From positions 1 to 34,204 of IMG/VR virus record IMGVR_UViG_3300017971_000567: 34,204 nt of DNA; one strand, written 5' to 3'. Under the pieces are notes generated by a model. It saw only the letters and a program-made list of their open reading frames with translations, was not told the origin of the DNA and ran no database searches. Positions 1 to 34,204 of this stretch are shown here, in pieces; within the stretch, counting starts at the first letter, position 1; each line of letters opens with the position of its first letter. Source of the stretch: a virus. A program made the position numbers and the translations under genes.

Positions 1-1
1 T

Positions 2-49
2 CCGGTAAGCGCAACAAAAGACACAACAAATTATATAGGGATTCACTGA
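2..49 (+). other. left-edge open frame, possible gene end
   Basis: One frame is open from the left edge to a TGA at 47-49, overlapping the next ATG by one base, so it could be the last 15 codons of an upstream gene. A second reading is equally possible: if the window is a circularly permuted genome, the gene leaving the right edge would enter here in another frame and stop at TAA 6-8, leaving 9-48 as a short spacer with an ATAGGGA ribosome site. The two cannot be separated from sequence alone. Confidence 0.25.
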
Positions 50-1326
50 TGAATAAAATTATAATATTATTGATGGCAGCTGCCACATTAAGCCAGGCCC
101 AGATATTCACTGAAAATTTCAATGATTTTTTAAGAAGGGACCAGGCCGGGATTTCTGCATTTTATATGCATGATTCATTATATCACAAAGAAGTCCACAA
201 CAGTGATTCAATCCATTATGACCTGACTGACAATAATCTGGATTTATCCTGGGTGGGATATGGATCATATGCAGAAGTGATTGACAGCACCACTGCCCAG
301 GGTCAGAAAAGTCCCTGGTATAATGGTGGTGGTGCATCCTGGATGAACAATCAAATAGCCGGTGGCGGATCCTTTTATGGCAGATTTCAAAGACCGGATG
401 CCGGATCAGATCTTTTTGAACTGGCAGCCGGTGAAGGATTCACATTAATACACTTTGGATCTTTAAACAGCACCGGATATTCCCTGGGACAGCTTCATGG
501 CAAGTTTCAAAATGGCAGCAATGATTATTGGCGTTTAGATGTATTAACTTCTGCCTATAGGGTCACGGTCCGGGATGACAATGCACATTCTGAAATTGCT
601 GAAACCGGGCAACTGGCAGATTCATCCTGGGCAGTCATAATTGCCACTTTTGATCCTTCCGGATCCGATAGTATTTTTATTTATTTCAATGGTGATAAGT
701 CCGGGTCCACAAATGGTGATGTCAGTGATTTTGATGATGTAATTGCAAATACAGGCGTGCTTTATGCCACCTGGCCAGGTGCAGATACGGATAAAAGCAT
801 TCTTCATGCCGGATGGATGTTTTTCAATGATGTGGTATTAACTGAAAAACAGATCAATGAAATGACCTTCCTGGCCTATGGCTGGAAAAGTAAACAGGGG
901 AAAGCATATAGGCCATATTCTGATTATACATTTTTGGATGATCAGCCATTCTTCCAGGGATTCAGTGATGGTGATACAATTTATACGGCCATCCCGGACA
1001 CCAGTATTGAAACAGGATATTATCTTTCATTGAACCTGCAGGCAAAAGGTGCATCTGGTGGTGAAACTGTTTATGCATACATTGGTGATTCCGGTGGCCG
1101 GAATTCAGATCTGGGCCAGATATCTGTGACCGGTTCATTTTCATCATATGAAATGAATTTAGGGACCATTAGTGTCAGTGAAGATTCAATCTATTTTTAC
1201 ACAGGATCCGGTGAAACTGTTTATATTGATTCAATCAATCTGACAACTGCAGCTGATGCCGGTGAATCAAAATGGCATCCGTTCAGAAAAAAGAAAACAA
1301 ATCCATGGATCAAATGGAATAAATAA
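49..1326 (+). CDS. exported LamG-like (concanavalin-fold) phage protein
   Basis: A 425-residue protein with an N-terminal signal peptide (short basic start, hydrophobic core at about 4-15, cleavage motif SQAQ). Residues about 130-280 look like a LamG/concanavalin-type beta sandwich, with features such as DSSWAVIIATFD, a short IYFNG strand and the closing AGWMFFNDVVLTEKQINEM. That closing pattern is typical of LamG repeats in phage tail and cell-surface proteins. A second beta-rich segment (about 320-400) resembles a carbohydrate-binding jelly roll. The C-terminus is basic. Start: ATG 49 behind TATAGGGA. The role is inferred: glycan binding as a virion fibre or surface-displayed protein. The Sec-type signal is odd for a virion component and would also fit export to the host surface during infection or lysogeny. 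Confidence 0.8.
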   Translation: MNKIIILLMAAATLSQAQIFTENFNDFLRRDQAGISAFYMHDSLYHKEVHNSDSIHYDLTDNNLDLSWVGYGSYAEVIDSTTAQGQKSPWYNGGGASWMNNQIAGGGSFYGRFQRPDAGSDLFELAAGEGFTLIHFGSLNSTGYSLGQLHGKFQNGSNDYWRLDVLTSAYRVTVRDDNAHSEIAETGQLADSSWAVIIATFDPSGSDSIFIYFNGDKSGSTNGDVSDFDDVIANTGVLYATWPGADTDKSILHAGWMFFNDVVLTEKQINEMTFLAYGWKSKQGKAYRPYSDYTFLDDQPFFQGFSDGDTIYTAIPDTSIETGYYLSLNLQAKGASGGETVYAYIGDSGGRNSDLGQISVTGSFSSYEMNLGTISVSEDSIYFYTGSGETVYIDSINLTTAADAGESKWHPFRKKKTNPWIKWNK

Positions 1327-1347
1327 ACCAATTAAAAGAAGGGGAAG

Positions 1348-1827
1348 ATGATGAAACAAATATTTATAATAATTTCAATGGTCCTGGCTGTCCTGGTCTA
1401 TGCCAGAATCACAGAGCAAAATAATATGTTCGGGACAGATGATGAACCGGCTGCCCTGGACACATTGACAAATGCAGACACCAGCCAGACCAGGACAATC
1501 ATCTTTGATGAACCGGATGAAATGGGTGGATCCATCAGCGTCAGTGGATATATTGTAAACCTGACCGGTGACACAGTGGCAGTCACACCGGAATGGGCCA
1601 GGGTCTATGCCAAATATGACACCAGGCTGGGACCGTGGCATGCCTTTGCAAAGGTCAGTGGTGCATCTGCCACCACAATTACCTGTGCAGCCGGGACAGA
1701 TTCAATCAAATATGAACTGAATATATCTGATGAAGCTGCCTGGCAATTTGGCTGGGGATATGCTGTCCGGTATATAGCATCCGGAACACACACAACAAAA
1801 ATTGAAAGCATAGGAAGTCACAGATGA
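1348..1827 (+). CDS. small exported protein of unknown function
   Basis: A 159-residue protein with a signal peptide or signal anchor (hydrophobic residues about 4-17). The rest is beta-rich and polar, with alternating patterns such as GGSISVSGYIVNLTGDTVAV, suggesting an immunoglobulin-like or jelly-roll sandwich. I do not recognise the family. It follows the LamG protein by 21 bases, with an AAGGGGAAG ribosome site, and overlaps the next gene by the 4-base ATGA, so these genes are translated together. Either of the two adjacent ATG codons could start. It may accompany the LamG protein as a second exported factor; that is inference from position. Confidence 0.75.
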   Translation: MMKQIFIIISMVLAVLVYARITEQNNMFGTDDEPAALDTLTNADTSQTRTIIFDEPDEMGGSISVSGYIVNLTGDTVAVTPEWARVYAKYDTRLGPWHAFAKVSGASATTITCAAGTDSIKYELNISDEAAWQFGWGYAVRYIASGTHTTKIESIGSHR

Positions 1828-2453
1828 ATAAAACAACATCCATTCTGATGATTGTGGTGATCATCCTGGCAGTCTTCACAGTGCTTTATTTTGTGAAACC
1901 CAGAGTGGTGACCACATATGAAATGGTGGAAAAGATTGACACCCTATATTTCACCATCAAAGAAACAGCACCACCGGACACGGTGGAAGTCATAAAATGG
2001 ATTAAGATCCAGCCACCGGTGGATTCCATCCGTGTGGTGGATTTAGATGCCATGATTGAAAACCGTGGAACAGAAGATGAAGGTGTGATCATTATCCATG
2101 ACATTCCGGATCCCAGAATTCCACAGCCGGATCCATTTTATGTTCCATATCACAGATCCGGAAAGAATTTTAAATCAAAATTCCTTGTGGGCCATGTGGA
2201 TGCATTTGCACCATGCCTGGTGGATTCATTTAAAATCACCACCAGCCTGGACCGGCAGGCATATCTGAAATTCTTTGAATCTGAATATAAATCAATTCTT
2301 CCTTTGGGTGTGGATTTCATGGTGTCTGGTGGATTTGGAAACCAGGGTCCGGCCATAGGTGCCGGTGTTTTTTTTAATCAATATGGGATCCAATATATCC
2401 GGCATGGTCCTGATAATATGTTTCTGGGCCATTACCGTTTCAATATATGGTGA
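1824..2453 (+). CDS. membrane-anchored protein, spanin-like lysis candidate
   Basis: A 209-residue protein with one N-terminal membrane segment (about 7-24), then a polar region rich in T, V, D and P (KIDTLYFTIKETAPPDTVEV) reaching into the periplasm. The C-terminal half is beta-rich, with glycines near 170-185. Short anchored proteins of this type next to an endolysin are often inner-membrane spanin or lysis-accessory proteins in phages of Gram-negative hosts. I infer such a role from position directly upstream of the amidase. No lipobox o-spanin partner is obvious, and the beta-rich C-terminus is not the usual coiled coil, so the assignment is weak. The start overlaps the preceding stop as ATGA. 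Confidence 0.75.
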   Translation: MNKTTSILMIVVIILAVFTVLYFVKPRVVTTYEMVEKIDTLYFTIKETAPPDTVEVIKWIKIQPPVDSIRVVDLDAMIENRGTEDEGVIIIHDIPDPRIPQPDPFYVPYHRSGKNFKSKFLVGHVDAFAPCLVDSFKITTSLDRQAYLKFFESEYKSILPLGVDFMVSGGFGNQGPAIGAGVFFNQYGIQYIRHGPDNMFLGHYRFNIW

Positions 2454-2513
2454 AATCCGGTGCCAGATTAACAGAACCAGGGTAAATTTAAAAGATCTGA
2501 TCCCATGTATATA

Positions 2514-2569
2514 AAACCATTAACCTGGATGATAAAGTGGCTTAGAAGCCGAATATGGAAGCCATTTTC
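2514..2569 (+). promoter_or_regulatory. leader hairpin, copy A of a duplicated element
   Basis: The 12-base sequence AAACCATTAACC (2514-2525) is followed by a hairpin at 2534-2569: AAAGTGGCTT, a 15-base loop, then AAGCCATTTT. The same arrangement occurs at 11074-11129 with 34 of 36 hairpin bases identical. Here one stem pair is G-T where copy B has G-C, so RNA pairing is kept as a wobble. The hairpin ends 20 bases before the amidase start and just upstream of its AAAGGA ribosome site. It is read here as a 5'-leader RNA element; the function is unknown. Confidence 0.6.
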
Positions 2570-2588
2570 TTCATCCGGAAAGGAAAAT

Positions 2589-3050
2589 ATGCCAAATCAG
2601 CAAAACTGGACACATATTGCCATCCATCATTCCCTGTCAGAAGATGGCACTGTCTTTAATTGGCGTGCTATCCGGAACTGGCATATAGACCACAACGGAT
2701 GGAAGGATGTGGGATATCATTATGGCGTGGAACTGATCAATAATACATATGAAGTCCTGGTGGGCAGACCACTGAATGAAACCGGTGCACATATCAAAGA
2801 AAAGAACATGAACCGGAAGGCAATCGGAATCTGTTTTGTGGGAAACTATGACAACAGTGCACCGTCCACTGAAATGCTGGATGTGGCCAGCAAACGGATC
2901 ATCATTCCACTGATGGACATATTCAATATTGACCAGAACCATATTGTATTTCACAGGGATTATGCCACTTATAAATCCTGCCCTGGAAAGATGTTCACCA
3001 GGCAACTTTTGCTGAATTCAATCATCAAATTAAATTCAGGTTTAACTTAA
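2589..3050 (+). CDS. N-acetylmuramoyl-L-alanine amidase (endolysin)
   Basis: A 153-residue amidase_2/PGRP-type endolysin that cleaves the amide bond between N-acetylmuramic acid and L-alanine in peptidoglycan at lysis. Visible active-site residues are zinc ligands H13 (motif IAIHHS), H122 (VFHRDY) and C131 (KSCPG), with Y43 and K129 as likely catalytic residues. This spacing closely matches T7 lysozyme (H17, Y46, H122, K128, C130), which supports ATG 2589, behind AAAGGA. An in-frame ATG at 2505 would add 28 residues, but that stretch is occupied by the duplicated hairpin at 2534-2569. There is no signal peptide, so release would need a holin. The family call is secure; use as endolysin is inferred from context. 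Confidence 0.93.
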   Translation: MPNQQNWTHIAIHHSLSEDGTVFNWRAIRNWHIDHNGWKDVGYHYGVELINNTYEVLVGRPLNETGAHIKEKNMNRKAIGICFVGNYDNSAPSTEMLDVASKRIIIPLMDIFNIDQNHIVFHRDYATYKSCPGKMFTRQLLLNSIIKLNSGLT

Positions 3051-3058
3051 TATTTTTC

Positions 3059-3094
3059 TTGCCTTTCCGATTATAGTCTATTATATTTAGACTA
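3059..3094 (+). promoter_or_regulatory. early promoter with palindromic operator
   Basis: TTGCCT (3059-3064) and TATATT (3082-3087) are separated by 17 bases, a good sigma70-type arrangement. An inverted repeat, TAGTCTA-7-TAGACTA (3074-3094), straddles the -10 box, so a dimer bound there would block polymerase. The next gene encodes a small HTH protein, the obvious candidate ligand. A further short stem, CCCGGT/ACCGGG (3095-3113), follows in the leader. The promoter is predicted by eye only. Confidence 0.5.
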
Positions 3095-3146
3095 CCCGGT
3101 CACGGTGAACCGGGAAGACATAAAAATCCGGAAGGAAAGGCAAGAA

Positions 3147-3473
3147 ATGACATCCCTGGAAATTTTTAGGACACTGCGGAAAAAGTCAGTGAATAAACTG
3201 ATCACGGAAGCAGACCTAAATAAACAGACCTACTATAATTTCATATCTGGCACAAACAATATTTCATATCAGGTCATCCAGAAATTTGATGATGCCCTGG
3301 GCCTGGCCGGATTCCTTCATATATCATATTTATTTGACCGGATGCATGCATCCGGGATCCGGCTGCAGCCGGACCGGACACACTTTCCACATAGGGAAAA
3401 ATACAAGGTGTATATTCATCTGATGATGAAATATCACCCTATTTTCAAACAAACAGAAAGGTGGCAATCATGA
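3147..3473 (+). CDS. small HTH transcriptional regulator
   Basis: A 108-residue protein whose residues about 15-52 look like an XRE/Cro-type helix-turn-helix (LITEADLNKQTYYNFISG followed by an amphipathic recognition/support helix). The C-terminal 50 residues are basic and short, with no peptidase domain, so it is more like Cro or a short repressor than a full cI. I chose ATG 3147 because AAGGAAAGG lies 7-15 bases upstream; a GTG at 3105 would add 14 charged residues and sit in the promoter leader hairpin. It is the first gene after the palindromic promoter, so autoregulation is likely. It overlaps the next gene as ATGA. Confidence 0.7.
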   Translation: MTSLEIFRTLRKKSVNKLITEADLNKQTYYNFISGTNNISYQVIQKFDDALGLAGFLHISYLFDRMHASGIRLQPDRTHFPHREKYKVYIHLMMKYHPIFKQTERWQS

Positions 3474-3865
3474 AGACGTATCGGATTCCTTTGTCCAGGA
3501 CCAAAGATGGCAATGGTCCCATCCACACCATTGATGTGGTGGCAATCAATTCACAGCAGGCACAACTGCAGGCAGAACTGGACCGGATCCGGGCAAAGAA
3601 TGGCCATGGTGTGACCTGGGATGAAATGCAGTTTGCGGTCCAGTGGAATGCCTATACCAAAAAGACCGTATTATATGGATCATTCAACCGTGACATTCCC
3701 AAAAAAACCATTGAACCGGTCCGGTGTGCACCACAGGGATCTTTCACCCAGAAATATGGTGGCAAATCAGAAAAAACAAAGGCAGCCAGATCAGACACAC
3801 CCAGGGGATTTGGCAAAGCATTTTATCTGGCAAATACAAATCATTCGGAACCGTGGGCAGCTTAA
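3470..3865 (+). CDS. early protein of unknown function
   Basis: A 131-residue, basic, soluble protein. The N-terminal half (to about residue 70) alternates strands and a helix rich in Q and A (SQQAQLQAELDRIRAK), and the C-terminus is a flexible basic tail. I do not recognise it. Start ATG 3470 overlaps the previous stop and follows AAAGGTGGC; a GTG at 3461 would lie inside that ribosome site. It is second in the early operon, between the HTH regulator and the topoisomerase-like gene, so a role in early takeover or DNA metabolism is possible but unproven. Confidence 0.65.
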   Translation: MKTYRIPLSRTKDGNGPIHTIDVVAINSQQAQLQAELDRIRAKNGHGVTWDEMQFAVQWNAYTKKTVLYGSFNRDIPKKTIEPVRCAPQGSFTQKYGGKSEKTKAARSDTPRGFGKAFYLANTNHSEPWAA

Positions 3866-3867
3866 AA

Positions 3868-3921
3868 ATGAAAGGTGAAATCCAGGTAGATGATATTGAC
3901 CTGGGTGTTTTTGAATTATAA
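3868..3921 (+). CDS. possible 17-residue acidic leader peptide
   Basis: ATG 3868 opens a frame of 17 codons ending in TAA at 3919-3921, immediately upstream of the ribosome site of the topoisomerase-like gene. The peptide is acidic in its second half. There is no convincing ribosome site of its own, although the preceding gene ends only two bases before, which would allow translational coupling. It may be real, a leader peptide or chance. Confidence 0.25.
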   Translation: MKGEIQVDDIDLGVFEL

Positions 3922-3938
3922 TAAAAAGGTGGTGGCAA

Positions 3939-4856
3939 ATGAAAGAATCTTTTATTGACTGGAATCCGGCATCCAAAAGCCGGGAATTATTATCCATTGC
4001 GGAATCTGTCATTGACAGATATGCTGCACAAGGATATGATTTGACATTAAGACAGCTGTATTATCAGATGGTGGCCGGTGGCCACATCCCAAACAATGTC
4101 CGGCAATACAAAAACCTGGGCAACCTGGTGAATAATGCCAGGCTGGCCGGATTGATCGACTGGAAACAAATTGATGACCGGGTCAGGGTGATTGAACAGA
4201 ATTCACACTGGTCCGGTCCTGAATCAATTTTAAGATCAGCCATTTATTCATTTTATATGGACCACTGGATAGACCAGGAATGGCATGTGGAACTGTGGTG
4301 TGAAAAGGATGCTGTCAGCAATATCCTGCAGCCGGTGTGTGAAAAGCATGATATCATCTTCCTGGCAAACAGGGGATATTCATCCCAAACGGCCATGTAC
4401 AAAGCATATAAAAGATTCAGAAACAGGATCCGGGATGGGAAATCTGTGGCCCTGATATATTTTGGTGACCATGATCCATCTGGTCTGGATATGGTCCGGG
4501 ATATCAGTGACCGGCTGGCAATGTTTCTGGGTCCTGATGACAACAGAAAAATGGAAGTTGACCATGCTGCACTTTTAAGGGAACAGATTGAAGAATACAA
4601 TCCACCGGAAAATCCGGCAAAGACCACAGATTCAAGATATGAAAAATATATCACAGAACATGGTGATTCATCCTGGGAACTGGATGCATTAAGTCCGGAA
4701 GTCCTGGAAGAAATAGCTGAATCACACATCCTGAATTATATGGATCAGTCTGCCTTTGATGCTGTGGATGAATTGATTGAAAAGGGCAAACAGGATCTGG
4801 AAAAAGCCTGGGAAAAATTCCAGCAGGAAGGGGATGATGATGAAAATGATCAATAA
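3939..4856 (+). CDS. type IIB topoisomerase A-subunit-like protein (Mini-A type)
   Basis: A 305-residue protein that resembles the Spo11/Topo VI A core. An N-terminal winged-helix region carries LTLRQLYYQMV (35-45), matching the catalytic-tyrosine motif, with Y42 as the likely DNA-linking residue. It is followed by a Toprim fold with E122 in CEKDAV and D177/D179 in FGDHDPSGLD, the expected metal-binding acids. The C-terminus (about 265-305) is a charged helix. Stand-alone A-subunit-like proteins in mobile elements have been called Mini-A. No GHKL-ATPase B subunit is present in the window, so strand passage as in Topo VI seems unlikely; DNA cleavage or nicking for replication or recombination is the natural guess. 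It sits in the early operon with ribosome site AAAAAGGTGG. Fold assignment is fairly sure; activity is unknown. Confidence 0.75.
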   Translation: MKESFIDWNPASKSRELLSIAESVIDRYAAQGYDLTLRQLYYQMVAGGHIPNNVRQYKNLGNLVNNARLAGLIDWKQIDDRVRVIEQNSHWSGPESILRSAIYSFYMDHWIDQEWHVELWCEKDAVSNILQPVCEKHDIIFLANRGYSSQTAMYKAYKRFRNRIRDGKSVALIYFGDHDPSGLDMVRDISDRLAMFLGPDDNRKMEVDHAALLREQIEEYNPPENPAKTTDSRYEKYITEHGDSSWELDALSPEVLEEIAESHILNYMDQSAFDAVDELIEKGKQDLEKAWEKFQQEGDDDENDQ

Positions 4857-5034
4857 TATCCGGACCTGCATGGAACTAAAAAACACTGAATTGAAGATCA
4901 CCTGCACAGGTGGAATTTATCATTTTAATCAGTATGCAGATAAAGAATTTATCAGATATAAATCTGCCAGGGAAAACCTGGCCACACATCATAAAATCAT
5001 CTATTCATTATTGAAATATTTTGACATCATATAG
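4840..5034 (+). CDS. small protein of unknown function
   Basis: A 64-residue basic protein overlapping the end of the topoisomerase-like gene by 17 bases. ATG 4840 lies six bases after GGAAGGGG (4826-4833); ATG 4834, 4837 and 4846 are in-frame alternatives. No motif is recognised. Translation is probably coupled to the upstream gene. Confidence 0.5.
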   Translation: MKMINNIRTCMELKNTELKITCTGGIYHFNQYADKEFIRYKSARENLATHHKIIYSLLKYFDII

Positions 5035-5042
5035 GTGGCAGC

Positions 5043-5462
5043 ATGTATATAAAAGAATTTAAATATGATGGATTTAAGCTTTGTGCATTCAGTGATGAAA
5101 CACCAATAAACCTGGTGATATTTGAACGGCAGCCGGTCCATATTCTGCAGCACCTTCATGGCCGGGATGGGCAATCGGTTCATCCTGGCCAGAAGATCCT
5201 GGGCCTGATCTGCAATAAAACATCTGCAGGATTTGGTTCATTGAATGTTTATTCCGGATGGCTGGAATACCGTGGCATGGTCAGCATAAAAAATGAAACA
5301 CTGGCCATATTCAAAAACAATAAATCAGACCGGCCACTGGGATATATTTATTTAAAGTCTTCAAATCCACTGGAACCCGGCTGCCTGTTTTATCTGAATT
5401 ATGCCGGATCCGGCAGGATAATTGAGATTGACAGAATCATATTTTATAAAGGGACATTATGA
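5043..5462 (+). CDS. early protein of unknown function
   Basis: A 139-residue protein, largely beta-rich by its alternating pattern, with no signal peptide or membrane segment and no recognised motif. Start ATG 5043 follows ATAGGTGGC and the end overlaps the next gene by four bases (ATGA). It belongs to the early operon of short genes between the topoisomerase-like gene and the primase. Confidence 0.6.
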   Translation: MYIKEFKYDGFKLCAFSDETPINLVIFERQPVHILQHLHGRDGQSVHPGQKILGLICNKTSAGFGSLNVYSGWLEYRGMVSIKNETLAIFKNNKSDRPLGYIYLKSSNPLEPGCLFYLNYAGSGRIIEIDRIIFYKGTL

Positions 5463-5728
5463 TGATGGTAAAATCAGAACAATATCCGGAAGGTGAAATC
5501 CATCAGACAATTCCGGAAAGATACCTGTGGCGTGGTCCTGATGGCAACTGGTGGCTTTATTATGCAAATAAAATCTTCAATGTCCATGTCATTGACCTGG
5601 ACAGATATGGAATTAACTATAAACTTCAACCAGGTGACCGGAAACTTTATCCGGAAATATACAGGCACTTTGAAAAAGTCCTGGCCGGTGATTTCTTCCG
5701 TGGTCACCCAAAAAGAAAGGTTGGGTGA
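5459..5728 (+). CDS. early protein of unknown function
   Basis: An 89-residue protein rich in W and Y in its first half (YLWRGPDGNWWLYYANKIF), where an aromatic beta-hairpin seems likely, and basic at the end. No family is recognised. It overlaps the previous gene as ATGA with AAAGGGA upstream; three consecutive ATG codons are possible starts. The next gene begins one base after its stop. Confidence 0.6.
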   Translation: MMMVKSEQYPEGEIHQTIPERYLWRGPDGNWWLYYANKIFNVHVIDLDRYGINYKLQPGDRKLYPEIYRHFEKVLAGDFFRGHPKRKVG

Positions 5729-5729
5729 T

Positions 5730-6104
5730 ATGACATTCAAGTCAATCATTGCATTAAAACAAAATTCTGCTGGATCCAGGATATCCATGTCATCTATGAC
5801 ATATAGGACAACTGCATATTCCGGCAATAAACAGTGTACCATCATTATTCCATATCCTGCTGCTAAAAAGGCTGGAATTGAACCAGGAACACTTGTGGAA
5901 GTGGCATATGATGCAGAAACAAACAGGGTCAGGTTGTCTGTGGCCAGTGACATCAGATGTCCCAGGGTCCACTGGCATGGGAAGCACAAAAACCACATCC
6001 GGACACAGTTCAAATTATATCCTGACTGGCTGCCAGAAAGACCAAATGGTGTCCAGATCACTGCCTGGGAATATCAGAAGGGAATCATATTTGAACTACC
6101 TTGA
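5730..6104 (+). CDS. AbrB/SpoVT-like swapped-hairpin DNA-binding protein (probable)
   Basis: A 124-residue protein whose residues about 30-73 fit the AbrB/MazE swapped-hairpin pattern: a strand ending in IIIP, a short helix (AKKAGIEPG), then strands VEVAYDAETNRVRLSV. In the family this fold binds DNA as a dimer and acts in transition-state regulation or as antitoxin. The C-terminal 50 residues are basic and aromatic and are not family-typical. No toxin gene is adjacent, so a regulator is more likely than an antitoxin. Start ATG 5730 follows AAAGAAAGG. The fold call rests on pattern similarity only. Confidence 0.55.
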   Translation: MTFKSIIALKQNSAGSRISMSSMTYRTTAYSGNKQCTIIIPYPAAKKAGIEPGTLVEVAYDAETNRVRLSVASDIRCPRVHWHGKHKNHIRTQFKLYPDWLPERPNGVQITAWEYQKGIIFELP

Positions 6105-6240
6105 AAAAAGGATCTGCAGGGATTGTGGTCACCGGATGTTTTCATTTGGTGTTTATCTGATCAGATGGACATTCACCGGCTGGGTCTGCACTGTGTGTGG
6201 CCGGACCATCTGGAAAAAGGAAAAGGTGGTGGCAAAATGA
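6091..6240 (+). CDS. 49-residue zinc-ribbon protein, TTG start
   Basis: This short frame has paired CxxC knuckles (ICRDCG and VCTVCG) separated by about 22 residues and a basic C-terminus, so it should bind one zinc ion. TTG 6091 is chosen because AGAAGGGA lies 7 bases upstream and no ATG precedes the first CxxC. It overlaps the previous gene by 14 bases and the next as ATGA. It is the first of a run of tiny zinc-ribbon genes reaching to 7598. Confidence 0.6.
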   Translation: MNYLEKRICRDCGHRMFSFGVYLIRWTFTGWVCTVCGRTIWKKEKVVAK

Positions 6241-6407
6241 AAGTTGTTTGTGCGTGGTGCAAAAAGGTGATCCATGATGATCCCGGATCTGATGAAATAT
6301 CACACGGCATCTGTGATGAATGCTATGCCGGACAGAAAAAGGAACTGGATCATATCAGGGAAATCACCAGAAAGGAATATCCCGGAACATGGACAAAAGA
6401 CAATTAA
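6237..6407 (+). CDS. 56-residue zinc-finger protein
   Basis: Begins VVCAWCKKVIHDD and contains SHGICDECY, a C-x2-C ... HGIC-x2-C arrangement like the small zinc modules found at the ends of some bacterial signalling proteins. The rest is a short charged helix. Start ATG 6237 follows AAAGGTGGTGGCA and overlaps the preceding stop. The function is unknown; a protein- or nucleic-acid-binding adaptor is plausible. Confidence 0.65.
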   Translation: MKVVCAWCKKVIHDDPGSDEISHGICDECYAGQKKELDHIREITRKEYPGTWTKDN

Positions 6408-6526
6408 TAAATCTGGCATTATTCTGCACTGTCATGATCCTGGTCCCGGCTTTTGTTTTTTACATTGAAAATTTTGGCCATGGCTTAGATCATTTATTTA
6501 ATCAACTGAAATCATTCTTTAATTAG
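6389..6526 (+). CDS. 45-residue single-pass membrane protein
   Basis: After a short basic start (MDKRQ) comes one hydrophobic segment (about 6-25, LINLALFCTVMILVPAFVFY) and an amphipathic tail rich in H, F and N. Its start overlaps the zinc-finger gene by 19 bases; AAAGGA lies 12 bases upstream, a long spacing, so the start is moderately supported. Small membrane proteins in early operons often alter the host membrane or exclude other phages; nothing here is specific. Confidence 0.5.
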   Translation: MDKRQLINLALFCTVMILVPAFVFYIENFGHGLDHLFNQLKSFFN

Positions 6527-6540
6527 AAAGGAAGGTCAAT

Positions 6541-6813
6541 ATGGAATGGATCCGTGGTGTGCATATAATTGAAAGGCCCATTAAAGCTGACAGGGTCCCA
6601 TCTGGTGATGTGCTGATAAGCCACTGCAAAGACAATATCAATGGCAAAATATATGACACATATTCTGTCAGCATCAACACCCTGGGGACAGAAAATATCT
6701 GCAGCTGTTATAATCTGGATGTGGCCAAACTGGTGGCTGAAAAAGTCCTGATGAACCGGATTGAATTCATCGAATTATTCAAAAGGATAAAAGATGGAAA
6801 ATCCGGACATTAA
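6541..6813 (+). CDS. early protein of unknown function
   Basis: A 90-residue soluble protein with a beta-rich first half and a helical, charged C-terminus (VAKLVAEKVLMNRIEFIELFKRIKDG). No family is recognised. Start ATG 6541 has a good ribosome site (GAAAGGAAGG). The end overlaps the next zinc-ribbon gene by 20 bases. Confidence 0.6.
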   Translation: MEWIRGVHIIERPIKADRVPSGDVLISHCKDNINGKIYDTYSVSINTLGTENICSCYNLDVAKLVAEKVLMNRIEFIELFKRIKDGKSGH

Positions 6814-6943
6814 AAAACTTTATCCCACACCATTCATCCTGGTCCTGTGGATCTGTCCGAAATGCCGGGCAGATCTTTACAGGCACCCAGATCACTATGA
6901 ATTCCAATGCCACAAATGTGGTGCCAAACTTAGAGTGAAATAA
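6794..6943 (+). CDS. 49-residue zinc-ribbon protein
   Basis: The frame encodes two CxxC knuckles, ICPKCR and CHKCGAKL, about 20 residues apart, ending with a basic strand: a classic single zinc ribbon. Start ATG 6794 lies behind AAAAGGATAAAAG and inside the end of the previous gene; the stop TAA 6941-6943 is one base from the next ATG. It is easily missed because it is so short. Confidence 0.6.
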   Translation: MENPDIKKLYPTPFILVLWICPKCRADLYRHPDHYEFQCHKCGAKLRVK

Positions 6944-6944
6944 T

Positions 6945-7139
6945 ATGAAATATCCATATTGCGAACAGTGCCGGAATTATTATCCGGATCTGGTCAGTGA
7001 AGTGGTCAGGCAGATCTGCTGTGAACACTGCAAGGGTGTCAATATGAAAAGGAAGGATAATAAAACCAGTAATTTTGAACCGGTCCGGGATGGACGAACA
7101 AAGAACATCCCTGGTGAACAGATCAGGATAAAATTATGA
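6945..7139 (+). CDS. 64-residue zinc-finger protein
   Basis: Contains YCEQCRNYYPD and ICCEHCKGV, paired cysteines near residues 5-8 and 26-29, then a basic polar tail without predicted structure. A zinc-binding module is likely. Start ATG 6945 follows the previous stop by one base, and its own end overlaps the next gene by the 4-base ATGA, so expression is probably by re-initiation. The function is unknown. Confidence 0.6.
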   Translation: MKYPYCEQCRNYYPDLVSEVVRQICCEHCKGVNMKRKDNKTSNFEPVRDGRTKNIPGEQIRIKL

Positions 7140-7471
7140 GCTGGCCAAAAAACATTTCATCAGATATAATCATGGCCCATTTAAAAGAAAGGGATGTGCA
7201 GGTCCGGGTAATAAATAAATTGACAGAGATATTAATTGAATCAATCCCAGGAATAACGATTGAAAAAAAGGGTGATGGCCACATCTATGTATGCAGGAAA
7301 TGTGGATCCACATTTTTTATTCATCCTGGATCATGTCCCAGGTGCCTGCAGATATTCATGAACAAAATGAATCATCAAAAGAAAAGGGCAATTTATGAAT
7401 ATAGGGAAAAAAGGGCAGCATCATTGGATGCTGGACAAAATCTGTGTCCACAAATGGACACAGATCCCTGA
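7136..7471 (+). CDS. 111-residue protein with zinc ribbon
   Basis: The N-terminal 50 residues form likely helices, followed by a zinc ribbon (VCRKCGSTFF ... SCPRCLQIF, about 52-71) and a basic helical tail. The last 77 bases overlap the next gene in another frame, which is much more than other overlaps here. Deleting one A from the A6 run at 7407-7412 would fuse this frame to the next gene, so its present C-terminus may be an artefact; yet the next gene has its own good ribosome site. Confidence 0.6.
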   Translation: MSWPKNISSDIIMAHLKERDVQVRVINKLTEILIESIPGITIEKKGDGHIYVCRKCGSTFFIHPGSCPRCLQIFMNKMNHQKKRAIYEYREKRAASLDAGQNLCPQMDTDP

Positions 7472-7598
7472 AAAGTATGCCATTTTTGTTCAGTATAAAT
7501 GCACCAGAAAAGGATGTGACCGGAAGGTTGACTGTGCCCTTGAAATGCCTGCACTACTATTAAAACTATTATCAAAAAAGGATTGCAATGGCAAATGA
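7395..7598 (+). CDS. 67-residue Cys-containing early protein
   Basis: Contains KCTRKGCDRKVDC near residues 35-47 and basic flanks, possibly a further small zinc site. Start ATG 7395 has AAAAGGG six bases upstream, which supports an independent gene despite the 77-base overlap with the previous one; ATG 7428 is an in-frame alternative. Its end overlaps the primase start by 11 bases, so translation is coupled to the replication gene. Confidence 0.5.
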   Translation: MNIGKKGQHHWMLDKICVHKWTQIPEKYAIFVQYKCTRKGCDRKVDCALEMPALLLKLLSKKDCNGK

Positions 7599-10548
7599 CT
7601 ATGAAGAAGTAAAAAGCCGGGTGAACATCCTGGACATCATCCGGTCTGAAATATCGGGCCAGGTCAAAAAGGTGGGCATCAACTGGTTTAATCTGGATGA
7701 ATGCCCTTTTTGCCATGGCCATGACTGTTTCAGGATCCATGCTGCCCGGCAGTTCTATAATTGTTTCCAGTGTGATGCCGGTGGATCCGTTTTCAATTTC
7801 ATCCAGGACCTGCATGACAAATCACCATATGAATCCCTTCAATATCTGGCCGGTAAAATAGGGTATAATTTGCAAAACGGAAAACCGGAAGATGATGGAT
7901 CAGAAATTAGGCAAAAGATCTTCCAGGAAGCTGCTGCCTATTACCATCAGAAATTGCTGGATGATGAAAAAGCCAGATCCTGGCTGTCCAGGAATCGTGG
8001 CCACACCCTGGCAGCCATTAAAACTTTTCAGATAGGGTGGTCCGGATCCGGGAAAAACAGCCTTTTAAATCACCTAAAAAAAACATTTAAAAGCCAGGAC
8101 CTGGTGGCATCCGGTCTGGTCCGGGACCGGGATGGCCAGGTAGGTGATTTCCTGCCTAAAAATGTATATATCTTCCCACATTTCATCAATCAGAAGGTGT
8201 CACACTTTACCTTCAAAGATCCCTTGAAAAAATTGCAGTATCAGCTGGCAAATCAGTATAAACTGAATGGACATTTGTTCTATGGCCAGAATGCCTTTTA
8301 TCATGAAACGGTGGTCCTGGTGGAAGGTGAAAATGACCGGGTCACATCAATGCGTGTGTCCGGTGACAAAAACATTGCTGCCATCATCGGCCAGCCATCA
8401 CATGAACAGATTGATTTCATTAAAAGATATTGCCGTGGCAAGAAAATATATCTGTGTTTTGATATGGATCCGGCAGGTGAAAAGTACACCATGAAACTGA
8501 TAAATGAACTGACCGGCCATGTCCAGGTGATGGTGATAAGATTCCCGGAAAAAAAGGATATTGATGAATATTTAAGAACACTTAAAACGGATCCGGCTGG
8601 TGAATATTTTTCCCTGGTGGAAAAAGCGGTGGATGGAATCCAGTTCCAGATCCAGTGTCTTCCGGACAGTGATGAAACCATAAAGATATCACAGATATTA
8701 AAGCCAGTCCTGGAAAGAATTGCCAAGGTGGAAGATGATATTTTGGTGGAAGGATATCTGGAAATAATTAAATCAAAATATCCAAAGGTGGTGGTCCGGA
8801 CAGCAATCAAAAAACAGATTGATAAAATGAAATCTGCCTGGCAGGTTGAAAAGGCAGAAAAGAAGGAAATCCCAAAGGATGATTTTGGCCTGATCGAACA
8901 TGAAAACTGCTATTTTAAAAAATCTCATGATGGCAGCACCGTGAAGATCAGTGATTTTGTTTTGAAATTGCGGAAGATCTTTGTCATGGATGATGAACTG
9001 CATTATGAATGCATCCTGAAAAACCAGAAAAAGGAAGTATCCATGCCTGTCATATTTTCACCGGAAGACCGGATGGGTCTGCAGCAGTTTAGACTGAAAT
9101 GTGGTGCCCAGGGATCCTTTTATTTTTATGGGACACAGGCAGAAGTTTACCGGATCTGGAAGTATGAAGAAAACCAGGCCAATATCAAGGAAGTGATTCA
9201 CTATATCCAGAAATATGGATATGTCCAGGAACACAATCTGTGGCTGTTTGAAAATTGTGCAATCAAAAATGGGAAGGTCCATGAAATAAACCAGGATGGC
9301 ATTATCAAAATTGACAGCAAAGGATTCAAAGCAAAGGATGTCCTGGTCTATTCCGGTGACACACCCACTGTGAATGTCAAAGAAGATCCAGATCCGGAAT
9401 TCATGAAAAATGTCATTCATCATTTTCACAATATGATCGATGATGGGAAGGAAGATTCATTCAAGGGATTCCTGGCCCTGGGATTCATGGCTGCCACCGT
9501 GTATCTGAATGAAATATCAGCAGTTCATAAATGTTTTCCATTCTTTTATCCATATGGACCATCCGGGACCGGCAAGTCTGCCAGCACGTCAATCCTGCTG
9601 TCATTTTTTGGATTTGATGGCCGGTCTGAACCATGGGAATCTGCCACACCGGATGGCACCTTCAAATTTATGGAACAACTGTCCAGCCTTCCTGGATGGT
9701 ATGATGAATATTTAAACAGTGCAGACCGGAAATCAATCAAGATGCTGGGCATCACAAAAAATATATATAACCGTATCGGTGCAGGGAAGGGTGGCATCAA
9801 AAAAAGGCAGATCAACGTGGTCAATGGCACATTATGGATTTCTGGTGAAGATTCACCGGTGGACAAGGGTCTTCTGTCCAGGTGCGTTGTGGTCCGGTTT
9901 ACGGAAATAACAGAAAACAAAACAGCATCCTGGAAGTGGCTGCAGGAACATCAAACCAGGCTATCATCCATCATGGTCAAGTTGATCCGGGAAAAGACAG
10001 TGGCCCAGAAGGAAAAAGTCCTGGATGCCATTGAAAAATTCATCAGCCACATTAATCAGAATGGTGTGGGTGATAATAGGACAGCCGTGAATTATGCCAT
10101 CCCGGCAGCCTGTTTCTGGCTTTTGGATCATCATGATAATGACCAGGAATTCATGGATTTTGTGGTGGACCAGTGCAAACAGGAAAGGACCAGAAAAGAA
10201 GAAGAAGACATCACGGTCAAATTTTTCAATGACCTTTCATATATGCACAATAATGGCCGGACAAAAAACACCATCAGCGTTGATAAATTTGAAGGTGTCA
10301 TGTACATCTGCTATAATGAAATTTATAATGACTGGATCCGGCATTTAAGGGAACAGGGCACCTTCCAGATCTTCAAAAAAACAACAATCCTGGATTATCT
10401 CAAAAATCTAACCTATCACTGGCCATTGAAAGACAACCGGGCAAAATTTGGTGATTACCGGAAAAGGGCCATTGCATTTAAGCTGGATAAAATGCCCATT
10501 GAAGTCAGAGATCTGTTTGATTCAAGGGAAGATGTCTGGGATGAATAA
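7588..10548 (+). CDS. DNA primase-helicase
   Basis: A 986-residue replication protein with three parts. (1) A CHC2-type zinc finger with C39, C42, C59 and C62 (CPFC ... CFQC), as in DnaG-type primases. (2) A Toprim catalytic domain with E246/E248 in VEGEND and D292/D294 in FDMDPAG, followed by DIDEYL. (3) A C-terminal P-loop ATPase with Walker A GPSGTGKS (657-664) and likely Walker B D706/E707 in GWYDEY; the region resembles DUF927-like or viral helicase domains rather than DnaB. It would make RNA primers and unwind DNA at the phage fork. No DNA polymerase is recognised, so host polymerase is presumably used. Ribosome site AAAAAAGG precedes ATG 7588. Primase assignment is secure; the helicase subtype is not. 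Confidence 0.92.
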   Translation: MANDYEEVKSRVNILDIIRSEISGQVKKVGINWFNLDECPFCHGHDCFRIHAARQFYNCFQCDAGGSVFNFIQDLHDKSPYESLQYLAGKIGYNLQNGKPEDDGSEIRQKIFQEAAAYYHQKLLDDEKARSWLSRNRGHTLAAIKTFQIGWSGSGKNSLLNHLKKTFKSQDLVASGLVRDRDGQVGDFLPKNVYIFPHFINQKVSHFTFKDPLKKLQYQLANQYKLNGHLFYGQNAFYHETVVLVEGENDRVTSMRVSGDKNIAAIIGQPSHEQIDFIKRYCRGKKIYLCFDMDPAGEKYTMKLINELTGHVQVMVIRFPEKKDIDEYLRTLKTDPAGEYFSLVEKAVDGIQFQIQCLPDSDETIKISQILKPVLERIAKVEDDILVEGYLEIIKSKYPKVVVRTAIKKQIDKMKSAWQVEKAEKKEIPKDDFGLIEHENCYFKKSHDGSTVKISDFVLKLRKIFVMDDELHYECILKNQKKEVSMPVIFSPEDRMGLQQFRLKCGAQGSFYFYGTQAEVYRIWKYEENQANIKEVIHYIQKYGYVQEHNLWLFENCAIKNGKVHEINQDGIIKIDSKGFKAKDVLVYSGDTPTVNVKEDPDPEFMKNVIHHFHNMIDDGKEDSFKGFLALGFMAATVYLNEISAVHKCFPFFYPYGPSGTGKSASTSILLSFFGFDGRSEPWESATPDGTFKFMEQLSSLPGWYDEYLNSADRKSIKMLGITKNIYNRIGAGKGGIKKRQINVVNGTLWISGEDSPVDKGLLSRCVVVRFTEITENKTASWKWLQEHQTRLSSIMVKLIREKTVAQKEKVLDAIEKFISHINQNGVGDNRTAVNYAIPAACFWLLDHHDNDQEFMDFVVDQCKQERTRKEEEDITVKFFNDLSYMHNNGRTKNTISVDKFEGVMYICYNEIYNDWIRHLREQGTFQIFKKTTILDYLKNLTYHWPLKDNRAKFGDYRKRAIAFKLDKMPIEVRDLFDSREDVWDE

Positions 10549-10579
10549 AAACCATTCACACAAAATGAAAGGAATTATC

Positions 10580-11011
10580 ATGAAGACATTAACAGCAATC
10601 CTTTTTATTCTGCTGACCATGGTCATGTCCTCCAGCAGCCAGAATCTGGTGCCCAGGGCAGTGGAATATGATTATCCACACCTGGCCGACTATGCAGATT
10701 CATCAATCTATTTTATTTTATATCAGAAGGCAGATCCGGACACGGTATTTTCAGCCATTGATACCAGTGAAGTTCAATCCCTGGAAATGGACCTGGTGAA
10801 GAAGACCTGGCTATATGATTTCACATGGCGTGAATTTTATGTCACAGCCATCCAGCATGAACAATCATGGCCGGATTCAAACTGGTCATTTGAATCTAAT
10901 CCAAGCAATGTGGTCAGGGAATATTTCAGGGCACTGCCACCGGCTGGCCTGGACACAACCAATGGAATTGCCATAAAACGGATAAATGTGGGTGAAATTC
11001 CGGGATTATGA
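10580..11011 (+). CDS. exported protein of unknown function, possible FN3-like fold
   Basis: A 143-residue protein with a clear signal peptide (MKTLTAILFILLTMVMSSSSQ). The mature part has a beta-sandwich pattern: strands around IYFILYQ, SLEMDLV, WREFYVTAIQ, then NPSNVVREYF, similar to a fibronectin type III repeat. ATG 10580 is chosen because AAAGGA lies 7 bases upstream and the signal peptide starts there; ATG 10565 in frame would only add a basic stretch. It sits directly after the primase, an unusual place for an exported protein, so a lysogenic-conversion or surface role is possible. Inference only. Confidence 0.7.
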   Translation: MKTLTAILFILLTMVMSSSSQNLVPRAVEYDYPHLADYADSSIYFILYQKADPDTVFSAIDTSEVQSLEMDLVKKTWLYDFTWREFYVTAIQHEQSWPDSNWSFESNPSNVVREYFRALPPAGLDTTNGIAIKRINVGEIPGL

Positions 11012-11073
11012 TCAGAATGCCAGAATTCTTGCCGGTATGGGCCACTGTTAAACGATCCTATCCCGGCCATATG

Positions 11074-11129
11074 AAACCATTAACCATATAAAGAAAGTGG
11101 CTTAGAAGGCGAATATGGAAGCCACTTTC
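11074..11129 (+). promoter_or_regulatory. leader hairpin, copy B of a duplicated element
   Basis: AAACCATTAACC (11074-11085) is followed by a perfect 11-bp stem, GAAAGTGGCTT (11093-11103) with AAGCCACTTTC (11119-11129), around a 15-base loop AGAAGGCGAATATGG. The loop is nearly identical to that at 2544-2558. The stem ends just before AGGAAAGGA, the ribosome site of the next gene, exactly as in copy A before the amidase. There is no T-run, so it is not a typical terminator. Confidence 0.65.
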
Positions 11130-11146
11130 AGGAAAGGATCCAAAAA

Positions 11147-11386
11147 ATGGAAAAAATCATCATATCACTGATCACACTGGCCATAATTGTGATATTTTTC
11201 TGGCTGCTGGCATCCATCAGGCAGATCCTGGGAAGAATTCTGGATGAATTTCGGAAAGTGAACAATCCAGCACTGCACCCACCATTCCATTTAAACTGCA
11301 GATCAAAAACCATTCCGGTCCATGAAAATGAAACTGAAATAACAACAGAAATGGTGGACCGGCTGAAAGGTCCATATATATCATAA
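11147..11386 (+). CDS. 79-residue single-pass membrane protein
   Basis: Residues about 4-23 (IIISLITLAIIVIFFWLLAS) form a membrane segment; the remainder is polar and probably cytoplasmic, with a short amphipathic helix (RQILGRILDEFRKV). Start ATG 11147 follows AGGAAAGGATCC. The leader carries the same hairpin found before the amidase, hinting that the two genes share post-transcriptional control; a holin-like lysis role would fit but is only inference from that shared leader. Confidence 0.65.
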   Translation: MEKIIISLITLAIIVIFFWLLASIRQILGRILDEFRKVNNPALHPPFHLNCRSKTIPVHENETEITTEMVDRLKGPYIS

Positions 11387-11454
11387 AATGGGGCATGACC
11401 AGAATATATATCAAAAAACCGGCAGCCATAAAAATGATGAAAAGCAAATCCGGC

Positions 11455-11587
11455 TGTCCACTATTATGTATAAATATACAATATATATATACTTATACAT
11501 GGACAACCAGTGGACAAACGGTGGACAAACGCTGGACAAATGGACAACCAGTGGACAATCATGGTCAGGCTGTCCATGCAATGTCCA
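11455..11587 (+). repeat. phased TGGACAA array beside AT-rich tract (candidate origin/operator)
   Basis: TGGACAA occurs at 11500, 11511, 11522, 11533, 11541 and 11552, with spacings 11, 11, 11, 8 and 11. Inverted TGTCCA copies lie at 11571 and 11582 (also 11 apart) and another at 11455. Directly upstream, 11461-11499 is nearly pure A/T. Phased iterons next to an easily melted tract are typical of replication origins; cooperative operator sites are the alternative. Short frames crossing the array are not convincing genes because the repeat unit is not a multiple of three. No gene is assigned between 11387 and 11658. Confidence 0.7.
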
Positions 11588-11658
11588 TGGGTTTGGCCAG
11601 GTTTAAATTAATTAATATCATATAATTATGTCCTGCTGTGGACAGTGGGACAGTAAAA

Positions 11659-11970
11659 ATGAATATAGGGTGGCCTATGGAAACACCGGAAAATTTGGGA
11701 AAAAAGAAATCTGATCATATGGAATATGTAAAAATCACCCAGGCAAAAGTGGCTGAATTGATGGGTGATCATGCTGATCAGATCTTTGAATGGCTGGAAA
11801 AAACACATCCGGATGAATACAAGGCCCTGGTCACGGAATGTTTTGTGGATGAAAACTATGCCAGGACCAAAGATCCGGAACAACTGAAAAATGATCTGCG
11901 TGCATGGTATAAAAAATGGAAGACATCAATCAAAGAATGGAAAGATCTACATGGAAATAAAAACATATGA
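11659..11970 (+). CDS. helical protein of unknown function
   Basis: A roughly 103-residue, mostly helical, charged protein (AKVAELMGDHADQIFEWLEK, then PEQLKNDLRAWYKKWK). No family is recognised. Possible starts are ATG 11659, ATG 11677 (just after AGGGTGG, spacing short) or GTG 11638; I chose 11659. It is the first gene after the TGGACAA array, so it may be the binding protein or simply the first controlled gene. The end overlaps the next gene by 20 bases. Confidence 0.6.
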   Translation: MNIGWPMETPENLGKKKSDHMEYVKITQAKVAELMGDHADQIFEWLEKTHPDEYKALVTECFVDENYARTKDPEQLKNDLRAWYKKWKTSIKEWKDLHGNKNI

Positions 11971-12187
11971 AGGATATTTCACCTTCACCCTGGATGACAG
12001 GGATTTCAATCAATATTCATATCAAAGGATCCTTCAATTTTTGGCAGCTGTCAAAAGATCAATTCCTGTGGATGGCCGGAATTTTTATGATGCTGAAAAG
12101 ACCTGGCAGATCCTGGATGAATACAGAAACACATTTCATGAATTAAAGGATCGATATCTGGACAAATCACAAGGGGAATTATTATGA
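11951..12187 (+). CDS. small protein of unknown function
   Basis: A 78-residue soluble protein: a beta-hairpin start (EIKTYEGYFTFTLDDRDF) and helical remainder. No motif is recognised. ATG 11951 lies behind GGAAAGATCTAC and inside the preceding gene's last 20 bases; the end overlaps the following membrane protein as ATGA. An in-frame ATG at 11891 seems too deep in the upstream gene. Confidence 0.55.
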   Translation: MEIKTYEGYFTFTLDDRDFNQYSYQRILQFLAAVKRSIPVDGRNFYDAEKTWQILDEYRNTFHELKDRYLDKSQGELL

Positions 12188-12807
12188 AAAAATTCTTTTA
12201 TCTGGCAATATTCTTTTTATTTATGGTCCCGGTGATGAATGATATGGAAGACACCCTGGCCTTTCATTATGAAGAATCAGTCTTCAATCCGGGCACAAAG
12301 GATGATCCTGATTATACATCATATTTTTATCCAGACTGGAAAAGAAGATATAATATTAAAACAAGATATGTGGATATCTGGAAAAAGGTGCCCTGCCCTG
12401 GTGGTGACACATTGATGGTTATAATAGGAACAAATCCTGTCTATGAAATTATATCTGGAAAAACATTTTTTAACATCAGGACCGGGACCTGGGCGATTGA
12501 TTATTTTCTTGAAATTCCAGCCTTCTTTTTTGATGGATGGCACCTGGCAAAACAATTCAGGTGGTGGATGATTTTCAATTTTGGATGGTTTTTGTGTGTT
12601 TATTTTATACTGGAATCAAAGCCAGGAATCCATCCGGCATCAGTTGTCATTGTGCCCAGAAAATTGAAAAAGGAAAGAATCATCAGGAAATGGTCTGCCG
12701 GGAAGATCTGGACATATACATATTTTCACTGGCTGATCAAATATGCTGTGATGGTTTACCTGGTGCACATGGCTTTTTTTGGATCACTTTTCACGGTGGA
12801 TATATAA
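12184..12807 (+). CDS. integral membrane protein of unknown function
   Basis: A 207-residue protein with an N-terminal hydrophobic segment (4-17), a polar, probably periplasmic region of about 90 residues rich in Y, D and P, and two or three membrane segments further on (around 120-143, WWMIFNFGWFLCVYFIL, and 180-205). Between them is a basic cytoplasmic loop (RKLKKERIIRKW). I do not recognise it. It overlaps the integrase start by one base (TAATG). Membrane proteins next to integrases in temperate phages often act in superinfection exclusion; no specific evidence here. Confidence 0.65.
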   Translation: MKKFFYLAIFFLFMVPVMNDMEDTLAFHYEESVFNPGTKDDPDYTSYFYPDWKRRYNIKTRYVDIWKKVPCPGGDTLMVIIGTNPVYEIISGKTFFNIRTGTWAIDYFLEIPAFFFDGWHLAKQFRWWMIFNFGWFLCVYFILESKPGIHPASVVIVPRKLKKERIIRKWSAGKIWTYTYFHWLIKYAVMVYLVHMAFFGSLFTVDI

Positions 12808-13805
12808 TGGCCGAATTGAAAGATATCCTGGAAGAATTTAAAAAATTCAAACTGGTCAACCAGGACAAAAGGGAATCATCTATCATCAGATATCTGATGA
12901 ACATCCGGGCATTCTTCAAATGGATCAGGAAGGATGATCCGGACCAGGTCACAATGGAAGATGTCCAAAATTATATCATCCATCTGAAAGTGGACCAGAA
13001 AAACAGCGTGAACACCCAAAAGATTAAACAGGCATCCATCCGGATTTTTTATGACTGGTATTCAAAAAGATATCATATGAAGAATCCATGTGAACTGATT
13101 GGACCTATCCAGGAAGAAATCAAGATCCCATCTATGTTCACACCGGATGAACTGACAAGGATGGTTTATTCCTGTGATACATCAAAAGCCATAGGAAGAA
13201 GGGATGCAGCCATCCTTTGTCTTCTGGCAGACACCGGGATCCGGATCAGTGAATGCCGGGCATTGAATCTGGGCAGCATTCAGATTCATGAAAATAATTT
13301 TGCCCTGGTGGTGCCCAGGGTGAAAAGCCGTGAAAGGATGGTGCCCTTTGGATATCTGACAGCAGGCGCAATGGTGGCTGAATTCTTTGCTGCCTATTAT
13401 CAGGACATTAAATATGTTCAGAACTTCAAAGATAATGATCCACTGTTTGTTCAGTATGGTCCAAAAGACCATGGTGACCGGCTGAATATTGCCGGTCTGA
13501 AAGGTGTCATTAGAAGGGCCAGGAAGAATGCCAATATCACAAAGCGGATCACTGCACACAGTTTCCGGCATTTCTTCGGGACCTATTCAGTAATTCATGG
13601 CACCAGGGTGGAACAGCTTAGGTTGCTGATGGGCCATGCCTGGCTGGAAACCACAATGCGATATATCCATATTGCTGATGTGATCAGTCCGGAAACTATA
13701 AAGCACCGTGGCACCACAGATCTGCAGGCACCGAAACACCAGGTGGGATTTGTGCAGATCTTAAAAAAGGCCAGGGAAAAACTAAACCTGGATGGTGCCA
13801 GATGA
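12807..13805 (+). CDS. int: tyrosine recombinase / phage integrase
   Basis: A 332-residue site-specific recombinase. The N-terminal SAM-like core-binding domain spans about 1-100 and the catalytic domain about 108-300. Active-site residues are visible: R146 (ADTGIRISE), H251 and R254 (HSFRHFFG), H277 (LLMGHAW) and nucleophile Y286 (TTMRYIH); a basic beta-hairpin residue near K173 is likely. There is no arm-binding domain before the core-binding domain, so it is closer to XerC/D-like integrases. ATG 12807 overlaps the preceding stop by one base; upstream in-frame codons overlap the membrane-protein gene and are unlikely. It would integrate and excise the prophage; the structured non-coding region at 14385-14720 is a candidate attP. 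Confidence 0.93.
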   Translation: MAELKDILEEFKKFKLVNQDKRESSIIRYLMNIRAFFKWIRKDDPDQVTMEDVQNYIIHLKVDQKNSVNTQKIKQASIRIFYDWYSKRYHMKNPCELIGPIQEEIKIPSMFTPDELTRMVYSCDTSKAIGRRDAAILCLLADTGIRISECRALNLGSIQIHENNFALVVPRVKSRERMVPFGYLTAGAMVAEFFAAYYQDIKYVQNFKDNDPLFVQYGPKDHGDRLNIAGLKGVIRRARKNANITKRITAHSFRHFFGTYSVIHGTRVEQLRLLMGHAWLETTMRYIHIADVISPETIKHRGTTDLQAPKHQVGFVQILKKAREKLNLDGAR

Positions 13806-14023
13806 TAATCAATATATGTGGCAGCAGGGCCATGCATGGCCGGTGCAACCATCCACAGTGTATGTTTCACCCTATTACCAGGCATCATGACAGATGTGTG
13901 GATCTGGTGGCCAGAAAGGGCAGAAAAAGACCTGTCTGTGATCATGGCAGGAATTGTATTGATGCCTGCATCTATTCATTTAATGATGAAAGGAATGATC
14001 AATATGAATTGCTATCTGTGTGA
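13802..14023 (+). CDS. Cys/His-rich small protein
   Basis: A 73-residue basic protein with six cysteines and several histidines (CGSRAMHGRCNHPQCMFH, then HDRC, VCDHGRNC, DAC), a likely zinc-binding protein without a recognised family. It overlaps the integrase stop as ATGA and the next zinc-finger gene by 20 bases. The alternative frame over the same DNA (in-frame ATG 13818 for the downstream gene) looks less plausible. Confidence 0.5.
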   Translation: MIINICGSRAMHGRCNHPQCMFHPITRHHDRCVDLVARKGRKRPVCDHGRNCIDACIYSFNDERNDQYELLSV

Positions 14024-14357
14024 CAACCAGGCAGCATCAATCAGATGGTCATCTGATGATGATGATGTGAAGATCTATGTGTGCACCAAGTGCAGGGACC
14101 AGGCCATCAGGGTCCTGGAATTCAGTCCACTGGTCCATTGCAGATACTGTGATCAGAAGATTGCATTTGTCAGGACAGAAAACAATAAGACCATGCCGGT
14201 GGAACCACAGCCGACACTGGCCGGTGGTACAATCATCAATCACCGTGGCAAAACATTAAAGGATGCAGCACCAGGAATTCTGGGATGGATCCCGCACTTT
14301 GCCGTGTGCCCATCATATCCTGGATCCAGAAAGGTGGGCAAAGACCAAATAATATAA
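14004..14357 (+). CDS. double zinc-ribbon protein
   Basis: A 117-residue protein with CYLCDN ... VCTKCRD (about 2-33) and CRYCDQKIAFVRTENNKTMPVEP (about 49-71), plus a further cysteine in FAVCPSYP. The second module matches a zinc-ribbon pattern common in phage and bacterial proteins, where CxxC is followed by a strand and a K-x-MPV turn. ATG 14004 follows AAAGGA by nine bases and places the first CxxC at the N-terminus; longer starts overlap the previous gene. A terminator follows immediately, so this ends the early/integration operon. Confidence 0.7.
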   Translation: MNCYLCDNQAASIRWSSDDDDVKIYVCTKCRDQAIRVLEFSPLVHCRYCDQKIAFVRTENNKTMPVEPQPTLAGGTIINHRGKTLKDAAPGILGWIPHFAVCPSYPGSRKVGKDQII

Positions 14358-14384
14358 AAGATCCCGGATCCGGACAGATCTTTT
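14356..14384 (+). terminator. intrinsic terminator ending the early operon
   Basis: AAAAGATC (14356-14363) pairs with GATCTTTT (14377-14384) around a 13-base loop that itself contains the palindrome CCGGATCCGG. The run of T at the end fits a Rho-independent terminator, possibly bidirectional because the upstream arm starts with A's. It starts within the stop codon of the preceding gene. Confidence 0.6.
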
Positions 14385-14561
14385 CTGTGATGGGAACTGA
14401 AACGATTCTTACAATAGTATAGTATTAAAAGGATTAAGCACATTGATGCACCGGCACACACCCATCCGAAAAACAGTCATCCACCGAAATCGAAAAACAG
14501 ACAGAATGGCAGAAAATGTAAAAGTGGGGGACTAAGCAAATCAGTAAGACTATAATAAATA

Positions 14562-14603
14562 AACACTTAGAGAAATGCCAAAGTGTTATATAATAGCTAT
14601 TAT
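14562..14603. promoter_or_regulatory. inverted repeat plus 14-bp palindrome
   Basis: AACACTT (14562-14568) and AAGTGTT (14581-14587) flank a 12-base spacer. Next comes ATAATAGCTATTAT (14590-14603), a perfect 14-bp palindrome overlapping a second TATAAT-like box (14589-14594). This could be an operator for a repressor dimer or part of the recombination core. Confidence 0.5.
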
Positions 14604-14615
14604 GTAAACTAAGGG

Positions 14616-14676
14616 TGGAAGGGGCCTTTGAGTCTTTGGAAGGGGCATGCCTGTTTCTTCCCAGGAAGACAAGGCC
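14616..14676 (+). promoter_or_regulatory. long stem-loop with embedded direct repeats
   Basis: GGCCTT (14623-14628) pairs with AAGGCC (14671-14676). Inside, GTCTT pairs with AAGAC, then GGAAG with CTTCC, around an apical loop containing GGCATGCC. This three-helix rod ends 44 bases before the next start codon and carries the second TGGAAGGGGC repeat. It could be a leader RNA structure or a protein-binding site. Confidence 0.45.
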
Positions 14677-14720
14677 ACAGGACCTATTCTGAAAAATAAA
14701 AAAAAAGAAAGGAATAAATT

Positions 14721-14957
14721 ATGAAACCAGAAGATGAAATCATGACCCAGGTTAAAAAAATATATGCCGATGAAATTGAAAATCCGGATCTGGGATCTGG
14801 TTATCACCGGGTAATAAATAAAAGAAGGCCATCCATCTGGTGCTGGATCTTTCACCGGACATGGTGGATCTGGGCACCACAGTGGATCATCCTGCCATCA
14901 GGCACATATAAGACACCGGTATATTGCACAAAGTGCGGTGGCTGCTGGCCAGGCTAG
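14721..14957 (+). CDS. small W/C-rich protein of unknown function
   Basis: A 78-residue protein; the N-terminal 30 residues are helical and charged, then a tryptophan-rich stretch (IWCWIFHRTWWIWAPQW) and a final CTKCGGC. It may be membrane-associated or a zinc-binding peptide. Start ATG 14721 follows AAAGAAAGGA. It is the first gene after the structured control region. Confidence 0.55.
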   Translation: MKPEDEIMTQVKKIYADEIENPDLGSGYHRVINKRRPSIWCWIFHRTWWIWAPQWIILPSGTYKTPVYCTKCGGCWPG

Positions 14958-14983
14958 GAAGTATCTTTCAAGGGGATTGAATT

Positions 14984-15166
14984 ATGACAAAGACAAAATG
15001 GTGTGGCCAGGTCATAAATGAAATTGAACAATCATGGACCAGGGCAAAGGCTGATTATTCTATTATAAATCATCAGTCAATGCTGCTGGTGAAGGATTTT
15101 TTAAAGGATATAAGAAAAATCAGGAAAGCATATGAGTCTGAAAACAGATCACATAAAAGAAGATAA
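14984..15166 (+). CDS. small basic helical protein
   Basis: A 60-residue, strongly helical and basic protein (LLVKDFLKDIRKIRKAYESENRSHKRR at its end, paraphrased as alternating K/R and hydrophobic residues). Start ATG 14984 follows AAGGGGATTGA. It overlaps the next HTH gene by 35 bases. Possible nucleic-acid binding; no family is recognised. Confidence 0.5.
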   Translation: MTKTKWCGQVINEIEQSWTRAKADYSIINHQSMLLVKDFLKDIRKIRKAYESENRSHKRR

Positions 15167-15344
15167 ATTTTATTCACTGTGTGAAGCTGCCGGGATCCTG
15201 GATGTTCATTATAACACCATCCGGTCCCGGATCCGGAAGGGTGTTCTGGCTTACATAAAAGAACCGGAAGGACAATACCGGATCCAGGGTCAATTTTTAA
15301 TAGACTATCTGCAGCAGCACCATCATACCTGTGACAATACGTGA
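15132..15344 (+). CDS. MerR/excisionase-like HTH protein
   Basis: A 70-residue protein fitting the HTH_17 (excisionase/MerR-like) winged helix: FYSLCEAAGILDVHYNTIRSRIRKG then a wing (VLAYIKEPEGQYRI) and a short helix (about 12-62). Family members act as excisionases or small DNA-binding regulators, and similar HTH proteins can serve as small terminase-like DNA binders. Here it ends on top of three TGACA boxes that abut the consensus late promoter, so I favour a regulator of late transcription. The start ATG 15132 lies in the previous gene; no strong ribosome site is visible. Confidence 0.65.
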   Translation: MSLKTDHIKEDKFYSLCEAAGILDVHYNTIRSRIRKGVLAYIKEPEGQYRIQGQFLIDYLQQHHHTCDNT

Positions 15345-15380
15345 CAAATATTGACATTGGCCTTCTTTTTGGCATATAAT
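15332..15380 (+). promoter_or_regulatory. consensus late promoter with three phased TGACA boxes
   Basis: TTGACA (15351-15356) and TATAAT (15375-15380), both perfect sigma70 consensus, are 18 bases apart. TGACA occurs at 15332, 15342 and 15352, exactly 10 bases apart, the last forming the -35 box itself. A regulator bound to these boxes would lie on one DNA face. Transcription should begin near 15387 and read the packaging and structural genes. Confidence 0.8.
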
Positions 15381-15392
15381 ATGTGGAATTTA

Positions 15393-15596
15393 ATGCCACC
15401 GAAGTCAAAAAATGCCAGTTTTGCCACCACACTGGCCCAGGATAACCATATCAGATCAGGCCAATGGTCTGATATGGGCCTGGACCAGAAAGTGGCTGAA
15501 AACTTAAATATGAAGGCCATATGTGACAGAAAAAGAATCAAAACACTTTTTTTGCCCACCCTGCCGGGAATACTTCCGGACCAGCCAGTGGATTGA
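15393..15596 (+). CDS. N-terminal frame of the packaging gene, possibly frameshifted
   Basis: From ATG 15393 to about 15546 this frame has codon use like the rest of the window and encodes a plausible helical segment (ATTLAQDNH ... MGLDQKVAENLNMKAICDRKRI). After the T7 run at 15547-15553 the coding character moves to the +1 frame, the zinc-finger protein described next. Removing one T would fuse them in frame. There is no ribosome site, and the predicted transcription start lies only about six bases upstream, which argues against independent translation. Confidence 0.4.
   Translation: MPPKSKNASFATTLAQDNHIRSGQWSDMGLDQKVAENLNMKAICDRKRIKTLFLPTLPGILPDQPVD
15446..15477 (+). promoter_or_regulatory. 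leader hairpin downstream of late promoter
   Basis: CCATATCAGA (15446-15455) and TCTGATATGG (15468-15477) are perfect 10-base arms around a 12-base spacer. The hairpin lies about 60 bases after the predicted start of the late transcript and before GTG 15523. There is no T-run. It could be an antitermination or regulatory structure, or a DNA operator; it also lies within a possible coding frame. Confidence 0.5.
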
Positions 15597-16413
15597 AGAC
15601 CAGGAAAAGGGTCCTGTGGCCCATTGTCCTGTCTGTCAGAAGGCTGTCCATGAAGTTCCACATTATTATGCAAATCTGCAAAAAATGTGGGATAATGCAA
15701 CTGGTCCCACCACATCCACCGGAAAGAAAAGATCATCCCTGAACGGATATAAACACGGATTAAGATCCAGGAAACTTCATTTGATGGCACCGGCCATCAC
15801 CGGAAAATATCCGGAATGCACCGGCTGCCCATATTTTGAAGAATGCAAATCTGATTTCCAGTATTGCCCTGTCCAATTAGGGCCTGTCATGCAATTTCTG
15901 CAGGCATGGGAAAATGGCCAGGTGAATGATTTGAAACAAATCACCGGCATCACACATGCCAGGGTCTTTCAGATCCTGTCAATGTCCCTGCAGCAGATAT
16001 TTGAAAAGGGCACATTGCAGCCAAAAAAGATCAGCGAAAAAATAAACCAGATCCGGTCAGACGATGATGATGATCCGGAACACAAATATGATCACATTGA
16101 TGAAAGGACCACTGTCCTGGAATGGCAGGAGAATCCACTGATCAAAAGGATCCCGGAACTGATGAATGTTCTGGGCATGACAGCTGAACAGCAGATGATG
16201 ACACCGGCCAAAAAACAGGAACAGGACAATATTGAAGGATATCTGCGGGGTGAAGAATCAAAATCAGAAGATCTGAAAGAATTTATGCTGAATCAGAAAA
16301 AACAGATGCAGGATCTGAAGGATAAAATATCAACAGCTGTGGATAAAAGATCAGAAGACCGGGCCCTTAAAAATTATGAAAAGCAGAAGGCTGCTGAAAA
16401 GGATGAATCATGA
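15523..16413 (+). CDS. zinc-finger protein, candidate small terminase
   Basis: A 296-residue protein. The N-terminus has a zinc finger (FCPPCREYF ... HCPVCQK, about 10-38), then a second four-cysteine cluster (CTGCPYFEECKSDFQYC, about 97-114). The middle has an HTH-like stretch (LKQITGITHARVFQILSMS) and the C-terminus (from about 230) is a long charged coiled coil. Position directly upstream of the large terminase, with an ATGA overlap, suggests the DNA-recognition subunit of the packaging motor, but I do not recognise a named family. GTG 15523 is used with GAAGG six bases upstream; the true N-terminus may lie in the frame beginning at 15393 if the T7 run is a frameshift. Confidence 0.7.
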   Translation: MTEKESKHFFCPPCREYFRTSQWIEDQEKGPVAHCPVCQKAVHEVPHYYANLQKMWDNATGPTTSTGKKRSSLNGYKHGLRSRKLHLMAPAITGKYPECTGCPYFEECKSDFQYCPVQLGPVMQFLQAWENGQVNDLKQITGITHARVFQILSMSLQQIFEKGTLQPKKISEKINQIRSDDDDDPEHKYDHIDERTTVLEWQENPLIKRIPELMNVLGMTAEQQMMTPAKKQEQDNIEGYLRGEESKSEDLKEFMLNQKKQMQDLKDKISTAVDKRSEDRALKNYEKQKAAEKDES

Positions 16414-17984
16414 CAACCAGGGCATCATTGCGTGTGGAAGAAGCTGTCATGAAATTCAAGGGCCAGCCAGCACTTTGGATAAAAGACAAGACCGGAAAGA
16501 CAGCAGATCCATGGCAGGTGGTGGCCATGGAAGTGATCAAAGAACATCCCAAAGTTCTGCAGGTGTGGCCACCCAGATTTGGGAAGACCTGGGATATGGA
16601 AGCTGTCTGCTTAGAAGAAGTGGCCACAAATCCATATGAACGTGAAATGATTTTTGGTCCTGTCCAGAAGCAGGCAAACAATGCCCTGAAAGAACAACTG
16701 GAATTCATTGAAATATCTGAAATCCTGTCTGCCTGGATTGCGACCAGAAGGGGAAAAAGGCAGATCAGTGAAACAAAGTATGAATTCATAAACCGGTCCG
16801 GTGCTGAAACATTTGGAATCAGATCTAATTTTGATAGTGAAAACGCAACCATATTGCGTGGTGAAGAATGGGATGACATGGATCTGGAAATCTGGACAAA
16901 CAGAGTGATTCAACGTGGTGGCCGGAAAAATGTTTCAGGTCTGCCGTTGCGGATCCGGCTGTCCGGGACCATTCAGTGGGGAAAGGGACCAGTATTTGAA
17001 TATGACCATGATCCGGGATATGTGACAGTCCCGAAATTTGATATTTATGATGGTCTGGAATTTGATATTTATGACAAAGTGGCCATTGAAGAAATCCGGG
17101 ACAAATTGACAGATGACCAGTGGCTGCGGATCTATCTGCTGAAATATACTGATGCAAAGAATTTTATCTGGGAAACACATTTGCGTGAATGTCTAATGAA
17201 GGCCCTGGAAATAGGATGGCAGGGTGTGGAATACCGGTCCATCCCATACAGGCCAAAAGGGACCGTATATCTGGGTCTGGACATGGGCCATTCAGGCGAA
17301 GGTAAACAGCATTCAGTTTATAGGATGGATTTGATTGAAGTCATTGGTGATGTGGGCCTGTGGCTGAATGGAAAGGAATGGGAATCCACCACAGATCCGG
17401 ATCTGATTATGAAGGAAGCTGCAGACTGGTGGGAATATTATCAGGTCAGTGCCGGATATGGTGATGCCCTGAAAGCAAATGACATTGCAATGCTGAATGA
17501 TATGCTGTTTGAACGTGGTCTAATAGATATAGACCGGTCAGAATATCCGGAAAATAAGCCAGCAAATTGGGATAAATGGGCATTTTCACCAAAGTGGAAC
17601 ACAGGCAAATTCAAATATCTTACTGGTGGCATCACCAGGGTGAAGATTGAAAATCAGAAATTCATCATTCCATATTTTGACCGGAAGGATGACCGGCATA
17701 TTGCAAAAATGGCTTTCAGATTAAGGCAGGCCCTGCTGAACATCCGGGAAGTGGTGGGCAATGGATCATATCCCATCCTGGAAGCTATAAAAAAGGAAAT
17801 AGGTGATGACCCCTTTGATGCCATCAATATGGCCTGGGGATGTGCAAATGACAAGATGCTGCTGGAACCGGATCTGTCCATGCTGGGTGTCCAGGGTGGA
17901 CAGATTGTGACATCAGCCATGGCAGCATCGGTGATGTCAGATCTGGACCGGGGAAATGAACGGTATTCAGATTTTATACATTAA
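16410..17984 (+). CDS. terL: terminase large subunit
   Basis: A 524-residue packaging motor. The N-terminal ATPase has a variant Walker A, WPPRFGKTW (P55-T60), and an acidic Walker B-like ILRGEEWDD (E152/E153). The C-terminal RNase H-like nuclease has D291 in YLGLDMGHS, then AGYGDALKAND and a final DDPFDAINMAW (near 473-483) as expected metal-binding positions. It would pump DNA into the prohead through the portal encoded at 18851 and cut it on filling. The ATGA overlap couples it to the previous gene. Length fits large terminases of Mu-like and related phages; assignment is secure. Confidence 0.9.
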   Translation: MTTRASLRVEEAVMKFKGQPALWIKDKTGKTADPWQVVAMEVIKEHPKVLQVWPPRFGKTWDMEAVCLEEVATNPYEREMIFGPVQKQANNALKEQLEFIEISEILSAWIATRRGKRQISETKYEFINRSGAETFGIRSNFDSENATILRGEEWDDMDLEIWTNRVIQRGGRKNVSGLPLRIRLSGTIQWGKGPVFEYDHDPGYVTVPKFDIYDGLEFDIYDKVAIEEIRDKLTDDQWLRIYLLKYTDAKNFIWETHLRECLMKALEIGWQGVEYRSIPYRPKGTVYLGLDMGHSGEGKQHSVYRMDLIEVIGDVGLWLNGKEWESTTDPDLIMKEAADWWEYYQVSAGYGDALKANDIAMLNDMLFERGLIDIDRSEYPENKPANWDKWAFSPKWNTGKFKYLTGGITRVKIENQKFIIPYFDRKDDRHIAKMAFRLRQALLNIREVVGNGSYPILEAIKKEIGDDPFDAINMAWGCANDKMLLEPDLSMLGVQGGQIVTSAMAASVMSDLDRGNERYSDFIH

Positions 17985-18001
17985 AAATGAAGGGTGGTAA
18001 T

Positions 18002-18211
18002 ATGGACAGAAATATAATTGAAAACAATTTTACCTATCATCCACCAAAGGGTGGGCAGCCGGATAAATATGAAAGCATCAGGTCCATGGCAAAAAATCTG
18101 GCCATATTAATAGATAAATCATGTCCGGATTCCAGGGAAAAATCACTGGCCATGACAAAACTTGAAGAATCTGTGATGTGGGCAAATGCATCCATTTCCC
18201 GGAATGAATGA
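18002..18211 (+). CDS. acb2: Acb2-family anti-CBASS/anti-Thoeris nucleotide sponge
   Basis: A 69-residue protein with the full Acb2/Tad1-hairpin signature: NNFTYHPPKGGQPDKYESIR, LAILIDKSCPDSREKSLAMT and KLEESVMWANASISRN. Family members form a helical hexamer that binds cyclic di- and trinucleotides and related signals, so host CBASS (and for some, Thoeris) effectors are not activated. Y12 in FTYHPP corresponds by motif to a ligand-binding tyrosine in studied proteins. ATG 18002 is used because AGGGTGG precedes it; an ATG at 17987 would lie before that ribosome site. It overlaps the next gene as ATGA. Recognition is by motif, without a database search, but it is distinctive. Confidence 0.88.
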   Translation: MDRNIIENNFTYHPPKGGQPDKYESIRSMAKNLAILIDKSCPDSREKSLAMTKLEESVMWANASISRNE

Positions 18212-18510
18212 TGATACAGACTGCAGGAAATTATAAGTTTAAATTTGTGTGGTGGAAGGAAGTGATCAATGCCATTCTTCATATTATCATAGGTGCAGCA
18301 GTGGCACACACATTTCTTCCATATCTGCCGGTCTGGCTGATTGTGATTCTTCTGCTGCTGGCCGGTGCCATCCGGGAATACTGGCAAAATCAGCGTGGCA
18401 AGATCCAGCCACTTTGGATGTCCGGCATCGATGCAATAACCATTGCCCTGGGTGGCCTTATATGGTGGGCATTAATAATGCATTTTCAGATAAATGTGGA
18501 TTTTTTATAA
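18208..18510 (+). CDS. three-pass membrane protein, holin candidate
   Basis: A 100-residue protein with hydrophobic segments at about 19-35 (EVINAILHIIIGAAVAH), 37-54 (FLPYLPVWLIVILLLLAG) and 72-92 (IDAITIALGGLIWWALIM). Size and topology suit a class I holin or a small prophage membrane protein. It overlaps acb2 as ATGA. It is far from the amidase at 2589, unless the genome is circularly permuted differently, so the holin call is only a candidate. Confidence 0.6.
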   Translation: MMIQTAGNYKFKFVWWKEVINAILHIIIGAAVAHTFLPYLPVWLIVILLLLAGAIREYWQNQRGKIQPLWMSGIDAITIALGGLIWWALIMHFQINVDFL

Positions 18511-18542
18511 ACCATTTAATTTAACCAGAAAGGGGAAAGACC

Positions 18543-18839
18543 ATGGAATTTGATCTTTTCACAATCATTGCAACAATCCTGGGATTTTTGGTGGCCACTT
18601 TCGGTGCCAAATGGGGATTGAAAAAAATCATCATGGGAACATCAAAATGGGCAAAGGCCCTGAATCCTGTGGCCAAAGAAATGGATCAGGCATTGACTGT
18701 CATTGGCCAGGCAGCAGAAGACGGTGATCTGACTGCAGAAGAATTAAAACAGGTATTCACAGAATCAAAGGATGTCTGGGATGCCATCAAAAATGTGGAT
18801 GATCTGACAAAGGCAAAACAGGCAGCAGCCAATAAATAA
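18543..18839 (+). CDS. small anchored protein of unknown function
   Basis: A 98-residue protein: one membrane segment near the N-terminus (about 5-20), then an amphipathic basic segment and an acidic helical C-terminus (LTAEELKQVFTESKDVWDAI). Ribosome site AAAGGGGAAAG precedes ATG 18543. Located between the membrane protein and the portal; a holin or lysis accessory is possible, nothing specific recognised. Confidence 0.6.
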   Translation: MEFDLFTIIATILGFLVATFGAKWGLKKIIMGTSKWAKALNPVAKEMDQALTVIGQAAEDGDLTAEELKQVFTESKDVWDAIKNVDDLTKAKQAAANK

Positions 18840-18850
18840 AAAATAAAATT

Positions 18851-20242
18851 ATGGCAGAACAGACAAACACCAAAAAGGATCCCAGGATATTCACCCAGGT
18901 GGGTCGGGCAGGATTTGACCTGCTGTATAAATATGGTATATCTGACAAGGAAAATCCTGATAAACTAATTTCATCCAAAGGGATGGAATATATTGAAAAA
19001 AAGGTGGAAAGGGACACCCATTTCACCAGTGTCCTGGCCACCAGAAGACAAAAGTTGATGAAAAAGGGATGGCGTGTGGATCCGGCATCCGATTCTGCCA
19101 GGGACATCCAGATTGCAGATTTTGTAAAAACACAGCTTAATGATATGCAGGGCAGTTTTGAAAATGATCTGGAAGCCATGCTGGATAAAATCAGCAAAGG
19201 ATTCAGTCTGACTGAAATCAATTATATTCCATTGGTGCGTGGCAAATATCAGGGTAAGGTGGGCCTGGAATCACTTAGATTTAAACCAGCCAAATATTTC
19301 ACATTCAAGTTTGATGATTTTGGCCGGTGGACCATCCGGCAATGGGATCCAAAGGAAACAGATCTGCCCACTTATAAATTTGTCCATGTCATCAATGGAC
19401 CAAATGATGAAAATCCATATGGTGATTCCTATGGTGCAAAATCTGCCTTCTGGGTGTGGCTGAAAGAAAATGAAGCAAAATTCTGGGCCATCTTTTCTGA
19501 AAGATTTGGCATGCCACTGACCAGGGTGGAAATGCCCACAAAAGCCACCCAGGAAGAACAGGATAAGGTGGATGATATTTTAGAAGCTGTCAGAAGGGAC
19601 ACCGGGATCCGGGTCCCAAAGGGATTCATGGTGGATTTCCTGGAAGCACAAAGGTCCGGTGATGTGGCGTATGACAATTTTATTGAACGGTGCAACAAAG
19701 AAATAAGCAAAATAATAATCGGCCAGACACTGTCCAGTGAAGAAGGGAAAAGGGGCCAGGGATCTTATGCCCTGGGCCAGACACATGCCCAGACAATGGA
19801 AGATTATATTGCCTTTGATGCATTTGATATCAGCCAGGCTGTAAACAAACAAATCATAAAAAGGCTGGTGGATTATAATTTTCTAACAGATACATATCCG
19901 GTCTTCAAATTCCTGGGCATTGATATTGGTGCCCTGATATCATTATCACAGACCATTGCAAATCTGGTCAAGGCTGGAATGAAGATCCCTGTCCAGTGGG
20001 CACATGAATCCACAGGGATTCCGATGGCCACCGGTGATGTGGAAATATTAAAGCCAGTGCAGGAAAGTGGGGAACCATCCGGCCTGGACAAAAGAGCAGG
20101 GATGGAAGAATTCCAGGATGATGATTTCATCCCAGATCCGGATGAATATGAAAAATTATATGATCTTTATTCAAAACAGGGAACCGGTATATGGACAGGA
20201 TTTATAAACTGGTTCAAAAAAGACAGTAAAAAAAAAATTTAA
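18851..20242 (+). CDS. portal protein, DUF935 (Mu gp29-like)
   Basis: A 463-residue protein with the DUF935 pattern: YIEKKVERDTHFTSVLATRRQ, FVHVINGPNDENPYGDSYG, FWAIFSERFGMPLTRVE, and the later IIGQTLSSEEGKRGQGSYALG. As in Mu gp29 it should form the dodecameric portal through which terminase packages DNA and to which the neck attaches. It is followed by a gpF-like gene as in Mu-type heads. The 3' end holds a run of ten A (20228-20237) before the stop, followed by a hairpin (see 20228-20262). No ribosome site beyond a weak A-rich leader is visible before ATG 18851. Assignment is secure. Confidence 0.9.
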   Translation: MAEQTNTKKDPRIFTQVGRAGFDLLYKYGISDKENPDKLISSKGMEYIEKKVERDTHFTSVLATRRQKLMKKGWRVDPASDSARDIQIADFVKTQLNDMQGSFENDLEAMLDKISKGFSLTEINYIPLVRGKYQGKVGLESLRFKPAKYFTFKFDDFGRWTIRQWDPKETDLPTYKFVHVINGPNDENPYGDSYGAKSAFWVWLKENEAKFWAIFSERFGMPLTRVEMPTKATQEEQDKVDDILEAVRRDTGIRVPKGFMVDFLEAQRSGDVAYDNFIERCNKEISKIIIGQTLSSEEGKRGQGSYALGQTHAQTMEDYIAFDAFDISQAVNKQIIKRLVDYNFLTDTYPVFKFLGIDIGALISLSQTIANLVKAGMKIPVQWAHESTGIPMATGDVEILKPVQESGEPSGLDKRAGMEEFQDDDFIPDPDEYEKLYDLYSKQGTGIWTGFINWFKKDSKKKI

Positions 20243-20262
20243 AACAGATCCGGAAGGGTCTG
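20228..20262 (+). promoter_or_regulatory. A10 run plus GNRA hairpin at portal/gpF junction
   Basis: Ten A (20228-20237) are followed after seven bases by CAGATCC-GGAA-GGGTCTG (20245-20262), a 7-bp stem (one G-T pair) closed by a GNRA tetraloop. The hairpin buries GGAAGGG, the ribosome site of TTG 20266. In addition A AAA AAA (20230-20236) is in the portal frame, and a -1 slip would enter the gpF frame, open from 20230. Either translational attenuation or programmed fusion would fit. Confidence 0.45.
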
Positions 20263-20265
20263 AAA

Positions 20266-21162
20266 TTGAAATATCTGCCGGTTGAACCATATGCAGATAT
20301 TGTGGCCAGATCAATTATTCTGGCACATTTATATGGCAGAAATGACATGAATGAAACCATGGGACAAATAAAGGCAAAATCATTCCAGGGAGAAGAAATT
20401 CCCACTGCCTATGATGCAGCTGTGAAATTCTTCCTGGCAAAGAATATCATCACTAAAGATCAGTTTGATCTGCTGGAAAAAAGGGCAAGAAAATATGCAT
20501 TCACTGTGGCCAAAGTTGACAGTGAACGTGCCCTGGAAGCCATAAAAACTTCACTGGATGATGCCCTGTCCCTGGGCCTGCCCATGGCAGAATGGCTGAA
20601 TAATGTGGATAGTGTTTTAATGAATTCCGGTATGCATGCATTGAATGATTTCCACTTAAAGACAGTATTCAGAAACAACATGCAGACTGCCCTGAATGAA
20701 GGCAGCATGGAAATGATGAAACAGGCAGATATATCAGAATTTCCATTGTGGCAATATGTGGCAATATTGGATGGCCGTGAAAGACCATCACATAAAGAAA
20801 ATCATGGATTTACTGCACCGGCAAATGATCCGGTCTGGCAGGTCCTGCAGCCACCACTGGACCACAACTGCCGATGCCGGATCAGACCGGTGCATACAAG
20901 TGAAGGATTAAAATCATCATCCGGAAAACCGGTGGTGAATCCGGATGAAATGAAATTTGTGACACCGGAAAAAGTCAAAAAGGCAAAGAAGGCTGCAGCA
21001 GCAAAGAAGGTTGCAGCAGTGAAAAAATCTGCAGCAAAAATCACTGATCCGAAAATGGTCCGGGAAGAAATCCGGAAAACCCATCTGGCCGAAATGAAAA
21101 AAATTGTTAAGATGGAAAACAAACAGGAAGAATATAAAAAATTGTGGTCAGTATGCCAGTGA
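20266..21162 (+). CDS. Mu gpF-like head morphogenesis protein
   Basis: A 298-residue protein with the MuF-type minor-head pattern: helical N-terminus, FRNNMQTALNEG, LDGRERPSHKENHG and the Cys-containing PPLDHNCRCRIRPV (around 206-219). MuF proteins decorate or join the portal inside the capsid in a few copies. TTG 20266 is chosen from GGAAGGG at 20252-20258; there is no earlier ATG in frame. After a lysine/alanine-rich stretch (about 244-260) the frame ends early: the conserved C-terminus continues in the +1 frame to 21271, so the reading frame is broken near the A6 run at 21136-21141. This is a sequencing error, a mutation or an unusual frameshift. Confidence 0.8.
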   Translation: MKYLPVEPYADIVARSIILAHLYGRNDMNETMGQIKAKSFQGEEIPTAYDAAVKFFLAKNIITKDQFDLLEKRARKYAFTVAKVDSERALEAIKTSLDDALSLGLPMAEWLNNVDSVLMNSGMHALNDFHLKTVFRNNMQTALNEGSMEMMKQADISEFPLWQYVAILDGRERPSHKENHGFTAPANDPVWQVLQPPLDHNCRCRIRPVHTSEGLKSSSGKPVVNPDEMKFVTPEKVKKAKKAAAAKKVAAVKKSAAKITDPKMVREEIRKTHLAEMKKIVKMENKQEEYKKLWSVCQ

Positions 21163-21271
21163 AATCCTGTCCATGGGCCTGGAATACTTTTTCAAAGATC
21201 CATATGCTCTGGCCACCGGTGATCCGGAATATTTTGATTTTATATACAATCTGGTCCGGGGAAAATACTGA
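21136..21271 (+). pseudogene. detached C-terminus of the gpF-like protein
   Basis: In the +1 frame this stretch encodes CGQYASEILSMGLEYFFKDP followed by a GDPEYFDFIYNLVRG-type ending, an acidic/aromatic C-terminus typical of MuF-type proteins, and stops at TGA 21269-21271 with a one-base overlap to the next gene. It has no start codon or ribosome site. Removing one A from 21136-21141 joins it to the frame beginning at 20266, giving 334 residues. Confidence 0.65.
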
Positions 21272-21510
21272 TGTCAAAAGTGACCATAAAAATATTTGGC
21301 CAACAGGCCACCATTGAAGGATATCGATCGGCCAGTGAAAATAAAAGGATCCAGGAATTTTTAAATATCAGAATGGATCCGGATGGACCATCACCATCAG
21401 ATCCATTTCCGGAATATCATGCTGCACTGGATGCCATCAAAGAAGATGACCAGGCAGAAATTATTGAAGTCATTGATGACCGGGAAATGGAACTGAACCT
21501 GGTATATTAA
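21271..21510 (+). CDS. small acidic head-region protein
   Basis: A 79-residue, acidic protein, with a beta start (MSKVTIKIFGQQATIEGY) and an acidic helical end. Translation probably re-initiates at ATG 21271, overlapping the gpF C-terminal stop by one base. No family is recognised; it lies between gpF and the protease, where small head-assembly accessory genes occur. Confidence 0.6.
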   Translation: MSKVTIKIFGQQATIEGYRSASENKRIQEFLNIRMDPDGPSPSDPFPEYHAALDAIKEDDQAEIIEVIDDREMELNLVY

Positions 21511-21522
21511 AAGGGGATCATT

Positions 21523-23058
21523 ATGAAACAGTTTAAACAGTATGCACATGATGCCAATGAAGATGGCAGCATAAATGTCCGGGATCTGGATATATTCAGG
21601 CTGGGCAGGCACAAAGGATTCAGCTACACCAAGGAATGGGCCGGGGATGCCATTGGCAATTTTGAGAAGGAAAAAAAAGATGGATTTTTTCCTTCTGTCA
21701 TAATTGGCCATAACAAAGAAGGGCAGGCAGAAGAAAAGCCAGCCAGGGGATTTCTGGACAACATGAAACTGGTGGGCAATGATATTGTGGCTGACCTGGT
21801 GAAAATACCTTCAAGGGTATTTGAAGAATTAAAGACCAGGGCATATCCACACAGATCCGTGGAAGTCAATCCGGATAAAAAAAGAATCAGTGCCCTGGCC
21901 CTGCTGGGTGGCACAACACCATTTCACAAACTGCCCATCATGGAATTCCTTGATGAAACAGATGAAGATGCCGTGGTCATTGACCATGAACTGTTTGCCC
22001 AGGTTGACATGGATGCATTGCGTGAAAAATTTGGTGGGAAATGTTTCAAATGTGGAAAGAAGAAGGACCTGGAATTTGCCCACATCCGGAAGACTGGTGT
22101 GTCTGGCCGTGGCCGTGGCCAGAAGGCCAGATATTATGACATAATGAACCATCCTAAATCATACCGGCTGCTGTGTGATGAATGTCATTTGAAATTTGAA
22201 CGTGGTGAAATCAAGATGGATGAAGATGATGATTTCCAGGTGGATCTGGAAGACCTTCTGGAAGAAATTGAATTCCAGGAAATTGATTTGAAGGCAGCCA
22301 TAGATCTGGACCAGAAGCTGCGTGGGATCCGGCAAATCTGGTGGAAGGTGACTGAGTTTATTGACAAGGTTATGTATGACAAGGAAAAAAATGAAAAACA
22401 AAAAAAGGATGAAATCAAAGGTCTATTAAACCAGGGACAATCAATATTAAAAACCGAAATTAATAAATTTAACCAGGGGGAAAATACCATGGAAAAGAAA
22501 TTCACTGATGAAGATCTGCAGAATGCCAAAAAATCAGGCTATGCTGAACAGTTTCAGCAGGATTTTGGCATGTCACCGGAAGAATATAAGAAGAAACAAC
22601 AGAAAGAAGCCGGTGAACAATTCCAGGCCAGGGTCAAGGCCATAGCAGATGATTTAAAAAAGCGGAACATTGCACCGGCCATCATTGATGAAGCAATGGT
22701 GCCTTTTATGCAGCAGTTGCCACAGACCGGAATTGTAAAATTTCAGGCTGATGGCAAGACCGTTGAAATGGATCACCTGAATGCATTCAAAGAAATGCTG
22801 GACAAAATATTTCAGGTCAATGATGAAGGGAAGCTGATTGTGGATCTGACTGAAAAAGAATCCGGTCCCGGTGGTGATAAGCTGGAAGATCAATACCAGG
22901 GTGATTCAGAAGATGTTCAGGCCATACATGAAAAGGCTGTCCAGATGGCCGAAAAGGAAAGCGGTGAAAAATCCGGTGAAAAGTTTGACAAGGCATATTT
23001 TGCTGCCGTGGCCAAACTGCAGGATGAAGCTGCTACCAAACAGCATGCCAAGAAATAG
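21523..23058 (+). CDS. Mu gpI-like prohead protease with HNH-like insert and scaffold
   Basis: A 511-residue three-part protein. Residues 1-160 fit the Mu gpI-type prohead protease, with FFPSVIIGHNKEG (H63) and AYPHRSVEVN (S112) as probable catalytic His and Ser and ALALLGGTTP as the following strand. Residues about 170-228 look like a zinc-bound HNH nuclease fold: C174/C177, H187, N209/H210, C218/C221 and H222. Residues 230-511 are acidic, helical scaffold-like, with an internal start at residue 323. Mu encodes protease (I) and scaffold (Z) in one frame in the same way; the HNH-like insert is unusual. Ribosome site AAAAGGGGATC precedes ATG 21523. Confidence 0.85.
   Translation: MKQFKQYAHDANEDGSINVRDLDIFRLGRHKGFSYTKEWAGDAIGNFEKEKKDGFFPSVIIGHNKEGQAEEKPARGFLDNMKLVGNDIVADLVKIPSRVFEELKTRAYPHRSVEVNPDKKRISALALLGGTTPFHKLPIMEFLDETDEDAVVIDHELFAQVDMDALREKFGGKCFKCGKKKDLEFAHIRKTGVSGRGRGQKARYYDIMNHPKSYRLLCDECHLKFERGEIKMDEDDDFQVDLEDLLEEIEFQEIDLKAAIDLDQKLRGIRQIWWKVTEFIDKVMYDKEKNEKQKKDEIKGLLNQGQSILKTEINKFNQGENTMEKKFTDEDLQNAKKSGYAEQFQQDFGMSPEEYKKKQQKEAGEQFQARVKAIADDLKKRNIAPAIIDEAMVPFMQQLPQTGIVKFQADGKTVEMDHLNAFKEMLDKIFQVNDEGKLIVDLTEKESGPGGDKLEDQYQGDSEDVQAIHEKAVQMAEKESGEKSGEKFDKAYFAAVAKLQDEAATKQHAKK
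22489..23058 (+). CDS. nested scaffold protein (internal start)
   Basis: Within the protease gene, CAGGGGG (22474-22480) lies eight bases before ATG 22489 in the same frame. Translation from there gives 189 residues: acidic, helical, no cysteine, matching a scaffold (KKFTDEDLQNAKKSGYAEQF ... EYKKKQQKEAGEQFQARVKA). As with Mu gpZ or lambda Nu3, the shorter product would form the core of the prohead and be degraded by the protease made from the upstream start. Confidence 0.75.
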   Translation: MEKKFTDEDLQNAKKSGYAEQFQQDFGMSPEEYKKKQQKEAGEQFQARVKAIADDLKKRNIAPAIIDEAMVPFMQQLPQTGIVKFQADGKTVEMDHLNAFKEMLDKIFQVNDEGKLIVDLTEKESGPGGDKLEDQYQGDSEDVQAIHEKAVQMAEKESGEKSGEKFDKAYFAAVAKLQDEAATKQHAKK

Positions 23059-23122
23059 GCATCCAAAGCAGATCCGGAATTTAATTAATTGAAATAAAAA
23101 TTTATTCCAAAAGGGGATAACA

Positions 23123-23467
23123 ATGAAAAGCTATCAACCAGGTCCCATCATCACCATGGTGGCTGCAGAAGCACTATACAAACACCGGTTTGTTGATTGT
23201 TTAGGAACCACCGTGGTGGATCTTAAATGTGCCGGTGTCACACTTTTTGATGCAGCATCCGGTGAAACCGTTTCAGTGCAGTGTTCAGGCATTGCGGTAG
23301 TTGAATCAGGTGGTGCCATCACAGCTGGGAATCATGTTTCTGCAGATGCAGATGGCAAGGCAGTGGCACTGACCATTGACAACGTGAATGACATTCCCAA
23401 AAACAATGGCGTGGCATTGGACACGGCCAGCGATGCAGGGGAATTCATCAGGGTCCGGCTGATCTAA
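23123..23467 (+). CDS. DUF2190-type head decoration protein
   Basis: A 114-residue beta-rich protein with the DUF2190 pattern: KSYQPGPIITMVAAEAL, then SVQCSGIAVVESGGAITAGN, VSADADGKAV and a closing GVALDTASDAGEFIRVRL. In Mu-like and other heads such proteins lie just before or after the capsid gene and stabilise the shell as decoration or head-fibre trimers. Ribosome site AAAAGGGGATAAC precedes ATG 23123. Strong family pattern; virion location inferred. Confidence 0.8.
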   Translation: MKSYQPGPIITMVAAEALYKHRFVDCLGTTVVDLKCAGVTLFDAASGETVSVQCSGIAVVESGGAITAGNHVSADADGKAVALTIDNVNDIPKNNGVALDTASDAGEFIRVRLI

Positions 23468-23534
23468 CCCGGTCCATTTCATCCGTTGCAATAATGAATA
23501 ACAGAAATAATAATATTTAAAGGGGGACATGAAA

Positions 23535-24494
23535 ATGGCCGGAAGATTAGCACAATTACGTGCATCCACAAATCCCATCCTGACATCATTTGCGGTGGGA
23601 TTCAAACCAGTTGCTGGCATTGCCAGGCTGGTGGCACCGATTGTCCGGGCAGACCGGGAATCAGGCACACTGTTCACATTTGGAAAGGAAGGATTTTTCA
23701 TTTATGACACCCAGCGTGCCCTGCGTGCAAATGCCAAAAAGGCTGATTTCCATCTGTCCAGTGATACGTTTCTTTGTACGGAACATGCCATTGAAACTTC
23801 ACTGGATTATAAAGAACTGGACCAGGCATCAAAATATGGTGCAGCCAGGGTCCTGCAATTAGAGCAAAGATCCATCAATTTTACCCAGCGGATCCTGGAT
23901 GTTGAACTGGAAAAGGCAGTGGCTGACCTGATATTCAGTGGAACCTATTATGCATCCGGGAACAAAGTGACACTGACAGGTGGCGATCAGTTTTCTGATT
24001 ATGCCAACAGTGATCCACAGGGTGTGGTCCAGACCGGAATGGCTGCTGCCAGGGCAGACATGGGCATTGAACCAAACACCATGGTGATCGGTTACACGGC
24101 CTGGCAGACATTGCGATTTCACCCACAGCTTCTGGAAAAGATTAAATATTCACAGAAGGGTATCCTGACAGAAGACCTGGTGGCACAGCTGCTGGGTGTG
24201 GACCGGGTGATTGTGGGCAAGAAAGTATATTCCACAGATGCAGGTGTTTTTACAGATTTGTGGGGTGATTATATTGCCCTGATTTATGTGCCAGTGGATG
24301 CCCAGGGAAATGTCATGGGCGAAGAAATGGTGGAAGGAACCACACCACATACGGTGATCATTGAAGAAATGGGATATCCGGAAGTCCGGACATATGATGA
24401 AAAGAAGGTCCGGTCCTATGAAACCACCAGGAAATATCAGGTGAAAAACATCAGCACTTCCTATGGTTATCTGATTTCTGACACCGTGGCCTGA
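23535..24494 (+). CDS. major capsid protein (Mu-like/HK97-fold)
   Basis: A 319-residue protein, basic at the N-terminus, with features of major capsid proteins of Mu-type heads: ARLVAPIVRADRESGTLFTFGKE, TRVNF-like SKYGAARVLQLEQRS helix, NTMVIGYTAWQTLRFHP (a P-domain/A-domain motif) and GYPEVRTYDEKKVRSYETTRKY at the end. Position after protease, scaffold and decoration genes, plus the strongest ribosome site here (AAAGGGGG) and an intrinsic terminator right after, support the call. ATG 23535 is preferred (8 bases from the SD); ATG 23529 is only two away. No N-terminal delta domain is present, as scaffold is separate. Confidence 0.85.
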   Translation: MAGRLAQLRASTNPILTSFAVGFKPVAGIARLVAPIVRADRESGTLFTFGKEGFFIYDTQRALRANAKKADFHLSSDTFLCTEHAIETSLDYKELDQASKYGAARVLQLEQRSINFTQRILDVELEKAVADLIFSGTYYASGNKVTLTGGDQFSDYANSDPQGVVQTGMAAARADMGIEPNTMVIGYTAWQTLRFHPQLLEKIKYSQKGILTEDLVAQLLGVDRVIVGKKVYSTDAGVFTDLWGDYIALIYVPVDAQGNVMGEEMVEGTTPHTVIIEEMGYPEVRTYDEKKVRSYETTRKYQVKNISTSYGYLISDTVA

Positions 24495-24501
24495 TCTGTT
24501 T

Positions 24502-24535
24502 GACCGGGTCACGGAATGGCCTGGCCCGGTCTTTT
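24502..24535 (+). terminator. intrinsic terminator after the capsid gene
   Basis: GACCGGG (24502-24508) pairs with CCCGGTC (24525-24531) around 16 bases and is followed by TTTT. It lies eight bases after the capsid stop. Downstream head and tail genes have the same orientation, so it probably reduces, rather than stops, transcription into them. Confidence 0.75.
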
Positions 24536-24575
24536 AAATTACTATGGTGAAATTTATCAGAAGGACACAACTATC

Positions 24576-24953
24576 ATGAAATCATTCAAATCTGGATTTT
24601 TATCTGCCATCCTGGTGGTCCTGCTGCTGCTGGTGATGTCATTTCTTTTTATGGCCCAGGGGCCAAATGGCACAATCTGGAATTATCAGATCCGGGGATT
24701 CCTGTATGGCAAAGATGCACAATTTGCCGGTGAACGTGCCTGGGGAACAACAGGAACAGCAGACACCCTGATTGTCACCGGTGTGGACACATCCTGTGTG
24801 GTATTTCTGACATCGAAATCTGACAGCGTTTATTTTTATTATGATGTGGGATCAAGTGACACAATATTTGTGACATCAAATCAATCACTGACAGCCACCA
24901 CAGACAAGTATTCATATCTGGTGATTAAGAATGGCTATAATGCATCAGATTAG
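24576..24953 (+). CDS. anchored or exported beta-rich protein (moron-like)
   Basis: A 125-residue protein with a strong signal anchor (FLSAILVVLLLLVMSFLFMAQ), followed by beta-strand-rich sequence (TADTLIVTGVDTSCVVFLTS and similar). It sits between the capsid terminator (24502-24535) and the terminator at 25493-25532, with AGAAGGA as ribosome site before ATG 24576. An exported protein within the head module flanked by terminators resembles a moron, an added gene expressed for lysogenic benefit. No own promoter is seen in the 40-base gap. Function unknown. Confidence 0.65.
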   Translation: MKSFKSGFLSAILVVLLLLVMSFLFMAQGPNGTIWNYQIRGFLYGKDAQFAGERAWGTTGTADTLIVTGVDTSCVVFLTSKSDSVYFYYDVGSSDTIFVTSNQSLTATTDKYSYLVIKNGYNASD

Positions 24954-25016
24954 TTTGATCTGATCTAATGCCACAATAAACTAAAGATGTTAATTAAATA
25001 AAAAGGACCATTAAAC

Positions 25017-25466
25017 ATGGCCAAAAACAATAAACCGGAATCCGGATCTGATCTGCTGCAGCTGCTGACTGATCCGGAAAATCAACCACATCAGTTTGTG
25101 GGAAAACCGGATGAACTGGCAGCACTGCTGGAAGGACCTGCCCAGGAAAAAGCAGATGCCATCATAAAGGATGCTGAAAAGAAGGCTGCTGAAATTATAA
25201 AGGATGCTGAAAAGTCTTCCATTGCTGACATGGATCTGGATGAACTGAATGCTGCCACCGATGCGGTGAAGACAAAGATTTCAACGGAAGCACAGGAAGC
25301 TGAAAAGGAATTGCGTGCAGAACTTTTCCAGAAACACGGATATGAACTGATGAATGATGTGATCTATCAGAAGGAACTGCTGCCAGCCGGATCCCGGAAC
25401 AAACTGGCAAAATTGAAAAAGGCTGAAATATCCAAATTGCTGGAAAAGGGAATCATCCGGAAATAA
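25017..25466 (+). CDS. coiled-coil protein of the head region
   Basis: A 149-residue acidic/lysine-rich protein with a long coiled coil (about 40-105), including an internal repeat of IIKDAEK at about 49-66. A C-terminal segment (DVIYQKELLPAGSRNKLAKL) is conserved-looking and may be a globular end. No family is recognised; head-neck or scaffolding accessory is possible. Ribosome site AAAAAGGA. Another terminator follows. Confidence 0.65.
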   Translation: MAKNNKPESGSDLLQLLTDPENQPHQFVGKPDELAALLEGPAQEKADAIIKDAEKKAAEIIKDAEKSSIADMDLDELNAATDAVKTKISTEAQEAEKELRAELFQKHGYELMNDVIYQKELLPAGSRNKLAKLKKAEISKLLEKGIIRK

Positions 25467-25492
25467 TGTCATGAAGGTCAGGGGAAAACCAG

Positions 25493-25532
25493 TGCCCGGC
25501 CTGCAGAAACATCCTGGGCAGCCGGGCATTTA
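25493..25532 (+). terminator. intrinsic terminator in the head region
   Basis: TGCCCGGC (25493-25500) and GCCGGGCA (25521-25528) form a perfect 8-bp GC-rich stem around 20 bases, followed by TTTATT. It separates the coiled-coil gene from the connector gene, whose ribosome site AAAGGTG follows within eight bases. Confidence 0.7.
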
Positions 25533-25545
25533 TTAAAGGTGAATT

Positions 25546-26028
25546 ATGCCAGTATATACAACAGCAGCAAAAGTAAAAAGTGAACTTCCTGACAGTCTGC
25601 CATCCGGCTGGGAAGCTGCAAACATGACCACATTGATTGCAGATGCATCCGGCCAGGTGGAAGATCTGGTGGGACCATCATATGCATTCACCCAGGAATC
25701 CAATGCCCAGAAATTTCCGGAAATTACATCTGATCCGGCCACACCTGCCATGATTGAATATTGTGCCAGGCTGCTGGCAGCATCCATGGGATATGCAAAT
25801 TTGAAGGAACAGAATAAGTTGTCCGGGAAAGACCTGGAAACAAAATTGAGAACCAAGGCCCAGAATTATCTGCAGCAGATCCGGGAAGGTGAAATTGTGA
25901 TATCACTTTCCGGATCCAATATGAAAACAAATCCGATTGGTCACACAACGGACCAGCACATTTATCCGGATGATGGTGACGCGGATGATCCGATATTTAA
26001 TGATGATAATTTCAGTTCATTTATATAA
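25546..26028 (+). CDS. head-tail connector, DUF1320/Mu gp36-like
   Basis: A 160-residue protein with a helical core typical of DUF1320/gp6 connectors: YTTAAKVKSELP, LIADASGQVEDLVGPSY, PATPAMIEYCARLLAASMGY and KAQNYLQQIREGE. The acidic tail (about 140-160) is disordered. In Mu-like phages this protein sits between portal and tail tube, and the gene falls right after the capsid cluster. Start ATG 25546 after AAAGGTG. Family level is likely, not certain. Confidence 0.7.
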   Translation: MPVYTTAAKVKSELPDSLPSGWEAANMTTLIADASGQVEDLVGPSYAFTQESNAQKFPEITSDPATPAMIEYCARLLAASMGYANLKEQNKLSGKDLETKLRTKAQNYLQQIREGEIVISLSGSNMKTNPIGHTTDQHIYPDDGDADDPIFNDDNFSSFI

Positions 26029-26299
26029 AAAATGGTGGGAAAAGTTTTTTTGAGATTCTTTGAAAATATGGTCAAAATGGCCCAGAAATTAATTTTGACA
26101 GGAAAACAGCAATTTAGGCATATAAAACCATTGCTTTTTCAAAATGGTCTTATTTGGCCCATATTTGGCCCAGGCTGAATGATAAAAATATGGCACAGAA
26201 TTTGTATGACCGGGAAAAAGGCCCAAAAACAGGGCAGCAAAATGTGTGCCAGGTATGTATTTATGAAGGCATGCAAACATGATGCCAAAAAGGTGATAA
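26029..26299. other. non-coding gap with direct repeats
   Basis: No convincing gene in 271 bases. ATTTGGCCCA occurs at 26152 and 26163 (11 apart), with related TGGCCCAG at 26078. A short stem GGCAT/ATGCC (26263-26286 region) lies near the end. Short frames on the minus strand are not supported by codon use or ribosome sites. The gap interrupts otherwise tightly packed late genes. Confidence 0.4.
26095..26126 (+). promoter_or_regulatory. candidate internal late promoter
   Basis: TTGACA (26095-26100) precedes GGCATATAAA (26117-26126). The strong late promoter at 15351-15380 also pairs TTGACA with GGCATATAAT, so the extended box GGCATATAA is shared. Spacing here to TATAAA is 20 bases, longer than ideal, so strength is doubtful. 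It would drive the tail genes. Confidence 0.35.
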
Positions 26300-26788
26300 A
26301 TGGCAAATATTTCAGTTGAAGTGCATGGTGAACCGGCAAAGATTGAATTAAAGGACCACCAGATCCGGATGTCAAATCTGCAGCCATTCTTTGTAAATTT
26401 TTACACTTATATGTCCAGCATCATCACCGGCATGTTCATCAGATTGAAATCAGGTGGCAAAGACCGTGGTGTGGAATGGCCATGGTTTGCACCACAGTAC
26501 ACCAGGGCAGATGGCACAATTATTCCGGCAGAAGGAACCAGGGAAGTGCAGGGAAGATTAAGGCCATCAGGAACAAGGGTGACAAAATCTTCTAATTTAA
26601 TGCGTGACACAGGCATGATGCAGTCCGGTGTCCTGGATGTAAAAAGGACCGGAAAGACAAAATTGATCATGGACAGCAGTGTGGAATATACCGGATATCA
26701 GAATCAATTAAGGCCATTCCAGTTTTTTGAATATCCGGCTGACTATAACATGGCAGAAAGAATGGCCAGGAAATATCTATATGGATGA
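26300..26788 (+). CDS. Mu gpG-like virion morphogenesis/tail-completion protein
   Basis: A 162-residue protein ending in a pattern (VEYTGYQNQLRPFQFFEYPAD) typical of gpG/HK97 gp10-type proteins, which act at the head-tail joint. The middle has RVTKSSNLMRDTGMMQSGVLD, matching the usual 'L-x-T-G-x-L' region. Ribosome site AAAGGTG precedes ATG 26300. Assigned by pattern and order; moderately sure. Confidence 0.65.
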   Translation: MANISVEVHGEPAKIELKDHQIRMSNLQPFFVNFYTYMSSIITGMFIRLKSGGKDRGVEWPWFAPQYTRADGTIIPAEGTREVQGRLRPSGTRVTKSSNLMRDTGMMQSGVLDVKRTGKTKLIMDSSVEYTGYQNQLRPFQFFEYPADYNMAERMARKYLYG

Positions 26789-27266
26789 TGCATTAAACAC
26801 CTGGGAAACGGAAGTCATAAATCTGTTTAAAGGGACCGGTGCCTATGATTCAAATGATCTGACAGATAATGTGTCTGCAGCAAATATGCATGTGAAATTG
26901 CGTGAAGACATCCGGACATATTATGGTGCCCAGGTCCCGGCCATCGGTGTCATGTCATTCAATGTCACGGAAGTCAGTGACAACCGGGATGAAATTCAGA
27001 TGCTGGCCCAGGTGGTACACACCGGTGCGGATTTGCCCACACTGGATAATACGGTAAAGATTATCATCTGGAAGATGTGGAAATTATTAAAGGCCCAAAG
27101 GGCAACCGGGAACAATGAATGTTTAAATGGCAATGCAGAAGATATTGAAAATATGTCTGCAGATATCATTCATGGTGGAATCCCGGAAACTGACAGTGAT
27201 GATTTTTCAGCACTGTTTGCCCTGGGTGAACTTAGATTTACAATAATCAGCAAAGGGGAAGAATGA
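26781..27266 (+). CDS. tail terminator-like protein (candidate)
   Basis: A 161-residue protein with the layout of tail terminators and Mu gp37-type minor tail proteins: N-terminal helix, VPAIGVMSFNVTEV, DEIQMLAQVVHTG, a conserved helix (VKIIIWKMWKLLKAQ) and a closing strand (LGELRFTIIS). It overlaps the gpG-like gene by eight bases and the next by four (ATGA). Family not certain; the location between gpG and the tail tube supports the role. Confidence 0.6.
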   Translation: MDDALNTWETEVINLFKGTGAYDSNDLTDNVSAANMHVKLREDIRTYYGAQVPAIGVMSFNVTEVSDNRDEIQMLAQVVHTGADLPTLDNTVKIIIWKMWKLLKAQRATGNNECLNGNAEDIENMSADIIHGGIPETDSDDFSALFALGELRFTIISKGEE

Positions 27267-27490
27267 TGGATGATGAAAAATTGAATGATGAATCACAGGA
27301 TAAAAAAATCAAAAAAAAGAAAATCAGGGCCATCCGGGTCCGGGCGGTGAAATACAGGATATACAATCCCATGAAGAAAATAGCAACAGAATATATAGAA
27401 GGGGATGAAATATCACCTGTCTGGCCAGAAATTGTCAAACTGGCAGAACAGGACACTGGCCACCGGTCACTGGTCATTATATATGAATAA
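27263..27490 (+). CDS. small basic tail-region protein
   Basis: A 75-residue protein with a lysine-rich N-terminal stretch (DKKIKKKKIRAIRVRAVKYRI) and a short C-terminal domain. It overlaps the previous gene as ATGA. No family is recognised; lies just before the tail tube. Confidence 0.55.
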   Translation: MMDDEKLNDESQDKKIKKKKIRAIRVRAVKYRIYNPMKKIATEYIEGDEISPVWPEIVKLAEQDTGHRSLVIIYE

Positions 27491-27524
27491 ACTGAAAATA
27501 AAATTTTAAAAGGGGGAAATTAAA

Positions 27525-28259
27525 ATGGCCCAGAATTTAAACCAAGTCATGTGGGGTGAAGGTGTGGCTTTTATAGCTGGAAAAGAAGCTTTTGAAATCC
27601 AGGAACTGGCCCTGAAATTCGGCCTGGAAACAATCACCGGCAGGAAAGGTGATTCAGGTGGAAATATTGTGGAAATCACAGGCCAGCCGATTACCGGCAG
27701 GCTGGGATTTCTGGGATTCAATGCATCACTGATGGCCACAATGACCGGTGGATCTTCTGCCACAGGGACAGTCAAAAGGATCCGGGAAGAATCCCTGACC
27801 GTGGCAACCAATGCCGTGACCACATCACAGTCACCGATTGCAAACACAATGCGTGTTGTGGAATCCGGATCATTAAAGATCCCTTTAAAACAGGTGTCCG
27901 GTGCACCGGCAGCAGCAGATGAATATCAGTTGTCTGCAGCCACCACAATCACATTGAACACAGGAACTTTTTCTGATGGCACAATCATGAAAGTATCATA
28001 TTTTTACACGGATGGTGCTGATGGTGAAACCGTGACCATTGATCCCACAGATCTTCCGGATTCATTTGAACTTTATGCATCCATCCGGACCAGGGAAAAA
28101 TTTGGTGCCACAAAAGGTGATGCAGTGATTTATGCAGCCAAATGTAAAAGGACCGGTGAATTTGGATTTGGTTCAGGAATAGGTGATTTCACATCCTTTG
28201 GATTTGACATCAATATTGAAATTGACAATTCCGGTGACCTGCTGGTCTATTTCCCATAA
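27525..28259 (+). CDS. major tail (tube) protein
   Basis: A 244-residue, mostly beta protein: EALALKFGLETITG-like start, GGNIVEITGQPITGRLGFLG, an S/T-rich middle, and PDSFELYASIRTREKF then CKRTGEFGFGSGIGDFTSFGF at the end, the usual pattern of tail tube proteins built as beta barrels. It is preceded by a strong ribosome site (AAAAGGGGG), expected for an abundant structural protein, and followed by the tail chaperone and tape measure. No sheath gene lies nearby, so the tail is likely non-contractile. Confidence 0.8.
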   Translation: MAQNLNQVMWGEGVAFIAGKEAFEIQELALKFGLETITGRKGDSGGNIVEITGQPITGRLGFLGFNASLMATMTGGSSATGTVKRIREESLTVATNAVTTSQSPIANTMRVVESGSLKIPLKQVSGAPAAADEYQLSAATTITLNTGTFSDGTIMKVSYFYTDGADGETVTIDPTDLPDSFELYASIRTREKFGATKGDAVIYAAKCKRTGEFGFGSGIGDFTSFGFDINIEIDNSGDLLVYFP

Positions 28260-28283
28260 ACCATAAACCATAAAAGGTGGCAG

Positions 28284-28757
28284 ATGTCTATAGAAGAAAA
28301 GGAAAAAAGGCTGCTGGATCTTCTTCCCAGATTTGAAAAAATCCGGGAATTTAGGGAAAAAATGTATTCCAGGAAGGTCCAGAGAAGATTAAAAGATCTG
28401 TACAAAAAAATTCACTATTTCAAAGATGATATCCGGATCCCTATTCCAAATCTTTGGGCCTATGCTGAAATTGAAGACAGATATGAATCAGTTGACAATA
28501 TTGATCTGAACAATAAAAGGCACCTGGCCTTTGTGCTGGTCATCCTGGAAAACCAGGAAGATCCGGATTTCAATAAATTAAGTGAATCAGAAATCACCCA
28601 GAAGGTGATTGCCCGGATGCAAAAGATTCCTGCCAATGAATATGAAGACTGGTCCAGGGCAGTATATGAAGTCTTTATGATGTTAAAAAAAAACTCAATC
28701 AGGAAGACGGAAGTGGTTCTGCAGGAAGCCAGGGACATATTGGCTGGCCAGAAATAG
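28284..28757 (+). CDS. tail assembly chaperone, zero-frame product (gpG-type)
   Basis: A 157-residue helical, charged protein between tail tube and tape measure, the standard position of tail assembly chaperones. Near its end (28685-28693) is a nine-A run ending in A AAA AAC (28688-28694), an ideal -1 slippery heptamer in the right phase. Slippage gives a longer G-GT type product ending at 28915. Ribosome site AAAGGTGGC precedes ATG 28284. Family similarity is by position and frameshift rather than by motif. Confidence 0.8.
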   Translation: MSIEEKEKRLLDLLPRFEKIREFREKMYSRKVQRRLKDLYKKIHYFKDDIRIPIPNLWAYAEIEDRYESVDNIDLNNKRHLAFVLVILENQEDPDFNKLSESEITQKVIARMQKIPANEYEDWSRAVYEVFMMLKKNSIRKTEVVLQEARDILAGQK

Positions 28758-28915
28758 CTTCCTATCTGGCCAAAGAAACCGGCAGGCCACTGGATTATTT
28801 CATCCGGGATCTGAACCTGATCAATATTTCTGAATTTCTTTTCCGCTTAGAATCTGCCAGCAGATTGATGCACCAGAAATCAATCCCTATTAATCAAAAT
28901 CTAAAGGTGAATTAA
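28694..28915 (+). CDS. frameshift extension of tail chaperone (GT-type, -1 frame)
   Basis: From the slippery site 28688-28694 the -1 frame is open to TAA 28913-28915 and encodes a 73-residue extension: a flexible GSGSAGSQG link, then GWPEIASYLAKETGRPLDYF and a helical end. It has no start codon of its own and fills the otherwise empty gap before the next ATG (28915, one-base overlap). In lambda-like tails the G-GT fusion recruits the tape measure. Good example of programmed frameshifting. Confidence 0.8.
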   Translation, partial: LNQEDGSGSAGSQGHIGWPEIASYLAKETGRPLDYFIRDLNLINISEFLFRLESASRLMHQKSIPINQNLKVN

Positions 28916-29349
28916 TGCCACGAGAAGAATACAACTGCCCGGAACAGAAAAGGTTGACAAATATTGAAACAAAGGTGGATGAAATCCTGCTGAACAGGGA
29001 AATTCCATATATCAAAAAGAAGATTGACACTATTATTAAAAAACTTGATAATGGAATTATTTCAAAAGTGAACCAGGCCCTGCAGCAACAGCAGCAGATG
29101 TCACATGATATTCAAGTCCTGCAGAATCAAATTGTTTCAAGACCAGTGGATCCGGACACAAATGAACCCATGGAAAGAAGGGTCCCACCACAACAGGCAC
29201 CACCACCGGAAAAACAAATACGTGAGAAATGGAATCAACTGCCCATAATAAAAAAATGGGGTGTTATCAGCATTGTTCTGGGACTATTATTTAAACAGGA
29301 AATCAGGGAATTTATCAGCTCAATCTGGAAGGCATATATAGGGCAGTGA
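28915..29349 (+). CDS. coiled-coil protein with C-terminal membrane segment
   Basis: A 144-residue protein with a coiled coil (about 15-70, Q-rich end QALQQQQQ), a proline-rich linker (PPQQAPPPEKQ) and a C-terminal hydrophobic segment (about 114-130, WGVISIVLGLLF). It may be a tail-associated or membrane-attached accessory protein. Start ATG 28915 overlaps the chaperone stop by one base, with AAAGGTG upstream. Confidence 0.65.
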   Translation: MPREEYNCPEQKRLTNIETKVDEILLNREIPYIKKKIDTIIKKLDNGIISKVNQALQQQQQMSHDIQVLQNQIVSRPVDPDTNEPMERRVPPQQAPPPEKQIREKWNQLPIIKKWGVISIVLGLLFKQEIREFISSIWKAYIGQ

Positions 29350-29567
29350 ATGCAGATCTGGATGAAAAAACAATCACTCTGGAATCGGGTGATGTTACCA
29401 TGTTTCTGGAAATACTGGATTTTAATATCACATATTTCAGAAAGGTTGTCAGGTGTATTGATTCACAGGAATATAAAAAACAGCTGACCAGATCTGAAAC
29501 AATGCACAAAGATCTGATGGACAGCCTGGGGAAAAAATGGCGAGAAAAGATAAAGATATCCGGCTGA
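29346..29567 (+). CDS. small protein of the tail region, GTG start
   Basis: A 73-residue, charged helical protein; GTG 29346 overlaps the preceding stop as GTGA. Its end overlaps the tape measure by 31 bases. No family is recognised. Possibly a chaperone accessory. Confidence 0.5.
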   Translation: MNADLDEKTITLESGDVTMFLEILDFNITYFRKVVRCIDSQEYKKQLTRSETMHKDLMDSLGKKWREKIKISG

Positions 29568-31615
29568 TTGTCCAGGCAGAAGTGGACAAAGCCATCCGGG
29601 ATCTGAAAAAGACAGATCAGCAGATTGATAATATGTCAAAATCTGCAAAGACCGGTGTGCCATCGTTCACTGCATTAAAAGGTGCAGTGTCCGGATTTGT
29701 AGGTGCCCTGGCTGTCCGGGAACTGGCCCAGGGTGTCATTGAGCTGGGAAAATTAGGTGCCCAGGCCCGGAATGTGGAAACGGCATTCAGAAAACTTCAG
29801 GGAAGTGATGATCTGCTGGAATCAATGCGGAAGAATATCAGGAAATCCGTTTCAGATCTGGAATTAATGCGGTCCGCACTGACAGCCATTGATTTAGGTG
29901 CCACAAATGAACAGATGGAAATCTTCACCAAATTTGCCAGGTTTGAAACTGTCCGGAAGGGTGGCAGTGAACTTGAAAAGCTGTCAAATATCCTGGGTGG
30001 TGTTTTGCGTGGATCCACTGAACTTCTGGATAATTTTGGCCTGTCATTGACACAGGTCCAGCGTGAAGAAGAAAATCTGGCCAAGGCCATGGGCAGAAGA
30101 CTGACCACAATGTCTGCAGCAGAAAGAAGGACATTAAGGGTCCAGGCTGCAGTCAATCTGATGGATCAAAGACTGCAGGCAGCCGGTGATTCTGCCCTGG
30201 AATCTGCAGACGATTCACAACAGGCAGCAGCTGCCTGGGAGAATCTGCAGGTGGCCATAGGAAAATTAATTGATCAGCCGGTATCAGATTTTTTCAGCGT
30301 GGCAGCCAGTGCCATGAATTTTGCAGCAGATGCCATCAATAATCTTGAAAAAGGATTCATATCATTTCAACTGGCAGTGTTAAACCGGATTAATCCATCT
30401 TTGGAAAAATTGCTGCAGGGTCTGGATGAATATTCAAAGCAGGTGGTCAATGCAGACAAAGAAGTCCAGCAATATATGGATATCTGGGTCCAGGTAAATC
30501 TGCAGCTGGCCAAGGCAAAGGAAAATCTGCAGCTGGTCAATAATGTTTATGGTGAACAATCAGACCAGGCAAAGAATGCCAGTGCCAAGGTGCAGGAAAA
30601 TGCAAAACTGGCCCATGATTCATATTTATTGCTGCAGAAAAGGGTGGTGGAATTAAGAAAAGAGCTGGGAAAACCACTGGATCTGGATGTTGGGGAACCG
30701 GGCAGCGTGGTGGATCCAAAGGCCCTGGAAAAAGCCCAGGCAGAAGCAAAAAGACTGGCAGAAAACTATGAAGGTGCCATGAAATTAATCCAGGAATCCA
30801 GTGAAGAAACATCACAAAAACTTTTAGATGATGCTAAAAAGATAATTGAAAAATATAATGAAATGCATCAAAGGAATTTGGAACTGGACCGGGAACAAAT
30901 TGCCATGGTCAAGGAAATCAGTGAATATAATCTGCAGGAAGCCATTGCAGTATCTGATTACCTTCTGGAAAATTGGGAATTCACGGAAGAAGAAAGGAAA
31001 AGACTGCTGGAATTGCGGAAGGGATGGGTGAAGGATGCAACTGATTATGAACTGGACCAGGCGAAAAGGACAGCAAGGGAATTGACCGGAATATTTGACC
31101 GGCCAATGCAGACAATGGTGGAAGCTTTTATTAAGGGTCAGAGAACAGCCGGTGAAATATGGTCAAATTTTATTGATTTCCTTCTGGCTGAAATTGCCAG
31201 ATTCCTGACATCAAAACTGGTCAGTGCATTTATAAATTTCCTGGTGGATTCGCTGACCAGTGGCCTGGGTGGTCCGGTGGGTGGATTTTTATCTTCTGTC
31301 TTTGGCAGTGGTGGTGGATCCAACACAACCAAAGGTACAACACCAGGAACAAATATTGCACCAACAGCAGGACCTGGTCTTCCGGCCAACAGCCTGCCAA
31401 AAACAGCAGGGCCACCGGTCCCATCATTTATGCAGCCTGGCAGCATATCCAGCATAAACACAGACAACAGCCAGACTATTGATGCCGGATCCTGGCAGCT
31501 GATCATCCAGGGCAATGTCTTTGGTGATGACAAAAGACTGCTGGATGGTGTAAAAAAAATGCAGCAGGAACATCTGCACAGGATTAAAAGATCAATCAAT
31601 CAAAGTCCGATATGA
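29537..31615 (+). CDS. tape measure protein
   Basis: A 692-residue, mainly helical protein that sets tail length; at about 1.5 angstrom per residue the tail would be near 100 nm. The N-terminal 100 residues resemble tape-measure starts (AEVDKAIRDLKKTDQQIDNM, then a hydrophobic ALKGAVSGFVGALAV). The middle has long coiled coils, a helical block (VKEISEYNLQEAIAVSDYLL), and the last 150 residues contain a glycine/proline-rich hydrophobic region (SALINFLV-like SKLVSAFINFLVDSL, GGPVGGFLSSVFGSGGG) that may act in membrane insertion at DNA delivery. The end is basic. ATG 29537 lies within the preceding gene, without strong SD. Confidence 0.85.
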   Translation: MARKDKDIRLIVQAEVDKAIRDLKKTDQQIDNMSKSAKTGVPSFTALKGAVSGFVGALAVRELAQGVIELGKLGAQARNVETAFRKLQGSDDLLESMRKNIRKSVSDLELMRSALTAIDLGATNEQMEIFTKFARFETVRKGGSELEKLSNILGGVLRGSTELLDNFGLSLTQVQREEENLAKAMGRRLTTMSAAERRTLRVQAAVNLMDQRLQAAGDSALESADDSQQAAAAWENLQVAIGKLIDQPVSDFFSVAASAMNFAADAINNLEKGFISFQLAVLNRINPSLEKLLQGLDEYSKQVVNADKEVQQYMDIWVQVNLQLAKAKENLQLVNNVYGEQSDQAKNASAKVQENAKLAHDSYLLLQKRVVELRKELGKPLDLDVGEPGSVVDPKALEKAQAEAKRLAENYEGAMKLIQESSEETSQKLLDDAKKIIEKYNEMHQRNLELDREQIAMVKEISEYNLQEAIAVSDYLLENWEFTEEERKRLLELRKGWVKDATDYELDQAKRTARELTGIFDRPMQTMVEAFIKGQRTAGEIWSNFIDFLLAEIARFLTSKLVSAFINFLVDSLTSGLGGPVGGFLSSVFGSGGGSNTTKGTTPGTNIAPTAGPGLPANSLPKTAGPPVPSFMQPGSISSINTDNSQTIDAGSWQLIIQGNVFGDDKRLLDGVKKMQQEHLHRIKRSINQSPI

Positions 31616-34204
31616 AAACCATAACATCAGATTTTACTGCAGCACAGGAAAAGGCCACCACACAACTGGTCAAGATTATTCAGATTATGGGCCAGTATGA
31701 TGGTGAAATCACTGAAAGAATAAGTGACACACAGCTGAAAATATCAGGTGATGCCACCAGTATATTTTCATCAGGTGATTACATCTGCATTCCACTTGTG
31801 GATTTTGAAACGGATTATCAGATTGCATCCAGTCCATCCCATGCAGCCGGTGAAACGACCATTACAATATCCGGGACACTTCCTGCCACAATCACAGGAT
31901 ATCACATTGCCAGGGTATTATATATACAGGGTGGTGAAACAGATTACCTGGTGGAAAATGGAATCAGTCCGATTGAGTTTGACACGGAAGGTGACACCTT
32001 AAATTCCTTCATGGCATCCAATGTCAAACTGATGGTGGACAACAGTGAAGGCGTTTTTTATGAATCAGGTGGCAATGGTGTTTTTAACCTGCACACCACC
32101 TGCTGGATCAGAATAAAATTAGGATATAAGTCAGACACCACCCGGCTGCAGTATTTTGGTGGCATAGTGGTCCGGGAATTAATCTATCCGGACAAATACC
32201 GGAAGATTGTGACATTCCAGGCCATGGGATTCCTTAAAGAACTGGAAAGATATCCAGGATATGAATTGAGCCAGGAATCAGGATATTTTCTAAAACTCAA
32301 AGGTGTGACCGTGAAGTCTGTTTCTGTCCCATCCGGTGCCCAGGCAGGTGTTTTTAAACTAAACTATAAATTTGAATCCAGATCCATCCAGGGCATCACC
32401 ATCACCGATGTGGATCCTGACACAAACACTGGAAATAAAATATTGAGATTTGTATATCCGGATCTGTTTTCCTGGGACAATGGTGATCTGACACAGCTGA
32501 CAGAAGACACTGATGACCAGACACTGACTGCAGAAGACACCACTACAATCACAGTTGACTGCACCACATTTGATGTGCAGAACCGGGAAGAAATTGTGAT
32601 CATTGAAAATGAATTGAAGCCGGAAGTTGTGAGCCAGGGAACACCCATGCTGCAATTCAACAAAGGCCAGTGGGAAGAAATTGTCAGCGATTTTATCCGG
32701 GTGATAAGATATGATGGTGCCAGCTATACGGAAGAAACTGCAGAAAATAATCTGGATGGTGACGAATATGAAGCCATCGATGATGCCAGTGATTATTTAT
32801 ATCTGTTTTCAGACCGGCCATTTTATGGTTTAAAGATTGTCCTGGGTGAATCATCTGATCTTGCATCCAGCACAATTCAGATTGAATATTCACAGGGATT
32901 TCAGACCTGGCAAAGTCTTTCAATAACAGATGGCACCAGTAATTTATCACAGGATGGGAACATCACCTGGACCAAAGCTGCAGCAGAAGGGTGGCGGCCC
33001 ACAGCCATGGAACCATCCGGCCTGGAAGATGTCCTGAATTTATATGCAGTCCGGATATCACTTTCATCATATGGATCCGGGACATTGTATATGGACCGGG
33101 CCACCAGAAGGATCCGGCTGTATGGCACTGATGGCCGGACAATAGATTTAGAACATGATTTCAGGGAATTCGGGACAGAAAATCTGGAAGAAGATCTGAT
33201 CATCCGGCAGGATTCATCCGGAAACTGGATTCCGGCAAACTGGTATAGAAATCTGCCTATAAACAAAGTGGTGGAATTGTGCCTGGATAAAGCAAATATT
33301 TTATCTGCTGACCGGAATATTGATACACTGGCCATCACCAGTGGAAGTCCTGGAATTCATGTATTCGGCCAGGCACCATATCCGTTTTATGGGAAGAAAG
33401 TCAATGCTGCTGTCTGGGATTCTTCCAGATCCGTGTGGTGGCTGGGCGTGGAAAATGAATTGTGGACATTTTCTGAAACAGAAGGATTCACCCATGTTCA
33501 CACAATTCCGAAATATACCGGTGTGGGTCCATATGTATATACCATCCGGGCACTGGCAATGGATTCAGGCAATTATGTTCATGGTCTTATAGGATATAAG
33601 ACAATAACAGTTCCGTTTGCAACCTTTGCCGGTGTGATCCGGGCAGATGAATCAACGATTACCTTTTCGATTGATGATTTGACCTATGGTGCACCCATGA
33701 ATGGCACCAGACAGGCCAGGGATGGAAAATATTATACTGATGAAAATGTCATTGGATATCAGGCATCACCTTTAAGGGAAGCCGGTGAAAATCTGTGCAT
33801 ACCATATCCACAGATCCTGTCACATTATCCCGGATCAGATAATGTGCTTTATGATGCAAATGGTCTGGACACTGGTGTGGTGACTGGAAATGGCCGTTTC
33901 TATTTTGGAACCGGCTGGCCTTCAAATCCAAATTCAGGAACAGTTTATTTTTGCCCACCCGGCCATTATTTCCTGGCAGACAATGTTCTGGGTGGTGGTG
34001 ACGTGGGATATTTGGGATTTGCCTTTGAATTAGGATCACCATTTATGTATTGGTGGGATTATTCAAACACCAGGTGGATCCTGTGGTTTTTATATGCAAA
34101 TCCTACCTATCACCCAAATGATATGTCAGAAATAATGTGGATGGATTATCAGGGGAACACCGGTTCATTATACGATATTGAAGCAAATATGGACATTCAC
34201 ACAA
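31612..34204 (+). CDS. large tail protein, incomplete at right edge
   Basis: Starts at ATG 31612, overlapping the tape-measure stop as ATGA, and stays open to the right edge (864 codons). The N-terminal 300 residues are beta-rich and repetitive (SDTQLKISGDATSIFSSGDY, ETTITISGTLPATITGYHIA), like distal-tail/baseplate proteins; later parts show Trp/Gly-rich beta blades (WWLGVENELWTFSETEG, TFAGVIRADESTITFSIDD) suggestive of a propeller or receptor-binding region. It is in the position of distal tail/tail-tip proteins. If the window is circular the frame would end two codons past the junction at TAA 6-8. Confidence 0.75.
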   Translation, partial: MKTITSDFTAAQEKATTQLVKIIQIMGQYDGEITERISDTQLKISGDATSIFSSGDYICIPLVDFETDYQIASSPSHAAGETTITISGTLPATITGYHIARVLYIQGGETDYLVENGISPIEFDTEGDTLNSFMASNVKLMVDNSEGVFYESGGNGVFNLHTTCWIRIKLGYKSDTTRLQYFGGIVVRELIYPDKYRKIVTFQAMGFLKELERYPGYELSQESGYFLKLKGVTVKSVSVPSGAQAGVFKLNYKFESRSIQGITITDVDPDTNTGNKILRFVYPDLFSWDNGDLTQLTEDTDDQTLTAEDTTTITVDCTTFDVQNREEIVIIENELKPEVVSQGTPMLQFNKGQWEEIVSDFIRVIRYDGASYTEETAENNLDGDEYEAIDDASDYLYLFSDRPFYGLKIVLGESSDLASSTIQIEYSQGFQTWQSLSITDGTSNLSQDGNITWTKAAAEGWRPTAMEPSGLEDVLNLYAVRISLSSYGSGTLYMDRATRRIRLYGTDGRTIDLEHDFREFGTENLEEDLIIRQDSSGNWIPANWYRNLPINKVVELCLDKANILSADRNIDTLAITSGSPGIHVFGQAPYPFYGKKVNAAVWDSSRSVWWLGVENELWTFSETEGFTHVHTIPKYTGVGPYVYTIRALAMDSGNYVHGLIGYKTITVPFATFAGVIRADESTITFSIDDLTYGAPMNGTRQARDGKYYTDENVIGYQASPLREAGENLCIPYPQILSHYPGSDNVLYDANGLDTGVVTGNGRFYFGTGWPSNPNSGTVYFCPPGHYFLADNVLGGGDVGYLGFAFELGSPFMYWWDYSNTRWILWFLYANPTYHPNDMSEIMWMDYQGNTGSLYDIEANMDIHT

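Follow-up and report, generated by a model that had tools for sequence, protein, structure and literature searches.

The stretch analysed here, a 34,204-bp IMG/VR virus record with almost all genes on the + strand (the window), very probably carries the phage's replication origin at positions 11454-11653, an iteron-type element of the pri-rep-ori kind that would be used by the phage's own primase-helicase. This reading is supported by comparison, i.e., by the array and its layout, its place 3' of the primase-helicase gene, the drift of the repeat word at kept geometry and the match to the origins of P4 and the satellite EcCICFT073; from these sequence comparisons we infer the binding protein, the melting and the loading of the helicase, as well as the directionality and the activity as an origin.

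Repeat element and proposed initiator

Six exact copies of TGGACAA start on the + strand at 11500, 11511, 11522, 11533, 11541 and 11552, with the spacings of 11, 11, 11, 8 and 11 bp read in the initial annotation, which had also correctly recorded two inverted copies 11 bp apart (11570 and 11581), an 18-base block occurring twice (TGGACAACCAGTGGACAA, 11500-11517 and 11541-11558) and 39 upstream bases made up almost entirely of A and T (11461-11499, the highest A+T content among the 39-mers sampled in the window). The direct array is not due to chance: it holds six non-overlapping copies of one 7-mer within 62 bp, compared with at most three for any 7-mer in 200 dinucleotide shuffles of the entire window. 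Scanning for units with one mismatch gave a fuller element, including parts absent from the earlier list, namely the inverted unit at 11454, TGGTCAG at 11562, the inverted TGGCCAA at 11593, the second AT-rich tract and the pair at 11639 and 11647. From left to right, it comprises an inverted unit, AT-rich tract 1, the six direct copies followed by a degenerate one, three inverted units, AT-rich tract 2 and a direct pair, and both AT modules, taken from inverted-unit start to direct-unit start, measure 46 bp. The features are as follows; L004 is a 41-kb contig whose primase-helicase is 85% identical to that of the window.

7588..10548, + strand: 986-aa DnaG-type primase-helicase, proposed initiator (PF01807, PF08275, PF13155), the nearest large gene upstream
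11454..11460, - strand: inverted iteron unit TGGACAG, left border of AT module 1, starting 46 bp before the first direct unit
11461..11499, no strand: AT-rich tract 1, candidate unwinding element, 87% AT, 39 bp, holding TATAAATAT at 11469-11477
11500..11558, + strand: six direct iterons TGGACAA, exact copies, never more than three in shuffles
11562..11568, + strand: degenerate direct unit TGGTCAG, a copy not retained in L004
11570..11599, - strand: three inverted units from the unit scan, TGGACAG (11570), TGGACAT (11581) and TGGCCAA (11593)
11600..11638, no strand: AT-rich tract 2, 77% AT, 39 bp, also in L004 (85% AT)
11639..11653, + strand: direct pair TGGACAG/GGGACAG (starts 11639 and 11647, 8 bp apart), bordering AT module 2 on the right
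11677..11970, + strand: 97-aa protein of no known function, directly downstream of the candidate origin and outside the conserved module
12807..13805, + strand: tyrosine recombinase downstream of the candidate origin (PF00589, E 6e-25)

A coding repeat was ruled out, in line with the initial judgement that the array is not coding: across the array, the window and L004 differ at 10, 10 and 9 sites when counted by codon position, and whichever frame is read, some 20 of the 24 codons that changed encode another amino acid, so that the array is not translated under constraint. Scans for tRNAs and Rfam families gave no match. GC skew is positive nearly everywhere in the window, without a switch, and this check therefore says little on the origin. 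An 82-bp stretch is present twice in the phage at about 81% identity (2488-2569 and about 11048-11129), the second copy lying 370 bp before the element.

The proposed initiator combines a CHC2 zinc finger, DNAG_N and Toprim with a half that carries a P-loop (GPSGTGKS), and its profile matches comprise the TIGR01391 region and PHROG 6444/47/1139. Neither D5_N, DUF5906 and Pox_D5 (Pfam, E up to 0.1) nor TIGR01613 was found in it. AlphaFold modelled the helicase half at pLDDT 33 and the C-terminal 100 residues at pLDDT 61, too poor to show a winged helix at the C-terminus like the origin-binding one of P4 alpha (1KA8), and the fold search gave no match; a profile of the relatives' helicase half matched no solved structure. 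Between window and L004, the C-terminal part is 79% identical and the remaining segments 80-92%, a divergence only slightly higher at the C-terminus, which therefore does not single out a binding domain.

As partners of the array, the initial annotation had proposed the primase, the gene just downstream and the protein at 3147, and only the primase stood up to an all-against-all ORF comparison around 13 arrays. Here, the primase-helicase family was the only one common to all 13 loci, the other large clusters being its antisense shadows. The 97-aa protein encoded at 11677 is 55% identical in L004 and weakly matches PHROG 4779 (E 0.0024); no homologue was found in the loci other than L004, and it was dropped as a shared partner.

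Further genes of the window encode a Mu-type portal, a Mu F-like protein and capsid E as well as a terminase. The Mu-type portal and Mu F-like head genes (18851-21162) occur alongside the tyrosine recombinase and an excisionase-like HTH_17 gene (15132-15344). The product of 3939-4856 matches PHROG 6247 ("DNA topoisomerase") very strongly (E 2.6e-99), with a weak hint of a Spo11/TopVI Toprim. The gene that precedes the terminase gene (15523-16413) has a homologue at 6513-7244 of a Deltaproteobacteria MAG contig (L149), which may give a hint on the host range of the phage group.

Changing words at constant geometry

Comparison in relatives, as suggested in the initial annotation, showed the array to be present, with the twist that the word changes at kept spacing. 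The same array occurs in L003 (99.9% identical) and L126 (100%). In L004, the element lies at the same place and retains the spacings of 11, 11, 11, 8 and 11 bp and all flanking units with their distances, while all six direct copies read TGGTCAA or TGGCCAA and the inverted copies are altered too; the terminal 8-bp pair is unchanged (TGGACAG/GGGACAG). Co-evolution with a binding protein would give such a word change at kept geometry, and repeat homogenisation could have contributed to it in L004.

More distant primase-helicase homologues (about 25% identity), collected by protein search, come from phages, plasmids and bacterial MAGs. Each of these loci carries a repeat array just 3' of the primase-helicase gene, with a word of its own:

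L145, Desulfocapsa sulfexigens plasmid NC_020305: GGTGCA
L147, Flavobacterium phage laban6-1: TTGAGAA
L149, Deltaproteobacteria MAG contig: GGTTGAAG
L150, Nitrospirae MAG contig: GGGGCAG
L151, Proteobacteria MAG contig: GGTGCA
L156, Persicobacter plasmid: TGAGGAAA
L179: GGGTGC
L182: TGGTGCA
L183: GGTTGAGG
L184: GGGGGAA
L185: GGGGGAACC
L186: GGGGCACT
L187: GGGTGGA

A strict detector (one 6-mer four times within 140 bp, with at least two spacings of 10-12 bp) picked up arrays at 12 of 14 loci, all no more than 1.2 kb downstream of the gene, and none in the other 142 kb. The two loci missed, L147 (spacings 11 and 19) and L156 (11, 21 and 21), have looser arrays that fail the spacing rule only; for L184, the downstream sequence ends after 214 bp, which hold the left half of the layout. 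Between gene and array lie 951 bp with two small ORFs in the window and about 100-900 bp elsewhere.

Start to start, the left inverted unit precedes the first direct unit by 46 bp in the window, L004, L149, L182 and L187, by 48 bp in L145 and L151, and by 40-57 bp in the others. Direct spacings are 11, 12, 11 and 11 bp in L145 and L151, 12, 11, 10 and 11 bp in L149, L150 and L186, and 11, 11, 10 and 11 bp in L187, and the last direct unit is followed by an inverted one after 29 bp (window, L004, L149, L147, L186) or 27-28 bp (L145, L151, L150, L182, L187). In the seven loci first tabulated, the direct pair follows the inverted unit after 40-48 bp, and the spacing within the pair is 8 bp at every one of them (shuffle fraction 0 to 0.007) and also in L182; the right side of L179, L183, L185 and L186 fits the plan less exactly. 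Moreover, TATAAnTAT (up to two mismatches) occurs in 11 of 13 left AT tracts at a distance of 6-7 bases from the inverted unit (shuffle mean 2.1), a test that is partly circular because the motif was read from the same tracts.

Arrays were absent from the short DnaG-like homologues L152-L155 and from two large virulent phages with a homologue (D69 and Arash). In L166, an apparent insertion sequence begins directly after the primase-helicase gene (from about 3620), at the expected origin site. Clusters of GCGGTG/CACCGC (spacings 13, 9 and 11) were seen in L170, L172 and L173 near proteins of about 1130 aa that are related in the helicase half only.

Known origins and competing explanations

The element has the features of iteron origins, i.e., direct repeats at about one helical turn with adjacent AT-rich regions (87% and 77%), and those of pri-rep-ori modules, i.e., a site 3' of the initiator gene and opposed iterons around AT modules of fixed length. 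Counted against the origin reading were the 951-bp gap, the lack of a P4-alpha/PICI helicase match, the recombinase nearby in seven of 13 loci and the array-less phages D69 and Arash. The motif alone is not telling, since four copies of TGGACAA at 11 bp gave eight matches across viral contigs compared with five for the reversed control word, and the argument therefore rests on context and geometry. In L136 and L140 (about 4130 and 6228), the control word had matched intergenic TTATCAACAGG repeats 11 bp apart, which resemble tandem DnaA boxes.

Among known systems, the satellite EcCICFT073 has its origin 3' of the pri-rep gene, where it drives plasmid maintenance in E. coli (PMC6092414). In units of GGTAGA, this origin reads as an inverted pair at 9 bp, an AT module of 46 bp, a direct unit, 22 bp, three inverted units, 31 bp, two direct units, 22 bp, an inverted unit, a further AT module of 46 bp and a direct pair at 9 bp. 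As in the window, a primase-helicase gene is followed by iteron sets flanking AT-rich DNA, and the end modules, [--]-46 AT-[+] and [-]-46 AT-[++], share the 46-bp length, whereas the pair spacing is 9 bp instead of 8 bp. The window differs from such PICI/SaPI systems in that it represents a phage, not a satellite, and encodes terminase, portal and capsid of its own, in the run of direct units about 11 bp apart in the middle of the element, and in its DnaG-type fusion initiator without the D5_N, DUF5906 and Pox_D5 domains present in P4 alpha and EcCICFT073.

Likewise, phage P4 (NC_001609) fuses a zinc-finger/Toprim primase to a helicase and has 8-bp direct units 10-11 bp apart; its annotated type-1 repeats are GGTGAACA. 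The P4 ori can be written [+++] -22- [-] -43 AT- [++], where the three direct units are spaced 10 and 11 bp and the units of the direct pair 10 bp, and each copy of crr, located just downstream of alpha, as [--] -43 AT- [+][+][-], with an inverted pair at 9 bp. P4 and the window thus have in common an inverted unit, an AT module (43 bp in P4) and a direct pair, with the G-rich strand oriented the same way relative to the AT tract. They differ in unit sequences and protein family; moreover, ori lies about 4.7 kb from crr in P4, while the window element resembles crr and ori joined in one place. The window element would work like a P4/PICI pri-rep-ori origin with an initiator that appears to stand outside the P4-alpha/PICI family, where we do not file it because D5_N, DUF5906, Pox_D5 and TIGR01613 are absent and because the element belongs to a phage, one with head genes of the Mu type.

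Lambdoid O-gene origins of the Sf6/HK022/HK620 type, one of them annotated as putative origin in Sf6, likewise show an AT-rich stretch and then TGGACAA units 11 bp apart. However, these lie in two triplets 66 bp apart inside an O-like initiator gene, beside a DnaB-like helicase gene and without a primase-helicase fusion. TGGACAA triplets inside an O-like gene were seen in L005 and about 90 similar viral contigs, enterobacterial lambdoid prophages, and in Sf6 (NC_005344, 28385-28480; L135). In the unrelated phages L016, L063, L075, L139 and L141, 11-bp arrays (TGGACAA, TGGTCAA, TGGAACAGG) lie inside genes that, judged by eye, are O-type or replisome-organizer-like. A TGGACAA array at about 3028-3056 (- strand) of L046 comes after a 598-aa DUF5906 helicase gene (923-2719), so the same word also occurs with a P4/PICI-type helicase. 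At the end of the unrelated phage contig L125 (about 7430-7647), more than 10 TGGGCA(A/C) units, mostly 11 bp apart, adjoin small-terminase-like and terminase genes. The archaeal plasmid pRN1 also has its origin directly 3' of a primase-helicase fusion gene, but this origin is a stem-loop without iterons and the primase is of the archaeal type (PMC4234260).

The initial annotation had left the choice between an iteron-type origin and a cooperative operator. Helically phased repeats would suit cooperative repressors and the array stands just upstream of a gene start, the 8-bp pair ending 24 bp before the ATG at 11677, so that it could act as operator or silencer of the operon starting there. 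Yet the downstream gene varies among the loci while the layout is constant, the pair of fixed-length AT modules has its match in origins that are proven or annotated, and promoter matches in the region are near chance (five vs 3.1 expected). The origin is favoured because even in distant replicons the layout goes with the primase-helicase, and because P4 ori/crr and the tested EcCICFT073 origin have a matching arrangement; the operator is retained as a minor, improbable rival, and the array may have an additional regulatory role. Similarly small is the probability that the array is a recombination site, made up of an attP arm and accessory sites, for the tyrosine recombinase together with the excisionase-like protein (15132-15344). 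Arm-type sites are often short direct repeats, the P4 record contains 12-bp attP arm repeats, and the array has a tyrosine recombinase gene downstream of it in the window and close by in L145, L149, L150, L151, L183 and L187, i.e., in seven of 13 loci; flanks of just about 1.5 kb in L179, L182, L185 and L186 leave room for a more distant one there. In L147, however, the integrase is located at the opposite end of the linear record, about 37 kb off, with the array still beside the primase; in L156, the array is followed by parA/parB-like genes and yet stands next to the primase; the P4 arm repeats differ from its ori type-1 repeats; and in the window, 1.2 kb with other genes separate array and recombinase.

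Those par genes of the Persicobacter plasmid, which place its array between primase and partition genes, would fit a plasmid-type centromere (parC/parS) partitioning an extrachromosomal prophage, as ParR binds repeats of 10-11 bp in some plasmids. The scan of window proteins, however, recognised no partition gene, and most other loci have no par genes adjoining the array, which makes a centromere very improbable. The lowest probability, close to nil, falls to a cluster of host DnaA boxes: TTGTCCA resembles the DnaA box of high-GC bacteria (TTGTCCACA), and GTGGACAA is near the reverse complement of that box, but L004 shows TGGTCAA or TGGCCAA throughout, and in other relatives these positions are taken by unrelated words. 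A conserved host factor would not allow such word changes, and DnaA boxes were rejected.

Proposed initiation and a possible common origin grammar

For the probable phage origin, we propose the G-rich unit (TGGACAA in the window phage) as the binding site of the primase-helicase. Helically phased binding on the direct array, together with the border sites of opposite orientation, would bracket the two 46-bp AT modules, of which one or both would melt. The helicase half could then load at the melted module, after which the primase half would start synthesis.

Somewhat beyond an even chance, in our estimate, one origin grammar is common to three sequence-distinct kinds of primase-helicase replicon, i.e., the DnaG-type fusions in phages and plasmids, P4 alpha and PICI Pri-Rep, with the word diversifying while the geometry is held. 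The proposed grammar consists of an inverted unit, an AT module of 43-48 bp, a direct array at about 11 bp, an inverted unit, a second AT module and, at the end, a direct pair spaced 8-10 bp. Examples come from one tailed phage as well as its relatives, from plasmids, from MAG contigs of several groups and from the annotation of P4 itself. If true, free word change at held geometry would point to a common initiator architecture that assembles across each AT module. Should this grammar prove general, geometry instead of sequence could lead to origins and initiators in uncultured phages, and the natural series of words would offer a ready set for studying how DNA is read by the initiator and what makes AT modules of about 46 bp necessary.
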